From Polynucleobacter meluiroseus (GTDB lineage Bacteria > Pseudomonadota > Gammaproteobacteria > Burkholderiales > Burkholderiaceae): a stretch of 64,000 nucleotides of DNA. Below the pieces are notes generated by a model that saw only the letters and a list, made by a program, of their open reading frames with translations, did not search any database and was not told the origin of the DNA. The position numbers and the translations under genes are program-made. Positions 1 through 64,000 of the stretch are shown in pieces (position 1 is the first letter of the stretch; the number at the start of each line of letters is the position of its first letter). Where the stretch lies: positions 124,001-188,000 of the forward strand of contig NZ_OANS01000001.1 in the NCBI RefSeq assembly GCF_900205755.1. The letters are read 5' to 3'.

Positions 1-1274
1 TACTTCCTAACGGCCTGAAGTTAATTGTGCGAGAGGATCATCGCGCCCCCACCGTTGCCAGCATGATTTGGTACCGCGCGGGCTCAATGGATGAGTTCAA
101 TGGACGCACTGGTGTGGCCCACGTTTTAGAGCACATGATGTTTAAAGGCACTGACAAAGTTAAAACGGGAGAATTCTCCAAGCAGGTGGCGGCAATGGGT
201 GGACGAGAGAATGCGTTTACCTCGCGTGACTACACTGCTTTTTTCCAACAGGTTGAGCGGTCGAAGCTGAATGCGGTGCTCGAACTAGAAGCAGACCGCA
301 TGGCTCATCTCAATTTTGATGATGCAGAATTCTTAAAAGAGATTCAGGTGGTGATGGAAGAGCGCCGCTTGCGCACAGAAGACAATCCTAGCAGTCTGTT
401 GCATGAATCCTTGATGGCAAGTGCATTTATGAGTTCACCCTATCGTCACCCTGTCATTGGCTGGATGAATGATCTTGAGAATATGAAAGCAGAAGATGCG
501 CGCAATTGGTACCGCAGTTGGTATGCTCCCAATAACGCCACTGTGGTTATTAGTGGCGACGTTCAAGCAGAGGAAGTGTTCCGTAGTGTTGAAAAATATT
601 TCGGCCCTCTGTCTGCGCATGCATTGCCTGAGCGTAAACCACAAATAGAGCCAACCCAAAAAGGGATGAAGCAGGTCTTAGTTAAAGCACCCGCTGATAG
701 TACGCAGCTCACCATGGCATGGAAGGTACCCAAATTGGAAGCGGGTCAATTGGAGGACTACGAGCCTTATGCGCTGGAATTGTTGGGGGCGGTGTTGGAT
801 GGTTATGACAACGCCCGCTTAAATCGTAACTTAGTGAAGCAAGAGCGGGTAGTTGATAGTGTTGGCGTTGACTACGACATGATCTCTCGAGGTCCTGCCT
901 TATTCACGGTGAGTGTCAGTCTAGCTAAAGGCAAAACAGTTGCACAGGCTCAGGCAAGTATTCAGAAAGCTTTGAAGGAAGTGGCGGATCAAGGCGTCTT
1001 GGACTCTGAATTAAAGCGCATCAAGGTACGCATTCTTTCTGGGCAAATTTATAAGCGGGACTCTATATTTGGGCAGGCAATGGAAATTGGTACGACTGAA
1101 ATGTCGGGATTTTCTTGGCGTGACATCGATCCCATTTTGGAGAGAATGCAAACCATTACCCCGGAGCAAGTTCAAGCAGTGGCAAAAAAATATTTAGTGG
1201 ATGACAGGCTGACCATTGGTGTGCTCGATCCCCAAGCGCGTAAAACCAGCACTTCTGAAAAGGTGGGTAAATGA
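1..1274 (+). CDS. M16 family zinc peptidase, catalytic member (5' end cut by window)
   Basis: Zinc-dependent M16 (pitrilysin/insulinase) peptidase. The reading frame is open from base 3 and the first visible residues, LPNGLKLIVRE, already belong to the conserved N-terminal beta-sheet, so the true start, and any signal peptide, lies upstream of the window. The inverted zinc motif HVLEH is encoded at 120-134. The VMEERR segment about 76 residues later supplies the likely third zinc ligand, followed by the usual C-terminal M16 half. The gene overlaps the next one by four bases (ATGA), so the two are probably translationally coupled. The second protein lacks the zinc motif, so this one should be the active subunit of a heterodimer. 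The physiological substrate is unknown; family members degrade peptides in the periplasm. Confidence 0.93.
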   Translation, partial: LPNGLKLIVREDHRAPTVASMIWYRAGSMDEFNGRTGVAHVLEHMMFKGTDKVKTGEFSKQVAAMGGRENAFTSRDYTAFFQQVERSKLNAVLELEADRMAHLNFDDAEFLKEIQVVMEERRLRTEDNPSSLLHESLMASAFMSSPYRHPVIGWMNDLENMKAEDARNWYRSWYAPNNATVVISGDVQAEEVFRSVEKYFGPLSAHALPERKPQIEPTQKGMKQVLVKAPADSTQLTMAWKVPKLEAGQLEDYEPYALELLGAVLDGYDNARLNRNLVKQERVVDSVGVDYDMISRGPALFTVSVSLAKGKTVAQAQASIQKALKEVADQGVLDSELKRIKVRILSGQIYKRDSIFGQAMEIGTTEMSGFSWRDIDPILERMQTITPEQVQAVAKKYLVDDRLTIGVLDPQARKTSTSEKVGK

Positions 1275-2611
1275 ATCAGCCGCTTAAATCCGCTGCTATA
1301 GCGACCATTCTTTTTATTGGGGTTATGTCTGGCGCTAATGCCATCTTACCGATTGAGCAGCTTGACTCCTTCAAGGGCGCAAAGGCCTATTTGGTTCAGA
1401 CCAAAGCGCTGCCAATGGTAGATATCGAAGTGAGTGTTGATGCTGGCGACCGATACGACACCAGCACTAAGAGTGGCTTAGCCACCATGACAGCGCAATT
1501 AATGAAATACGGTACCCGCTCAGACAAGGCGACTTTGACCGAGGCGCAGATTGCCGATGAGATTGCTGATCTAGGCGCCAATATCAGTTTCTCTGTCACT
1601 GGTGAACGTGCAATCCTGCGGATACGTAGTTTGAGTAGAAAAGATTTGCGAGAGCGTGCAGTAAGGTTGGCCGCAACCATGTTGAGTAGCCCTAACTACG
1701 ATGCCAAAATATTGGCCCGCGAAAAGCAAAGAATGACCGCCGCTTTATTGGAGGCTGAAACCAAGCCAGAGGCAGTGCTCGAACGGAATTTCAGAAAATC
1801 TGTCTACGGCAATTATCCTTTGGCCCTCTCACCTACGGTGCAATCCGTAGCCAATGTGAGTGTGTCCGATTTAAAGCAATTTCATCAACAGTTTTATCGG
1901 GGTGATCGCATGATAGTCAGCATGGTCGGTGACTTGAGTGCTGCGGAAGCCACTGAAATTGTGCATACCTTATTACAAAATATTCCGCAGATTGCCTCAG
2001 GCATTCCGCAGCTGCCTGAGTTTGAGCGTTCACCGGTAGAGCCCTTAAGTCAAAGAGAGATACAGATTCCTTTTGATTCTCAGCAAGTGCACATTGCGAT
2101 GGGTATGACGGCAATCACGCGCAACAACCCAGATTACTTCCCCTTAATTGTTGGTAATTATGTCCTAGGTGGAGGTGGCTTTGTATCGCGTCTCATGGCT
2201 GAAGTACGAGAGAAGCGTGGGCTTGCCTACAGCGTATTTAGCTACTTTGCACCCGGCAAAGAGGTTGGTATCTTTGAGGCGGGACTGCAAACTAAAAATG
2301 ATCAGGCGACTTTAGCACTCGAAATCATGAACACCACGATTGCGAAATTCATTGCAGATGGTCCGACCTCCGCAGAGCTTACTGCAGCCAAATCAAACCT
2401 CATGAACGGGTACCCCTTAAGAATTGATAACAATCGTAAATTGCTGGATAACGTATCTGCGATCGCTTGGTACGATTTACCTCTCGACACAATGGAAACA
2501 TGGACCAGTAAAGTGGAGTCAGTAACTCAGGAGCAGGTCAAGGCTGCATTTCAGCAGTATCTTGCAATCGATCGTATGAAAATTGTGCTTGTGGGGGCGA
2601 AAAATAATTAA
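1271..2611 (+). CDS. M16 family peptidase-like protein, non-catalytic partner
   Basis: 446 residues. It begins with a Sec-type signal peptide (hydrophobic stretch about residues 8-20, cleavage likely after SGANA), so the mature protein is probably periplasmic. The M16 fold is recognisable, including the late segment GGGGFVSRLMAEVREKRGLAYS that shapes the substrate chamber in this family; the first part of the fold corresponds to GLATMTAQLMKYGT, where active members carry HxxEH and this one does not. It therefore resembles the inactive subunit of paired bacterial M16 peptidases. The start ATG overlaps the stop of the upstream active homologue. The 3' end overlaps the possible rsmD start region. 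Confidence 0.92.
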   Translation: MNQPLKSAAIATILFIGVMSGANAILPIEQLDSFKGAKAYLVQTKALPMVDIEVSVDAGDRYDTSTKSGLATMTAQLMKYGTRSDKATLTEAQIADEIADLGANISFSVTGERAILRIRSLSRKDLRERAVRLAATMLSSPNYDAKILAREKQRMTAALLEAETKPEAVLERNFRKSVYGNYPLALSPTVQSVANVSVSDLKQFHQQFYRGDRMIVSMVGDLSAAEATEIVHTLLQNIPQIASGIPQLPEFERSPVEPLSQREIQIPFDSQQVHIAMGMTAITRNNPDYFPLIVGNYVLGGGGFVSRLMAEVREKRGLAYSVFSYFAPGKEVGIFEAGLQTKNDQATLALEIMNTTIAKFIADGPTSAELTAAKSNLMNGYPLRIDNNRKLLDNVSAIAWYDLPLDTMETWTSKVESVTQEQVKAAFQQYLAIDRMKIVLVGAKNN

Positions 2612-3242
2612 GCCTTCAAAATCTATCAGTGGCGCAAGTGCTAAGCAGTTGAAAGAGCCTCCAAAAAAGGTACGCATTATTGGAGGTATTTGGCGCAGTC
2701 GTTTGCTCAGCGTATTGGATTTGCCAGGCTTGCGCCCAAGCACAGACCGGATTCGTGAAACCTTATTTAATTGGCTTGGACAAGACTTAAGGGGACTGAG
2801 CTGCCTCGATTTATTTGCTGGGACTGGGGCTTTGGGTTTTGAGGCGGCGTCACGTCACGCCCAATCCGTTACCCTGCTGGAAAAAAATAAGAAGGCGCAT
2901 GCCCATCTTTTAAATAGTTTTGCCGCCTTGCAATCCACGCCGGCCCCTGGGCAAGTGCACATCCTGCATCAGGATAGCGTGGCTTTTTTAAAGCAGCAAG
3001 CGGATTACTCTAGCAACCTTATCTTTGTTGATCCGCCTTTTCAGGAGGAAGATTTGCTTGAGCGCGCACTGACTGAGGCAGGACGCATCTGCGATGACCG
3101 TGCTGGCGGGGGCATTTATGTCGAATTTCCGGCTAATCGCCTTCTTGAGGATGTGGAAGCCTTATTGCCTGAGTGGTATTGCACTAAATACCTAGAGGCG
3201 GGTCAGGTAAAAGCTTGTCTCTTTCGTTCGAGAAGAGACTAA
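2583..3242 (+). CDS. rsmD: 16S rRNA (guanine966-N2)-methyltransferase RsmD
   Basis: SAM-dependent enzyme that methylates G966 of 16S rRNA in the small ribosomal subunit. The conserved start of the fold, VRIIGGIWRSR, and the RPSTDRIRETLFNWL segment precede motif I (LDLFAGTGALGFEA). The catalytic NPPF/DPPF-type motif reads FVDPPF. The start is uncertain: no ATG lies in frame before the conserved region. The earliest option is the TTG at 2583 given here, inside the upstream gene; TTG at 2589 or 2649, or a rare ATA/ATT at 2604-2609 placed behind the GGGGGCG stretch at 2593-2599, are alternatives. Its place before coaD is usual for betaproteobacteria. Function is secure, only the N-terminus is open. 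Confidence 0.9.
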   Translation: MCLWGRKIIKPSKSISGASAKQLKEPPKKVRIIGGIWRSRLLSVLDLPGLRPSTDRIRETLFNWLGQDLRGLSCLDLFAGTGALGFEAASRHAQSVTLLEKNKKAHAHLLNSFAALQSTPAPGQVHILHQDSVAFLKQQADYSSNLIFVDPPFQEEDLLERALTEAGRICDDRAGGGIYVEFPANRLLEDVEALLPEWYCTKYLEAGQVKACLFRSRRD

Positions 3243-3263
3243 ACTCTTACCTACCGCTTTTGA

Positions 3264-4074
<811 letters not shown>

Positions 4075-4085
4075 AGTAGAGCTAG

Positions 4086-4679
4086 TTAATGCACTTTGGA
4101 GTGAAGCTCAAGCATCGCTGCCTGGCTATCACCCTTTAAAAACAAGGGCAATATTTTTAAACCACTTTCAATGCTCGCAACAATTTGTGACTGCTCGGCT
4201 TTTAGGGGTCTGCGCAAGACGTAATCAGCCACCTCCATGGCTCGGCCGTCACCAGCCAGATCACGCGGGTGGCCGATACCTAAGCGCAGCCGCCAGTAGT
4301 CAGGGGTACCCAAATGGGCTTGTATATCCTTAAGACCATTGTGACCGCCGGTGCCGCCACCTAGCTTAATACGGGCGGTGCCAGGCTTGAGGTCAAGTTC
4401 ATCCTGAATCACCAAAATATCTTTTGGCGCAATGTGATGAAAGCGGGCAAGTGCACCTACTGCCTGCCCACTGAGATTCATATATGTGTTTGGCTTGAGC
4501 AAAAAGAGGTCTTCACCTTCCCACTTCGCCTTTGCCACCTTGCCACTAAAGCGCTTTTCAGATTCAAAACGGGCGCCTAGTTCTTTGGCGAGGGCGTCCA
4601 CAAACCAGAAGCCCGCATTGTGCCGATCTTCTAGATGCTCTTCGCCCGGATTGCCGAGGCCAACAATTAATTTAGTCAT
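4086..4679 (-). CDS. pth: peptidyl-tRNA hydrolase (Pth)
   Basis: Releases tRNA from peptidyl-tRNA that drops off the ribosome. 197 residues, the standard length. The N-terminal signature KLIVGLGNPG, the catalytic histidine in DRHNAGF, the FLLKPNTYMNLSGQAV segment and the QDELDL-to-GGGTGGHNGLK region are all present. It lies downstream of rplY on the same strand, a pairing conserved in many proteobacteria. A hairpin followed by a T-run lies between the two (4711-4738), so pth probably depends partly on read-through or on its own promoter. Confidence 0.97.
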   Translation of the reverse strand: MTKLIVGLGNPGEEHLEDRHNAGFWFVDALAKELGARFESEKRFSGKVAKAKWEGEDLFLLKPNTYMNLSGQAVGALARFHHIAPKDILVIQDELDLKPGTARIKLGGGTGGHNGLKDIQAHLGTPDYWRLRLGIGHPRDLAGDGRAMEVADYVLRRPLKAEQSQIVASIESGLKILPLFLKGDSQAAMLELHSKVH

Positions 4680-4710
4680 GATTAAGGCTCAAGGATAAGA
4701 GTATTTGCGC

Positions 4711-4738
4711 AAAAAAGAAAACCCGCCGATAAGCGGGT
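4711..4738 (-). terminator. intrinsic terminator/attenuator after rplY
   Basis: On the minus strand the sequence forms a six-base-pair GC-rich stem (ACCCGC/GCGGGT, plus-strand 4721-4726 and 4733-4738) with a six-base loop, followed directly by TTTTCTTTTTT. It sits between the rplY stop and the pth start, and fits partial termination of the rplY transcript. Confidence 0.75.
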
Positions 4739-4769
4739 CTTCTCGAATACAAACTACAAGACTGCTAAA

Positions 4770-5405
4770 TCATTTAGCCTTATCTTTTGCAGCTTCAGCA
4801 GGAGCGGCAGCCGCAGGCGCTGCCTCAGTATCCGCAGCCTTGACTGTTGGGATACGTGCATTAGCCAATACTGGATTCTCTTGCTCGATGTGCAATACCA
4901 AGCTCACACCTTTTGGCAAAGTGAGATCCTTAGCATGAATACCATGACCTACTTCAATGGCGCCTAAGTCCACTTCAATGAACTCTGGCAAGTCTGCTGG
5001 TAAGCAAGACACTTCCAATTCGGTAGCAATATGGCTTACGAGGGCGCCTTGCAACTTCACGGCAGCAGAGTTCTCTGCATTGGTAAAGTGCAATGGCACG
5101 CGCATATGGACTTTCTCAGACGCGGATACGCGCTGAAAGTCAATGTGCAAAACCAATGGTTTAAATGGATGCATCTGGTAGTCGCGGAGCAACACTTTTT
5201 GTGCTTTACCGGCGATTTCTAGATCAAGGATGGATGAGTGGAATGCTTCCTTGCGGAGAGCATGAAACAGTGCGTTGTGATCCAACTCAATCGCTACGGC
5301 CGCTTCTTTGCTACCGTAGATAATTCCCGGAGTTTTACCGGAGTTGCGCAGACGGCGGCTCGCACCCGTTCCCTGTACGCTTCTTTCAAAGGCTACTACT
5401 TTCAT
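4770..5405 (-). CDS. rplY: 50S ribosomal protein L25, long Ctc form
   Basis: 5S rRNA-binding protein of the large subunit. At 211 residues it is the long (Ctc/TL5) form: an N-terminal L25 domain (about 1-95, with [15 protein letters not shown]) followed by the beta-rich C-terminal domain (about 100-185), then an Ala/Glu/Lys-rich tail ([15 protein letters not shown]). It lies downstream of prs and upstream of pth, an arrangement common in betaproteobacteria. A GGGA ribosome binding site is found about 9 bases before the ATG on the minus strand. Confidence 0.96.
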
Positions 5406-5462
5406 ATTGAATTCCCAAAATTAAGGTTAATTTCCGTTCGCGACCAAACAGAAAAGCCTTTG

Positions 5463-5468
5463 ATTATA
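5463..5468 (-). promoter_or_regulatory. possible -10 box for rplY
   Basis: The minus strand reads TATAAT about 58 bases upstream of the rplY start, in the prs-rplY gap. No convincing -35 box accompanies it (GGCTGT at a 17-base spacing), so the promoter assignment rests on the perfect -10 hexamer alone. Confidence 0.35.
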
Positions 5469-5511
5469 TCTTGGGATTGCCAATCACAGCCTACAAAAGA
5501 TCTAAAAATTA

Positions 5512-5543
5512 GCAAAAACTAGGCAAAACGAACTATTTTGGCC
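5512..5543 (-). terminator. weak hairpin and T-run directly after prs
   Basis: Immediately after the prs stop, the minus strand can pair GGCCAAAA with TTTTGCC (one bulged C, seven-base loop), followed by TAGTTTTTGC. The stem is AT-rich and imperfect, so this is a weak terminator or attenuator at best. Confidence 0.4.
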
Positions 5544-6500
5544 TTATTCAGCAAAAAGGGACATCACTGAGTCGCCCTTGCTAATGCGAGAAAGGGTCTC
5601 CGCCAAAATGGGAGCAACGGTTAATTGCCGAATTTTAGATACCTGCATCGCTTCTGGGGTCAGCGGGATGGTATCGGTTACCACTAATTCGTCTAATTGT
5701 GAGGCGGCGATTCTGGCAACGGCTCCGCCGGAGAGTACGGCATGGGTACAGTAAGCAGTAACGGCCTTAGCGCCACGCGCTTTAAGCGCTTCAGCAGCCT
5801 TACAGAGCGTTCCACCCGTATCAATGATGTCATCCATGATGACGCAATGCCGGCCTTCCACTTCGCCGATGAGATGCATGACTTCAGAAACATTTGCTTT
5901 AGGGCGGCGCTTATCAATAATCGCCAAATCCGTGCCTAACTGTTTTGCCATGGCACGAGCGCGTACGACCCCACCAATATCTGGAGAAACAATAATGAGG
6001 TCTTTCTGGGTTTTTTGGGCCTCTAGATCGGCCAGCAAAACGGGGGACGCGTAAATGTTATCTACTGGGATATCAAAAAAGCCCTGAATTTGGTCCGCAT
6101 GAAGGTCCATCGTCAATACCCGCTCAATGCCAGCGACCGATTGAAGCATGTTCGCAACAATTCTGGCGGAGATCGCAACCCGGGCCGAGCGTGGCCGACG
6201 ATCTTGTCTAGCGTATCCAAAGTAAGGGATCACTGCGGTTATGCGCCCCGCCGATGCTCGTTTTAGCGCATCAATCATGATCATGAGTTCCATCAAATTG
6301 TCATTGGTAGGCGCGCAGGTCGACTGGATGACAACGATATTCTTACCCCGAACATTCTCTTGAATCTCTACTTGAATTTCTCCATCGGAGAAGCGCCCTA
6401 CAAAGGCTTTGCCCATGGGGAGATTGAGTTCTTTGGCAACAGCTTGGGCCAAAACTGGATTTGCATTGCCAGTAAATAGGGTAAGCGGTTCAGGATTCAT
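5544..6500 (-). CDS. prs: ribose-phosphate pyrophosphokinase (PRPP synthase)
   Basis: Makes PRPP from ribose 5-phosphate and ATP for purine, pyrimidine, NAD, His and Trp synthesis. 318 residues, normal for class I enzymes. Visible signatures are the N-terminal [12 protein letters not shown] and [16 protein letters not shown] segments, the flexible-loop [12 protein letters not shown] region, the metal-binding [12 protein letters not shown] and the PRPP-binding loop [13 protein letters not shown]. The gene follows tRNA-Gln and ispE on the same strand, as in other Burkholderiaceae. Confidence 0.98.
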
Positions 6501-6557
6501 GGGGTATTTGGATTAGATAGGGAGTTAAATTGGTCATTTATTCTCATCCAAAGTATT

Positions 6558-6634
6558 TGGCAGGGGAAGAAGGATTCGAACCTTCGCATGCTGGAATCAA
6601 AATCCAGTGCCTTAACCAGCTTGGCGATTCCCCT
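6558..6634 (-). tRNA. tRNA-Gln(TTG)
   Basis: On the minus strand the 77-base gene begins AGGGGAATCGCC and ends TTCCCCT-G-CCA, with CCA encoded. The acceptor stem (AGGGGAA/TTCCCCT) pairs over seven positions, the D stem is GCC/GGC, the anticodon stem CTGGA/TCCAG frames a TTTTGAT loop with anticodon TTG, and the T arm is GAAGG-TTCGAAT-CCTTC. A weak A1-U72 end pair is usual for glutamine tRNAs. It lies between ispE and prs and is probably processed from their common transcript. Confidence 0.97.
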
Positions 6635-6639
6635 ACAGC

Positions 6640-7521
6640 TTACTCTGAAGAGATCAAATTGTAAGCGGGATTTTTATTTAGCCCCCCAACAACTCGTCCC
6701 ACCCATCCTTTTGGAAGATTTTGCAAATGATTTTCTAGGTTCGCGAGGTCTGTCTTAGGGTCTAAGGCAGTAAATACGCTACTTCCGGAACCAGACATGC
6801 GCGGCGTTGAACCCGGTAATGTCTGACTAATCCAATCTAATGCATGCTTCACTTCAGGACATATGCGCACCGCAACTGTTTGACAATCATTCGTCTGATT
6901 TAATAGTGGCGATGCAACAAAGCCATCTATTGTAATCGGAGCGCGATCCCGGGTCAATTCCGGGTCTTGAAAAATCAAAGCAGTGGCAATCGCCTGATTG
7001 GGAAAAATCACCAAAAAGTTCTGTAATTCCAGAGAGATAGCCTGCATTTTCTCTCCAATACCTTCAACAAATGCATTGCTACCAAAAATGAAAAAAGGTA
7101 CATCAGCACCCAGACTTAAGCCCAATCTGCATAGGGTAGCCTGATCCAAGTTGAGATGCCAAAGCTGATTTAAGCCAATGAGAGTGGCGGCCGCATCTGA
7201 AGAGCCCCCACCAAGTCCGGCACCCATCGGTATGTTTTTCTGCAGGCGGATTTCAACACCGGTGCGGACACCGCAATACGCTTTAATTAGTTGGGCAGCC
7301 CGCACCACGAGATCACTTTCTGCAGGCACGCCAGGAATAGGATCGATCCGCCGAATTTCATTTTCAGGAATGAGTTTAAGGTTAAGTACATCGCACCAAT
7401 CGATGAGTTGGAAGGCTGACTGGAGTAAGTGATAGCCGTCAGCGCGACGCCCAACAATGTGTAGAAATAGGTTTAACTTGGCTGGGGTATGCAGCTCCAG
7501 AGTGTGTCCAACGTCAGTCAT
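6640..7521 (-). CDS. ispE: 4-diphosphocytidyl-2-C-methyl-D-erythritol kinase (IspE)
   Basis: GHMP kinase of the MEP isoprenoid pathway; phosphorylates the 2-hydroxyl of CDP-methylerythritol. 293 residues from the chosen ATG. Motifs: PAKLNLFLHIVGRRADGYH at the N-terminus, the GHMP ATP-binding loop PMGAGLGGGSSDAA around residue 100, and the C-terminal RMSGSGSSVF segment. The ATG at 7521 is preferred over the TTG at 7533; it overlaps the upstream stop by eight bases. It follows the LolB-domain gene, matching the lolB-ispE order in relatives. Confidence 0.96.
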   Translation of the reverse strand: MTDVGHTLELHTPAKLNLFLHIVGRRADGYHLLQSAFQLIDWCDVLNLKLIPENEIRRIDPIPGVPAESDLVVRAAQLIKAYCGVRTGVEIRLQKNIPMGAGLGGGSSDAAATLIGLNQLWHLNLDQATLCRLGLSLGADVPFFIFGSNAFVEGIGEKMQAISLELQNFLVIFPNQAIATALIFQDPELTRDRAPITIDGFVASPLLNQTNDCQTVAVRICPEVKHALDWISQTLPGSTPRMSGSGSSVFTALDPKTDLANLENHLQNLPKGWVGRVVGGLNKNPAYNLISSE

Positions 7522-8995
7522 TCGGATTATCAAAGACTAGGCGAATGTCGATAGTGCCGATGTTTGAACTGCGGGTCATCGTCAGTTTTTCCAGGCGATT
7601 GGTGGCATTCCAGAGGTATTGCAGAATCCAACCGTCTTGCGTAATTTGGTTTACCTGACCCTCTGAATTTCTTTCGATGCTCGCGGTGCTTCCAGGACGC
7701 GCTTGACCCCTTAGCCAATCAGATAAACCCCTTGCTGGCAGCGGTAACCCCAGAGTATTTTGTATCAAGGTGTCCGCGTCTACTGCTGTGGTGATTTTTC
7801 CGTCACGCTCTAGTGAGGCGCTACTTGGCTTAATAGTGATTTTTGCCACCGAGCCACCCATTGGGTTACGGATTTCCAGGACATCTACTAAGGCAGCTTG
7901 AGTCAAGGTAAAGCCACCAGAACCGCCTTGATTTTTACTTTCTGTGACACCTGTTACTCTGACAGCAAAACGGCCATCCCAATTGCCGCTAGGAGCTTCG
8001 TTTGTTTGGCCCCAAGCAGGTTTTAAGCGTTGGATAGTGGCTTCTAGCGTCACATTATTCGCATCCAGTTTTTGACCTTCACGCCATACCGCTTCAGCCT
8101 CTTGTGCTTGACCCATGGCCCAAAGGACCTCTCCCAAGTGGGCCGCAATATCTGCTTCGGGTTTTTGCTTGTAGGCTTGACGCAATTGGGTTTGAGCTAA
8201 AGCGTTATTGCCCATGCGGAAATTGACCCAACCTAAGCTATCCAGGATAAAACTGTCATTCGGCGAAAGTAGATGAGCCTTACTAATGAGCTGAAATGCT
8301 TCAGGCAAGTTTTTATTACGATCTGCTAATGAGTAACCCAAGGCATTGAGTGCGTTTGGATCATTTGGGTGGGTCAGCAGGATGGTGCGCAAGGTTTTTT
8401 CCATTACTTGGAAATAACCCATTTTTTCTGCAGCCATGGCATAGGTATAGAGTATTCCAGGATCTTTTGGCGGGGGCTTGATTGCGGAAACAATGGCATA
8501 AAAAGCACGTAAGGCTTCTGTTTCATCATTGGCATTGGCAAGCAGGCCTTGAATTTGCTTTAGCGTAGCCGTGCGTTGCACGGGGGTTTCTTGATTCAGC
8601 AAATTAATCGCTGGCTCCACCGCTTCTGACCAGCGTTGATTAATCAGTAATAAGGTAACAAGCACTTCTTTCGGCTTAGTGTCAGATGTCCCAGCTAAGC
8701 TTGACCATGTTTGGGCTGCCTCAAGTGCTAAATTAGGAGAGTTCGCTGTGATGGCAATTTCCATCGCACGCTGCGCTAAGCGGGGATCGTTGAGCTCGCG
8801 CGCTAGTTCCAGATACGTTCCATAAGCTAGGCCAGCCTCACCGCGCTGCATCGCAATTTCTGAAGCTAATATTCCAAAAACTGCTTCGCCTGTTTCTAAA
8901 CTATTTGTTTTGGCGCTCACGCTCGATAATCCAACTCCTAACCAAATAGTGGTCAATAGGACTCGAAACAAGTACCGAAGTGCATTTCTGTTCAT
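7514..8995 (-). CDS. TPR protein fused to a LolB-type lipoprotein-insertion domain
   Basis: 493 residues. A Sec signal peptide occupies residues 1-28 (hydrophobic core LLTTIWLGVG, cleavage likely after SSVSA). Residues about 40-325 are helical with tetratricopeptide repeats (NDPNALNALGYSLADR, NDSFILDSLGWVNFRMG). Residues about 338-493 match LolB, the outer-membrane receptor that accepts lipoproteins from LolA: GNWDGRFAVRV, a central DALxIRNPMG-like strand and GLPLPARGLSDWLRG. In relatives a TPR protein gene and lolB are usually separate; here they form one frame. No cysteine exists anywhere in the protein, so it cannot carry the lipid anchor of canonical LolB. ispE follows with an overlap. 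Confidence 0.85.
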   Translation of the reverse strand: MNRNALRYLFRVLLTTIWLGVGLSSVSAKTNSLETGEAVFGILASEIAMQRGEAGLAYGTYLELARELNDPRLAQRAMEIAITANSPNLALEAAQTWSSLAGTSDTKPKEVLVTLLLINQRWSEAVEPAINLLNQETPVQRTATLKQIQGLLANANDETEALRAFYAIVSAIKPPPKDPGILYTYAMAAEKMGYFQVMEKTLRTILLTHPNDPNALNALGYSLADRNKNLPEAFQLISKAHLLSPNDSFILDSLGWVNFRMGNNALAQTQLRQAYKQKPEADIAAHLGEVLWAMGQAQEAEAVWREGQKLDANNVTLEATIQRLKPAWGQTNEAPSGNWDGRFAVRVTGVTESKNQGGSGGFTLTQAALVDVLEIRNPMGGSVAKITIKPSSASLERDGKITTAVDADTLIQNTLGLPLPARGLSDWLRGQARPGSTASIERNSEGQVNQITQDGWILQYLWNATNRLEKLTMTRSSNIGTIDIRLVFDNPND

Positions 8996-9030
8996 AAGCG
9001 TATTCTAATCTCTGAATCTACAATCCATTT

Positions 9031-9867
9031 ATGCCTGAACTACCAGAAGTAGAAGTCACTCGCCTCGGAATCCAGCCTCACTTGCAGGGGCGGAAAATGA
9101 CCGCAGTTAAAGTACTCGATGGGCGCTTGCGTTGGCCGGTGCCAAACCATCTGGCCAGCACACTGCCTAGTCAGACGGTACATAAGGTAGAGCGCCGTGG
9201 CAAATATCTGCTAATAGAAATGGATACGGGCTACTTGGTCATCCATTTGGGCATGACCGGCACCCTGCGCGTCTTACCCAGTTCAGATCCTCTCAAAGTG
9301 CATGACCGCGTCACCTTTGAGTTTGGAGAGCTCAGCCTGCGTCTACACGACCCCAGAAAGTTTGGTGCGGTATTGTGGCACCCTAAATCTAAGGGACCTA
9401 TAGAAAATTTCGTATTGTTACAAAAATTAGGAGTAGAGCCTTTTTCTCCAGCCTTTGCCGACGACCTCGGGGCTGAGGTTTTATATCGCGCGTCTCGTAA
9501 GCGCAGTATTTCCGTGAAGCAATTCTTATTAGCTGGGCAGGCGGTAGTGGGCGTAGGTAATATCTATTGTTCAGAAAGCTTATTTGAGGCGGGCATTCAT
9601 CCCGCAAAAGCAGCAGGTAAGTTAACTCGCCCGCAGTGCATCCGCTTAGCTAATGCGGTAAGAATGATTCTGAAAAAAGCGATTGATGCTGGCGGTAGTT
9701 CACTCAAAGACTTCGTGAATAGCCATGGTGAGCCTGGACATTTTATGATTCTTACCAAAGTCTATGATCGTAAAGATGAAGCCTGCCGGGTCTGCAAAAC
9801 ACCCATTAAACAAATAGTCCAAGGCCAACGCTCCACTTATTTTTGCCCAGTATGTCAAAAACGCTAA
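9031..9867 (+). CDS. mutM: formamidopyrimidine-DNA glycosylase (MutM/Fpg)
   Basis: Bifunctional glycosylase/AP lyase that removes 8-oxoguanine and ring-opened purines. 278 residues. The catalytic Pro2-Glu3 is in the invariant start MPELPEVEV, the conserved lysine lies in ERRGKYLL near residue 60, and the helix-two-turn-helix VGNIYCSE-type segment is present. The C-terminal zinc finger is CRVCKT-x14-CPVC. It starts 35 bases from the divergent TPR-LolB gene and its end overlaps mutY, so the two enzymes of the 8-oxoguanine defence are coupled. Confidence 0.97.
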   Translation: MPELPEVEVTRLGIQPHLQGRKMTAVKVLDGRLRWPVPNHLASTLPSQTVHKVERRGKYLLIEMDTGYLVIHLGMTGTLRVLPSSDPLKVHDRVTFEFGELSLRLHDPRKFGAVLWHPKSKGPIENFVLLQKLGVEPFSPAFADDLGAEVLYRASRKRSISVKQFLLAGQAVVGVGNIYCSESLFEAGIHPAKAAGKLTRPQCIRLANAVRMILKKAIDAGGSSLKDFVNSHGEPGHFMILTKVYDRKDEACRVCKTPIKQIVQGQRSTYFCPVCQKR

Positions 9868-11000
9868 TAGCGAGTTTTGCCCAAAAACTCCTGGTCTGGC
9901 ATCAGGCACATGGCCGAGAAGGATTGCCGTGGCAAGGAATTAAAGATCCTTATGCAGTGTGGATTTCTGAAATCATGTTGCAACAAACCCAAGTAGCCAC
10001 GGTATTAGAGCGGTACCCTCGCTTCATGGCGCGCTTTCCAACGGTAAAGCAATTGGCCCTAGCCCCTATCGATGCTGTTTTAGCTGAGTGGGCTGGTTTA
10101 GGTTATTACTCGCGAGCGCGTAATCTCCATGCTTGCGCCAAGCAGGTAATGGAGCAATTTAGCGGAACCTTTCCTAGTGACCCGCGATTACTCGAAAGTC
10201 TTAAAGGGATTGGCCGATCTACCGCGGGCGCGATTGCCGCGTTTGCTTTTCATGAGCGTGCGCCGATCTTAGATGCGAATGTCAAGCGTGTACTGGCACG
10301 TCTTTTTGCAATTGAGGGCGCCATAGAAGAGAAGAAGGTGAACGATCTCCTATGGGGCTTGGCGCAAGAATTGCTACCAACAGATTCAGAGAGGATGCCG
10401 GTTTATACCCAAGCTTTAATGGACTTTGGAGCGACTTGGTGTACTTCACGCAAACCAGTTTGTTTAAGTGATGCTTATGTTTGTACCTTCGCAAAACAAT
10501 GCCAAGCAAACTTAAGCAACCAAGTCCTAATGCTTCCCCAAAAGAAAGTGAAAGCAAAGTCGCCCGAGTTTGATGCTGACCTGCTATTGATGCGTCATCA
10601 AAATGCCGTGTTACTGCAGAGACGACCTGAGAAGGCCATTTGGGGAGGCCTATGGTCTTTGCCAGAATCACCTTGGCGAGCGAAAGCAAACAAAGTAGAT
10701 CAAGAGATCCAGGGACACTTTTTTTCACCCGAAGAAATCCTAAAACTTACGCTACCAAATGAAAATGCGGAACTTGGTCACAAGGATTACCAGCAAGTGA
10801 TTCTCGGAGAGCGTATTAAGCATGTCTTTACGCATCGGCGTTTATGGATGCAAATCTGGCATATGAATAGCGCAAAAGCAGTGCAATTTACTGATGAAAA
10901 CTTAAGATGGGTGTCACTGCATCAATTGGGGCAATATGGCTTGCCACAACCTATTAAGTTGTTGTTGCAGGGATTGAATCCAGTTCGCGATGACGAATGA
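9852..11000 (+). CDS. mutY: A/G-specific adenine glycosylase (MutY) with altered Fe-S loop
   Basis: Removes adenine mispaired with 8-oxoguanine. 382 residues from the ATG at 9852, which lies inside the end of mutM; a TTG at 9843 is the only earlier option. The catalytic glutamate is in SEIMLQQTQV (about residue 40), the HhH motif is ESLKGIGRSTAGAIAAF and the catalytic aspartate is in LDANVKRVL. A C-terminal Nudix-like domain (about 240-370) reads the 8-oxoG. The [4Fe-4S] loop has cysteines at about 197, 204, 211 and 217, giving C-x6-C-x6-C-x5-C instead of the usual C-x6-C-x2-C-x5-C. The 3' end overlaps convergent rapZ by 47 bases. Confidence 0.95.
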   Translation: MSKTLIASFAQKLLVWHQAHGREGLPWQGIKDPYAVWISEIMLQQTQVATVLERYPRFMARFPTVKQLALAPIDAVLAEWAGLGYYSRARNLHACAKQVMEQFSGTFPSDPRLLESLKGIGRSTAGAIAAFAFHERAPILDANVKRVLARLFAIEGAIEEKKVNDLLWGLAQELLPTDSERMPVYTQALMDFGATWCTSRKPVCLSDAYVCTFAKQCQANLSNQVLMLPQKKVKAKSPEFDADLLLMRHQNAVLLQRRPEKAIWGGLWSLPESPWRAKANKVDQEIQGHFFSPEEILKLTLPNENAELGHKDYQQVILGERIKHVFTHRRLWMQIWHMNSAKAVQFTDENLRWVSLHQLGQYGLPQPIKLLLQGLNPVRDDE

Positions 11001-11844
11001 GGAAGTTAATCTGTAGGTCATTCAACGCTTGATGACCGATGAAATACTGACTAATCTGATTCACCAAATAGACCGAACGGTGCTGACCACCGGTGCATCC
11101 AATTGCTACAGTTAAATAGCTACGACCATCGGCAATGTAGTGCGGCAGCCATTTGTCAATAAAACCAATAATGTCTTGCTCCATTCCGATGACTTCAGGA
11201 ATGTTTCTTAAAAACTCTTGAACTGGTAAGTCATTTCCTGTGAGGGGCCTCAGTAGTTTGTCGTAATGGGGGTTAGGCAGGCAACGAACGTCAAATACTA
11301 AGTCAGCGTCGCTGGGCAAGCCCCTTTTAAAGCCAAAGGATTCAAAAATCACAGCTAAGCCAAGCGCCTGACCCATTAATAAATCTTGAATCCAAGAGCG
11401 CAAGGTGTGCGCAGGAATATTGCTGGTATCAATGCTGTGAGCTTGACTGCGTAATGGTTCCAGAAGGCTGCGCTCGGTTTCAATCGCTTCGGTTAGGGTG
11501 ACAGATTGGGATTGTTCATCACGCGTAGAGAGGGGATGACGTCGCCGAGTTTCTGAAAAGCGCTGAATCAGCGTATTGGAATCTGCGTTTAAAAAAATAA
11601 TGCGCACCTCATGATGAAGCCGCAGATTTTCTAAAATCTGGGGTAACTCTGCCAGTGACTTACCGCGACGCGCATCAATTGCAACGGCCACTTTTTCACT
11701 TTTTTCAAGCGCAAGGGTGTTGATCAGGCTTTCTAGCAAAGCGACGGGGAGATTGTCGACGCAGTCATAACCTGCATCCTCAAAAGCGCGCAGAGCAACC
11801 GATTTACCTGAGCCGGATATACCGGTAATCAGATTAATTTGCAT
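10954..11844 (-). CDS. rapZ: RapZ/YvcJ-family nucleotide- and RNA-binding adaptor
   Basis: P-loop protein of the RapZ (YvcJ) family; in E. coli it targets the small RNA GlmZ to RNase E and so controls glucosamine-6-phosphate synthase, and it has NTPase activity. 296 residues. Walker A is GISGSGKS near residue 10; the Walker-B-like VAIDARRG and the C-terminal RNA-binding part with GCTGGQHRSVYLV are present. It is the last gene of the hpf-ptsN-hprK-rapZ series, with one base between it and hprK. Whether GlmY/GlmZ exist in this lineage is unknown, so the target may differ. Confidence 0.94.
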   Translation of the reverse strand: MQINLITGISGSGKSVALRAFEDAGYDCVDNLPVALLESLINTLALEKSEKVAVAIDARRGKSLAELPQILENLRLHHEVRIIFLNADSNTLIQRFSETRRRHPLSTRDEQSQSVTLTEAIETERSLLEPLRSQAHSIDTSNIPAHTLRSWIQDLLMGQALGLAVIFESFGFKRGLPSDADLVFDVRCLPNPHYDKLLRPLTGNDLPVQEFLRNIPEVIGMEQDIIGFIDKWLPHYIADGRSYLTVAIGCTGGQHRSVYLVNQISQYFIGHQALNDLQINFLIRHRELDSIPATTT

Positions 11845-11845
11845 A

Positions 11846-12832
11846 TTAGAGCAAACGCCTTTGAGACTTTACTGGATCGGCTTCAGCGTTCATTTGTAAG
11901 CGCTGCCGTTCCATAAATTCTTTTAAGGTGTCAATGCCACGCAGTTGCAAAATCGTATTGCGAACAGCAGCCTCAACGAGTACAGCTAAGTTACGACCTG
12001 CGGCAACCTGAATTTTGACTGTGCGAATACCTACGCCTAGAACATCAATATGTTGAGCCTCTAAGGGTAGGCGCTCAAATTCACCGTCTGTGCGGCGCAC
12101 GAGTTGCACAATGAGGCGGAGCTTAAGCTTTCGACGTACGGCGGTTTCGCCAAAGATAGTCCGAATATCCAATAATCCCAATCCCCGTACCTCTAAAAGA
12201 TTACGCAAGATGATAGGGCAGCGACCCTCAATATAGTCAGGTCCAAGACGCGAAAAATCCACCGCATCGTCCGCTACCAAACCATGACCCCGAGAAATCA
12301 GTTCCAGGCCTAATTCACTTTTGCCAAGGCCGGATTCTCCAGTAATCAATACGCCCAATCCCAGAATGTCCATAAAGACACCATGCATAGTGATCTGGGG
12401 CGCGCCAATTTTCGTGAGGTAAATGCGTAAATGATCAATGACCTCTGCAGCAGAGCGAGGGGTAGTAAATAACGGGGTAGAAGAGCGTTGGCAGAACAGC
12501 TGCAGATCAGGGTCGGCAGATTTACCATCGGCAACAATCACACAAGGAGGCGTCTTTGAAATCAGTTCAGAGATTTGTTCTTGCTTTTGTTTTTGATCCA
12601 GTGCTGCGTGGTAATCCACTTCCTGATCGCCAAAGATTTGAATGCGGCTAGGGTGTATCAGGTTTAAATGTCCAACTAGGTCAGAGCTTGCTGCTGCAGC
12701 CTTTACAGCCTCTTTAGGAAAAGTTCTGTCGGCACCTTCTAAGCCTCCAATCCAAGATAACTTCAGATCCGAGACGTTGTCGTCAAAGATTTGTTGCGCA
12801 GTTACCCCTTCTAGAAGCAAAGGTTGGATCAT
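11846..12832 (-). CDS. hprK: HPr kinase/phosphorylase (HprK)
   Basis: Bifunctional enzyme that phosphorylates and dephosphorylates a serine of the phosphocarrier HPr. 328 residues from the ATG at 12832. The N-terminal domain precedes a P-loop [14 protein letters not shown] near residue 165, followed by the family segment [10 protein letters not shown] and the C-terminal [18 protein letters not shown] signature. The ATG chosen overlaps the ptsN stop as ATGA, indicating translational coupling; the alternative 11 codons upstream is a TTG. No HPr gene lies in this window. In betaproteobacteria HprK usually works with a PTS-Ntr-like regulatory chain rather than sugar transport. Confidence 0.95.
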
Positions 12833-13290
12833 TGATGAGAGCCCCAGTTTTGAAGGAAATGACAAATATTCTCAGGACTGCTGTCCGAGTTCAGTAGCTT
12901 TCGATTTTCTGGTTCCGACAACAATTGTGCAATTGATGACAAAATTTCTAGATGCTGCTGAGTCGCTTTTTCTGGGACCAATAAAACAATCAAAATCGAG
13001 ATAGGCTCAGCATCGGGTGCGGCAAACTCAATAGGCTCATTTAGTCTTATAAAAGCAGCTATAGGTTGCTTAAGTCCTTTGACTCGTCCGTGGGGAATAG
13101 CTACTCCTGCACCGAGAGCGGTAGAGCCGAGTTCCTCGCGGGCATCTAAGAAGCCAACTACTGCACTGGCATCCAAGTGAGCATGTTGGGAAAAAAGTGC
13201 GCCTGCGACTGCAAATGCCTCAGCCCTGCTTTTGGCAGGATTATCTAAGGAGATGCAGTCGGGGGCAAATAAAGTAGTCAGGGCATTCAT
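12829..13290 (-). CDS. ptsN: PTS IIA-like nitrogen regulatory protein (PtsN)
   Basis: EIIA-Ntr protein, the terminal phosphoacceptor of the regulatory PTS-Ntr, which in relatives modulates potassium transport and metabolism by protein contacts. 153 residues. The phospho-accepting histidine is in [12 protein letters not shown] at about residue 67; the C-terminal [20 protein letters not shown] matches the family. Coupled to hprK by an ATGA overlap and 33 bases downstream of hpf. Its usual neighbour rpoN is missing here. Confidence 0.95.
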
Positions 13291-13323
13291 ATCGTTTGAT
13301 TATAGGTGTCCCGACTCCAGCAA

Positions 13324-13647
13324 TTACTCAAAATGCTTATCGTGATGGTGATCTTGAATTTTTTCTTTGTGTTTGACAACCTGGCGCTCGAGCTTATCCA
13401 CCACGGCATCCATCGCATGGTAAAGATCGGCATTATGAGCTTGGGCAAAGATTTCTTTGCCTTTGAGATGAATGGTGATCTCAGCGGTTTGGCGTAGGTC
13501 CTTCTCTTTAGTATTGTCGATGATAAGAAAGGCCGAAGCATCCAGCACATGATCAAAATGTTTACGAACTTTGGCTAAGCCAGCTTCCAAATGGGTTCGC
13601 ATGGCTGGAGTAACTTCTAAGTGATGGCTATTAATTTTCAAATTCAT
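13324..13647 (-). CDS. hpf: short ribosome hibernation promoting factor (HPF/YfiA family)
   Basis: 107 residues, the short form with a single beta-alpha-beta-beta-beta-alpha domain and no C-terminal dimerisation domain. Conserved features are MNLKINSHHLEVTPAMRTHLE, the VRKHFD helix end and the basic HLKGKEIFAQAHNADLYHAMD region. It binds the 30S decoding centre in stationary phase; short HPF promotes 100S dimers together with RMF in gammaproteobacteria. A strong ribosome binding site (AGGAG) is eight bases before the ATG. It starts the hpf-ptsN-hprK-rapZ block. Confidence 0.94.
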   Translation of the reverse strand: MNLKINSHHLEVTPAMRTHLEAGLAKVRKHFDHVLDASAFLIIDNTKEKDLRQTAEITIHLKGKEIFAQAHNADLYHAMDAVVDKLERQVVKHKEKIQDHHHDKHFE

Positions 13648-13827
13648 CAGCAGCTCCTAGGTAATCTCTGTGCGTAAGTTATTGCCAAGGGTGCGCAGTA
13701 AACCCTTGTCTTATCTCATTAAGTTTATTGGGATGAAGAGAACATGCCCCTCCAGCGTATCAGCGATTTTGTTGAAAACCAAGTGGGGGTAAGCTCTTTT
13801 TGTAAAAAATTTCCCCAATTCGCTTTC
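13648..13827 (-). other. 180-base gap where relatives carry rpoN
   Basis: Between lptB and hpf, the position of the sigma-54 gene in most Burkholderiales, there is no open frame and no recognisable trace of sigma-54 motifs on either strand. The gap holds the hpf ribosome binding site and probably its promoter, but no hexamer pair stands out. The 13780-13825 part is AT-rich with no convincing terminator. Confidence 0.6.
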
Positions 13828-14595
13828 TTACATACGGAAGTTTTCGCCCAAATACACTCTGCGAACGGCATCATTTTGAATAATTTCGTCTGGTTTTCCA
13901 GCTGCTAAAACGCTTCCTTCGCTGATGATGTAGGCGTGATCGCAAATACCCAGTGTTTCACGCACGTTATGGTCGGTAATTAAAACCCCAATCTGACGAT
14001 CACGCAAAAAGCGGACGATCCGCTGAATTTCCCCAACTGCAATAGGGTCAACACCTGCGAAGGGCTCGTCCAGCAAAATAAATTTGGGTTGAGAAGCGAG
14101 GGCCCGTGCGATTTCAACACGTCGACGCTCTCCCCCTGAAAGGGATAAGGCAGGGTTATCGCGCAGATGGCTTATTTGCAGCTCGCCTAATAGCTCATCT
14201 AAGCGCTGCGCTATCGCAGCTTTACTTAAAGGCTTGCCACCCTGAACTTGTAACTCAAGAACTGCTTGAATATTTTCAGCAACATTGAGCTTTCTAAAGA
14301 CCGAAGCCTCTTGTGGCAGGTACGATAGTCCCATGCGGGCACGCTCATGAATGGGTAGATGCGTGATGTCAGTACCGTCTAAATTGATATTGCCGCCATC
14401 GAGAGGGACCAAGCCTACGATCATGTAAAAAGAGGTGGTCTTGCCAGCACCGTTGGGACCCAATAGACCTACAACCTCACCACATTTCACTTCAATAGAG
14501 ACATCGCGAACTACAGTGCGTGAGCCATAGCGTTTTTGTAAGTGTTGCGCTTTAAGGGTGGGAGCACTGGCTAGACTATTTGTATCCGTGGTCAT
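13828..14595 (-). CDS. lptB: LPS export ABC transporter ATPase (LptB)
   Basis: ATPase of the LptB2FG transporter that extracts lipopolysaccharide from the inner membrane. 255 residues. Walker [10 protein letters not shown] (about residue 46), Q-loop [15 protein letters not shown] signature [15 protein letters not shown] and Walker [14 protein letters not shown] are intact. The start overlaps the lptA stop (ATGA). Order lptC-lptA-lptB downstream of kdsC-kdsD is the conserved LPS cluster. LptF and LptG are not in the window. Confidence 0.97.
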
Positions 14596-15164
14596 TTCTC
14601 TAGGGTCGCTTTTTTTCTAGGTGAAAGGATCGCTCTTGCTAAAGGGAGATCCTCTAATTTGGCATTTGCGGGTGGTAAGACCCGATAGTATTGCTTCACA
14701 TCATCATATTCAATTTTCCAGCCATGCAATTGATCGAGCATTTGCATATTGAGCAAACGCTTGAGGGTGGCATCGCCAGTCAATGTCAAGAATTCAGTTT
14801 TTGCGTTATAGGTGACCACGCTAGAGCGGCCTTGCATAAACTCATCTGCACGGCCATCGCGGCGCTGACGAAAATTAGCCAAGTCCTCTGGAGTGCCTTG
14901 AACATCAATATATTCATAGCCCTCCGGATCTACCTTAATATTGCTTTTATCCCCTGTAATCAAGATGCTTCCTTTGGTCAGTAGGACAGTGCCATCTAGT
15001 TGATAGATTTGCTGTACGTCATCAACAGATACTTTTTCGGCCTCAAGTACGATGGGCTTATCCTGATCTGCTTTTTCAGCATGCGAGACTCCGAGGCTAA
15101 ATAATCCGAAGAGGAGAAGAGCTAAAGCGGTCTTATGCAAATTAGAGGAGGTGATTACCGTCAT
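14592..15164 (-). CDS. lptA: periplasmic LPS bridge protein (LptA)
   Basis: OstA-domain protein that polymerises into the periplasmic bridge carrying LPS between LptC and LptD. 190 residues: a signal peptide (residues 1-29, cleavage likely after GVSHA) and a beta-jellyroll of OstA repeats, seen in [20 protein letters not shown] and [18 protein letters not shown]. Start and stop overlap lptC and lptB respectively by four bases, so the three are translationally coupled. The C-terminal tail [14 protein letters not shown] is basic. Confidence 0.95.
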
Positions 15165-15814
15165 GGACGTATTCCTTGTTGCTCCCGCTCAATTCGGCCT
15201 CGTACTTGACCTGACAAGACCATGCTTTGCTGAACATTATTAAACGTGCCCCCATCACTCGCATGCATGACCGACATCCCCTGTTCTAGAGTGATTGGTT
15301 TATTGGTTTCGATGATGTCATCGTTAATAAGCACTTTAAAAAAAGAAGACAGTGCTAGCATTCTTGGTCTAGCAGGTTCAGTGGCTGAGGCTGCTTGTGG
15401 CGGGCGAAAAATCTCTGCATTACCGGTTAAGTCTAGGATAGTAAGGTCGCCATCCAAATGTCCAAGATCAGACTTCACTGTGACAGCCGCTTTCCCTGGG
15501 GGAAACAAGCGCATCCGCGGCGCAGTAATGTCAATCGAAGCATCATCATCGTAGTGAATCACTTTTTTGCCTAAGATCCGATATTTTGTTTTACCTAATT
15601 CATCTAGGGCAGAGAGCGCCCCATTCACAATGGTGTAATCCGGCTCATGCAAGCGAACCCGTTCAATGACTGATTTTGATACGGGTTCATTTTGTTTCAC
15701 TAGCCAGAATGTGACGAGCGTCAAAACACCCATCAATAACAGGGGCGTGAGGCGTAGCAAGCTACGCAATAAGCCTGTTTTGATGGTTTCAGAATTCAGA
15801 TAGGCTGTTTTCAT
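15161..15814 (-). CDS. lptC: LPS export membrane-anchored protein (LptC)
   Basis: Bitopic inner-membrane component of the Lpt bridge. 217 residues with one transmembrane helix (about 22-40, LTPLLLMGVLTLVTFWLV) and a periplasmic OstA-like beta domain (LHEPDYTIVNGALSALDE, DIIETNKPITLEQGMSVMHA). It receives LPS from LptB2FG and passes it to LptA. The start is three bases after kdsC; the end overlaps lptA. LptC sequences diverge widely, and the context supports the call. Confidence 0.94.
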   Translation of the reverse strand: MKTAYLNSETIKTGLLRSLLRLTPLLLMGVLTLVTFWLVKQNEPVSKSVIERVRLHEPDYTIVNGALSALDELGKTKYRILGKKVIHYDDDASIDITAPRMRLFPPGKAAVTVKSDLGHLDGDLTILDLTGNAEIFRPPQAASATEPARPRMLALSSFFKVLINDDIIETNKPITLEQGMSVMHASDGGTFNNVQQSMVLSGQVRGRIEREQQGIRP

Positions 15815-15817
15815 GAC

Positions 15818-16390
15818 TTAGCCACGTGCCTGAGCAAGCAATCCTTCATATTGGTTCTGTGCTTTGAGAATGAGATCGCAAACTTCACGCACAGCGCCCT
15901 TACCGCCGGCCGCCTCAGTCACAAAATGCGCGCCATCTTTCACGCTCACATGAGCCTGAGCAGGGCATACTCGCAAACCAGCCGATTTCATCATGGCAAG
16001 ATCAGGCCAATCATCGCCCATGACCGCGCAATCTGCAGGTTTCAAATGCAATGCTTGAAGAATTTCTTGCAGAGCAATCGCCTTATCTTTCACACCCATG
16101 TGTACATGATTAATCCCGAGCTCAGTGCAGCGCCCTAAGACCATTTTGGATTCTCGGCCCGTAATGACCGCAGTAGGTATGCCCACCTGCTGTAAAAGCT
16201 TGATGCCAAGACCATCTTGAATATCAAATGACTTAAATGCTTCTTGTCCATCCGGCCCAATAAATACTTGGCCATCGGTAAGCACTCCATCCACATCCAA
16301 TACCAATAACTTTACCTGGGTAGCGCGGTCCCATGCTTGCGGATAACGACTAGAGGGATTGGTATTGTGGGGATGAAAAGCATTAGGCAT
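15818..16390 (-). CDS. kdsC: 3-deoxy-D-manno-octulosonate 8-phosphate phosphatase (KdsC)
   Basis: HAD-family phosphatase (C0 type, tetrameric) that releases Kdo from Kdo-8-phosphate for LPS inner-core synthesis. 190 residues. Motif I DVDGVLTDG carries the nucleophilic aspartate, motif II is the ITGRES segment, motif III includes the lysine in GVKDKAIAL, and motif IV is MGDDWPDLAMM. About 25 residues precede the domain. It sits between kdsD and lptC. Confidence 0.95.
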   Translation of the reverse strand: MPNAFHPHNTNPSSRYPQAWDRATQVKLLVLDVDGVLTDGQVFIGPDGQEAFKSFDIQDGLGIKLLQQVGIPTAVITGRESKMVLGRCTELGINHVHMGVKDKAIALQEILQALHLKPADCAVMGDDWPDLAMMKSAGLRVCPAQAHVSVKDGAHFVTEAAGGKGAVREVCDLILKAQNQYEGLLAQARG

Positions 16391-16426
16391 AAGAGGGTGC
16401 TGTAAAGAAGGGGGTGGGCAGGTAAT

Positions 16427-17419
16427 TTAAATTACTTTAGCGGCAAATAGGTCATGCAAATTCAGGGCTCCCAAAAGTGCTCCTTGGGAATCCGTCACCA
16501 CTAAATGATTGATGCGATGTTTTTCCATCATCTCAATCGCTTCCTCTGCAAGCAATTCAGCGGGGATGGTATGTGGCTTGCTGGTAGTGGCTGCTTTAAG
16601 AGAAAAGTCAGTCAAATTGCTACTCTTTTCCAGCAAGCGGCGTAAGTCGCCATCGGTAAAAATGCCGGCTACTTTCTGATGCTCATCAAGGGTGACCACC
16701 ATACCCATGCGTTTAGCAGTCATTTCTAACAAAGCTTCTGATAGAGGAGCTTCCTGCGAAATCTTGGGGGTGTCGCCATAACTACGCATCACCTCACTCA
16801 CGTACATGAGCAATTTACGACCAAGTCGTCCGCCTGGATGGGAGCGCTGGAAGTCCTCAGCCTGAAATCCTCTGACATCCAAAAGTGCAACGGCTAGCGC
16901 ATCACCCATGGCAAGGGTCGCGGTAGTACTGGCGGTCGGAGCCAGATTGAGTGTGCACGCCTCCTTCTCTACGCTGGTATCCAAATGGGCATCGGCCAGC
17001 TTGGCTAGGGAAGAGTCTGGCGCGCCGGTTAAAGCAATTAATTTCGCACCAGTGCGCTTCACAATGGGGACAATAGTGAGAAGCTCTTCTGTTTCCCCAG
17101 AGTTGGAGAGGGCCACAAAGACGTCATCTCGCGTCACCATACCCAAATCACCATGACTGGCTTCCGCAGGATGAACAAAGAACGCAGGGGAGCCTGTAGA
17201 GGCAAAGGTGGCCGCAATTTTGCGGGCGATGTGCCCAGATTTACCAATCCCTGAAACTACGATGCGGCCTTTGCAAGAATGCAGAAGTTCCACCGCGAGC
17301 ACGAGGGCGTCCGCATTGCTGCCTGCCAATCTATCGCGCATAGTGAGCAGGGCATCAGCTTCAATGCTCAAGGTATCAAGCGCAAGCTTTAGGGTACGTT
17401 CACGAGTCTTAGCTATCAT
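16427..17419 (-). CDS. kdsD: D-arabinose 5-phosphate isomerase (KdsD)
   Basis: Converts ribulose 5-phosphate to arabinose 5-phosphate, the first committed step toward Kdo. 330 residues: an SIS domain (about 30-200; GIGKSGHIARKIAATFASTG, the SNSGETEEL phosphosugar motif and RGFQAEDFQRSHPGGRLG) followed by two CBS domains (about 210-330). First gene of the Kdo/Lpt block, separated from the divergent antiporter by only 11 bases, so the two promoters must overlap or lie within the opposite genes. Confidence 0.96.
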   Translation of the reverse strand: MIAKTRERTLKLALDTLSIEADALLTMRDRLAGSNADALVLAVELLHSCKGRIVVSGIGKSGHIARKIAATFASTGSPAFFVHPAEASHGDLGMVTRDDVFVALSNSGETEELLTIVPIVKRTGAKLIALTGAPDSSLAKLADAHLDTSVEKEACTLNLAPTASTTATLAMGDALAVALLDVRGFQAEDFQRSHPGGRLGRKLLMYVSEVMRSYGDTPKISQEAPLSEALLEMTAKRMGMVVTLDEHQKVAGIFTDGDLRRLLEKSSNLTDFSLKAATTSKPHTIPAELLAEEAIEMMEKHRINHLVVTDSQGALLGALNLHDLFAAKVI

Positions 17420-17430
17420 GGGGTGAGTAT

Positions 17431-19413
17431 ATGCCGTCAGTCCTTCAGTTAACTCTCATTTTGCTGGCCTCTGGCGTGGCCGGGGTAGTCATTTTCCGCT
17501 ATTTTGGCTTGCCCCCTATTTTGGGCTATTTGGCCATTGGTGTCCTTATCGGCCCAAATGCCCTTGCTTTGGCTAATGATTCAGCTACGGTCAAATACCT
17601 TGCGGAATTCGGCGTCGTCTTTCTGATGTTCTCCATTGGCTTGGAATTTAACCTCCATAAGCTAAGAGCCATGCGCACCATCGTATTTGGTTTAGGTGGC
17701 AGCCAGGTGGTTTTGACGATGTTGTTGGCGGTTCCAGCAAGCTTGCTGCTAAATCAGATTTACCCTATCTCTTGGCAGGCTGCAATCGCCTTAGGGGGTG
17801 CTTTAGCGATGTCCTCAACGGCCATTGTGACCAAGCTCATCGCCGATCGCTCTGAGTTAGAGACAGAGCATGGCCGAAATGTCATCGGAATACTCCTTTT
17901 TCAGGACTTGGCAGTAGTTTTCTTGCTGATTCTGTTGCCATCCTTGGGTAAAAATCCTGGCGACTTGGTGATTGCACTAGCTTTGGCTGGCATCAAGATC
18001 GTAGTTGCCCTGACCCTCATTTTTGTCATTGGCCAGACTGTGATGAGTCGCTGGTTTAGATTGGTCACCAAACTACGCTCCCAAGAGCTATTCATGCTCA
18101 ATCTCTTGTTGATTGTTTTGGGCATGGCGGGTTTAACAGAATATTTTGGCCTGTCTTTGGCGCTGGGCGCCTTTTTGGCCGGGATGCTCATTGCTGAGAC
18201 TCCCTTTAGGCACCAAGTTGAAGAGGATGTGAAGCCTTTTCGGGATGTCTTGCTCGGTCTTTTCTTTATTACCGTGGGCATGCTGCTGGACTTTGAGGTG
18301 ATACATCAGCAATGGCTCTTGGTATTGCTTTTACTGGCCGGCCCACTAATCTTAAAGTTTGGCTTAATTGCGTTGTTGTCTCGCGCCTTTGGTTCTAGTC
18401 CAGGCATTTCGATTCGGACTGGTCTCTGTTTGGCGCAAGCTGGAGAATTTGGCTTTGTCTTACTCAATCAAATTGATGGCTTGGACATGATTGATCCGGC
18501 TTTAAGCCAAGCAGTATTGGCGGCGATGCTGATTTCCATGTTTGGCGCTCCTTTCTTAATTCAATATAGCGACCGCATCGCCATGCGCTTTGCCAGTAAT
18601 GAATGGCTATTGCAATCCCTGGCATTAACTCGCGTGGCTTCTAAAAGTGTCCGCTCAGAAAATCATGTTCTGATTTGTGGATTTGGGCGCTCGGGGCAAA
18701 GCTTAGCCCGCATGTTGGATCAAGAAAAAATTCCATACATTGCCTTGGACATGGATTTGGATCGAGTGAAGGAGGCGGCAGCGGCTGGCGACAATGTGGT
18801 TTACGGAGATGCGAGTCGAGAAAATTTTTTGGGCGCGGCTGGCTTATCTAGGGCGAAGGCGGTTGTCATCACTTACGCCGATACTCCAGCGACCTTAAAA
18901 GTGTTGTATCAGGTGGAGCGTTTACGCCCAGGCATGACAATCTTGGTACGCACTAAAGATGATGCCGATTTATTGAAGTTGCAGGCCGCTGGTGCAACCG
19001 AGGTAGTTCCTGAGTTAATTGAGGGAAGTCTCATGATGGCCTCCCACGTGTTGCTGATGATGGGTGTGCCCATGCGTAAGGTAGTACGCCGTATTACCAA
19101 GGCGCGTGAGGCTCGCTACACCTTGCTACGAGGATATTTTCGGGGGGCTGATGATGCTGATTTACAGACCACGGAATCTTGGAGGCTTCACTCGGTTACG
19201 CTATTGCCGGAGTCTGCCAGCATTGGCAAAACACTTGCAGAGCTTTACCTAGAAAACGAGGGCGTGAGTGTGCAGGCGGTTCGACGTAAAGTGGGTGGAG
19301 CTGATTATGTCAAGCTCGAGCTGACACCCACTTTAACTCTGGAAGCAAATGATGTGTTGGTGCTCTCGGGCAATTCAGAGGCAACCGAATTGGCTGAATC
19401 TAAATTGCTCTGA
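17431..19413 (+). CDS. CPA2 family cation:proton antiporter with RCK domains (KefB/YbaL type)
   Basis: 660-residue membrane protein. Residues about 1-385 hold 12-13 hydrophobic helices of the Na+/H+ exchanger fold, with the family segments FGVVFLMFSIGLEFNL and FLAGMLIAETPFRHQVEEDVKPFRDVLLGLFF. A TrkA-N (RCK) nucleotide-binding domain follows, with GFGRSGQSLARML at about 416 and the acidic DMDLD end of the second strand. A TrkA-C domain ends the protein (about 570-655). It likely exports K+ or Na+ under NAD(H) control. Exact ion and ligand cannot be read. Divergent from kdsD, convergent with uvrA. Confidence 0.92.
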   Translation: MPSVLQLTLILLASGVAGVVIFRYFGLPPILGYLAIGVLIGPNALALANDSATVKYLAEFGVVFLMFSIGLEFNLHKLRAMRTIVFGLGGSQVVLTMLLAVPASLLLNQIYPISWQAAIALGGALAMSSTAIVTKLIADRSELETEHGRNVIGILLFQDLAVVFLLILLPSLGKNPGDLVIALALAGIKIVVALTLIFVIGQTVMSRWFRLVTKLRSQELFMLNLLLIVLGMAGLTEYFGLSLALGAFLAGMLIAETPFRHQVEEDVKPFRDVLLGLFFITVGMLLDFEVIHQQWLLVLLLLAGPLILKFGLIALLSRAFGSSPGISIRTGLCLAQAGEFGFVLLNQIDGLDMIDPALSQAVLAAMLISMFGAPFLIQYSDRIAMRFASNEWLLQSLALTRVASKSVRSENHVLICGFGRSGQSLARMLDQEKIPYIALDMDLDRVKEAAAAGDNVVYGDASRENFLGAAGLSRAKAVVITYADTPATLKVLYQVERLRPGMTILVRTKDDADLLKLQAAGATEVVPELIEGSLMMASHVLLMMGVPMRKVVRRITKAREARYTLLRGYFRGADDADLQTTESWRLHSVTLLPESASIGKTLAELYLENEGVSVQAVRRKVGGADYVKLELTPTLTLEANDVLVLSGNSEATELAESKLL

Positions 19414-19432
19414 GTAAGCTATTTCTTTTTCC

Positions 19433-22324
19433 CTATTTCTTTTTCTGTTTGCTTGCAGGAACTTTACGGGTAAGTAGTGGCGCTAAGTAGTGGCCAGTAA
19501 AGCTAGCCTCATTTTTAGCGACGTCTTCAGGAGTGCCAGTGGCAATAATGAGTCCACCGCCAGCACCACCTTTAGGTCCTAGATCGATGATCCAGTCGGC
19601 TGTCTTAATCACATCCAAATTATGTTCAATGATGACAATCGTATTGCCCTGTTTCTTGAGGGTTTGCAATACGGTGAGCAGGAGTTGAATGTCGTGAAAA
19701 TGTAGACCAGTAGTGGGCTCATCCAAGATATACAAGGTTCGACCAGTATCGCGCTTTGAAAGTTCTAAAGAAAGCTTGACGCGCTGAGCTTCGCCACCTG
19801 AAAGTGTCGTAGCGCTCTGACCAAGTTTCACATAACCTAGGCCAACATCGAGCAAGGTTTTGAGTTTGCGTTTGACCAGTGGAACGGCTTCAAAGAATTC
19901 ATGTGCTTGTTCAATCGTCAACGATAGAACTTCATGAATATTTTTGCCCTTATAGCGAATATCTAATGTTTCGCGGTTGTAGCGCTTGCCATGACAAATG
20001 TCACAAGGGACGTAGACATCGGGCAAGAAGTGCATTTCTACTTTGATGACGCCGTCGCCTTCGCAGGCATCACAGCGCCCACCTTTGACGTTAAAGGAAA
20101 AGCGACCAGCTTCGTAGCCACGTTCTCGCGCTGCAGGTACGCCACAGAAAAGCTCGCGGATAGGGGTGAACAAGCCGGTATACGTCGCTGGGTTGGAGCG
20201 TGGCGTTCTGCCGATAGGAGATTGGTCAACACTGATGACCTTATCGAAATTCTCAAGACCCTTAATGGCATCGTGCGCTGCGGGTTCCGCATTGGAGCCA
20301 TAAATATGTTGGGCTACAGCATGATGAAGTGTGTCGTTAATCAGTGTCGATTTACCCGAACCGGAGACGCCTGTCACGCAGGTGAGTAAGCCCACAGGAA
20401 TTTGGGCGTGAACCGATTGCAGATTATTACCACGCGCGCCCATGATTTCAAGAAACTTATCCGTTACTGGGATGCGTTTTTCTGGCACAGCAATACATTC
20501 GCGTCCTGAGAGGTAGGCACCAGTTAAGGAATTTAGATTTGCTTCAACTTCCGCAGGCGTGCCTTGAGCAACAACTTCACCACCGTGCACTCCGGCACCT
20601 GGCCCAATATCAATCACATAGTCAGATGCGCGGATCATATCTTCATCGTGCTCGACTACCAACACGCTATTGCCTAAGTCGCGCAAGTGTTTCAGGGTGC
20701 CAATGAGGCGATCGTTATCGCGTTGATGCAAGCCAATGGATGGCTCATCTAATACATACATCACACCAGTTAAACCAGAACCAATTTGTGAAGCTAAGCG
20801 AATTCGTTGTGCCTCTCCACCAGAAAGGGTGTCAGCACTTCGTTCAAGGGAAAGATAGTCTAGGCCAACGTCATTTAAGAAGCGTAAGCGAGCACTGATC
20901 TCCGTCACTATCTTGTCGGCAATTTCTCGTTTAGCACCTTTTAATTGCAAGACTTCAAAATATTCCTTCGCCTCTTTTAAAGGTAGCGCACTGATTTCGA
21001 AAATGGCACGTGACTGTTTGTCGTCACCCACTTTGACAAAGCGAGCTTCTCTGCGCAGACGACTACCCTTACAGTCTGGACAGATTTGCATATTTTGGTA
21101 GCGCGATAGCTCTTCGCGCACGGTCATGGAATCGGTTTCGCGATAGCGTCTTTCGAAGTTCGCCACGATGCCCTCGAAGGCATGCTCGCGCACACTATTT
21201 TTGCCGCGCTCATTGATATATTCAAAAGGAATGGTGATATCGCCAGAACCCAAAAGAATTAAATCTTGCTGCTTTTTGCTCAGTGTCTCAAATGGCTTTT
21301 CAACATCAAAGCCACCATGCTTCGCTAGTGTCTGTAACAGTTTGAAATAAAACTGATTACGGCGATCCCAGCCTTTGATCGCTCCCGATGCCAGAGATAA
21401 ATCCGGATGCGCCACAATGCGCTTCGGATCAAAAAAGGATTGATGGCCTAAGCCATCGCACGATGGGCAAGCGCCCATAGGATTGTTAAAGGAGAAGAGG
21501 CGCGGCTCCAACTCTCTTAAAGAGTACGAGCAGACCGGACAGGCAAACTTGCTAGAGAAGATCATCTCTTTGCCCGTATCCATATCCACAATCATGGCTT
21601 TGCCATCGGCAAGGCGCAGGGCGGTTTCAAATGACTCGGCCACACGTTGCTGAATGTCAGGACGCACTTTAATGCGATCAACAACTACTTCAATGGAATG
21701 CTTTTCGTTCTTCTTCAGCTCAGGTAGTTGATCGACTTCAAAGATTTCTGCTTTAGCCGTATTGGTTGTCCCGCCACCAGATCGAACCCGAAAGCGCACA
21801 AACCCTTGGGCTTGCAAGTCTTGGAAGAGATCGACAAACTCGCCCTTACGCTCGCTCACTACTGGAGCCAAAATCATCAACTTGGTATCTTCGGGCATCG
21901 ATAAAACGGTATCTACCATTTGCGACACACTTTGTGCTTCAAGTGGCAAATCGTGATCAGGGCAATGGGGTGTACCAGCCCGGGCAAACAGCAAACGGAG
22001 GTAGTCATGAATTTCCGTGACGGTGCCGACAGTCGAGCGGGGATTGTGGCTCGTGGCTTTTTGCTCAATGGAGATTGCTGGTGATAGGCCTTCTATGACA
22101 TCGACATCAGGCTTTTCCATCATTTGCAGAAATTGACGCGCATAGGATGAGAGAGACTCAACATAGCGTCGTTGACCTTCAGCGTACAAGGTGTCAAATG
22201 CTAAGGAGCTCTTGCCTGAGCCGGATAGGCCAGTGAGAACGACCAATTTCTCCCTAGGAATGTCTAGGTTGATGTTTTTGAGGTTGTGGGTGCGGGCACC
22301 GCGGATCTTAATGTAGTTGTTCAT
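19433..22324 (-). CDS. uvrA: excinuclease ABC subunit A (UvrA)
   Basis: DNA-damage recognition ATPase of nucleotide excision repair. 963 residues, full length. Two ABC modules: Walker [13 protein letters not shown] near residue 31 and [10 protein letters not shown] near 650; signatures [12 protein letters not shown] and [12 protein letters not shown]; Walker B/D-loops [14 protein letters not shown] and [14 protein letters not shown]. Zinc modules are CPVCSY...CPSCDG and CDACEGDG...CDICHG. It is divergent from an MFS gene across 37 bases in which no CTGT-N8-ACAG LexA box is visible. Confidence 0.98.
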
Positions 22325-22361
22325 GTTTTTTTAGCGTAACTTGTTAATATAGCCCTTTCCC

Positions 22362-23552
22362 ATGAATTCTTCTGAACTTCGCTCTACTCTGGCCTTAGCG
22401 GGCATTTTTGGCCTACGTATGTTGGGCCTGTTTCTGCTTTTGCCGGTTTTTAGTATTCACGCTCGGGGCTTGCCAGGCGGAGACCATGCCCTTTGGGTTG
22501 GTCTTACCCTAGGAATCTTCAATATTGTTCAAGCTTGCTTCTATATTCCCTTGGGACGTCTGTCAGATCGAATTGGGCGCAAACCGGTTGTTTTATGGGG
22601 CCTTTCCTTATTTGTTGCTGGTGCCTTGATTTGCGCTTCCCAGGAGGACCTGCTTTGGATTGCGATTGGGCGCGGAGTGATGGGTGCAGGAGCGGTATCA
22701 GCGGCCATTTCCGCTTGGGTGGCTGATTTAACGCGTGAGCAAGTGCGTACGCGGGCCATGGCGATCGTTGGTGGCAGTATTGCACTCTCTTTTGCCCTTT
22801 CCTTGGTGATTGCCGCCCCAATTTACAAAGTCATTGGTCTGAGTGGAATTTTTGTAGTGTTGGCCGCTCTAGGCGTTATTGCGATTTGGGTGACTTACTC
22901 TGTCCTCCCAAGTGCAATGCCCGAAACGCAAGTTCAACAGGCGAGTCTAAAAGCGGTTTTTTTCCGCCCAGAGCTGATGCGTTTAAATGCGGGGGTCTTT
23001 GTGCTGCACGCCACCCAAGTGGCGATGTTCTTGGTAGTTCCTCGTTTGCTCGTTCAAGCAGGCTTACCGCTGGCATCACACTGGCAGGTGTACCTTTCAG
23101 TAGTGTTGCTTTCCTTCGTTTTTATGGCACCAGTATTGATTTTGGGAGAAAAAAAGCATGCCTTGCGGAAGGTGCTGTTATTAGCGATTGTGTTGCTGTT
23201 TATTGCTGAGCTGGTATTCATCAAAGCAGGATCCATCATGGGTATCTCACTGGCCTTATTGATTTATTTTGTCGGTTTTAACCTACTCGAAGCATTACAG
23301 CCCTCATTAGTTTCTCGCTTTGCAAAAGAATCCAAGGGCACCGCACTAGGTGTTTACAACACGACACAATCTATTGGCTTATTCACAGGGGCTGTCGCAG
23401 GGGGCTGGTTAATGGATAGCCATGGCGATTTATCTGTCTTTATGATGGGCGCTGCCCTTCTTTTATGCTGGCTTATAATTGCTTGGTCAATGCGCGAGTT
23501 ACCAGCGAAGGTAGTAGATTCAACGGATACAGAAGCAAAGACAGTGCCTTAG
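22362..23552 (+). CDS. MFS transporter, drug:H+ antiporter-like
   Basis: 396 residues with about 12 transmembrane helices. The motif-A loop between helices 2 and 3 is GRLSDRIGRKPVVLWGLSLF, typical of drug:proton antiporters; a helix-5 region rich in Gly and Ala (MAIVGGSIALSFALSLVIAA) resembles motif C. Closest in look to YajR-type exporters but without the C-terminal ferredoxin-like domain. The substrate is unknown. Located between uvrA and ssb, a conserved neighbourhood in Burkholderiaceae; TTAATATAG upstream could hold a -10 box. Confidence 0.88.
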   Translation: MNSSELRSTLALAGIFGLRMLGLFLLLPVFSIHARGLPGGDHALWVGLTLGIFNIVQACFYIPLGRLSDRIGRKPVVLWGLSLFVAGALICASQEDLLWIAIGRGVMGAGAVSAAISAWVADLTREQVRTRAMAIVGGSIALSFALSLVIAAPIYKVIGLSGIFVVLAALGVIAIWVTYSVLPSAMPETQVQQASLKAVFFRPELMRLNAGVFVLHATQVAMFLVVPRLLVQAGLPLASHWQVYLSVVLLSFVFMAPVLILGEKKHALRKVLLLAIVLLFIAELVFIKAGSIMGISLALLIYFVGFNLLEALQPSLVSRFAKESKGTALGVYNTTQSIGLFTGAVAGGWLMDSHGDLSVFMMGAALLLCWLIIAWSMRELPAKVVDSTDTEAKTVP

Positions 23553-23627
23553 CTATACATATAGAATCTATTTTTAGAGCAGTCATTTAGATTCATTTCA
23601 CATCATCATTTTTCTTCGGGAGACAAC

Positions 23628-24083
23628 ATGGCTTCGGTAAATAAAGTCATCGTGGTAGGTAACGTTGGGCGTGACCCAGAAACCCGTTACATGCCAAGCG
23701 GCGACGCAGTAACTAACATTTCAGTAGCGACATCAGATCGCTACAAAGACAAGACTTCAGGCGAAATGAAAGAAACCACAGAATGGCATCGAGTCGCCTT
23801 CTTTGGAAAACTAGCTGAAATCGCTGGTCAGTATCTTAAAAAAGGTTCACAGGTTTACGTGGAAGGTCGTTTGAAAACCCGTAAATGGACCGATGCCAGT
23901 GGTCAAGAAAAATACTCCACCGAGATCGTTGCAGAAACTATGCAAATGCTTGGTGGTAAGCCAGTAGGTGGCAGCGGTGATGGCGGTGAAAGTTATAGCC
24001 GCTCAAAGCCGGTTGAGCAATCCGCACCAATGTCCTCTAACGCCGCTTCGCTGGGCGCAATGGATGACGACATTCCGTTCTAA
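23628..24083 (+). CDS. ssb: single-stranded DNA-binding protein (SSB)
   Basis: Tetrameric ssDNA-binding protein for replication, repair and recombination. 151 residues: an OB-fold over about 1-110 ([53 protein letters not shown]), a Gly/Ser-rich linker and the acidic partner-binding tip DDDIPF. Ribosome binding site GGGAGA lies 5-10 bases before the ATG. The 75-base upstream gap should hold its own promoter; a bidirectional terminator follows. Confidence 0.98.
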
Positions 24084-24112
24084 TAGAGAGCTGGTGAGTT
24101 CAGTAAAAACGG

Positions 24113-24145
24113 CCCCTTTTAGGTTTTCCTACAAGGGGTTTTTAT
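24113..24145. terminator. bidirectional intrinsic terminator between ssb and queF
   Basis: CCCCTT/AAGGGG (24113-24118, 24133-24138) closes an inner stem TAGG/CCTA with a TTTT loop, separated by one mismatch. TTTTTATT follows on the plus strand and TTTTTAC on the minus strand two bases beyond the stem, so both convergent genes can use it. Confidence 0.85.
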
Positions 24146-24969
24146 TGTCTGGCGTGACGTACGTTCTCAGGCCAAACTGCATTATGGTCAGTGCGAAATG
24201 GATTGATATCCAATCCACCGCGCCGCGTGTAGCGTGCATACACTGATAAATGCTCGGGTTTGCACTGGCGCTTAATGTCACAAAAGATGGTTTCAACACA
24301 ATGCTCATGAAACTCACCAAGCTGTCTAAAGCCAATCAAGTATCGCAATAGCCCTTCTTGATCGATCGGACGCCCTTGATAACGAATTTGGACGCTGGCC
24401 CAATCGGGCTGACCGGTTACTGGGCAATTTGACTTTAGTAAGTGCGAGACCAAGCACTGTTCGGTGGGGCCAAAAGCACTATTCACTGTCAGTAGCGAAG
24501 CGTCGGCTGAAAGTGCTGGATCAATAGTGATATCTAGTCTATCGAGCAAGATGCCGCTCATTTCTTGCATGCCTTTTTTGGCAACCTGCTCAGGTGTATT
24601 AATCTGAACGTGAATTCGGCTCCCTGCAACCTGAGATAAGTCGGCCGTGATGCGCTCACGTAATTCGTCTGCATCTACAAAGCGCGCGCTATTGAGGCTA
24701 TTGAGATAAAGCTTGAATGACTTTGATTCAATCATATTTGGTGAATCTGCCGGCACCTGAAATTCAGCCAAGGCAATTTGGGGTTTGCCTTTGGGGTTAA
24801 GCCAGCTAAGTTCGAAGGCGTTCCAAAGATCTACTCCTAAAAACGGCAATTGCTGCGTTGGCGTGATACCTAATTTCTGGCGATTCACAATGCGCGGAAT
24901 GGGGAAAAGTAAGCTAGGGTCATATTGATCGGGATAGGCAGATTGTTGGCCTAGAACTAGGGTAGACAT
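24142..24969 (-). CDS. queF: NADPH-dependent 7-cyano-7-deazaguanine reductase (QueF)
   Basis: Reduces preQ0 to preQ1 in queuosine biosynthesis. 275 residues, the long bimodular (YqcD) type with two T-fold halves. The NADPH-side motif ESKSFKLYLNS is at residues 81-91; the catalytic cysteine that forms the thioimide is Cys182 in KSNCPVTGQPDW, with Asp189 as proton donor. The stop lies within the T-run of the shared terminator. Lies 35 bases after a 5'-nucleotidase gene on the same strand. Confidence 0.97.
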   Translation of the reverse strand: MSTLVLGQQSAYPDQYDPSLLFPIPRIVNRQKLGITPTQQLPFLGVDLWNAFELSWLNPKGKPQIALAEFQVPADSPNMIESKSFKLYLNSLNSARFVDADELRERITADLSQVAGSRIHVQINTPEQVAKKGMQEMSGILLDRLDITIDPALSADASLLTVNSAFGPTEQCLVSHLLKSNCPVTGQPDWASVQIRYQGRPIDQEGLLRYLIGFRQLGEFHEHCVETIFCDIKRQCKPEHLSVYARYTRRGGLDINPFRTDHNAVWPENVRHARQ

Positions 24970-25004
24970 AAATAGATCAGTGAAGAAAGAATGAAGGAGG
25001 GATG

Positions 25005-25913
25005 CTAGGGCTTAGGAGGGTTGGATACGCCCGAAACGACATGTCCTGTTGGAGCTACAGCAGAAGCAGATTGGCAATGACCAGTTTGATCATCAAAGAA
25101 AAAATCGGGTTCGAATTCTCGGAGGAATTCACTTTTGGACAAGCCTCCTAAAAACATGGCTTCATCCACATCAATACCCCAAGCCATGAGAGTCCGTATG
25201 GCCCGCTCGTGAGCTGGAGCTGAGCGCGCGGTCACTAAGGCTGTACGGATCCGCATGCCAGCTTCACTGGTAGAGCGCTGAAGATGATGAAGTGCTTCAA
25301 GCAAAGGTTTAAAAGGCCCTGGTGGCAAGGGAATAGCAGCCTTTTTACTTTCATGATTCACAAATGCGACCAAGCCTTTTTTCTGAAAGACCTGTTCTGC
25401 CTCATCGGAAAAGAGCACCGCATCACCATCAAAGGCAATACGAATTTCATTAGGGTGTGATTCCGCTGTTTTGCTTGATTCGGGATAGACCCGCGCCGCT
25501 GGAAAGCCGGCATCAATAGTTGCTCGGACATCATCTTCGTTAGCTGACAGAAAGAGGTTTGCGTGCAAGGAGCGAAGATAGTGGTAAGGAGGTCGGCCTC
25601 TAGTAAATACACCCCGCTCTAAATGTAAGCCGTGATGTTCTGCGGAACGAAAGACCCGCAGACCACTCACTGGATCGTTGCGCGAGAGAATTACCACTTC
25701 AACTCGTTGTTCGCCCACATCATTAAAGGCCAGCAACTTCTTCACCAGTGGAAAAGCAACTCCAGTTTGTGCCGCGATCCCTAGGCGGTCGAGCTGGAGC
25801 TTCATGTAAGCGCTGTCGTCAGTGGATTCAAAAATGCGATTCTCTTCCTCGAAATCAAAGAGGGCACGCGATGAAATCGCTACAACGAGTTTGCCGGTGA
25901 GTGTGAAGGACAT
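25005..25913 (-). CDS. cytosolic 5'-nucleotidase (PF06189 family)
   Basis: 302 residues. The N-terminal VVAISSRALFDFEEENRIF, the DPVSGLRVFRSAEHHGL segment and LFLSANEDDVR match the bacterial/cytosolic-I 5'-nucleotidase family, HAD-like enzymes that dephosphorylate nucleoside monophosphates. The C-terminal ALVTARSAPAHERAIRTLMAWGI and FFDDQTGHC segments complete the HAD-type site. It is packed between ilvA (one base between stop and start) and queF; a salvage role is inferred only from the family. Confidence 0.87.
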   Translation of the reverse strand: MSFTLTGKLVVAISSRALFDFEEENRIFESTDDSAYMKLQLDRLGIAAQTGVAFPLVKKLLAFNDVGEQRVEVVILSRNDPVSGLRVFRSAEHHGLHLERGVFTRGRPPYHYLRSLHANLFLSANEDDVRATIDAGFPAARVYPESSKTAESHPNEIRIAFDGDAVLFSDEAEQVFQKKGLVAFVNHESKKAAIPLPPGPFKPLLEALHHLQRSTSEAGMRIRTALVTARSAPAHERAIRTLMAWGIDVDEAMFLGGLSKSEFLREFEPDFFFDDQTGHCQSASAVAPTGHVVSGVSNPPKP

Positions 25914-25914
25914 C

Positions 25915-27435
25915 TTATTTTAGAAAAAGGCGATAGGCTGGATTATCGGTTTCATCCCAATGAGGATACCCAAGGGATGTTAAGAATTTCTGAAACGCCC
26001 TCTGTGCATTTTGGGGCACTTGAATACCCACCAGAATCCGACCGTAATCGGCACCATGATTTCGGTAGTGAAAGAGGCTGATATTCCAATTAGGAGCCAT
26101 GCTAGTAAGGAACTTCATTAGCGCGCCTGGCCGCTCAGGGAACTCAAAGCGATACAAAAGCTCATCCTTAGCCAATGTAGACCTGCCGCCCACCATATGG
26201 CGTAAATGCGATTTTGCTAGCTCATCATGTGTCAGATCTATCGTAGCGAATTTAGCCTTACGAAAATGCTTGGCGATGGCAGTGCTGTCAGTGGCTTTCT
26301 GGGTGCCAATACCAATAAAAATATGGGCCTCATCTTGATCGGCAATGCGATAGTTAAACTCTGTCACATTACGCTTACCTAAGAGCTCGCAAAAGCGCCG
26401 AAATGAACCGCGCTCTTCAGGAATGGTGACAGCAAAAACAGCCTCACGGGATTCACCAACATCAGCGCGCTCTGCTACAAAGCGCAAGCGACTGAAGTTG
26501 ATATTTGCACCACAAGCAATGGCTACCAGATTCTTCTTTTTTAAATGATGTTTGCCGACATACTTTTTCATGCCCGCGATCGATAGGGCGCCTGCAGGTT
26601 CTAGGATGCTCCGAGTATCCGTAAACGCATCATTGATAGCGGCGCAGATTTCATCGGTATCGACGGTGATGATGTCATCGACTACGCGTTTGCAAATCCG
26701 AAAGGTTTCTTTGCCAACCAGTTTGACTGCAGTACCGTCGGAAAATAGTCCGACATCCTTCATTTCAATGCGTTTGTTAGCCTCGAGCGACCTTCTCATA
26801 GCATCTGAGTCGACGGATTGCACGCCAATCACTTTGGTTTTAGGACTGACTGCTTTGACGTATTCGCCAATGCCGGCAATTAAGCCACCGCCACCAATGG
26901 CCACAAAGATGGCATCAATTGGTTCTTGGCATTGCTGAAAAATTTCCTTGGCGATCGTGCCTTGTCCGGCAATGACGTCAGGATCATCAAAGGGGTGGAC
27001 GAAGGTCAGACCCCGTTTTTTTTCTAAAATCTGGGCATGTTGAAAGGCATCGCTATATGACTCGCCAACTAAGATGATCTCGACCCAAGAGCCACCATGT
27101 GCTTTGACAGCATCAATTTTGACGCTGGGGGTCGTTAGCGGCATCACAATGACAGCCTTGCTTTTCATTTTGGCTGCTGAGAGAGCTACTCCTTGGGCGT
27201 GATTGCCCGCGGAGGCGGCGATGACCCCCCGTTTGAGTGCCTCAGGGGATAAGTGAGCCATTTTGTTGTACGCACCGCGTAACTTGAAGGAGAAAACGGG
27301 TTGGTTGTCTTCTCTTTTCAGTAAAACTTGGTTGCCTAAACGCTTGCTCAGCTCAGGAGCTAATTGCAGTTCAGTTTCTCTAGCCACGTCATAGACTTTG
27401 GCCGATAAAATTTTCTTTAAATAATTTGTCGCCAT
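25915..27435 (-). CDS. ilvA: threonine ammonia-lyase, biosynthetic (IlvA)
   Basis: PLP enzyme converting threonine to 2-oxobutanoate, entry to isoleucine synthesis. 506 residues: a catalytic fold-type II domain (about 1-325) and two C-terminal ACT-like regulatory domains (about 330-505), the allosteric form inhibited by isoleucine. The PLP lysine is Lys51 in FSFKLRGAYNKM; the phosphate-binding Gly loop is AIGGGGLIAGI; SAGNHAQGVA is present. No leader peptide or attenuator is visible upstream. It is divergent from the large FAD oxidoreductase across 133 bases. Confidence 0.96.
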   Translation of the reverse strand: MATNYLKKILSAKVYDVARETELQLAPELSKRLGNQVLLKREDNQPVFSFKLRGAYNKMAHLSPEALKRGVIAASAGNHAQGVALSAAKMKSKAVIVMPLTTPSVKIDAVKAHGGSWVEIILVGESYSDAFQHAQILEKKRGLTFVHPFDDPDVIAGQGTIAKEIFQQCQEPIDAIFVAIGGGGLIAGIGEYVKAVSPKTKVIGVQSVDSDAMRRSLEANKRIEMKDVGLFSDGTAVKLVGKETFRICKRVVDDIITVDTDEICAAINDAFTDTRSILEPAGALSIAGMKKYVGKHHLKKKNLVAIACGANINFSRLRFVAERADVGESREAVFAVTIPEERGSFRRFCELLGKRNVTEFNYRIADQDEAHIFIGIGTQKATDSTAIAKHFRKAKFATIDLTHDELAKSHLRHMVGGRSTLAKDELLYRFEFPERPGALMKFLTSMAPNWNISLFHYRNHGADYGRILVGIQVPQNAQRAFQKFLTSLGYPHWDETDNPAYRLFLK

Positions 27436-27516
27436 CCAATGAGCGTACCACGGATGGGCTCTAAGCCCTTAGTTTTGAAAGGGTTTATCGCTGACTCAGA
27501 CATTTTGAGCGGATCC

Positions 27517-27545
27517 CTGTCAATATCGAATTCCTCAATTAAAAT
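27517..27545 (+). promoter_or_regulatory. candidate sigma-70 promoter for the FAD/Fe-S oxidoreductase
   Basis: CTGTCA (27517-27522) and TAAAAT (27540-27545) are spaced by 17 bases in the divergent ilvA gap, placing transcription start about 17 bases before the ATG at 27569. The match is four and five of six consensus bases. Confidence 0.45.
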
Positions 27546-27568
27546 GCATATTTGTTAAATATGACGCC

Positions 27569-30500
27569 ATGAACGCACCCTTAGCTTTAAATCAATTGCT
27601 AGACGCCGAGGCAGCAGCTCCGCGCTTGCGTGAAATTCCTTACAACTACACCTCTTTTTCAGATCGTGAAATTGTGATTCGCCTCTTGGGCGAGGAATCT
27701 TGGCGCGCCCTGAGTTCACTGCGTGGGGCACGTCGTACCGGTCGCTCAGCTCGTATGTTATTCGAGGTGCTCGGCGATATCTGGGTGGTTCAGCGCAACC
27801 CTTATTTGCAAGATGATTTACTGGATAACGCTAAACGCCGTCAACTATTGGTGGATGCTTTATGGCATCGCCTGGGCGAGGTAAAGAAACGCGCTGGTGA
27901 GGAATCGGCAGAGCAAGTTGGAATTTTGCTCAGTGCTGCCCGCCGTGCAGTGGAAAACTTTGAGCAGGGCTTTAAGGAAGTTGAAATCATCCGTAAGCGC
28001 GCTCGCAAAGAGCTTGGGCGTCATACAGCTTCTGACAATATTTGTTTCGATGGTATGTCCCGTGCCGCCCATGTGACCGATGCAACCGATTGGCGTGTCG
28101 AGTTTCCGTTGGTGGTTCTCAAGCCCGACTATGAATCTGAGATTCCTGGCCTCGTTAAGGGTTGTATTGCGCTCGGACTGACAATTATTCCGCGCGGAGG
28201 AGGCACTGGCTATACCGGTGGCGCCATCCCTTTGTACGCCATGTCGGCAGTGATTAATACTGAAAAACTCGAACAAATTGATAGCGTTAAAAGTAAACGT
28301 TTGCCTGGCGTCGAGCATGAAGTCTCTACCATCTTTACTGGCGCTGGGGTTGTTACCCGTCGCGTAGCAGATGCGGCAGAACGCGCTGGCTTGGTGTTTG
28401 CGGTTGATCCAACTTCAGCAGATGCGAGCTGTATCGGCGGCAATATTGCCATGAACGCTGGTGGGAAGAAGGCCGTGTTGTGGGGAACTGCACTCGATAA
28501 CTTGGCAAGCTGGCGGATGGTGGATCCTGACGGAAATTGGCTTGATGTTGAGCGTCTTGACCATAACCTAGGCAAGATCCACGTTGCTGAAACCGTCCGC
28601 TTCCAGTTGACATGGTCTGATGGCTTGAGTGAGCCTGGCCAACGTATTCTTAAACAAGAAACCTTGGTAGTTCCAGGCAAGCGTTTCCGTAAAGAGGGAT
28701 TGGGCAAAGACGTTACTGACAAATTCTTATCAGGCTTGCCAGGCATTCAAAAAGAAGGCTGTGACGGCTTAATTACCAGCGCTACTTGGATCTTGCATCG
28801 CATGCCTAAGCATATGCGTACGGTTTGCCTAGAATTTTTTGGTCAAGCGCGCGAAGCGATACCTAGTATTGTGGAAATTAAAGCGTATTTAGATGGCTTG
28901 ACTAAAGAGGGCGGCCCAATTTTGGCTGGCTTGGAGCATTTGGATGACCGTTATCTAAAAGCAGTGGGTTACTCCACTAAATCAAAGCGCAATAGTTTGC
29001 CTAAGATGGTCCTCATCGGTGATATCGCCGGCGATGATGAGCAGGCAGTGGCAGCGGCAACTAGTGAAGTGGTCCGTATGGCCAACCTGCGCGTTGGTGA
29101 AGGTTTTGTAGCAGTGAGCCCAGAGGCACGCAAGAAGTTTTGGTTGGATCGCGCACGCACTGCGGCAATTGCGCGCCATACCAATGCGTTCAAGATTAAC
29201 GAAGATGTGGTGATTCCGTTGCCACGTATGGGTGAGTACACCGAAGGGATTGAGCGCATCAATATTGAGCTCTCACTGAAGAACAAGCTTCAAGTACTCG
29301 ATGGTCTAGAAGTCTTTTTACACAAGGGCGCCCTGCCTTTAGGTAAATCGACTGAGGACGACGATATCCCTACAGCAGAAATTTTGGGGGACCGTGTAGA
29401 GCAAGCGCTCCAACTCATTGAGGGTGTGAGAAATCGTTGGTCGGATTGGCTCGCTAATATGGATGCCTACTTTCCGGAATTGCAGAACTTCACATTGCGA
29501 GCTTCTTGGAAAGAAGAAGTGCGTGCTGAACTACGGATTATTTTCGGCGGCTTATCCTTTGAGCCGATCCTGAGTGAGTTAGAGGCGATTCATAAGAAAA
29601 TTTTGCGTAAGCGGGTGTTTATCGCTTTGCATATGCATGCCGGTGACGGTAACGTGCATACCAATATTCCCGTCAATTCCGATGACTACGAGATGCTGCA
29701 AGACGCGCATCAGGCAGTAGATCGGATTATGAAATTAGCCCGCTCATTAGACGGGGTGATTTCAGGTGAGCACGGAATTGGTATTACCAAGCTGGAATAC
29801 CTGACTGAAGAAGAGCTCAAGGACTTCCGTAGCTATAAGAATCGCGTGGATCCTGAGGGTCGCTTCAATAAAGGCAAGTTGATGCCACATGCTGACCTCA
29901 GCATGGCCTACACCCCCAGTTTTGGCTTGATGGGACACGAGTCCATCATCATGCAGCAAAGCGATATCGGTGCCATAGCTGATAGTGTGAAGGATTGCTT
30001 GCGCTGCGGTAAATGTAAGCCGGTATGTGCCACGCACGTACCGCGAGCCAACTTGCTCTACAGTCCACGTGACAAAATTTTGGCGACTTCTTTATTGATT
30101 GAAGCTTTCTTATACGAAGAGCAAACCCGCCGTGGTGTATCTATTCGCCACTGGGAAATGTTGGATGACGTGGCCGCGCATTGCACGGTTTGTCATAAGT
30201 GCCTCACGCCATGCCCAGTCAATATTGACTTTGGCGAAGTGTCGATGAATATGCGCAATCTGTTGCGCAAGATGGGTAAACAACAATTTAATCCCGGCAC
30301 TGCTGCATCGATGTTCTTCTTAAATGCTACCAATCCAGAAACTATTAATTTAGTTCGCAAAGTGATGATTGGTTGGGGTTACAAATTGCAGCGTTTAGGC
30401 AATGATGTTTTCCGTAAGCTGGCGCGTAAGCAAACAGCGCATCCGCCAGCAACTGTCACCAAGCCAAACATGAAAGAACAGGTCATTTTCTTTGTGAATA

Positions 30501-31408
30501 AGAAGATGCCAGGCAATTTACCTAAGAAGACTGCGCGGGCTTTGCTGGACATTGAGGATGCGAACTATGTTCCTATCATTCGTGATCCGCAAACTACCTC
30601 TGCTGATACCGAGGCTGTCTTTTACTTTCCTGGTTGTGGTTCCGAGCGCCTCTTTTCTCAGGTGGGCTTAGCAACGCAAGCCATGCTCTGGAATGTAGGT
30701 GTGCAGACGGTCTTGCCGCCAGGTTACTTATGTTGCGGTTATCCGCAGCGTGGCAATGGAGACTTCGATAAAGCGGAAAAGATGATTACCGATAATCGAG
30801 TCCTCTTCCATCGAGTTGCGAATACCTTAAATTATCTTGATATTAAAACTGTCGTTGTGTCTTGCGGAACTTGTTACGACCAGTTGGCGGGTTATCAGTT
30901 CGACCAAATTTTCCCGGGCTGCCGAATTATTGATATCCATGAATATTTACTAGAGAAGGGTCTTAAGCTTTCTGGAGTATCTGGCGTGCGGTACATGTAT
31001 CACGATCCATGCCATTCACCTATGAAGCTTCAGGACCCCATCAAAACAGTTAACGAGCTGATTACGCAAGAAGATGGCAAGGCTATTTTGAAGAATGATC
31101 GTTGCTGTGGTGAGGCGGGCACCCTTGCAGTCACGCGGCCAGATATTTCGACGCAAATTCGTTTTCGTAAGCAGATTGAAATGGAAAAGGGCGCCAACGA
31201 CTTACGTAAGGATGACTTTGTGGGCGAAGTCAAAGTGTTGACTAGCTGCCCATCTTGCCTGCAGGGCTTAACTCGTTTTGATGCAGATAGCGGTACAACT
31301 GCAGACTATATTGTGGTCGAAATGGCGCAAAAAATATTGGGCGAGAACTGGATGCAAGAGTACGTAGCCAAAGCCAATCAAGGCGGCATTGAAAGGGTCT
31401 TGGTCTAA
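27569..31408 (+). CDS. FAD-linked oxidase/Fe-S oxidoreductase fusion, YdiJ-like with DUF3683
   Basis: 1279 residues. An N-terminal DUF3683-like helical domain (about 20-160) precedes a PCMH-type FAD-binding domain ([15 protein letters not shown] near 209, [17 protein letters not shown]) and the FAD-oxidase C domain ([26 protein letters not shown]). Two 4Fe-4S motifs follow ([11 protein letters not shown] near 810, [12 protein letters not shown] near 872), then two CCG domains ([10 protein letters not shown]...LCCGYPQRG near 1023-1055; DPCHSP...RCCGEAG near 1150-1180) as in GlpC and LutA. It resembles D-lactate or D-2-hydroxyglutarate dehydrogenases feeding electrons to the quinone pool; the substrate is not determined. 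Confidence 0.9.
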
Positions 31409-31797
31409 TGATTCCAACTCAGGTCGTAGTGCATCAACAATCCAAAGTGTTGGAGTTGGGTTATGAGAATGGCAAAACCTATCGCTTGCCATTTGAACTA
31501 CTCAGGGTGTTATCTCCATCTGCTGAGGTGCAAGGGCACGGTCCTGGTCAAGAGACCTTACAAACGGGTAAGCGCGATGTCTTGATTGCGAATCTTGAGC
31601 CCGTAGGTCATTACGCTCTGAAACCTTCATTTTCAGATGGGCATGATTCTGGCTTATATTCTTGGAGCTTCTTGCTGCATCTCTGTGAAAATCAAGACTC
31701 CTTGTGGCAGGCCTACTTGGCGCGTTTAGCTGCGGCAGGCTTGGAACGAGATGCGCCTATGATTGTTGCCGGTGGCCATGCTTGCGGTAGTCATTAA
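31408..31797 (+). CDS. DUF971 protein (gamma-butyrobetaine hydroxylase N-terminal-like)
   Basis: 129 residues. The domain of about 15-95 (LELGYENGKTYRLPFELLRV, then GHYALKPSFSDGHDSGLYSW) matches DUF971, which also forms the N-terminal domain of gamma-butyrobetaine hydroxylases and occurs in Fe-S-related proteins; on its own its role is unknown. The ATG shares a base with the upstream stop (TAATG), so translation is coupled to the oxidoreductase. Placed directly before ubiE, a pairing common in betaproteobacteria. Confidence 0.85.
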   Translation: MIPTQVVVHQQSKVLELGYENGKTYRLPFELLRVLSPSAEVQGHGPGQETLQTGKRDVLIANLEPVGHYALKPSFSDGHDSGLYSWSFLLHLCENQDSLWQAYLARLAAAGLERDAPMIVAGGHACGSH

Positions 31798-31843
31798 GCG
31801 TTCAGTGAATCTGATTTAATTTAATTAAGCGAAAAAGAACTTC

Positions 31844-32587
31844 ATGAGTAAAACCCATTTCGGCTATCAAAGTGTGGATGAGGCCGAAAAGGCAAATAAG
31901 GTCGCTGAGGTGTTTCATTCGGTGGCGAGCAAATACGATGTCATGAATGATTTCATGTCCTTCGGTTTGCATCGGCTGTGGAAAAAATTGACAATTGCAC
32001 GCGCTCAGGTGCGCCCTGGTCAAAAAGTCTTGGATATTGCTGGTGGAACTGGGGATTTAGCGGCTGCGTTTGCCCGTGCAGCAGATTGGGGTTATCAAGC
32101 GGATGCACAAGTGTGGCTAAGCGATATCAATGCCTCTATGCTGGGAGTTGGGCGCGATCGACTGTTGGATCAAGGTTTGGCTTTGCCTTGCGTCCAATTT
32201 GATGCGGAGCAAATTCCCTTTCCGGCGAATCACTTTGATGTGGTGACGGTTGCTTTTGGTTTGCGGAATATGACGCACAAAGAGCGTGCGTTGCAGGAAA
32301 TGTGCCGTGTGATTAAGCCGGGTGGCCGGGTGTTGGTTTTAGAGTTTTCTAAGCCCGATGCATTTATTCAGCCCATCTATGATGTGTACTCATTTAAGGT
32401 ATTGCCTTGGCTAGGTGAGAAGATTGCGCAAGATTCAGAAAGCTATCGCTACTTAGCGGAATCCATCCGTATGCACCCAGATGCACCAGCCCTGAAAGAA
32501 ATGATGCTGGAGGCAGGTTTTGACGAGGTTGAAGTCCACAGAATGTCTGGGGGTATTGTTGCTCTGCATATTGGTATTAAATACTGA
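31844..32587 (+). CDS. ubiE: ubiquinone/menaquinone biosynthesis C-methyltransferase (UbiE)
   Basis: SAM-dependent C-methylation of the benzoquinol ring in ubiquinone synthesis. 247 residues. Signatures: [17 protein letters not shown], motif [17 protein letters not shown], and the family stretch [18 protein letters not shown] followed by [14 protein letters not shown]. The C-terminal [14 protein letters not shown] is standard. It heads the ubiE-(Tim44-like)-ubiJ-ubiB series. Only ubiquinone is expected in a betaproteobacterium. Confidence 0.97.
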
Positions 32588-32665
32588 GTATTGTTAATTA
32601 CAAATTCGCTGTTCCTTTGTGAAGTAGAAGTTCAGAAGTCAGTAGTGACCTTTAGGAGTAACAAA

Positions 32666-33562
32666 ATGAATGCACATTTTTTTAAAGCAGCATTTCTCAG
32701 CTTGAGCTTGGTATTTGCTTTGGTTGGCGAGGTCGATGCAGCCCGTTTGGGCGGCGGCAGAAGTATTGGACGCGCCCCGAGTGCGCCAATGCAAAAACAA
32801 GCTGCCCCTGTGCAAAAGCCAGCACAGCCGACCCAAGCAACTGCACCACAAGCCCCGACCCCTAGCCGTTTTGGCGGTATGGGCGGTATGTTAGGTGGCT
32901 TGGCTGCAGGTCTGGGTATTGGCTATCTTTTATCCCATTTTGGTATGGGTGAAGCGGCATCCTCACTCATCACAGGATTATTAATTGCCGCATTAGCTGG
33001 CTTCGTCATTCTCTTTGTAATCAGAAAGTTGATGCCTGCTTTGTCGGGCGCTCAACGGGCTCCAGCCCCTTCTCAGGGCATGCAACGTACTAGCTTTGAT
33101 CCATCGCCACGGCAGGATCCAGCCTTTGCGCCGATTGCGAATAATTTTGGCGGCAGTTCAAACGAGCCGGCCCCATTTCAGTCGACCTTACCGCCAGGTT
33201 TCGATGAATATGCGTTCTTGGGAAATGCCAAGCAGTATTTTGTGGCACTTCAAAAAGCCTGGGATCAAGGGGATTTGGCTGCTTTACACGAATATACGAC
33301 CCCAGAAATGTTTGCTACGATCTCGCAAGACTTGGCTGGACGAGCTGACAGTTCAAATCAAACCGATGTGCTGTCCATTGAGGCAAAGTTAATCGGCATT
33401 GAAACTAACGCAAACCGGTACTACTGCAGCGTGCAATTTACCGGCATGATTTCTGAGCAACCTGGCGCACCTGCCAACCACTTCTCAGAATTATGGAATT
33501 TGAGCAAACCAGTTGAGGGTCCAGGAGGCTGGGTTTTGGCAGGCATTTCTCAGTTAGTTTAA
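32666..33562 (+). CDS. Tim44-like domain membrane protein
   Basis: 298 residues from the ATG at 32666, chosen for its AGGAG ribosome binding site five bases upstream; an earlier TTG (32591) has none. A signal peptide (1-25, cleavage likely after GEVDA), a low-complexity Pro/Gln/Ala stretch (about 30-72), a Gly-rich segment and a transmembrane helix (about 105-125, ITGLLIAALAGFVILFVI) precede a C-terminal Tim44-type lipid-binding domain (about 180-298, FLGNAKQYFVALQKAWDQGD). Such proteins sit between ubiE and ubiJ in Burkholderiaceae. The function is unknown; a membrane or ubiquinone-related role is only suggested by position. Confidence 0.85.
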   Translation: MNAHFFKAAFLSLSLVFALVGEVDAARLGGGRSIGRAPSAPMQKQAAPVQKPAQPTQATAPQAPTPSRFGGMGGMLGGLAAGLGIGYLLSHFGMGEAASSLITGLLIAALAGFVILFVIRKLMPALSGAQRAPAPSQGMQRTSFDPSPRQDPAFAPIANNFGGSSNEPAPFQSTLPPGFDEYAFLGNAKQYFVALQKAWDQGDLAALHEYTTPEMFATISQDLAGRADSSNQTDVLSIEAKLIGIETNANRYYCSVQFTGMISEQPGAPANHFSELWNLSKPVEGPGGWVLAGISQLV

Positions 33563-33583
33563 GCTTGAGGCACTTTCCAATGG

Positions 33584-33608
33584 AAACCCGCACGAGTGCG
33601 GGTTTTTT
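33584..33608 (+). terminator. intrinsic terminator after the Tim44-like gene
   Basis: AAACCCGC and GCGGGTTT form an eight-pair stem around a six-base loop, followed by TTTTTT. The ubiJ start lies just beyond (33615), so ubiJ-ubiB must rely on read-through or a promoter within this hairpin region. Confidence 0.85.
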
Positions 33609-33614
33609 ACACTT

Positions 33615-34235
33615 ATGAGCACTGATACTCTTCCAGGTCACACCATCGCCGCTGACGCAGTTTGTCGCGGGATTAACCACGTGCTTGCAAGTGAGCCTTG
33701 GGCAATGGCTGAATTGGCGCGTCATGCAAATAAGACGATTTTGCTGAAGTTACCTGTCGGCAATCTCGGAGTCCAATTAAGTGACCAAGGCCTCTTAAAG
33801 GTTGCTGCTGATAATGAAAATCCAAGCCTCATTCTGGATGTTTCTGCCCAGGCGCTCAGCGAGCTCATTGGCGGCCCAGGTAATTTACGGGAACAGGCTT
33901 TTAAAGCCGTTCGGATTACTGGTGATGCAGACTTAGCGCAATTATTAGGACGTCTTGCAGGACAGGTTCGCTGGGACTATGAAGAAGACTTAGCTCGCAT
34001 GGTGGGAGACGCGCAAGCCCACTTGACAGTGCGCGAGGGTAAGAAATTGCTAAAGGCCGGACAAGCTGCTGCACAAGATTTTTTAGGTAATGTAATTGAG
34101 TACCTTACTGAGGAGAATCAGGTGCTACTGAATAAGCGAGACTTGATGGCTCGCAAAGTGGAATTAAACGACTTGCGTGATGCAGTGGATCGCATAGAAA
34201 AACGCATCCAATTATTAGAAAAAAAGGCTTCATAA
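33615..34235 (+). CDS. ubiJ: ubiquinone biosynthesis accessory factor UbiJ (SCP2 domain)
   Basis: 206 residues. An SCP2 lipid-binding domain spans about 20-115 (VGNLGVQLSDQGLLKV, VRITGDADLAQLLGRLAG), followed by helical residues ending in a coiled coil (about 165-204, LNDLRDAVDRIEKRIQLLEKK). UbiJ binds the hydrophobic intermediates in the soluble Ubi complex and helps UbiB-dependent steps. ubiJ lies three bases before ubiB, matching the ubiE-ubiJ-ubiB operon of gammaproteobacteria. Confidence 0.93.
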   Translation: MSTDTLPGHTIAADAVCRGINHVLASEPWAMAELARHANKTILLKLPVGNLGVQLSDQGLLKVAADNENPSLILDVSAQALSELIGGPGNLREQAFKAVRITGDADLAQLLGRLAGQVRWDYEEDLARMVGDAQAHLTVREGKKLLKAGQAAAQDFLGNVIEYLTEENQVLLNKRDLMARKVELNDLRDAVDRIEKRIQLLEKKAS

Positions 34236-34238
34236 ACC

Positions 34239-35831
34239 GTGCGTCGATTAGCTCGTCTGTGTTTTATATTCTTTACCGCTTGGCGCTTTGGACTCTTGTC
34301 TTTATTGCGCGATCACCTCAAGCCAGGACTGCGCAGGGGATTTCTGTCGATTCTTTGTTGGGCTTCTCCAAATGCCCATTTACCCAGAGGCGAACGTATT
34401 CGTCTGACCCTAGAGGCGTTGGGGCCGATCTTCGTCAAGTTTGGCCAAGTACTTTCTACTAGACGGGATTTGCTACCAGAGGATATCTCCAATGAGTTAG
34501 CCAAGTTACAAGACCAAGTTCCCCCCTTTTCAAATGAAGAGTCGCGGCGTCTGATTGAAAAAGCATTGGGACAATCGATCGAGGAGATCTTCGTTAGCTT
34601 TGATGCGACGCCAGTGGCAAGTGCTTCTGTCGCACAAGTGCATTTTGGCGTGTTGCGAGCCACTGAGAAGCATCCAGAGTGGCAGGATCGTGCGGTTGCA
34701 ATTAAGGTCTTACGCCCAGGCATCTTGCCAGTAATTGATAACGATATTGCCTTGATGTATGACCTCGCAAGGATTATTGAAAAAGTATCCGAAGACGGCC
34801 GTCGCCTTAAGCCGCGAGAAAATGTAGCTGAGTTTGATACCCATTTGCATGATGAGTTGGATCTCATGCGTGAGGCGTCTAACGCCAGTCAGTTGCGCCG
34901 TTATTTTGTAGATTCAAAAAAGTTGATGATTCCAGAGATGTATTGGGACTTATGCCATACCAATGTCATCGTCATGGAGCGGATGTACGGTATTTCAATT
35001 GGGCGTTATGCAGAATTGCGCGCCGCCGGAGTGGACTTTAAAAAGCTCGCGTCCGATGGGGTGGAGATATTTTTCACCCAAGTATTTGAGTACGGCTTTT
35101 TCCATGCGGACATGCACCCTGGAAATATCATGATCAGCCTAGAGCCGGATACTTTCGGCCGTTTCATTTCTTTAGATTTCGGTATTGTTGGCGCCTTAAG
35201 CGAAACCGATAAAAACTACTTGGCCCTCAATTTCTTGGCTTTCTTCAATCGTGATTACCGACGCGTAGCTGAACTTCATATTGAATCCGGCTGGGTACCA
35301 GCGAATACTCGGGTTGAGGAGCTAGAGGGCGCCGTTCGTTCGGTTTGCGAACCCTACTTTGATCGCCCATTAAAGGAAATCTCTTTAGGCCTAGTTCTCA
35401 TGCGCCTCTTTCAGACTTCCCGTCGCTTTAAGGTGGAAATTCAGCCGCAATTGACTCTGCTGCAAAAGACCTTGTTAAATGTCGAAGGGCTCGCGCGCCA
35501 GTTAGATCCAGACCTAGACCTGTGGAAAACCGCCAAGCCGATTTTGGAAAAGTGGATCAGTCAGCAATTGGGTTGGCGCGGCCTCATCGACGGAATCAAG
35601 GCCGAAGCGCCAATGTGGGCCAAATTAGTACCTACTTTGCCCCGTTTAATTGCTGAAAGCCTGGCACAAAATCAGAGTCAATATCTTAAAAAGGACCAAA
35701 ATCAGCAATTGGAGCTGCTTAAAGCACTCTTGCTGGAAGAACGGCGCACCTACCGCTTATTTGTCGGCGCCTTACTTTTTGGAGGTGGTTTTTTGCTCGG
35801 CGTGTTAATTATTGGCCTGAGGATTTATTAA
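34239..35831 (+). CDS. ubiB: UbiB-family atypical kinase/ATPase for ubiquinone biosynthesis
   Basis: 530 residues, starting at GTG. The ABC1/ADCK family N-terminal KxGQ motif is [18 protein letters not shown]; the Ala-rich nucleotide loop is [11 protein letters not shown], the lysine lies in [11 protein letters not shown], and the catalytic part has [13 protein letters not shown] and SLDFGIVG. One or two hydrophobic helices end the protein ([17 protein letters not shown]), anchoring it to the inner membrane where it supports ubiquinone synthesis, possibly by extracting lipid intermediates. Translation is probably coupled to ubiJ. Confidence 0.96.
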
Positions 35832-35889
35832 GCACTCGCTTGTCGTGGTCTATACCGCTAAAATGGCAAATTAGGCAAATCACAATTAC

Positions 35890-36540
35890 ATGAAAAAATA
35901 CTTTATCGCCGGCATTCTAGTTTGGGCACCCATGTCTGTCACCATATGGGTGATCGCGGGCGGCCTAGGTATGCTCGATGGTGTTTTTGGCTCGGTAATG
36001 CGTGCCATTATTGCCGTTTTCCCAAACCAGTTTGAGCCTGATCTGCAGCATTTCCGCGACTTACCAGGCGTAGGCATTCTGATCGTAGTGTCAGTCATCA
36101 TGTTTACCGGGCTGTTGGCCATTAACTTTGCCGGGCAGTGGTGGTTGCGGGCCTGGGATAACCTAATGCACCGCATCCCAATTGTCCGCTCAATTTACTC
36201 CAGCGTTCAGCAAGTCTCCTCCACTCTGTTCTCTGGCAACGGTCAGGCTTTCAGCAAGGCGCTATTAATTCGTTACCCTCATGCTGAATCATGGGCAATT
36301 GCATTTCAAACAGGCGCTCCTGCACAGGAAGTGACTGCAAAGTTGGGTGAGAACTACGTCAATGTATTTCTACCTACTACTCCCAATCCTACCTCTGGCT
36401 TTTTTATGATCGTACCCCGCTCACAAACGATCGAGTTGGATATGAGCGTGGAAGAGGCGCTCAAACATATTGTCTCTATGGGCTCTGTACCGCCCACGAT
36501 CCCAAACGATTTGACTGTGAAGTCAGCTCATTCATCTTGA
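35890..36540 (+). CDS. DUF502 membrane protein
   Basis: 216 residues. Two N-terminal transmembrane helices (about 5-28, IAGILVWAPMSVTIWVIAGG; about 55-82, VGILIVVSVIMFTGLLAI) are followed by the DUF502 motif IPIVRSIYSSVQQVSSTLF and a soluble domain with VFLPTTPNPTSGFFMIVP. The function is unknown; plant homologues of the family are COV1-type membrane proteins. It sits just before aspS, the normal position in Burkholderiales. Confidence 0.9.
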   Translation: MKKYFIAGILVWAPMSVTIWVIAGGLGMLDGVFGSVMRAIIAVFPNQFEPDLQHFRDLPGVGILIVVSVIMFTGLLAINFAGQWWLRAWDNLMHRIPIVRSIYSSVQQVSSTLFSGNGQAFSKALLIRYPHAESWAIAFQTGAPAQEVTAKLGENYVNVFLPTTPNPTSGFFMIVPRSQTIELDMSVEEALKHIVSMGSVPPTIPNDLTVKSAHSS

Positions 36541-36555
36541 TTTATAGGAAATTTT

Positions 36556-38355
36556 ATGTCGATGCGAAGCCACACCTGCGGCCAGGTTACTGAATTACTG
36601 ATTGGTCAAGAAGTCACCCTCTCTGGTTGGGTGAATCGTCGTCGTGACCATGGCGGCGTGATCTTTATTGACTTACGTGATCATCAAGGTTTCGTCCAAG
36701 TGGTATGCGATCCTGATCGCCCAGAAATGTTTGCTTTAGCTGAAGAAGTGCGCAACGAGTTTTGCATTCAGATCAAAGGATTGGTACGGGCGCGTCCTGC
36801 TGGCACTGAGAACAATGACTTGGTTAGCGGAAAAATTGAGATTTTGTGTCATAGCTTGGTGATTCTGAATGCGTCTATTACTCCGCCATTCCAGTTAGAT
36901 GACGAGAATTTATCCGAGACAACTCGCTTAACTCACCGCGTGCTGGATTTGCGTCGCCCACAGATGCAAAAGAATTTGCGTCTACGCTATAACGTCGCTA
37001 TGGAATGCCGCCGCTATTTAGATGCCGCGGGCTTTATCGATATTGAAACGCCTATGCTCACCAAGAGCACACCAGAAGGTGCGCGTGATTATTTGGTGCC
37101 ATCGCGTGTTCATGACGGTCAGTTTTTTGCCTTACCTCAGTCCCCCCAGTTATTTAAGCAGTTGTTGATGGTGGCGGGTTTTGATCGCTACTATCAAATT
37201 ACCAAATGTTTCCGTGATGAAGATTTACGGGCAGATCGTCAGCCTGAATTTACTCAGATTGACTGTGAAACTGCATTCCTGAGCGAGCTCGAGATTCGTG
37301 ATTTATTTGAAAACATGATTCGTCATATTTTCAAGGTCACCATGAATGTAGAGTTACCCAATCCCTTCCCGACCATGCCTTACTCCGAAGGTATGGCGCG
37401 TTTTGGCTCTGATAAGCCAGACCTGCGGGTGAACTTTGAATTTACCGAATTGACCGACTTGATGAAAGACGTCGATTTCAAGGTATTTTCTGGCGCCGCC
37501 AATCAAGAAGGCGGACGCGTAGTGGGCTTGTGTGTGCCCCGCGGCGCTGAAATTAGTCGTAGTGAAATTGATGACTACACTCAGTTTGTGGCGATCTACG
37601 GTGCCAAGGGTTTAGCTTGGATTAAAGTGAACAAGGTTGCTGATGGCCGCAATGGCTTGCAATCTCCTATCGTGAAGAACCTACATGATGCGGCAGTGGA
37701 AGGCATTATCAAGCGCACTGGTGCAAAAGATGGCGACATCATTTTCTTCGGCGCTGATAAAGAAAAAGTAGCCAACGATGCAATGGGTAATTTGCGACTC
37801 AAGATTGGTCATTCAGCATGGGGCAAAGCGCATGGACTCTTTTCTGAAGGCTGGAAGCCATTGTGGGTAGTTGATTTCCCCATGTTTGATTACGATGACA
37901 ATGAAGCGCGTTGGGTAGCTTGCCACCATCCCTTTACCAGTCCAAAAGACGAGCATATGCAGTATCTAGAAACCGCTCCAGGAAAATGTTTAGCGAAAGC
38001 CTACGACATGGTCCTCAATGGCAGTGAAATTGGCGGTGGCTCGGTACGTATCCATCAAGAGGCAGTGCAAAGCCAGGTATTCCGTGCCCTAAAGATTGGC
38101 GCTGAGGAAGCCCAAGCCAAGTTTGGATTCTTACTTGATGCCCTGCAGTATGGTGCGCCTCCCCATGGCGGTATTGCTTTTGGACTTGATCGTATTGTGA
38201 CTATGATGACTGGGGCTGATTCCATTCGTGACGTCATCGCCTTCCCTAAAACACAACGCGCGCAGTGCTTATTAACTCAGGCACCTAGCCCAGTGGATGA
38301 ACGTCAACTCAAAGAGTTGCATATTCGTTTACGTCAAGCAACTCCTGCAGCGTAA
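36556..38355 (+). CDS. aspS: aspartate-tRNA ligase, probably non-discriminating (Asp/Asn)
   Basis: 599 residues, bacterial-type class IIb synthetase: OB anticodon-binding domain (1-110), catalytic domain with motif 2 ([19 protein letters not shown]), the GAD insertion (about 290-425), and motif 3 ([14 protein letters not shown]). Residues RRDHGG (His32) and RPAGTEN (Gly83) correspond to the histidine and glycine linked in Pseudomonas to charging of both tRNA-Asp and tRNA-Asn. If so, Asn-tRNA forms through GatCAB, whose genes are outside the window. Ribosome binding site AGGAAA precedes the ATG. Confidence 0.96.
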
Positions 38356-38377
38356 TTTAGCGAGAAATTAGCTTATC

Positions 38378-38818
38378 GTGAAGATCCCCATTTCGGTTTT
38401 GGTAGTCATCTACAAAACTGCTGGGGAAGTTCTGTTAATTGAGCGAGCAGATAAAGCGGGTTTCTGGCAGTCGGTGACCGGCAGCCTTGACGCACCCGCT
38501 GAAGATCTCGCAATGGCAGCCGCTCGCGAGGTTCTGGAAGAAACAGGAATTGATGTCGTTTCTTTGCCTGAAGGTGCATTGCAAAATAGGCACCATCACA
38601 TTGAATATGAAATCTATCCTCAATGGCGTCATCGTTATGCGCCGGGCGTGGTCAAAAATACGGAGCATTGGTTTTCATTAAAAGTGCCTGATGACACGCA
38701 AGTGACTCTAGCTCCAAGAGAGCATGTTGCCTATCAGTGGCTGCCCTATCAAGAGGCGGCAAAGAAATGTTTTTCTCCTAGTAATGGTGAGGCCATCTTG
38801 CAATTATTTTCCGTATGA
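38378..38818 (+). CDS. nudB: dihydroneopterin triphosphate diphosphatase (NudB)
   Basis: Nudix hydrolase of 146 residues starting at GTG; in folate synthesis it removes pyrophosphate from dihydroneopterin triphosphate. The Nudix box is present (GSLDAPAED followed by AREVLEETGI near residues 36-60). The N-terminal PISVLVVIYKTAGEVLLIERAD and the later TEHWFSLKVPDD match NudB. It is 22 bases downstream of aspS, the same pairing as in E. coli and Burkholderia. Confidence 0.92.
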   Translation: MKIPISVLVVIYKTAGEVLLIERADKAGFWQSVTGSLDAPAEDLAMAAAREVLEETGIDVVSLPEGALQNRHHHIEYEIYPQWRHRYAPGVVKNTEHWFSLKVPDDTQVTLAPREHVAYQWLPYQEAAKKCFSPSNGEAILQLFSV

Positions 38819-38843
38819 CTAAGCCAACCCATAAGAAAGCAAG

Positions 38844-40667
38844 ATGAGACACTCCTCAGGACGCCATCACGCCGAAGGGGCTTCAAAATCTTCGCAAAGC
38901 ACTGATTGGAAAGTGATTCGCGATTTATTGCCCTATCTTCTGGAATATAAGGTCAGGGTAGCCTTAGCGTTGGGTTGCTTGATTGCTGCTAAGGTAGCCA
39001 ACCTGGGTATTCCAATACTGCTTAAAAACTTAATTGATACTTTAAATATCAAAGTTGATTCCCCTCAAGCATTACTTGCGGTTCCCGTGGGATTAATTTT
39101 GGCTTACGGACTTTTAAGACTCTCCGCCTCACTCTTTAATGAATTACGGGAAGCCCTCTTTGCCCGTGTTACTCAAAACGCCGTGCGCAAGGTCGCTCTG
39201 CAAGTCTTTGAGCATTTACACGCTTTAGCGCTGAGCTTTCATTTGGCGAGACAAACTGGCGGGGTTAGTCGTGATATTGAGCGTGGTACCCGTGGCATCC
39301 AATCGCTGATTTCTTATTCGCTGTATAGCATCTTGCCCACACTCATTGAGTTTTGTTTGGTGCTTGGCTATTTTGCCTATTCATATGATATTTGGTTCAC
39401 TGTAATCACTTCAGTAGCCTTGGTCCTCTATATTGCGTTCACCGTATTAGTCACAGAGTGGCGTAGCCATTTTCGTCGTACGATGAACGAGATGGATTCA
39501 AAGGCAAATCAGAAAGCCATCGATTCTTTACTTAATTTTGAGACAGTAAAGTACTTTAGTAACGAAGCTTTTGAAGCAGGTCGTTACGATGAGAATTTAG
39601 TACGCTATCAGTTGGCTGCTGTGAAGTCTCAAAAATCCTTGGCTGTGCTCAACCTGGGGCAACAGCTGATTATTGGTGTTGGTCTGGTACTGATTCTTTG
39701 GCGCGCCACTCTTGGTGTAGTCGATGGCACGATGACCTTGGGCGACTTGGTCTTAGTCAATACCTTAATGCTTCAGCTCTACATTCCCCTGAATTTTTTG
39801 GGCGTGATTTATCGAGAGATAAAACAGGCATTGACAGATATGGATCGGATGTTTTCTTTACTCGGAACAGCAAAAGAAATTGCAGATGCTCCAGATGCGA
39901 AGTCACTTCACATTCCTCACTTTGCAATTGGACCTGAGGTTCGCTTTGAACATGTTTCATTTCATTACGAGGCGAAACGAGAAATTCTTAAGGATGTGAG
40001 TTTTCATATTCCAGCAGGAACGATTACAGCTGTCGTTGGTCAAAGTGGGGCCGGGAAAAGTACCTTAGCACGGCTATTGTTTCGTTTTTATGATGTGCAG
40101 GCCGGCAAGATATTGATTGATGATCAAAATATTCAAGATGTAACTCAGGCGAGTTTGCGCAAGGCAATCGGCATTGTGCCGCAAGATACGGTTTTGTTTA
40201 ACGACACGATTGGTTACAACATTGCTTATGGCAATCCACACGCTTTGGCTGAGGAAGTATATGAGGCGGCCAGAGCTGCGCAGATTGATCAGTTCATTCG
40301 TCACTTACCCGATGGCTACGACACCCAAGTCGGCGAGCGCGGCCTGAAATTATCTGGGGGTGAAAAGCAACGGGTTGCCATTGCCCGCACTTTATTAAAA
40401 AAGCCAGCCATGCTTATTTTCGATGAGGCCACTTCGGCGCTCGATTCCAAAACTGAACGCGCTTTTCAGGAGGAGCTGCTGAGTTTGGCGAAGAATCGCA
40501 CGACCTTAATCATTGCTCATCGGTTATCAACGATCATTCACGCGGACCAAATTTTAGTCATGGACCACGGCAAGATCGTAGAGCGGGGTACCCATGCTGA
40601 CCTACTGATGCTCAATGGGCGCTATAAGGAAATGTGGCAAATGCAAGAACGGGCCACGCTTGATTAA
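38844..40667 (+). CDS. Atm1-type ABC exporter (transmembrane-ATPase half transporter)
   Basis: 607 residues. A six-helix ABC exporter membrane domain (about 30-320; GGVSRDIERGTRGIQSL is the Atm1/HMT1 family stretch) precedes a nucleotide-binding domain with Walker A GQSGAGKSTLARLLFRF, signature LSGGEKQRVAIARTL and Walker B MLIFDEATSALD. Works as a homodimer. Relatives export glutathione-linked sulfur compounds or metals and support cytosolic Fe-S protein maturation or heavy-metal tolerance; the substrate here is inferred from family only. Confidence 0.92.
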   Translation: MRHSSGRHHAEGASKSSQSTDWKVIRDLLPYLLEYKVRVALALGCLIAAKVANLGIPILLKNLIDTLNIKVDSPQALLAVPVGLILAYGLLRLSASLFNELREALFARVTQNAVRKVALQVFEHLHALALSFHLARQTGGVSRDIERGTRGIQSLISYSLYSILPTLIEFCLVLGYFAYSYDIWFTVITSVALVLYIAFTVLVTEWRSHFRRTMNEMDSKANQKAIDSLLNFETVKYFSNEAFEAGRYDENLVRYQLAAVKSQKSLAVLNLGQQLIIGVGLVLILWRATLGVVDGTMTLGDLVLVNTLMLQLYIPLNFLGVIYREIKQALTDMDRMFSLLGTAKEIADAPDAKSLHIPHFAIGPEVRFEHVSFHYEAKREILKDVSFHIPAGTITAVVGQSGAGKSTLARLLFRFYDVQAGKILIDDQNIQDVTQASLRKAIGIVPQDTVLFNDTIGYNIAYGNPHALAEEVYEAARAAQIDQFIRHLPDGYDTQVGERGLKLSGGEKQRVAIARTLLKKPAMLIFDEATSALDSKTERAFQEELLSLAKNRTTLIIAHRLSTIIHADQILVMDHGKIVERGTHADLLMLNGRYKEMWQMQERATLD

Positions 40668-40676
40668 AATAGCGCC

Positions 40677-42002
40677 ATGAGCAAACAAGAATTATTTCTG
40701 AAAAATGCCTTTGCTGCTGCGGTAGCCGCCGCGGACCCACAGCTTATTGTCCCAGAGCATCTTGCGCGCATCTTTTCTCCAGAAGATCGGCCTAAAGGAA
40801 GATGCCTTGTAGTGGGCGCTGGCAAAGCAAGCGCATCGATGGCTAGCGCTCTCGAAGCCTATGCAAGTGTGCATTGGCCTGAGGTGACACTTGAAGGTGT
40901 GGTCCTGACTCGCTACGGCCATCAGGCGCCCACTTCCCATATACAGATTATCCAAGCAGGTCACCCAGTTCCTGATCAAGCAGGCATGGATGGTGCAGTG
41001 GCACTTTTAGCGCTCGTTCAGACTTTGAAGCCGGGAGATGTGTTAATCGCCCTTGTCTCTGGCGGCGGATCCAGTTTGTTAACTTTGCCGCAAGACGGTA
41101 TTGGAATTGATGATCTGCGCCATACAACGGAAACACTATTGCGCAGTGGCGCCCCCATCGAGGAAATGAACATTGTTCGCAAACACCTTTCCGCTATTTT
41201 GGGGGGCAATTTAGCTAGAGCGGCAATGGCTAGAGGTGCACGCGTCGAAGCATTATTAATTTCTGATGTCACCGGCGATGATCCAGCAGATATTGCGAGC
41301 GGACCCTGTGCGGCAGACTATTCAACCTACCAAGATGCCTTGGATATTTTGGCTAAATATTTAATGGATGCAGAGTCTATTCCGCAGTCAGTGATGCAGC
41401 ATCTTTTGCGAGGCGCTGCCGGACAAATTCCTGAGACATTAAAAGAGGCGGATTTAGTGGGTGCTCAAGTCACCAATCATGTGATTGCTACCGCTTACAA
41501 AAGTCTTGAGGCTGCCGCAGCCTATATTCAGCAAGAGGGGTACGAGCCCATTATTTTGGGAGACATGATTACTGGTGAGGCGCACGAGGTGGCTATGGAG
41601 CAGTCCATCATTGCGCAGGCATACACCGTTGATCAACAATCTAAAGCCCGTCCAATCGCTTTTATTTCGGGCGGTGAATGCACTGTCACTTTACCAGTGG
41701 GTATTAAGGGTCGTGGAGGTCGCTGTAGCGAATTCCTTTTATCCTTATTTTCCAATACATTCCACATACCCAATTTATCGGCTTTAGCAGCGGATACCGA
41801 TGGTATCGATGGTAGCGAAACAAATGCCGGCGCTTGGTTTGTGCCGCAATCACGTTACGCAGCTAACGAGCTGGGGTTAATGCCAGCACCCTTTTTAAAT
41901 GAGCATGATTGCTATGGTTTTTTTGAGCAAATAGACTGCTTAGTAGAAACTGGACCTACACTTACGAATGTGAATGATTTTAGAATCATCTTGCTCGATT
42001 AA
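40677..42002 (+). CDS. glycerate 2-kinase, MOFRL family (GckA/TtuD)
   Basis: 441 residues. An N-terminal DUF4147 domain (LVVGAGKASASMASALE, LIALVSGGGSSLLTLP, MNIVRKHLSAILGGNLA) and a C-terminal MOFRL domain (ISGGECTVTLPVGIKGRGGRC, AADTDGIDGSETNAGA) define the class II glycerate kinases that make 2-phosphoglycerate from D-glycerate, for use of glyoxylate or tartronate-derived carbon. The start is nine bases after the ABC exporter stop. No glyoxylate carboligase or tartronate semialdehyde reductase genes lie nearby. Confidence 0.92.
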   Translation: MSKQELFLKNAFAAAVAAADPQLIVPEHLARIFSPEDRPKGRCLVVGAGKASASMASALEAYASVHWPEVTLEGVVLTRYGHQAPTSHIQIIQAGHPVPDQAGMDGAVALLALVQTLKPGDVLIALVSGGGSSLLTLPQDGIGIDDLRHTTETLLRSGAPIEEMNIVRKHLSAILGGNLARAAMARGARVEALLISDVTGDDPADIASGPCAADYSTYQDALDILAKYLMDAESIPQSVMQHLLRGAAGQIPETLKEADLVGAQVTNHVIATAYKSLEAAAAYIQQEGYEPIILGDMITGEAHEVAMEQSIIAQAYTVDQQSKARPIAFISGGECTVTLPVGIKGRGGRCSEFLLSLFSNTFHIPNLSALAADTDGIDGSETNAGAWFVPQSRYAANELGLMPAPFLNEHDCYGFFEQIDCLVETGPTLTNVNDFRIILLD

Positions 42003-42018
42003 GGCCGATTGAAAAGCT

Positions 42019-43077
42019 ATGAAAATAAGTTCCACTCAAATTCAACTCATTCAACCAGACGACTGGCATCTTCATATTCGGGATGGTGATGTCATGCGCG
42101 ATGTACTGGTTGACACGGCACGACAGTTTGCCCGCGCCATCATCATGCCCAATTTAAAGCCACCTGTGACAACGGTTGCTTTGGCTAAGGAATATAAAGC
42201 CCGCATACAGGCGCAATTAAACCTACTGGGCATCGAACACTTCACACCTTTGATGACCTTGTATTTAACGGATAACACTTCCGCTGAAGAAGTGCGCAAA
42301 GCACATGCTGAGGGCATTGTGGCATTTAAGCTTTACCCCGCTGGCGCCACTACGAATAGTGACTCAGGTGTGAGTGATATCAAGCATTGTTACAAGGCGC
42401 TTGAAGCAATGCAAACGCTGGGCGTACCTCTTTTGATTCATGGTGAAGTGACCCATTCAGAGGTAGACATATTTGACCGTGAAGCGGTTTTTATTGATCA
42501 AGTTTTAGAGCCGCTGCGCCACGACTTTCCTGAGCTGAAGATGGTGTTTGAGCACATTACAACCTTGCAGGCAGCTCAATATGTACGTGATGCCTCCACA
42601 GCTGGCAAAAATACTTTAGCCGCAACACTTACACCACAGCATTTACTTTTGAACCGCAATGACATGCTTGTTGGCGGTATTCGTCCGCATCATTATTGTT
42701 TGCCTGTACTCAAGCGTGAGAAACATCGAGTGGCTTTACTTGAGGCAGCGACTAGCGGTAATCCTCGTTTTTTCTTGGGCACAGATAGTGCGCCGCACGC
42801 CAAGGGCGCAAAAGAGACTGCGTGTGGATGTGCTGGTTGCTACAGTGCCTTTAACGCTCTAGGCTTGTATGCCGAAGCTTTTGAAAGTGTAGGTAAGTTA
42901 GATAAATTAGAAGGCTTCGCAAGCTTCTTTGGCCCTGATTTTTATTCTTTACCGCGCAACACCAAGGAAATTACTTTGCTCAGGCAGACTCAAGCCGTGC
43001 CGCACGAGCTTCCCTTGGGCGGAGATACGATCGTACCTTTGCGTGCTGGTGCAACTATCGCGTGGTCGCTAGTCTAA
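42019..43077 (+). CDS. pyrC: dihydroorotase, class II (PyrC)
   Basis: Cyclises carbamoyl-aspartate to dihydroorotate in pyrimidine synthesis. 352 residues, the class II length. Zinc ligands are seen in [11 protein letters not shown], the carboxylated lysine in [17 protein letters not shown], the histidines in LIHGEVT and VFEHITT, and the aspartate in [14 protein letters not shown]. It follows glycerate kinase by 16 bases and precedes the RNase P RNA. Confidence 0.97.
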
Positions 43078-43140
43078 AGTTTCACGACCTATTTAATTCA
43101 ATTCTGAGCCAAATTTCTGTGACTGCGTTAGACTTGCGTC

Positions 43141-43449
43141 GCAGAGTCAATTAGGCAATCGCCGCCTCTTTATTGAGGGGGAGGAAAGTCCGGACTCCAC
43201 AGGGTAGGGTGTTGGCTAACAGCCATCCACGGCGACGTGCGGAATAGGGCCACAGAGACGAGCGTATTTAGTTACGGTGAAACGCGGTAACCTCCACCCG
43301 GAGCAATCCCAAGTAAGCAGACGATGAGGCGACCCGCTGAGTCTGCGGGTAGGGAGCTTGAGCCGTCAGGTAACTGCCGGCCTAGAGGAATGATTGCCCC
43401 TAGATGAAAATCTGGGCGACAGAATCCGGCTTATCGATTGACTCTGCAC
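43141..43449 (+). ncRNA. rnpB: RNase P RNA, bacterial class A
   Basis: Catalytic RNA of RNase P, which matures tRNA 5' ends. The terminal P1 helix pairs GCAGAGTCAA (43141-43150) with TTGACTCTGC (43438-43447). The invariant core regions are GAGGAAAGTCCGGACTCC (43181-43198) and AGAATCCGGCTTAT (43421-43434), which form P4; GGTGAAACG is also typical. Ends are set by P1 and are good to a few bases. A -10-like TAGACT lies about 8 bases upstream. No terminator hairpin is evident just after the 3' end, which abuts the stop of the convergent OsmC gene. Confidence 0.95.
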
Positions 43450-43872
43450 TTATTCTGCAATGACTTCCACGCTGTAAGTCAGTTCCGCTGTTTTAGACAG
43501 CATCATGGTCGCTGAACAGTACTTTTCATGAGAAAGCTTGACAGCGCGGTCTACCTTGGCGGGGTCGAGGTCTTTACCTTTTACTTGGAAATGCAAATTA
43601 ATCTTGGTAAACACTTTAGGGTCTTCGCTAGCTCGCTCCGCTGTAAGTTGAACCTCACAGCCAGTAATGGCTTGCCTAGAGCGCTGTAGGATTAAAACCA
43701 CATCAAATGCGGAACAGCCACCAGCCCCGGCTAAGAGCAATTCCATTGGTCTAGGGGCTAAATTTCTGCCGCCTGCCTCTGGTGCACCATCCATATTGAC
43801 CAAGTGGCCACTGCCTGTTTCAGCCGAAAAAGCCATCCCATTACTACCTAACCAACTCACTTTACATTCCAT
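43450..43872 (-). CDS. OsmC/YhfA-family thiol redox protein
   Basis: 140 residues. The OsmC fold is marked by PRPMELLLAGAGGCSAFDVV with the first reactive cysteine, and LSHEKYCSATMMLSKTAEL with the second; together they form the peroxide-reducing or redox-sensing site of the family. The short YhfA-like form lacks extra domains. It converges on rnpB with no spare bases and is preceded by a good promoter (43896-43923). A perfect FNR-type site lies about 98 bases upstream of its ATG, so anaerobic control of this gene is one possibility. Confidence 0.9.
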   Translation of the reverse strand: MECKVSWLGSNGMAFSAETGSGHLVNMDGAPEAGGRNLAPRPMELLLAGAGGCSAFDVVLILQRSRQAITGCEVQLTAERASEDPKVFTKINLHFQVKGKDLDPAKVDRAVKLSHEKYCSATMMLSKTAELTYSVEVIAE

Positions 43873-43895
43873 CGGCTTAAATCCTATTTAGACAA

Positions 43896-43923
43896 ATTAT
43901 CAATAATATCAATAGTTTACCAA
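43896..43923 (-). promoter_or_regulatory. candidate sigma-70 promoter of the OsmC-family gene
   Basis: On the minus strand TTGGTA (43923-43918) and GATAAT (43901-43896) are 16 bases apart, predicting transcription start near 43889, about 17 bases before the ATG. The -10 area also contains a direct repeat of TATTGATA-like units. Confidence 0.5.
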
Positions 43924-43963
43924 CATTTTAATAAGCTCTTGAATGATTTGATGCTGAGAATTA

Positions 43964-43977
43964 TTGATTTAGATCAA
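43964..43977. promoter_or_regulatory. FNR/ANR (Crp-Fnr family) binding site
   Basis: TTGATTTAGATCAA is an exact match to the FNR consensus TTGAT-N4-ATCAA with both half-sites perfect. Its centre (43970.5) is about 41-47 bases before the predicted start of the downstream small RNA candidate, close to the class II activator position, and about 81 bases before the predicted OsmC transcription start on the other strand. Which promoter it serves is inferred, and no fnr gene lies in the window. Confidence 0.7.
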
Positions 43978-44011
43978 TTTTCTTGCATTGCACCATATTG
44001 TGTGTAAGAAT

Positions 44012-44120
44012 GACCATATAGACAGTCAGCCCAATACATAAGCTTTGACTTGTCGCCCAGTGTCTCCTCCACTTAAACATCAGTGGATTCCAACCCAGGA
44101 CTCGTTCCTGGGTTTTTTTT
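44012..44120 (+). ncRNA. candidate small RNA with intrinsic terminator, possibly FNR-controlled
   Basis: No coding frame is supported here. The strand folds into three successive hairpins: GACAGTCA/TGAC-T-TGTC (44021-44054, 17-base loop), TCCACT/AGTGGA (44068-44073, 44082-44087) and the terminator stem at 44092-44114. An unpaired stretch between hairpins one and two carries TGTCTCCTCC, complementary to Shine-Dalgarno sequences, as in target-binding regions of known sRNAs. A -10-like TAAGAAT (44005-44011) with TTGCAT (43983-43988) upstream predicts a start near 44017, just before hairpin one. Expression and exact ends are unproven. Confidence 0.5.
44092..44120 (+). terminator. strong orphan intrinsic terminator
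   Basis: AACCCAGGA (44092-44100) and TCCTGGGTT (44106-44114) pair perfectly over nine bases around a CTCGT loop, followed by eight T (44113-44120). It points in the plus direction only. The nearest plus-strand transcript upstream is rnpB, about 640 bases away across the antisense OsmC gene, so it most likely ends a separate short transcript. Confidence 0.9.
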
Positions 44121-44278
44121 GGGTTACAATTCAAGGCTTTACTGAATTACCGACTTAGTCAGCGGTAGTTGCTTTACCAGTCGATTGCAGAATCTGCGAG
44201 CTTGCAAACATAAGCAGGGCCAAGGTGGACGTAGTTTGATTGGGGTACTTTTTTTTGACTATAACAATTTGAGAAATC

Positions 44279-44707
44279 ATGAAAACTTTTTCTGCAAAAT
44301 CCCATGAGGTAACGCATGAATGGTTCGTGATTGACGCTACGGACAAAGTCCTCGGTCGTGTCGCCAGTGAAGTGGCACACCGTCTACGCGGCAAGCACAA
44401 ACCCGAATTCACGCCACACGTTGATACAGGCGACTTTATCGTTGTCATCAACTCATCTAAGCTGCGTGTCACAGGCACAAAAGGCTTGAATAAAATTTAC
44501 TACCGTCACAGTGGATACCCAGGTGGTATTAGCTCGACTAACTTCGACAAGATGCAAGACCGTTTTCCTGGTCGCGCATTAGAGAAGGCTGTCAAAGGTA
44601 TGTTGCCTAAAGGCCCACTCGGCTACGCTATGATTAAAAAATTAAAAGTCTATGGCGACGCTACTCATCCACACTCGGCTCAACAGCCTAAAGTGCTAGA
44701 GATTTAA
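44279..44707 (+). CDS. rplM: 50S ribosomal protein L13
   Basis: Early-assembling large-subunit protein. 142 residues, full length. [46 protein letters not shown], and the YRHSGYPGG and [18 protein letters not shown] segments are diagnostic. It is co-transcribed with rpsI nine bases downstream. The leader of about 140 bases may be a target for autogenous control, but I see no structure I can name. Confidence 0.98.
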
Positions 44708-44716
44708 GGAATTCAT

Positions 44717-45118
44717 ATGGCTATTAATTACGGAACTTGGAATTACGGTACGGGACGTCGCAAGAGTTCAGTTGCGCGCGTATTTATTAAATCTGGCAAA
44801 GGCGAAATTACTGTAAACGGTAAGCCTATTGACGCGTATTTTGCTCGTGAAACCTCACGCATGATCGCGCGTCAGCCTTTGGCTCTCACAGCCCACTTAA
44901 CGACCTTTGATATCAAAGTAAACGTTTCTGGTGGCGGTGAAACTGGTCAAGCTGGTGCGGTTCGTCATGGCGTTACACGCGCTTTGATGGATTACGACAT
45001 TACTTTGAAGCCAGCCCTGTCTAAAGCAGGTTTGGTTACACGTGATGCACGTGAAGTTGAGCGTAAGAAGGTTGGTCTGCACGGCGCGCGTCGTCGTAAG
45101 CAGTTCAGCAAGCGCTAA
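44717..45118 (+). CDS. rpsI: 30S ribosomal protein S9
   Basis: Small-subunit protein whose C-terminal tail reaches the P-site tRNA. 133 residues. [14 protein letters not shown], the [12 protein letters not shown] segment, [16 protein letters not shown] and the basic end [17 protein letters not shown] identify it; the terminal Ser-Lys-Arg contacts the P-site anticodon region. Second gene of the rplM-rpsI operon, followed by a strong terminator. Confidence 0.98.
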
Positions 45119-45145
45119 TTTCTTTCAGTCGCTTAGTAATATTGA

Positions 45146-45171
45146 AAAAGGTCGCGCAAGCGGCCTTTTTT
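45146..45171 (+). terminator. intrinsic terminator of the rplM-rpsI operon
   Basis: AAAAGGTCGC and GCGGCCTTTT form a ten-pair stem (one G-U) closed by a stable GCAA tetraloop, followed by further T residues. Confidence 0.9.
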
Positions 45172-45266
45172 GTTTCTACAATCTAGGTTGTGAGTAGATG
45201 TTGCTAAGGCGCTGCTGAGGTCCTGAAGCAATGCGTAATAAGTAATTCGTAATTTTGGAGAATGAA

Positions 45267-46325
45267 ATGATCAAGGTTGGTATTGTTGGCGGAACGGGAT
45301 ACACAGGAGTGGAGCTTTTGCGTTTGCTGGCGCAACATCCTGAAGTCAAAATCCAGGCAATTACTTCTCGTACCGAGGCGGGCATGTCGGTCGCTGAAAT
45401 GTTCCCTTCTTTGCGTGGTCGCATTGATCTGAAATTTACAAGCCCTGCTGAAGCGAAGTTACAGGAGTGCGATGTGGTTTTCTTTGCCACTCCCCATGGT
45501 GTCGCTATGGCGCAAGCAAAAGAACTGTTAGCCGCAGGCGTCAAAGTATTGGATCTCGCTGCGGACTTTCGCCTAAAAGATACTGCCGAGTTTACAAAGT
45601 GGTACGGCATGGAGCATGCTTGCCCGGAAATTCTTGCTGAAGCGGTTTATGGTTTGCCTGAGATCAATCGCGAGGCGATTAAAAAGGCCCGCGTGGTTGG
45701 TCTTGCAGGTTGTTATCCCACTTCTGTGCAATTAGGTCTTGCGCCTCTTTTAGCCTCCGCATCTACCGGCGGAAAAGCGCTGATTGATGGCACACATATT
45801 ATTTCTGATTCCAAATCGGGAACCTCAGGGGCTGGTCGTAAAGCCGAAATCGGCACGTTACATGCGGAGTCGAGTGATAACTTTAAGGCGTATGGCGTCA
45901 AAGGACACCGTCACTTACCTGAGATTGTGCAAGGCTTAAAAGCGATTGCAGGCCATGACCAGATTGGTTTAACCTTTGTGCCGCACCTCACGCCGTTGGT
46001 GCGTGGCATTCATTCGACCTTGTATGTGCGCTTAACTGAGGCGGGTTTAGGGGTGGATTATCAAAAGCTCTATGAAGATTTTTACCAAAATGAACCGTTT
46101 GTTGATGTGATGCCTGCAGGTAGTCATCCTGAAACTCGTTCCGTAAGGGGTAGCAATGGTTTGCGAATTGCCGTACACCGTCCCGGCAATGGCGACACCT
46201 TGGTGATCTTGGTGGTAGAAGACAATTTGGTCAAAGGCGCTTCTGGTCAAGGGGTTCAGTGTATGAACTTGATGTTTGGGCTGCCGGAGACTACTGGCTT
46301 GACTCAAATCGCCTTGTCCCCTTAA
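45267..46325 (+). CDS. argC: N-acetyl-gamma-glutamyl-phosphate reductase (ArgC)
   Basis: NADPH-dependent third step of arginine synthesis. 352 residues from the ATG at 45267, which has GGAG six bases upstream; the TTG four codons earlier overlaps this ribosome binding site and is rejected. The nucleotide-binding start [18 protein letters not shown] and the catalytic cysteine in [13 protein letters not shown] are present, plus the GHRHLPEI histidine segment. It lies downstream of rpsI, its usual neighbour in Burkholderiaceae, and upstream of erpA. Confidence 0.97.
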
Positions 46326-46419
46326 TTGGGTCTTAAAAGAGGGCCCGATAAAGACCTTTCAGCAACATGGGCATTAAAAGCCTAAAATAGGGTATTGCCT
46401 TTTGAATCAGGAGTAAACC

Positions 46420-46794
46420 ATGACCGAATTAGCTACGCAAGCAGTAACCGACTTGGCAGAGCCACCAACCCCCTTGGTGTTTACGGAAAGTGCTGCCGCA
46501 AAGGTTGCTGATCTGATCGCTGAAGAAGGAAATCCAGAGCTCAAGTTGCGCGTGTTTGTGCAGGGCGGCGGTTGCTCAGGTTTTCAGTATGGCTTCACAT
46601 TTGATGATGCTGTAAACGAAGACGACACTTTGTTCGAAAAGAACGGTGTGACGTTGTTAGTTGACTCCATGAGTTTCCAATACTTAGTTGGCGCAGAGAT
46701 TGATTACAAAGAAGACATCAATGGTTCTCAGTTTGTGATTAAGAACCCTAATGCAACTACTACCTGCGGTTGCGGATCTTCGTTCTCTGCTTAA
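46420..46794 (+). CDS. erpA: iron-sulfur cluster insertion protein ErpA
   Basis: A-type carrier that delivers [2Fe-2S]/[4Fe-4S] clusters to apoproteins, including isoprenoid-pathway enzymes. 124 residues. The three cluster-binding cysteines are in [13 protein letters not shown] and the C-terminal [11 protein letters not shown] 15-20 residue N-terminal extension precedes the core. The AGGAG ribosome binding site is well placed. It stands alone after a 94-base gap and converges on anmK. Confidence 0.95.
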
Positions 46795-46817
46795 TGGATT
46801 TTGTATTGACTCCGCAT

Positions 46818-47948
46818 TTAAGCGGGATAGCAAGCGCCTAAAATTCTAGGACCTTTCGCACCCGTGACGGCCGGCAAATTTGCTGGCCGTTTTTCTTTAT
46901 GAGCCCATGCTAGCCAAGCGAATGCTAGGCCTTCAACAAGTTGCGGATCAATGCCAAAGGCATCACTAGTAACAATGTTGAGGGGCGCTTTAAATACATC
47001 ACTGGCATGGGCTTTAAAGGCACCTATCAAGGCAGTATTACGCGCACCTCCACCACAAATAATTAGTTGGACAGTTTGAGGGGCATGAGTTGCAAGGGCT
47101 TGCAGCGCAGTCATTGCCGTGAGATGGAGCAAGCTGGCTTGGACATCTTCTGCATTGATATTGTGACCACCAATTTGGTCTTTTAACCAATCTAAGTGAA
47201 AGTCATCGCGCCCCGTACTTTTAGGCGGCTTTTTAGAAAAGAACGCCTCTGAGAGCATCTGATCCAGTAGGGCTTGATGAACATTTCCTTGTGAAGCCCA
47301 GGTGCCATCATCATCAAAAGCAAAACCCTGTTGATCAGCAATCCATGCATCCATCAGCATATTGCCAGGACCACAATCAAACCCGAGCACCGCACCGTTA
47401 GTAGACAGGATGCTAAGGTTGGCTATGCCACCAATATTTAATACGGCCACCGCTTGATCAGATGCAAATTGCTGCGCATGAAAGCTAGGCACTAAAGGCG
47501 CTCCATGACCACCTGCCGCCACATCTCGACTTCTAAAGTCAGCAATCACATCGATTGCGGTAAGCTCGGCCAGCAGGGCTGCATTGAGAGTTTGGTGGGT
47601 AAAGGCTAAGTGACCCGCTAGATGAGCTTGGTGACGAATGGTTTGGCCATGGGCCCCTATGGCGCTAATCTGCTTTGGTTCTAGTTCTGCTTTTTGGAGT
47701 AATTTGTGGGTTATCTCGGCATATGCCAAGGCTAAGGCATTTGCGGCTTGATTCTCTCGCTGAATTTCATTATGCCCAGGAGCTTGCAGGTCAAGCAGCG
47801 ATTGACGTAATTCAGGTGAAAATGGCAAGCTAACAGCTTCCATGAGGATTGCCTCTCCTGAAGATGCGATGCTTGCTAAGACCGCATCGATCCCGTCTAA
47901 GCTGGTGCCAGACATCAGTCCAATATATAGGGATGTAGGTTTGTTCAT
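46818..47948 (-). CDS. anmK: anhydro-N-acetylmuramic acid kinase (AnmK)
   Basis: Opens and phosphorylates 1,6-anhydro-MurNAc released from peptidoglycan turnover, giving MurNAc-6-phosphate. 376 residues. The ATP-binding start is YIGLMSGTSLDGIDAVL; the ADFRSRDVAAGGHGAPLVP segment, VLNIGGIANLS and FDCGPGNMLMD are family hallmarks. It is divergent from tyrS, as in many Burkholderiales. The window also contains amgK and murU, the other route for MurNAc recycling. Confidence 0.97.
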   Translation of the reverse strand: MNKPTSLYIGLMSGTSLDGIDAVLASIASSGEAILMEAVSLPFSPELRQSLLDLQAPGHNEIQRENQAANALALAYAEITHKLLQKAELEPKQISAIGAHGQTIRHQAHLAGHLAFTHQTLNAALLAELTAIDVIADFRSRDVAAGGHGAPLVPSFHAQQFASDQAVAVLNIGGIANLSILSTNGAVLGFDCGPGNMLMDAWIADQQGFAFDDDGTWASQGNVHQALLDQMLSEAFFSKKPPKSTGRDDFHLDWLKDQIGGHNINAEDVQASLLHLTAMTALQALATHAPQTVQLIICGGGARNTALIGAFKAHASDVFKAPLNIVTSDAFGIDPQLVEGLAFAWLAWAHKEKRPANLPAVTGAKGPRILGACYPA

Positions 47949-47997
47949 TGGTTCTAGGCTCAGGGATGCGACAATAATACTTTGGAAAACTAAACGT

Positions 47998-48020
47998 TAA
48001 TTTAACTGCTAATTTAACTG
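47998..48020. repeat. tandem 11-base direct repeat in the anmK-tyrS divergent gap
   Basis: TAATTTAACTG occurs twice (47998-48008 and 48010-48020) with a 12-base period, each copy carrying a TTAAnTTAA-like palindromic core. It sits about 30 bases before the tyrS ATG and could be an operator or just AT-rich promoter sequence. Confidence 0.55.
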
Positions 48021-48050
48021 ACACCCAGCACACACTCTAAACCCATCAGC

Positions 48051-49283
48051 ATGACGGCTAAATCAGAACACCCCTATCCTCTTACTCCTGAAGTATTTGC
48101 AGCCCTTGAAGTGACTAAAAGAGGCTGTGACGAGTTATTGGTCGAAGTCGATTGGATTCAGAAGCTGGCTCGTAGCCAAGCTACGGGCGTGCCATTACGT
48201 ATTAAGTTGGGATTAGATCCCACTGCGCCAGATATTCATCTGGGTCACACAGTGGTTCTGAATAAGCTTCGCCAACTGCAAGATTTGGGCCATACCGTCA
48301 TTTTCTTGATTGGTGATTTCACCAGCATGATTGGTGATCCATCTGGTCGCAATGCCACACGCCCCCCTCTGACCGCAGAGGCGATAGCCATTAACGCCCA
48401 AACCTACTATCAACAAGCAAGCATGATGCTAGACCCTGCCAAAACTGAGGTGCGCTATAACAGTGAGTGGTGCGATCCCTTGGGTGCCCGCGGCATGATT
48501 CAGTTGGCGGCTAAATATACGGTAGCGCAGATGTTAGAGCGTGATGACTTTACTAAACGATACCGCAGTGGCATTCCTATTTCAGTACATGAATTTCTCT
48601 ATCCTTTGATGCAAGGTTATGACTCAGTAGCCTTAAAGAGTGATTTAGAGATTGGTGGAACAGATCAAAAATTTAATCTTTTAGTCGGTCGTGAACTCCA
48701 GCGCGAGTTTGACCAAGAACCCCAGTGCATTTTGACTATGCCTTTGCTGGTTGGGCTCGACGGGGTCGAGAAAATGAGTAAGTCCAAAGGCAATTACATT
48801 GGCATCAGCGAACCAGCTAGTGACATGTTCGGTAAGCTCATGAGCATCTCGGACGACTTGATGTGGGACTACTATACGCTCTTGTCTTTCCGCCCCATGG
48901 CTGAGATTGATCTCATGAAGCAAGAAGTGGCTGCTGGACGTAATCCGCGTGATTGCAAAGTCATGCTTGGTCAAGAGATTGTGAGCCGCTTTCATTCTGA
49001 GGCTGCTGCCGAGAAAGCTTTGGAGGATTTCAATCACCGTGCTAAAGGGGGTATTCCAGAGGATATTCCTGAGATCAGCTTAGAAGGCGCCCCGATGGGA
49101 ATTGCTAATTTTCTCAAAGTTGCAGGCTTAAGCCCTTCTACCTCGGAAGCTAATCGCAACATCGAGCAAAATGGCGTCAAGATTGACGGCGTCACTATCG
49201 CCGACAAGCAATTAAAAATAGAAGCAGGAACTTATGTAGTGCAGGTTGGTAAGCGTCGATTTGCTAAGGTAACGCTGGGCTAA
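48051..49283 (+). CDS. tyrS: tyrosine-tRNA ligase (TyrRS)
   Basis: Class I synthetase charging tRNA-Tyr. 410 residues. The HIGH-type motif is HLGH in [16 protein letters not shown] and the KMSKS motif is intact ([13 protein letters not shown]); a C-terminal S4 RNA-binding domain (about 345-410) follows. The HLGH motif and length fit the TyrRZ-like second bacterial subfamily found in betaproteobacteria. The 3' end overlaps convergent ruvB by four bases. Confidence 0.97.
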
Positions 49284-50359
49284 TCAGTGCTGTCAAGGCT
49301 GCTAGGGGGCTTTAAGCCAAAGTGCTCATAGGCTTGACGGGTAGCTACCCTGCCGCGCGAGGTTCTCTGGAGATAGCCTTGCTGAATTAAATAAGGCTCC
49401 AGGACATCTTCAATCGTATCGCGCTCTTCACCAATAGCCGCGGCTAGATTATCAATACCCACTGGACCACCGTCAAATTTGTGCAGAATCGCTTCTAGCA
49501 ATTTTCTGTCCATCACATCAAAACCACTGGGGTCAACATCCAGCATTTTGAGTGCGGCATCAGCCATTTCTTTGGTGATCGTACCGTCCCCTTTGACTTC
49601 TGCATAGTCACGCACTCGGCGTAATAAACGGTTAGCAATTCGAGGCGTACCACGGGCGCGTTTAGCAATTTCGACTGAGCCTAGTGGATCAATTTTTGCC
49701 TTAAGTAAGCTCGCTGAACGATTAATAATTTTGGTCAATTCTTCAGTCGTATAAAACTCCAGCCTTGCGACAATTCCAAAGCGATCACGCAAGGGGTTGG
49801 TGAGCATACCCGCACGGGTAGTCGCGCCAATAAGTGTGAAGGGTTTGAGATCAATTTTGACACTGCGAGCAGCAGGTCCTTCGCCAATCATGATGTCAAG
49901 ACTGTAGTCCTCTAAAGCGGGATAAAGAATTTCTTCTACTACCGGTGATAAGCGATGGATCTCATCAATGAAGAGGACGTCATTGGTTTCTAAATTAGTC
50001 AGTAAGGCGGCAAGATCACCAGGCCTGTCGAGAACGGGACCACTTGTTTGACGAAGATTGACCCCGAGTTCACGCGCAATGATGTGAGCCAATGTAGTCT
50101 TACCGAGACCAGGTGGCCCAAATAGTAGGACGTGGTCAAGGGCTTCTTGGCGGCCTCTAGTGGCGGTAATGAAGATTTCTAATTGGGCGCGGGCTTTGGT
50201 TTGACCAACGTATTCATCTAGCTGTTTGGGGCGCAGGGCGCGTTCAAAGACTGCTTCGGCATTACCTGCTGTGCCACTCACCATGCGGTCGGAGCGATCA
50301 GAGCCACCCTGCGGTAAGTCTTCAGGAATAGAGCTGAGATCTTCTGTATGAATTGCCAT
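49280..50359 (-). CDS. ruvB: Holliday junction branch migration ATPase RuvB
   Basis: Hexameric AAA+ motor that drives branch migration with RuvA. 359 residues. Walker [13 protein letters not shown], Walker [10 protein letters not shown], sensor 1 [10 protein letters not shown] and the C-terminal winged helix ([13 protein letters not shown]) are complete. Last of the ruvC-ruvA-ruvB series, 26 bases after ruvA. Confidence 0.98.
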
Positions 50360-50385
50360 GCTGCCAGTGTAGTGGGTATTGTTTA

Positions 50386-50967
50386 TTAAGACTTAGAGAG
50401 GTACTTTAGACCCATCCGAATGCCGTCAGAGACAGTACTGTCGGGTGGGATTTGTTTGAGGGCGAGCAGTGCTTCTTTCTCGGAATAGCCTAGGGCTAAC
50501 AACGCCTGTAGGATTTCACTGCTGGCTTCAATCACGGGTGGTTTGCCACCAGCAATACCAAGGTCTGGGGCCAGCTTACCTTTGAGCTCTAAACACAGAC
50601 GCTCTGCTGTTTTTTTACCGATGCCAGGAACTTTGGTGAGAAGGTCTGCTTCTTGCATAGCAATTGCTTGAACCAATTCATTGACGCTCATGCCAGACAG
50701 CACTGCTAAGGCGGTACGCGAACCGACGCCGCTAATTTTGATTAAAGCTCTAAACGCTTCTCGTTCAGTTTCAGTGGCAAAACCAAAAAGCTGTTGCGCA
50801 TCTTCGCGCACCTGAAAATGCGTCAAGAGGGTGATCTTTTGATTCACCTCAGGCAGCTGATACAGCGTGCTCATCGGGACATCAATTTCATAGCCTACGC
50901 CTTGGCAATCTACCAAGAGACGGGGAGGGTGAACCGACACTAAGGTGCCTTGTATGCGACCAATCAT
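50386..50967 (-). CDS. ruvA: Holliday junction DNA helicase subunit RuvA
   Basis: Tetrameric junction-binding protein that targets RuvB and RuvC. 193 residues. Domain I ([21 protein letters not shown]), the helix-hairpin-helix domain II ([37 protein letters not shown]) and the C-terminal RuvB-binding domain III ([19 protein letters not shown]) are visible. Confidence 0.97.
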
Positions 50968-50992
50968 GAGGAGATCTTAACCTGTGATGACA

Positions 50993-51520
50993 TTACTTGC
51001 TACGTTTAGTGAGTGTGAGTGCTGCGCTTAATGCTTGCGGCATTTGTGCGTGGTGAGCTGCGCAAATAGCCACGCCTAGTGCATCGGATGCATCTGTTCC
51101 GGGTGCACGATTTAACCTGAGAAGACGCTTGACCATTTCTTGTACTTGGGGTTTTGTAGCGCGACCAGTTCCCACAATCGACTGTTTGACTCTGAGAGCG
51201 CTGTACTCTGCCACGGGTAATTTTTCCGAGACGAGTGCGGCAATTACGGCTCCTCGGGCTTGACCCAGCATGAGGGTGGAGCGAGGATTGACATTTAAAA
51301 AGACTTCTTCAATGGCTGCGGCTTGCGGATGATAGGTTTCCAATACCTCTTTCACTCCGGCATACAGCGCACCCAATCTTTCCGGCAGGCCCTTTGCTGG
51401 ATCACCACTTTCTATTGTTCCCGAAGCAATATAAGTGAGCTTCTGGCCATCCACATCAATCACACCAAAACCAGTGGTTCGGAGGCCTGGGTCAATACCT
51501 ATCCAGCGTGTGAGTGCCAT
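50993..51520 (-). CDS. ruvC: crossover junction endodeoxyribonuclease RuvC
   Basis: Resolvase that cuts Holliday junctions. 175 residues with an RNase H-like fold. Acidic catalytic residues lie in [29 protein letters not shown] and the C-terminal [17 protein letters not shown]. It follows purH by 15 bases on the same strand and is 25 bases before ruvA. No LexA box was noticed near the ruv genes, which seem to be transcribed with fis and purH. Confidence 0.97.
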
Positions 51521-51535
51521 ACAGTAGCCGAGATC

Positions 51536-53116
51536 TTAATGGCGGAAATGGCGCGTGCCAGTAAAGATCATTGCGATGCCATGCTCATTGGCTGCGGCAA
51601 TGATTTCATCATCGCGCATACTGCCCCCTGGCTGAATGACACAGCTTGCGCCACCTTTTACGACTACATCCAAGCCATCACGGAAAGGAAAGAATGCATC
51701 GCTTGCTACTGCCGAGCCTGCCAGGCTTAAGCCAGCATTTTCAGCCTTAATACTGGCCATGCGCGCAGAATCGACGCGACTCATTTGACCTGCACCAATA
51801 CCTAAAGTCACGCCGTCTTTGCAATAGACGATCGCATTCGATTTGACGAACTTAGCTACACGCCATGCAAACAGCATATCGTTCATTTCACTAGGGGTAG
51901 GGAGTCTTTGACTAACGACACGCATTTCATTTTGAAGGACATTTTTTGCATCGGGTGATTGCACCAAGAGGCCTCCCCCAACGCGTTTGAAATCAAAGGT
52001 ATTAAAGTCATGGCCTAAGGGAATTTCTAATAAGCGCACATTCTGCTTAGCTGCGAAGATGGCTTTGGCTTCATCGGTAAAACTAGGTGCAATAAGTACT
52101 TCCACAAATTGTTTTGCAACAGCTTCAGCCGCTGCACCATCACAAGTCACGTTAAAAGCAATGATGCCGCCAAAGGCTGAACTAGGATCAGTTTTAAATG
52201 CCTTTTGGTAGGCCTCTACAGGGCTGATACCCACTGCCACTCCACAAGGATTGGCGTGCTTAATGATGACGCAGGCAGCGCCAATTTCTGTTTGGTTTGA
52301 GAAACTCTTCACACATTCCCAAGCAGAATCTGCATCGGCAATATTGTTGTAAGACAGCTCTTTACCTTGCAACTGTTTGTAATTAGCCAAGGCACCAGCA
52401 ACTAAATCAGTATCTTTATAGAATGCGGCAGACTGATGGGGATTTTCACCATAGCGCATTTCTTGTACTTTTTCAAAAGCCAGATGTAGGGTCTCTGGAT
52501 AAGCTGAACGGGTCTTGTGCGCTAAATCATCCCCTAAGGCGCTCAGGTAGTTGGCAATTGCGCCGTCGTACTGAGCAGTGTGGGCGAATACTTTTTTAGC
52601 AAGCCTCAAGTTTGTCTTATAAGAAACCACGTTTTGATTTGCTTTCATTTCCGCTAGGACAAGGGCGTAATCCTCAGGAGAAATTAACACGGTGACATCT
52701 TGATGATTCTTCGCAGCCGCACGTAACATGGCAGGCCCACCAATATCAATATTTTCGATTGCTTCCTCAAAGGTGCATTGCTCATTGGCCACTGTTTCGT
52801 TGAATGGGTAGAGATTAATCACCAGCATGTCAATCGTATCAATCCCATGCTCTTTAAGGGCCGCCATATGTTCTGGAAAATCCCTGCGAGCTAACAGGCC
52901 CCCGTGCACCATTGGATGCAAGGTCTTGACGCGGCCATCCAACATCTCCGGAAACTTAGTTAAAGAAGTTACCTCGACGACAGGCAGGCCATTCTCCGCC
53001 AATAGCTTGGCTGTCCCCCCAGTAGAAATGAGTTTTACTCCTTGCTCATGGAGGGCTTTGGCAAAAGGCACAATGCCATTTTTATCGGAGACGGAAAGCA
53101 GGGCTGTACGGATCAT
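51536..53116 (-). CDS. purH: bifunctional AICAR formyltransferase/IMP cyclohydrolase (PurH)
   Basis: Last two steps of IMP synthesis. 526 residues: N-terminal IMP cyclohydrolase domain (about 1-200; [48 protein letters not shown]) and C-terminal AICAR transformylase domain ([39 protein letters not shown]). It lies between fis and ruvC, as in other Burkholderiaceae. Confidence 0.98.
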
Positions 53117-53172
53117 AGGTTCTTTGTGAGGTAAATCGAGTAATGCACGTGAAAGATAAAGCTTACTAATAG

Positions 53173-53412
53173 TTACTTCAGTAGTTGATGTTCAACTAAT
53201 TTTTTGTGTAAGGTATTGCGATTAATACCCAAGTATTGAGCGGCTAGGGATTGATTGTTCTTGGCATGTTGCATGACCAATTCAAGCATGGGCTTTTCTA
53301 CTACGCCTAAGACCATTTGGTAAATATCAGACGGAGGGGTGCCTTTCAGGTCTTCTAAATAACGCTGCAACTGGGTTTCAATACATTCTGTAATGGGGTG
53401 TTTATTTGTCAT
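53173..53412 (-). CDS. fis: Fis-family DNA-binding protein
   Basis: 79-residue nucleoid-associated regulator of the Fis family. The C-terminal helix-turn-helix, [20 protein letters not shown], is nearly identical to the DNA-binding end of E. coli Fis and of NtrC-type activators; the N-terminal part is short. It follows dusB by 17 bases, the classic dusB-fis pair, and precedes purH. It probably affects rRNA and housekeeping promoters; direct evidence is lacking. Confidence 0.93.
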
Positions 53413-53429
53413 AGATGAATCTGGAGAAA

Positions 53430-54446
53430 TTAAGCTGCTTCTAAAAAAAGTAATCGCTCTGAGTGAGACTTCATCTCATCAAAAAAGTCATTCACCATTT
53501 GCAATTGGGTCTTGCAATCATCCGCGGTATTCATTCTTTGGCGGAAAGCGTGAGAATCGCGCAAACCTTTGCAGTACCAGCCAATATGTTTACGCGCAGT
53601 ACGCAGGCCAGTGTATTCACCATAGAACTCATAGTGGTCGAGTAAGTGCGCATTCATAATCTCTTGAATTTCATTGATTTGGGGAGTTGGAAGTTTCCCC
53701 CCAGTTTCAAGATAGTGGGCAATTTCACGAAAGATCCAAGGACGCCCCTGAGCGGCTCGACCAATCATGATGGCATCTGCACCCGTCAGTTTGAGAACCA
53801 GCCCCGCTTTTTCTGGAGTAGTGATGTCTCCATTTGCCACCACTGGAATACCCACACTATTTTTGACGGCAGCAATCGTTTCGTACTCGGCCTCGCCGTG
53901 ATACAAATCAGCGCGCGTTCTGCCGTGCACGGTCAGCATGGAGATCCCCATCTTTTCTGCTAATTGAGCAATCGCAATCGCATTCTTGTGCTCACGATCC
54001 CAGCCAGTCCGAATCTTTAAGGTGACAGGTACCGCATCGGGACCTATCCCGACTGCCTGGACCACGGCTGCCAAAATATTCTGAACGAGGGGCTCATCTC
54101 TCAGTAAGGCGGAGCCAGCAGCAACATTGCAAACCTTTTTCGCTGGGCAACCCATATTAATATCGATCACCTGCGCACCTTGATCCACATTGAGCTTTGC
54201 GGCAGCCGCCATCATGGCAGGATCAGCGCCGGCAATTTGTACCGCAATTGGTTTGAATTCACCTTGGTGGTTGGCGCGCCGTTGGGTTTTTTCACTCTTC
54301 CATAACAGGGCATTGGAAGCAATCATTTCAGAGACCGCATAGCCAGCACCCAACTTTTTACAAAGCTGGCGAAATGGACGATCAGTAACACCAGCCATTG
54401 GAGCTACAAATAGTTTATTTGCGAGAAGGTGAGGGCCAATCTTCAT
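53430..54446 (-). CDS. dusB: tRNA-dihydrouridine synthase (DusB)
   Basis: FMN enzyme reducing uridines in the tRNA D-loop. 338 residues. The N-terminal APMAGVTDRPFR, catalytic cysteine in DINMGCPAKKVCNVAAGSALL, the KIRTGWD segment, VHGRTR and the FMN-phosphate site ADAIMIGRAAQGRPWIF are all seen. It heads the dusB-fis-purH-ruvCAB series. A TGC-TAAAGT extended -10 lies in the 106-base gap upstream on the minus strand. Confidence 0.96.
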   Translation of the reverse strand: MKIGPHLLANKLFVAPMAGVTDRPFRQLCKKLGAGYAVSEMIASNALLWKSEKTQRRANHQGEFKPIAVQIAGADPAMMAAAAKLNVDQGAQVIDINMGCPAKKVCNVAAGSALLRDEPLVQNILAAVVQAVGIGPDAVPVTLKIRTGWDREHKNAIAIAQLAEKMGISMLTVHGRTRADLYHGEAEYETIAAVKNSVGIPVVANGDITTPEKAGLVLKLTGADAIMIGRAAQGRPWIFREIAHYLETGGKLPTPQINEIQEIMNAHLLDHYEFYGEYTGLRTARKHIGWYCKGLRDSHAFRQRMNTADDCKTQLQMVNDFFDEMKSHSERLLFLEAA

Positions 54447-54552
54447 TAAGGTATTTTGGTGTACGCCTGAGTCTAAAGCTGCCTAGGAAAGGCTGACACT
54501 TTAGCACAATTTACGACTTCTCTGCCTATTTTTTAAGCAGAATTTAGCGGCC

Positions 54553-55722
54553 CTAACGGCGCCCAAACATCATTTGACGTGCTAAGGCTGTCTTGACTGG
54601 TGGAAGCCATTGAAGGGCTGTTAAGGCGAGTCCACGAGCCAAAACTACCGGCAATAAGTTTGATGTGAAAATCCGCGCCATCGTATCTGTCAGGCCAATA
54701 GTAGTGGTTCGATCGAGTTTACGGCTGAGGGCATATTCCGCAAGTTTTTGATGAACCTGCGCAAGCGTGATTTGCTCCTCGGGCCTGGCAAACAGAGTAC
54801 TTAGTTTGTCAGCCAGCAAATAAGCATCGCGTAATCCTAGATTAAGACCTTGCCCTGCGACAGGATGCAAAGTTTGCGCGGCATTACCAATCCAGACCTC
54901 ATTGACTTGGACGATTTCTTTGCGGTAATTGAGGCCCAGTGGATAGAGTCGGCGATCTTGTATTTTTAGAAACGCACCAACGCGCGAGCCAAAGGCATCG
55001 CGCAAGCTCTTTAAGAAGTCAGTCTCATTCATTTCCAATCTAGCTTGGGAAGATTCCGGAGATCCGCACCAAACGAGATTAAGAATATTGGGCCCATAGT
55101 GGCTAGGTAGTACTGCCAAGGGACCTTCGGAAGTAAAGCGCTCCCAAGCTTGATGGGGTTCGGCAGATTCTACTTCTACCAACCCCACTAAAGCAGATTG
55201 CTCATAGTCTCGACCGGACTCAACCCAATCCTGCTTTTTAAATAAGCCACCCTCGGCATGAACAATACATTGCGCAATGATTGCGTGGGCGGTAGCCTCT
55301 ATATTTGCCCTAGGATCAATATGGCGCCAAACGAAATTCGAACTATTTTTTTGTAGTTCTCGCAAGGTCTTGCGTAAAGTCAGGTGAATGTCACGGTAGC
55401 GTACGATATGACCTAAGGCCTCTTGTCCAAGTTCTTCGCGCGTCATTAAGGTGCGACCAAAACGGCCTGCTTGTGAAACATGTACTCGATGAATATCAGC
55501 GCACTCCTTTGGCCAAGCGCCAATCGTATCGAGTAAGAGTTTGCTGCCGTGGGAGAGTGCAGTGCCTCTGCTATCAAACTCTGCAATCTCAGCATCATCC
55601 ATTGGATTGCGATCCAGCAAGATGATTTTGGCATCGGGTAGTTTTTGTAAGCACCATGCTGCACAGGCTAGACCAACTGGTCCACCTCCCTGAATCAAAA
55701 TATCACAATGCATTGGGCTCAT
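54553..55722 (-). CDS. ubiH: UbiH/COQ6-family FAD monooxygenase, probably UbiH
   Basis: Flavin hydroxylase of the ubiquinone pathway. 389 residues. The Rossmann motif is ILIQGGGPVGLACAAW at the N-terminus, the GD-like motif of the family reads WIGNAAQTLHPVAGQGLNLGLRDA, with N and Q in place of the usual D and H. The same substitution is, as I recall, found in E. coli UbiH. Adjacency to pepP also matches the E. coli pepP-ubiH order. UbiF/UbiI-type specificity cannot be excluded, and betaproteobacteria use various sets of these hydroxylases. Confidence 0.8.
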   Translation of the reverse strand: MSPMHCDILIQGGGPVGLACAAWCLQKLPDAKIILLDRNPMDDAEIAEFDSRGTALSHGSKLLLDTIGAWPKECADIHRVHVSQAGRFGRTLMTREELGQEALGHIVRYRDIHLTLRKTLRELQKNSSNFVWRHIDPRANIEATAHAIIAQCIVHAEGGLFKKQDWVESGRDYEQSALVGLVEVESAEPHQAWERFTSEGPLAVLPSHYGPNILNLVWCGSPESSQARLEMNETDFLKSLRDAFGSRVGAFLKIQDRRLYPLGLNYRKEIVQVNEVWIGNAAQTLHPVAGQGLNLGLRDAYLLADKLSTLFARPEEQITLAQVHQKLAEYALSRKLDRTTTIGLTDTMARIFTSNLLPVVLARGLALTALQWLPPVKTALARQMMFGRR

Positions 55723-55740
55723 CTTGAAAACGTTTGATGC

Positions 55741-57105
55741 TTAATGCTTCATGAGGGCTTGGATTTCATCAACAGAAACTGGCACCCCTCGAGAAATTAA
55801 TTCGCAGCCAGTATTGTTAATAACGGCGTCATCTTCAATCCGAATTCCAATATTCCAAAAGGCGGGATCAATATCGTCGGCAGCTTGTACGTAGAGACCT
55901 GGCTCGATAGTGATGACCATACCCTCTTGTAAAACACGCCAAGGTTTTTCATCCATTGGCGTAGTGGCGTTTAGTTCGCGATACGAGCCGACATCGTGGA
56001 CATCCATCCCTAACCAGTGGGAAGTGCGATGCATATAAAAGCGGCGGTAGGCAGCGGTTTCAATCGCATTCTCAAGTGAGCCTAATGCAGAGAGTTTCAG
56101 TAACTTCTCATCTAACAATCCCTGAGTAAGCACTTTAAGCGCTGCTTCGTGAGGCTGTACGAAGGTGTTACCCACCTTAGTCACGGCAATGGCAGCCTCT
56201 TGTGCAGCTAGAGTAATTTCATAAAGCGCGCGCTGCGGTCCGGAAAATACGCCATTGACTGGAAAGGTGCGCGTGATATCTGAAGCATAGCCATCAAGTT
56301 CACAGCCTGCATCAATTAAACAGAGTTCGCCACTGCGTAATTCAGCGGCACCTGCACGGTAATGCAATATACAAGAATTGGCGCCACTGGCTACGATGCT
56401 GTTGTAAGCCACACTCTGCGAGCCGTTTTTTCGGAACTCATGAAGTAACTCAGCTTCAAGTTGATATTCCCGCATGCCCGGTCTACACATTTGCATGGCA
56501 CGAATATGTGCCTGAGCAGAGATGGCAGCAGCACGGCGCATGATTTCGAGCTCATGACTATCTTTCAGCAAGCGCATCTCATGAATCAACGCCTCTACAT
56601 CATGAAATTCAGAAGGAGGATTTACGCCAGCGCGACTTTGTTGACGCACCTTCTTCATCCAATGACGCACGCGGCGATCTGACTCTGCGCTCTCCGCTAG
56701 TCGGAGGTAAACCGCACTCTCATTTGCTAATAGCACGCTCAACTTTTCATCGAGCAGTTCGTTGCTATGTGCAAATTCAAAGCCGAGTACTTCAGGAGCA
56801 GCCTCTGGTCCCAAACGAATGCCATCCCAAATTTCTCGCTCTTGATCTTTAGGTCTACAAAAAAGGTGAGATTCAAGCTGAGTTTGCTGACTAGTGCCAC
56901 TAACACGCATGACTAAAGTGGCCCCAGGCTCATCAAAGCCAGTGAGGTAATAAAAATCACTGTCATGGCGATACGGAAATTCACTATCGCGGTTACGCAG
57001 CGCCTCAGGAGCAGTATTGACAATTGCAATTCCGCCGCCCGATTTAGCCAGTATCTGCTTTGCTAATCGTAGGCGTCGTTCTTGGTACAAGTTGGTTTTA
57101 TTCAT
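55741..57105 (-). CDS. pepP: Xaa-Pro aminopeptidase (PepP)
   Basis: M24B metallopeptidase releasing N-terminal residues before proline. 454 residues from the ATG at 57105 (a TTG precedes it). The N-terminal domain (1-170) is followed by the pita-bread domain, with metal ligands in LIDAGCELDGYASDITRTFP, HRTSHWLGMDVHDVG, MVITIEPGLYV and IGIRIEDDAVI. It overlaps the murU end by eight bases and is followed by the ubiH-like gene. Confidence 0.95.
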   Translation of the reverse strand: MNKTNLYQERRLRLAKQILAKSGGGIAIVNTAPEALRNRDSEFPYRHDSDFYYLTGFDEPGATLVMRVSGTSQQTQLESHLFCRPKDQEREIWDGIRLGPEAAPEVLGFEFAHSNELLDEKLSVLLANESAVYLRLAESAESDRRVRHWMKKVRQQSRAGVNPPSEFHDVEALIHEMRLLKDSHELEIMRRAAAISAQAHIRAMQMCRPGMREYQLEAELLHEFRKNGSQSVAYNSIVASGANSCILHYRAGAAELRSGELCLIDAGCELDGYASDITRTFPVNGVFSGPQRALYEITLAAQEAAIAVTKVGNTFVQPHEAALKVLTQGLLDEKLLKLSALGSLENAIETAAYRRFYMHRTSHWLGMDVHDVGSYRELNATTPMDEKPWRVLQEGMVITIEPGLYVQAADDIDPAFWNIGIRIEDDAVINNTGCELISRGVPVSVDEIQALMKH

Positions 57106-57817
57106 CAACTGCGTTGAGTTCTTTTAATCGTTGGGGCGTACCGACATCATGCCAAGGGCCACTGTATTTTTCGCCGGTAACACGGTTTCTTTGCATTGCT
57201 TCGCGTAGGAGTGGTGCTAGTTTAAATGGTACTCCGATTTCTAGATCCATGAATAGGTCACGGTGGTAAAGTCCGATGCCTGAAAAAGTCAGTTTTTCTG
57301 CATCCCTAACGATGCCATCGGAAATTTGCACCCCCTTGAGATAAAAGTCCCCCGTGGGATGTTGCATTGGATTGGGAACCATCACCAAATGCGCCAAGCT
57401 GTGAAGATCGCTTCGTAGATTAGGTACTTGATTTAGCAGGGCGCTGATGGGAAAGTCCGGGCAAAAAACATCACCGTTGATCACTAAAAAATAGTCATGC
57501 GCTTCCATTAACGGAAGTGCTTGACGAATACCGCCCGCAGTTTCTAAAGCCTTCACTTCTGGTGAGTAAGTAATGTGAAGTCCAAATTGACTACCATCCC
57601 CGAGCGCATCCTCAATCTTTTGACCAAGCCAAGCATAATTAATTACTACCTTATCAATGTGTGCTTTTGCCAGTGCTTCTAGATGCCAAGCTAAGAGAGA
57701 TTTGCCCTGAACTTGTAGAAGTGGTTTTGGGAGTTCATCTGTTAATGGACGCATGCGCTCACCGCGTCCAGCAGCCAATAATAGGCAGGGAGGAGTTAAA
57801 TCATTAGCTGATTGCAT
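57098..57817 (-). CDS. murU: N-acetylmuramate alpha-1-phosphate uridylyltransferase (MurU)
   Basis: Nucleotidyltransferase of 239 residues. The start CLLLAAGRGERMRPLTDELP carries the sugar-nucleotidyltransferase signature, with PKPLLQVQGKSLLAWHLEAL, and a catalytic aspartate in FLVINGDVF. Next to amgK it forms the MurU-AmgK recycling pair that makes UDP-MurNAc from MurNAc, bypassing MurA and giving fosfomycin tolerance in Pseudomonas. The start overlaps the amgK end by 14 bases. Other NTP-transferases look similar, but the neighbour makes the call. Confidence 0.9.
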   Translation of the reverse strand: MQSANDLTPPCLLLAAGRGERMRPLTDELPKPLLQVQGKSLLAWHLEALAKAHIDKVVINYAWLGQKIEDALGDGSQFGLHITYSPEVKALETAGGIRQALPLMEAHDYFLVINGDVFCPDFPISALLNQVPNLRSDLHSLAHLVMVPNPMQHPTGDFYLKGVQISDGIVRDAEKLTFSGIGLYHRDLFMDLEIGVPFKLAPLLREAMQRNRVTGEKYSGPWHDVGTPQRLKELNAVDE

Positions 57818-58814
57818 CTGATGATTGACGGGTAGATTCCAAAATACGGGCCAGTGGTTTTAGCTCAATGTAGCGATTTGCGGTTGCAATTGCATACTGT
57901 AAAACCAAGGGAATATCTTTGAGATACGCTTCTTTGCCATCACGATAAAAGAGTCTAGCGAAAATACCCAGTACCTTCAAATGGCGCTGCAGACCCATCC
58001 ATTCAAAATCTCGGTAGAACTGACCAAAGTCTTCTGTCATGACTAAGCCACGCTTGCGACCCTGCTCCCAGTATTTAATGACCCAATCAATCACTCTTTC
58101 TTCGGGCCATGCGATGTAGGCATCGCGCCAAAGTGATGCTGCATCATAAGTAATTGGCCCAAACACGGCATCTTGAAAATCCAATACACCGGGATTATTT
58201 TGCGCGGTGACCATCAGGTTACGCGAATGAAAATCCCGATGAACATACACTTGCGGTTGCGCCAGATTATTGCGAATGAGGAGTGCAAATGCTTGCGTTA
58301 ATTGTTGTTCTTGAATCTGACTTAGGTTCAGTTGCAAATGTTTTTTTAGATACCAATCTGGAAATAAATCCAGTTCACGTTGCAATAGGGCCTCGTCATA
58401 ATTTGGCAAAACATGGGGCTCACTTGCTAATTGCATTGCTATTAATGTGTTGGTAGCCGCCTGATAAAGTGAGTCCGCATTTCCTTCGGTTAGATCCGCA
58501 AGATAGGTTTGATTGCCTAAATCACTGAGTAAAAGAAAACCTTCCTTTTCATTTTTTTCTAAGATCTGGGGCACATGTAGACCCGCTTCTCTTAGCAGTA
58601 AATCCACCCGAATAAACGCCTCTAATGGCTCATGTTGAGGAGGGGCATCCATCACAATAAAAGAGCCAAATTGGGGATTCTGGGTCTGAATGCGGAAGTA
58701 GCGCCTAAAGCTGGCGTCGGCTGAGGCGGGGGCTAAAGTGGCCAAGTCTAATTGCCAATGGGGCTGGAGGCCCATTAGCCAGTGGCGGAGTATGTCTAAA
58801 CGAGAGTCATTCAT
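57804..58814 (-). CDS. amgK: N-acetylmuramate/N-acetylglucosamine kinase (AmgK)
   Basis: Phosphotransferase (aminoglycoside-kinase fold) that phosphorylates MurNAc or GlcNAc at C1. 336 residues from the ATG at 58814; an earlier ATG (58856) would run into lptD and is less likely. ATP/catalytic motifs are the YFRIQTQNP...VMDAPP lysine-loop region, YVHRDFHSRNLMV with the catalytic aspartate and GVLDFQDAVFGPITYDAASL. It is divergent from lptD across 33 bases and upstream of murU. Confidence 0.92.
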   Translation of the reverse strand: MNDSRLDILRHWLMGLQPHWQLDLATLAPASADASFRRYFRIQTQNPQFGSFIVMDAPPQHEPLEAFIRVDLLLREAGLHVPQILEKNEKEGFLLLSDLGNQTYLADLTEGNADSLYQAATNTLIAMQLASEPHVLPNYDEALLQRELDLFPDWYLKKHLQLNLSQIQEQQLTQAFALLIRNNLAQPQVYVHRDFHSRNLMVTAQNNPGVLDFQDAVFGPITYDAASLWRDAYIAWPEERVIDWVIKYWEQGRKRGLVMTEDFGQFYRDFEWMGLQRHLKVLGIFARLFYRDGKEAYLKDIPLVLQYAIATANRYIELKPLARILESTRQSSDAIS

Positions 58815-58824
58815 GGTCGATTCG

Positions 58825-58830
58825 TATAAT
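58825..58830 (+). promoter_or_regulatory. -10 box of lptD promoter
   Basis: TATAAT in the 33-base gap between the amgK and lptD starts, 18 bases before the lptD ATG. The -35 region would fall inside amgK and is not clear. Confidence 0.45.
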
Positions 58831-58847
58831 AAGGCGGGTCTGGATCT

Positions 58848-61370
58848 ATGAGTCATTATCGCCGTCGTGCCGGCCTTTGCGCCCCTCTTATTTTAGCTGT
58901 CTCCCTGCGGATTATGTTGGGGGCTGTATTGTCGCAATTTGCCTTTAATGCTGCTGCACAGGCACCTCCTCCTTTACCAGCCCTCTCCGATCCAAATAAA
59001 GCAGAAAACACAGTCTTGATACCTGATCGAGGTCAAGTCACGATCTTAAAGTTGGATGATCAGCTGCGGGTTGGAAAACCGATTGGTGATGGCGATGCGT
59101 TGACCTTTACTTCCAGCGATGCCATCGATGGCGTAGTTGATCGCGAAATGAATCTTAAAGGGCGAGCGCAAATTCGTCGCAATGGCGCGGTGATGAAAGC
59201 GGATGAAATTAAGTACGATCCCGATTCTGATATTGCCCGCTTAGTGGGTAATGCGCAGTTGCTAAAAGGCAATGTGGTTTTTACCGGCCCGACTGCCGAA
59301 TTCAAAGTGGATGCGCGCGAAGGGAAAATGGATCACCCAAGCTATGAATTGCGTGACAACCGTGCAAGTGGTGTGGCACAGAAACTCACCATTGAGTCAT
59401 CCGACATTTTTGTTTTTGATAAGGCGACCTACACCACCTGTACGCCACAGAATTTAGATTGGTATTTCACCGCCAACACCTTAGAAATAGATAACGAACA
59501 AAAGGAAATGGTTGGTACAAATGGGGTGATGCGGTTCTTTGATGTCCCGATCGCTTACGTACCTTATTTTTCTTTACCTACCTCTAGTCAACGCCGCTCA
59601 GGAATTCTTTCGCCAATAGCTGGATACAACTCTAATAATGGTATTGATGTCACCCAACCTTATTATTTAAATATCGCACCCAATCGAGACCTCTTATTAG
59701 TTCCTCGAGTGATGGGTCAGCGCGGAGTGCAGCTTGGTGCTAAGTACCAATTCTTGGATCCTCTGTATGCGGGTGCGCTGGGCGGGGATTATTTACCTTA
59801 TGACCGCAAGACCGGCACCAACCGTTGGCGCTATGACTGGCAGCAGCGTCAGTCATTTACCGGTGGGCTGGCGCCTGGAGGTATTCCTCTACCAGGTGCA
59901 TGGACTGGCTATGCCAACGTAGCCCGCGTATCGGATAGTCAATATCCAACCGACTTTTCACAAAGTATTGCAGGGGCAGTAACAAGCCAGTTCCGCCAAG
60001 AAATCGGCACGACTAAAAATCTAACAGACAGTTTAGGAAACTGGAATATTTCCGCGAAAGCGACCACTTTCCAGACTTTGCAGCCAGATCCTACGAACAT
60101 TGTTCAGTCGCCTTATAACGTTCTGCCAAATATTAATGCGAGCTACAGCAATCGCCTAACGCCAACGGTGACTGATGCCAGTGGAAAGTATTTGGAGCAA
60201 GCCTCTGGGCCAGTAACTACCTTTTCTACTGATTTAACACGCTTCGCTTACAACGTGAACGGCAACCCATCGGCGGCGCCTGCTGGTTATCTTTATAGTC
60301 AAGCGGATAGAACGGTGCTTAAGGGGGCGATTTCCTTGCCTCAGGTCACTCCAGGCTACTACCTAACCCCAAAATTAAGCTTTCAGGCTAATAACTACAA
60401 TGCCACTTCTCTTACTGTGGGCGCACCAGTAGCTCAGGGATTTCTTTTGCCTACTTTAAGTGTGGATTCTGGACTGGCCTTAGAGCGTGAGGCGGCTGAA
60501 CTGAAAGGCTTTTTTGGGCGCGATATGCTGCTAACCATGGAGCCAAGAGCGTTCTATGTTTACACGCCCTACCAAAGCCAGGCAAATACCCCATTATTTG
60601 ATACTGCGGATGGCGGATTTGGCATGAGTCAAATCTTTAGTGAAAATAACTTTATTGGTAATGACCGTATTGCGGATAACAATAAGCTCACAGGAGGCAT
60701 CACTAGCCGCATGATTGAGGCTGGCTCAGGAGCTGAGCGAGCTAGCGTGACTCTGGCCCAAAGACAGCAATTTACAGCACAAAGAGTGGGCTTAAATGGC
60801 AATATTACTAATCCAACCACCTATTCAGATACCTTAGGCTCTGGAACCGTACGTTTGCTAGGCAACTTTAGCGCAGATGTCTTTGGGGACTACAACACCC
60901 AACTCAATCGATTTGTACAAACCACCGTAGGTGGAAGCTGGCGCCCTACTCCTGGCAGAAGCCTGAATTTTGGCTACCGTAACGTTTGGAGCCCCCCAAC
61001 GCAGGCGCTTGGACCAACCCCGGCTACTTTGGCCCAAACTACTACTGATCAATACAATGTCTCGGGTCAATGGCCTCTTACTAGAGAAGTATCAGTCCTC
61101 GGTCGCTGGGGTTACGATGCGCTCACTACGAAGACCTTAAATACTTTGATGGCCTTAGAGTGGACTAGGGATTGCTGGACGCTACGTGGGGCTTATTCTC
61201 AATATCTGACAACCTCTCAGATCACCACCACCCAAGTACTCTTCCAAATAGAATTTAGGGGCTTTGGTAGTGCAGGTAGCAATCCAGTTGATATCATGAA
61301 GCTAAATGTCCCAGGATATATGCCCACTTCCAAGCCAATCCCACCATCTACATTTGAGAACTATCAATGA
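58848..61370 (+). CDS. lptD: LPS assembly outer-membrane protein LptD
   Basis: Outer-membrane beta-barrel that inserts LPS into the outer leaflet with LptE. 840 residues. A signal peptide (about 1-38, cleavage likely after FNAAAQ) leads to an OstA/LptA-like N-terminal domain (about 95-230) and a 26-strand barrel domain (about 240-840; PIAYVPYFSLPTSSQRRSGILSP). The mature protein has only two cysteines, Cys198 and Cys776, enough for one long-range disulfide compared with two in E. coli. First gene of lptD-surA-pdxA-rsmA. Confidence 0.96.
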   Translation: MSHYRRRAGLCAPLILAVSLRIMLGAVLSQFAFNAAAQAPPPLPALSDPNKAENTVLIPDRGQVTILKLDDQLRVGKPIGDGDALTFTSSDAIDGVVDREMNLKGRAQIRRNGAVMKADEIKYDPDSDIARLVGNAQLLKGNVVFTGPTAEFKVDAREGKMDHPSYELRDNRASGVAQKLTIESSDIFVFDKATYTTCTPQNLDWYFTANTLEIDNEQKEMVGTNGVMRFFDVPIAYVPYFSLPTSSQRRSGILSPIAGYNSNNGIDVTQPYYLNIAPNRDLLLVPRVMGQRGVQLGAKYQFLDPLYAGALGGDYLPYDRKTGTNRWRYDWQQRQSFTGGLAPGGIPLPGAWTGYANVARVSDSQYPTDFSQSIAGAVTSQFRQEIGTTKNLTDSLGNWNISAKATTFQTLQPDPTNIVQSPYNVLPNINASYSNRLTPTVTDASGKYLEQASGPVTTFSTDLTRFAYNVNGNPSAAPAGYLYSQADRTVLKGAISLPQVTPGYYLTPKLSFQANNYNATSLTVGAPVAQGFLLPTLSVDSGLALEREAAELKGFFGRDMLLTMEPRAFYVYTPYQSQANTPLFDTADGGFGMSQIFSENNFIGNDRIADNNKLTGGITSRMIEAGSGAERASVTLAQRQQFTAQRVGLNGNITNPTTYSDTLGSGTVRLLGNFSADVFGDYNTQLNRFVQTTVGGSWRPTPGRSLNFGYRNVWSPPTQALGPTPATLAQTTTDQYNVSGQWPLTREVSVLGRWGYDALTTKTLNTLMALEWTRDCWTLRGAYSQYLTTSQITTTQVLFQIEFRGFGSAGSNPVDIMKLNVPGYMPTSKPIPPSTFENYQ

Positions 61371-62812
61371 CGCGTAGAAATTCTTTTAGAAACCTATTGG
61401 CTTGCCTAGCCCTAGTTGGGATTGGTATTTTTCCAGTGATCGCTCTCGCGCAAGATGCCGTAAAGATATCCACAACAGATACCAAGATTCGCAATATTGA
61501 TGGCGTAGCCGCAATCGTCAATACTGGATACGTCACGCGCAAAGAAGTGGATGACCGAATTGCAGCACTACAAAAACAAGGCAACAAAATGCCGAGTGGT
61601 ACTGACTTACGCAAGATGGTGATGGATCGACTCATCATTGAAAAAATTCAGCTACAAAATGCTGAGCAAGAAGGCGTAGAAGTAACTAATAAAGAATTAG
61701 ACAAGATCATTGACGATATTGCGGCAAAAAATAAAATGAGTCGCGCAGAACTCAAAGTCAAAATAGAAGCAAGCGGCACGACCTATGAGCGATACAAGCA
61801 ATTGTTACGGGAAGACATTGTGATTAGTCGTTACCGTGAGCGTGAGGTAGAGGGGAAGGTTAAGATTTCTGATGCAGAAATTGATAACTATATTAAGGAT
61901 CGCAATTTAGCTGCTCCAATGGGTGGTGTGGTCGCATCTACGCCAGTTGCGAATGGGGCTCCAGAAGAAATTGACGTAGCGCAAATTTTTATTCCCGCTG
62001 AGGCAGGAGCGGCAGCGCAAGCAGATGCAAAGAAAAAGGCAGAGTCTCTATTGGTGCTGGCGCGCGGTGATGCGGACTTCTTACAGTTGGGCGCTATGGC
62101 GGCTAAAGATAATCCAAAAATCAAATTTCAAGAATTAGGCTACCGCACTCCAGATCGCTTGCCGCAACTATTTTATGAGGCCGTTCGTAATATCGGCAGT
62201 GGTCAAGTAGCGAATGTGGTGGTTAAAAGCCCAGCTGGTTTTCACGTCCTCAAGGTGTTGGATCGTCGTGCTTTGGTCGCAAATGCACCAGAATCACGAC
62301 CTGCACAGTCAGCACAGGCCGCGCCAAGTGCGCCCCAAAGCATCATGATTACCCAAACACTCTCGCGCCATATTTTGTTGCGCAGTCGTCAAGGGTTGTC
62401 TGATCAGGATGCGGAAAGACGTTTGGCTGGATATCGCGATCAGGTGCGAGCAAAAACAGTCGATTTCGGAGATTTAGCGAAAAAATATTCTGAAGATGGA
62501 GCGGCAGCTAATGGCGGTAATTTAGGTTGGATGAGCTCAGGTGATCTAGTGCCCGAGTTTGAGCAAGCCATGAATCGTTTGCAAATTGGCGATGTGAGCA
62601 ATCCCGTCAAAACCCAATTTGGTTGGCATTTAATTCAAGTCCTAGATCGACGTGAAGCGCAGTTGACAGTCGAGAAGCAGCGTGAGTTTGCGCGCGCTGC
62701 GATACGTGAGCGTAAGTTTGATCAAGCTTATCAAGACTGGTTACGAGAATTGCGTGATACCGCAACTGTGAAGATCATTAATGCAGATGATCCAGCATCC
62801 AGCCCCCGTTAA
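61367..62812 (+). CDS. surA: periplasmic chaperone/peptidyl-prolyl isomerase SurA
   Basis: Chaperone for outer-membrane proteins, including LptD. 481 residues. A signal peptide (1-28), an N-terminal SurA domain (about 40-190; AAIVNTGYVTRKEVDDRI, MVMDRLIIEKIQLQNAE), a divergent first parvulin domain (about 200-300), an Ala/Pro-rich linker and a conserved second parvulin domain (about 330-435; DFGDLAKKYSEDGAAANGGN, GWMSSGDLVPEFEQAM). The ATG overlaps the lptD stop (ATGA), so the two are translationally coupled. Confidence 0.96.
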   Translation: MTRRNSFRNLLACLALVGIGIFPVIALAQDAVKISTTDTKIRNIDGVAAIVNTGYVTRKEVDDRIAALQKQGNKMPSGTDLRKMVMDRLIIEKIQLQNAEQEGVEVTNKELDKIIDDIAAKNKMSRAELKVKIEASGTTYERYKQLLREDIVISRYREREVEGKVKISDAEIDNYIKDRNLAAPMGGVVASTPVANGAPEEIDVAQIFIPAEAGAAAQADAKKKAESLLVLARGDADFLQLGAMAAKDNPKIKFQELGYRTPDRLPQLFYEAVRNIGSGQVANVVVKSPAGFHVLKVLDRRALVANAPESRPAQSAQAAPSAPQSIMITQTLSRHILLRSRQGLSDQDAERRLAGYRDQVRAKTVDFGDLAKKYSEDGAAANGGNLGWMSSGDLVPEFEQAMNRLQIGDVSNPVKTQFGWHLIQVLDRREAQLTVEKQREFARAAIRERKFDQAYQDWLRELRDTATVKIINADDPASSPR

Positions 62813-63806
62813 TTTAGTCATTAGCTCTGGAGAGCCGGCAGGTATTGGCCCAGAGGTCTCTGTTGCAGCCGCCCTCAGTTTTCTGGGGGAGCAACCGGAT
62901 GCGCATGTCACTCTAGTTGGTGATCCTCAGGTACTACAGCTGCCGCATATAGCGGATGCAATTGCACATCGCTTAACAATTGATGCGGTAAAGTTGGCTG
63001 CACCCAGTATCTCAGGCCAGTTAAATCCTGTTAATGCCCGTTATGTTTTAGATATGCTCGATATAGCGATCGACGGTTGTCTAGAGGGTCGATTCGATGC
63101 AATGGTTACTGCCCCTCTGCAAAAGAGCGTTATCAATGATGCGAAGCTTGGAGCGGATGCTATCTTCACTGGGCATACTGAATACTTAGCTAAACGTTGC
63201 GGTGTGAAACATGTGGTCATGATGTTGTGCGCCGATTTACCGCAGGGCTTTCTTGGTCTAAATAAAGCAGCTACTCTAAGGGTGGCCTTGGTAACGATTC
63301 ATTTGCCTTTGAGAGCAGTTGCATCCGCCATAACCCAAGAGCTCATCTTAGAAACAATTCAAATAGTGAACCAAGACTTGCGCCATTACTTCGCTATAGA
63401 AAACCCAGCAATAAGAATAGCTGGATTAAACCCTCATGCTGGAGAAGGTGGCTATTTGGGGAGCGAAGAAATTGAGATCATTGCACCAGCTATCGAGATG
63501 GCTAGGGGTATGGGCATTGACGTAAAAGGTCCCTATCCTGGTGATACCATGTTTGATGCACATTCCTTAGGGCATGTGGATGCCTTTATTGCCATGTACC
63601 ATGATCAAGGGCTTGCGCCATTTAAGTTTGTGAGCTTTGGCGACGGTGTGAACGTTACTCTAGGTTTGCCCATCATTCGCACCTCAGTGGATCATGGGAC
63701 TGCACTCGATATTGCTGGTAAAGGCTCTGCCGACCCCGGCAGCATGCTTGAGGCTTTACGCTTGGCATATCAAATGGCTGTTAATCGCAAGGGTCTACAA
63801 CCATGA
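62781..63806 (+). CDS. pdxA: 4-hydroxythreonine-4-phosphate dehydrogenase (PdxA)
   Basis: NAD-dependent step of the DXP-dependent pyridoxal phosphate pathway. 341 residues; the start could also be the ATG two codons later (62787). Signatures: [44 protein letters not shown] and the zinc-ligand segments [10 protein letters not shown] and [13 protein letters not shown]. It overlaps the end of surA by 32 bases and the start of rsmA by four. Confidence 0.96.
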
Positions 63807-64000
63807 TGCATCGCGCACGTAAGCGATTTGGCCAGAACTTTCTGCAAGACTCTGGAGTTATCTATTCCATTATTGCTTTAATTAACCCTAGTACCAATAT
63901 GCACGTAATAGAGATTGGTCCGGGACTCGGCGCATTGACGCGACCGCTATTGACCAATCTTGAGCATCTTGATTTATTAGAGATTGATCGAGACTTGGTT
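63803..64000 (+). CDS. rsmA: 16S rRNA (adenine1518/1519-N6)-dimethyltransferase RsmA, 5' part
   Basis: The frame opened by ATG at 63803 (or the next codon, 63806) runs off the window after 66 codons. The product starts [18 protein letters not shown] and continues into the SAM motif [16 protein letters not shown], typical of RsmA (KsgA), which dimethylates two adenines in helix 45 of 16S rRNA. The ATG overlaps the pdxA stop, completing the lptD-surA-pdxA-rsmA order known from E. coli. Confidence 0.96.

Follow-up and report, generated by a model that had tools for sequence, protein, structure and literature searches.

Our analysis indicates that the segment at 44018-44120 on the plus strand of the window, i.e. 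the whole 64,000-nucleotide stretch analysed here, very probably encodes a genuine small regulatory RNA, the local version of the known betaproteobacterial family RF02278. We favor, with a probability of roughly 0.86, the reading that it is a trans-acting RF02278 sRNA orthologous to ncS27 of Burkholderia cenocepacia J2315, which is made from a sigma-70-type promoter and, with the aid of Hfq, blocks the Shine-Dalgarno (SD) regions of receptor genes. The grounds for this reading within the present analysis are the conserved structure, seed and locus and the complementary sites; the transcription, processing, pairing and regulating signal of the window sRNA are what we infer. The initial annotation had proposed a candidate new sRNA with an anti-SD seed and its own terminator. 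Covariation and a conserved locus uphold an sRNA of the trans-acting type, and the claim of novelty falls because the segment matches RF02278 and is the positional orthologue of ncS27. The candidate new sRNA is thus replaced by a named family with a studied positional orthologue.

The predicted transcript is 103 nt long, and its predicted 5' end, A44018, was placed by aligning ATAGA of the window with ATTGG of relatives, together with the published 92-nt length of ncS27. Its fold reaches -28.8 kcal/mol against a shuffle mean of -17.9 (sd 3.0), corresponding to a z of -3.64, and none of 200 shuffles was as low. All of its elements lie on the plus strand: a 5' hairpin (44021-44054), whose counterpart is cut away by processing in ncS27 and in S17 of B. 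pertussis; the single-stranded anti-SD seed GCCCAGUGUCUCC (Site 1, 44055-44067); and a double-hairpin core composed of hairpin 1 (44068-44087) and hairpin 2, which together with its T-run makes an intrinsic terminator (44092-44120). The nine-pair terminator with eight T and the two further hairpins ahead of it, as annotated earlier, are therefore retained, with the stem at 44092-44114 and the T-run at 44113-44120; this is the sole terminator-like site in 43850-44300 (0.4 expected from shuffles). The C/U-rich stretch annotated as unpaired requires a correction, in that GCCCAGUGUCUCC is unpaired in both the MFE and centroid structures, whereas the final UCC of TGTCTCCTCC (44061-44070) is paired and forms the base of hairpin 1. 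TGTCTCCTCC has a single occurrence in the 64-kb window (0.09 expected; at least one in 6 of 100 shuffles).

The covariance analysis that had been suggested as a check shows that all three hairpins covary. Judged by shuffle controls, which are only indicative because related sequences are not independent, the core hairpins of 28 aligned sequences keep standard pairing in 93.6% of cells, where shuffles reach 81.0%. Their covariation score is 0.382 (0.135 in shuffles), and 8 of 15 pairs have both-side changes, compared with an expected 4.9; 2 of 500 shuffles matched or exceeded this count. By the same kind of control, the 5' hairpin of 23 aligned sequences has both-side changes in 8 of 11 pairs (3.4 expected) and a score of 0.285 (0.155 shuffled). 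Within the core, the both-side changes are found in 3 of 7 pairs of hairpin 1 and in 5 of 8 pairs of hairpin 2, the terminator. The genus alignment comprises 48 loci (47 distinct) from the first 56, with five weak own-genome hits, L051, L052 and L040 left out. GTCTCCTCC is invariant across the 28 aligned sequences, partly by selection, since the exact core served to locate the loci and the genus matches used go down to about 36 bits. Among the 49 rplM-type genus loci fetched via the covariance model, TCTCCTCC is present in 48; the remaining locus is truncated where its contig ends.

In the window, hairpin 1 has the loop ACTTAAACATCA, where the second CU-rich anti-SD motif is absent, and the window sRNA is therefore placed outside the two-seed subtype (Site 1 plus Site 2, as for S17). 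A CU-rich motif occupies this loop in 5 of the 48 genus loci and is missing in the other 43; CTCC is found there in all 75 named non-genus loci with the core.

The Rfam search, also proposed earlier, argues directly against the word new. RF02278 (Betaproteobacteria_toxic_sRNA) matches 44061-44121 on the plus strand over the full model, 1-64, at 50.2 bits, a marginal value that exceeds the gathering score of 50 by 0.2 bits. The segment has the two adjacent hairpins of the family, the second being the intrinsic terminator, and, immediately before hairpin 1, the CU-rich anti-SD stretch TGTCTCCTCC, which aligns with the model consensus. It is the one RF02278 copy above cut-off in its own genome. 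The other own-genome matches, at 19.8 bits or less, are attributed to chance, as 13 of 14 control genomes match at that threshold, and a reading of the segment as ylbH was rejected at 15 bits against a cut-off of 50.

The family is widespread around this genome. At E <= 0.001, RF02278 is found in 155 of 186 genomes of the genus (137 of the 144 of good quality) and was not found in 31 (7 of the 144); the match is above cut-off in 115 of the 186, leaving 40 of the 155 matching genomes below it. In the family sample, 385 of 398 genomes match at E <= 0.001 and 375 lie above cut-off; some large genomes have as many as 11 matches. None of the 14 control genomes matches at E <= 0.001. Among the papers listed by a full-text literature search, none has both Polynucleobacter and 'toxic small RNA'. 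Two genomes of the genus also carry a second, weaker RF02278-like double-hairpin RNA (L051:1467-1530, 37.5 bits; L052:1517-1580, 36.1 bits), in which the seed GTCTCCTCC is identical; it is preceded by an inverted repeat, GAGCGTTAC..GTAACGCTTG, and rplM and osmC were not found nearby.

The sRNA occupies a conserved place. Upstream stands an osmC-family gene on the minus strand (43450-43872; NCBIfam NF008009, 155.5 bits), in agreement with the earlier remark that no plus-strand gene lies directly upstream, and downstream stands rplM, encoding 50S ribosomal protein L13, on the plus strand (44279-44707; TIGR01066, 195.5 bits). Both genes flank the sRNA in 46 of the 49 fetched genus loci; the exceptions are L015 and L040, which are cut by contig ends, and L046, which is without a detected osmC. 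The apparently lost core in L040 proved to be a contig end with adaptor-like sequence. Across the family, 30 genomes representing 22 Burkholderiaceae genera were chosen; 23 of them have the core upstream of rplM, and osmC was detected as well in 22 of these, so the sRNA has been kept beside rplM while the operator and the second seed changed. The core was not found at the other 7 of the 30 rplM loci, including that of G197, a genome with four RF02278 copies elsewhere. Among 80 osmC loci of named relatives, the exact core adjoins osmC in 75 and rplM follows beyond the core in 74; a search for exact TGTCTCCTCC only did not find it in L139, L149, L156, L157 and L196. As a separate observation, one locus (L107, genome G207) contains the core about 1.1 kb upstream of rplM with the hairpin unclosed, as if interrupted or decayed.

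The place of the window sRNA corresponds to that of a studied RNA. The passages of PMC4603805 that concern J2315 give ncS27 as complement(3666557..3666648), between BCAL3348a and BCAL3349, and list BCAL3348 as a ribosomal protein gene. With its start corrected to 3666965, BCAL3349 has 141 codons including the stop, which is the OsmC length here. The distance from the osmC start codon to the RNA start is 317 nt in J2315, by the coordinates in those passages of PMC4603805, and is likewise 317 nt in B. lata and B. aenigmatica when the RNA is started at ATTGG; from ATTGG to the end of the T-run, the RNA of these two species measures 91 nt, compared with the 92 published for ncS27. On these grounds, we regard the window sRNA as the positional orthologue of ncS27. 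This identification is made by the present analysis, and the passages on ncS27 in the cited papers mention neither rplM nor this genus.

The linkage to rplM raises the question of whether the hairpins could be a leader or attenuator of rplM-rpsI, with no separate RNA. Such an arrangement would be consistent with the shared strand, the 218 nt between the seed and the rplM ATG and the conserved sRNA-rplM linkage. We consider it very improbable, given that the distance between core and rplM varies from 211 to 995 nt across the named loci, that a minus-strand ORF of about 100 aa intervenes in both of two g12 (presumed Burkholderia) loci and that ncS27 of J2315 was mapped as a separate 92-nt RNA, according to the relevant passages of PMC4603805.

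Conserved promoter-like elements precede the predicted 5' end. The predicted -35 element, TTGCAT (43983-43988, plus strand), belongs to a TTGCRTTGCA-like element present in 28 of 48 genus loci and also, by eye, in Burkholderia and Paraburkholderia. The predicted -10 element, AAGAAT (44006-44011, plus strand), was matched by eye to TANAAT-type hexamers found in relatives, and is part of the TAAGAAT already pointed out before hairpin one, which we find at 44005-44011 with nine bases between. A consensus promoter scan listed four promoter-like sites and the predicted -35/-10 pair is not among them, so it is conservation on which the promoter call is based. The same scan result would suit an explanation in which the terminator only ends read-through from rnpB or antisense transcription and has neither dedicated promoter nor function, particularly as rnpB (RNase P RNA, class A; 43143-43449, plus strand), which adjoins osmC on its far side, lies about 0.6 kb upstream on the same strand. 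This we find scarcely credible. Covariation extends upstream of the terminator, the 5' hairpin included, and the promoter-like elements are conserved; moreover, read-through from rnpB is unlikely because osmC on the opposite strand separates the two and a 92-nt transcript has been published at the equivalent Burkholderia place. A scan of 20 loci, drawn from this genus and from others, detected rnpB in 13 as well; several of the loci were too short to reach it.

Upstream of the putative promoter there is a palindrome, TTGATTTAGATCAA (43964-43977), which we regard as a candidate operator. It has an FNR-like form and its center lies about 47 nt (about -48) upstream of the predicted start, with 5 nt between it and the predicted -35. 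Within 150 nt upstream, TTGAYNNNNRTCAA occurs exactly in 21 of 48 genus loci and with at most one mismatch in 26, and in 17 of the 21 exact loci it likewise stands 5 nt before the -35 located by script. Burkholderia, Paraburkholderia and Pandoraea have, by eye, ATTTCGCAATGCAAAT-like palindromes at a nearly equal position. In many loci of these three genera (within L117-L187), tandem palindromes, one TTTCACATTATGAAA-like and one ATTTCGCAATGCAAAT-like, were also seen by eye before the promoter, about 21 bp apart.

In the own genome, TTGAYNNNNRTCAA occurs at 29 places and its reversed pattern at 12; of 15 such boxes inspected away from the sRNA locus, 12 lie inside ORFs. Three HTH_Crp_2 proteins of the genome score above cut-off; no FNR-type cysteine cluster was seen by eye among the Crp-type proteins read, and NCBIfam gave no match for the one Crp-type protein compared. 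FNR boxes that activate usually sit at -41.5. The palindrome center at about -47.5 is off this position, and the sequence gives a weak hint that FNR may control the sRNA. In the same genome, tandem Crp-type regulator genes were noticed by eye beside a transposase-like ORF at a contig end (G000:C2, about 14600-16700; L230, L231).

To search for targets of the CU-rich seed, as had been suggested, 12 chosen genomes and 6 further genomes of the genus were used, 18 in total; in these, extended-complement sites open 27 ORFs of at least 100 aa. In the 12 chosen genomes, GGAGGAGAC before ATG gave 26 matches and the reversed pattern 6. ORFs of at least 100 aa begin at 20 of the 26, and one match, L244, corresponds to the sRNA in antisense. 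The control GGAGGAGT gave 49 matches, and 8 of the 30 examined open such ORFs, some of them internal. In the six further genomes, GGAGGAG had 84 matches, i.e. 78 distinct sites, and the AC-extended sites are gene starts in 7 of 7 cases, whereas among the sites extended otherwise this is true of 17 of 71. The Fisher p of 1.3e-4 for this comparison, in which the control class counts L361 twice, is too optimistic because the genomes were self-chosen and orthologues recur. The enrichment is also partly one of strong SD sequences followed by A, since AA-extended sites are gene starts in 3 of 4 cases and several TctC-like genes, recognized by eye, are without the AC extension (L271, L277, L319, L320, L351). 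L351, with an AT extension, looks like the counterpart of L305, so orthologues do not all retain the site.

The 27 ORFs are nevertheless of a restricted kind. Pfam assigns 13 to TctC, 6 to Peripla_BP_6, 3 to FAD_binding_5 and 5 to single other families, so that periplasmic solute receptors make up 19 of the 27. In the own genome, a 9-nt site is found at one gene only, a TctC gene (G000:C10:426805; 10-nt complement), that is, at one of its five TctC genes; in G012 no 9-nt site was found. The shorter 7-nt site, GGAGACA before ATG, has 17 matches in the own genome compared with 10 for the reversed pattern, and opens ORFs of at least 100 aa at five loci: L214, L224, L225, L226 and L228, of which L228 is the TctC gene and, by eye, L224 resembles ssb, L225 a response regulator and L226 a transhydrogenase subunit. 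The duplex energy at the TctC site is -21.2 kcal/mol, compared with a mean of -9.2 (sd 3.8) for 54 ORF starts of the window; duplex energy alone does not decide targets, as L214 reached -21.9.

These results bear on whether the RNA could be a general translation brake, which slows growth by broad SD pairing without a dedicated target set. The seed is indeed anti-SD, the family is named for toxicity in E. coli, and overexpression of ncS27 attenuated growth according to the passages of PMC5688073 on it. However, the conserved seed extends past the SD complement, the sites of extended complementarity cluster at solute-receptor genes, and S17 appears hardly toxic: its overexpression left the exponential growth of E. 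coli unimpaired, as stated in the S17 passages of PMC11722255, so 'toxic' may not describe the RF02278 family. We therefore judge a general brake to be unlikely. Because of the sites at receptor genes, and because BP3501 is a target of S17, the control of organic-acid and amino-acid uptake is the most likely role of the window sRNA, and TTT and other solute receptors are supplied as testable targets.

On the preferred reading, a trans-acting sRNA that blocks receptor genes, the sigma-70-type promoter would yield an RNA of about 103 nt, from about A44018 to the terminator at 44120. By analogy with S17, RNase E probably removes the 5' hairpin. The exposed UGUCUCC(UCC) would then pair with SD regions of the GGAGGAGACA type with the help of Hfq, which is encoded in the genome (103.7 bits), and translation initiation would be blocked. 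The main targets would probably be periplasmic receptors for organic acids (TctC/TTT) and amino acids, and carbon uptake would be damped when the promoter is active. It is conceivable, and we would rather doubt it than assume it, that the genus rewired an ancient osmC-rplM sRNA through loss of the second pairing site and, in the clade of the window, exchange of the operator for an FNR/CRP-type palindrome at about -48. If true, what had been a general metabolic brake would now answer to a different signal and, through its single seed, regulate the genes of TTT and other solute receptors.

Among known systems, ncS27, an RF02278 member, is the closest: it has the same place, between BCAL3349 and BCAL3348, and the same orientation, and, as read in the relatives of J2315, the same 5' hairpin, double hairpin and UGUCUCCUCC seed. 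The two differ in the CTCC in the hairpin-1 loop of the 75 named loci, which the window is without; in the upstream palindrome, of ATTTCGCAATGCAAAT type in Burkholderia and TTGATTTAGATCAA in the window; in the extra ORF before rplM in two presumed Burkholderia loci; and at the 5' end, where relatives read ATTGG and the window, with its predicted end, ATAGA. The predicted targets of ncS27 belong to carbon transport and metabolism, as given in the relevant passages of PMC5688073. BdhR1 of B. cenocepacia is also an RF02278 RNA, so named in a passage of PMC11722255; the reference given in that passage makes it probable that BdhR1 and ncS27 are one RNA.

S17 (CT_433) of B. pertussis is described in the passages of PMC11722255 devoted to it as Hfq-dependent and processed by RNase E, as repressing at ribosome-binding sites and as having complementary sites in 70 of 92 up-regulated genes. 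Its description resembles the window sRNA in the C/U-rich 5' end, the terminator and the transporter targets including BP3501, a TTT protein raised in the hfq mutant; bp3501 is given as an S17 target in passages of two studies, one by RNA-seq and one by RIL-seq. In contrast, S17 lies beside coq7, has a longer precursor (190 nt) and uses two pairing sites, according to the same passages of PMC11722255. Further sources cited, again for individual passages, are PMC7011215, PMC5760752, PMC10987360, PMC12235514, PMC6627887 and PMC8632094. By description in PMC5688073, as far as the passage concerned goes, NmsR of Neisseria is likewise a small RNA with a CU-rich anti-SD motif. Another RNA of this type is anti-hemB/ncS04, whose model RF02837 scores 22.3 bits on the segment, below its cut-off of 49.5. 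The CcsR 'cuckoo' RNAs of alphaproteobacteria, also small RNAs with CU-rich anti-SD motifs, resemble the window sRNA by description as well.
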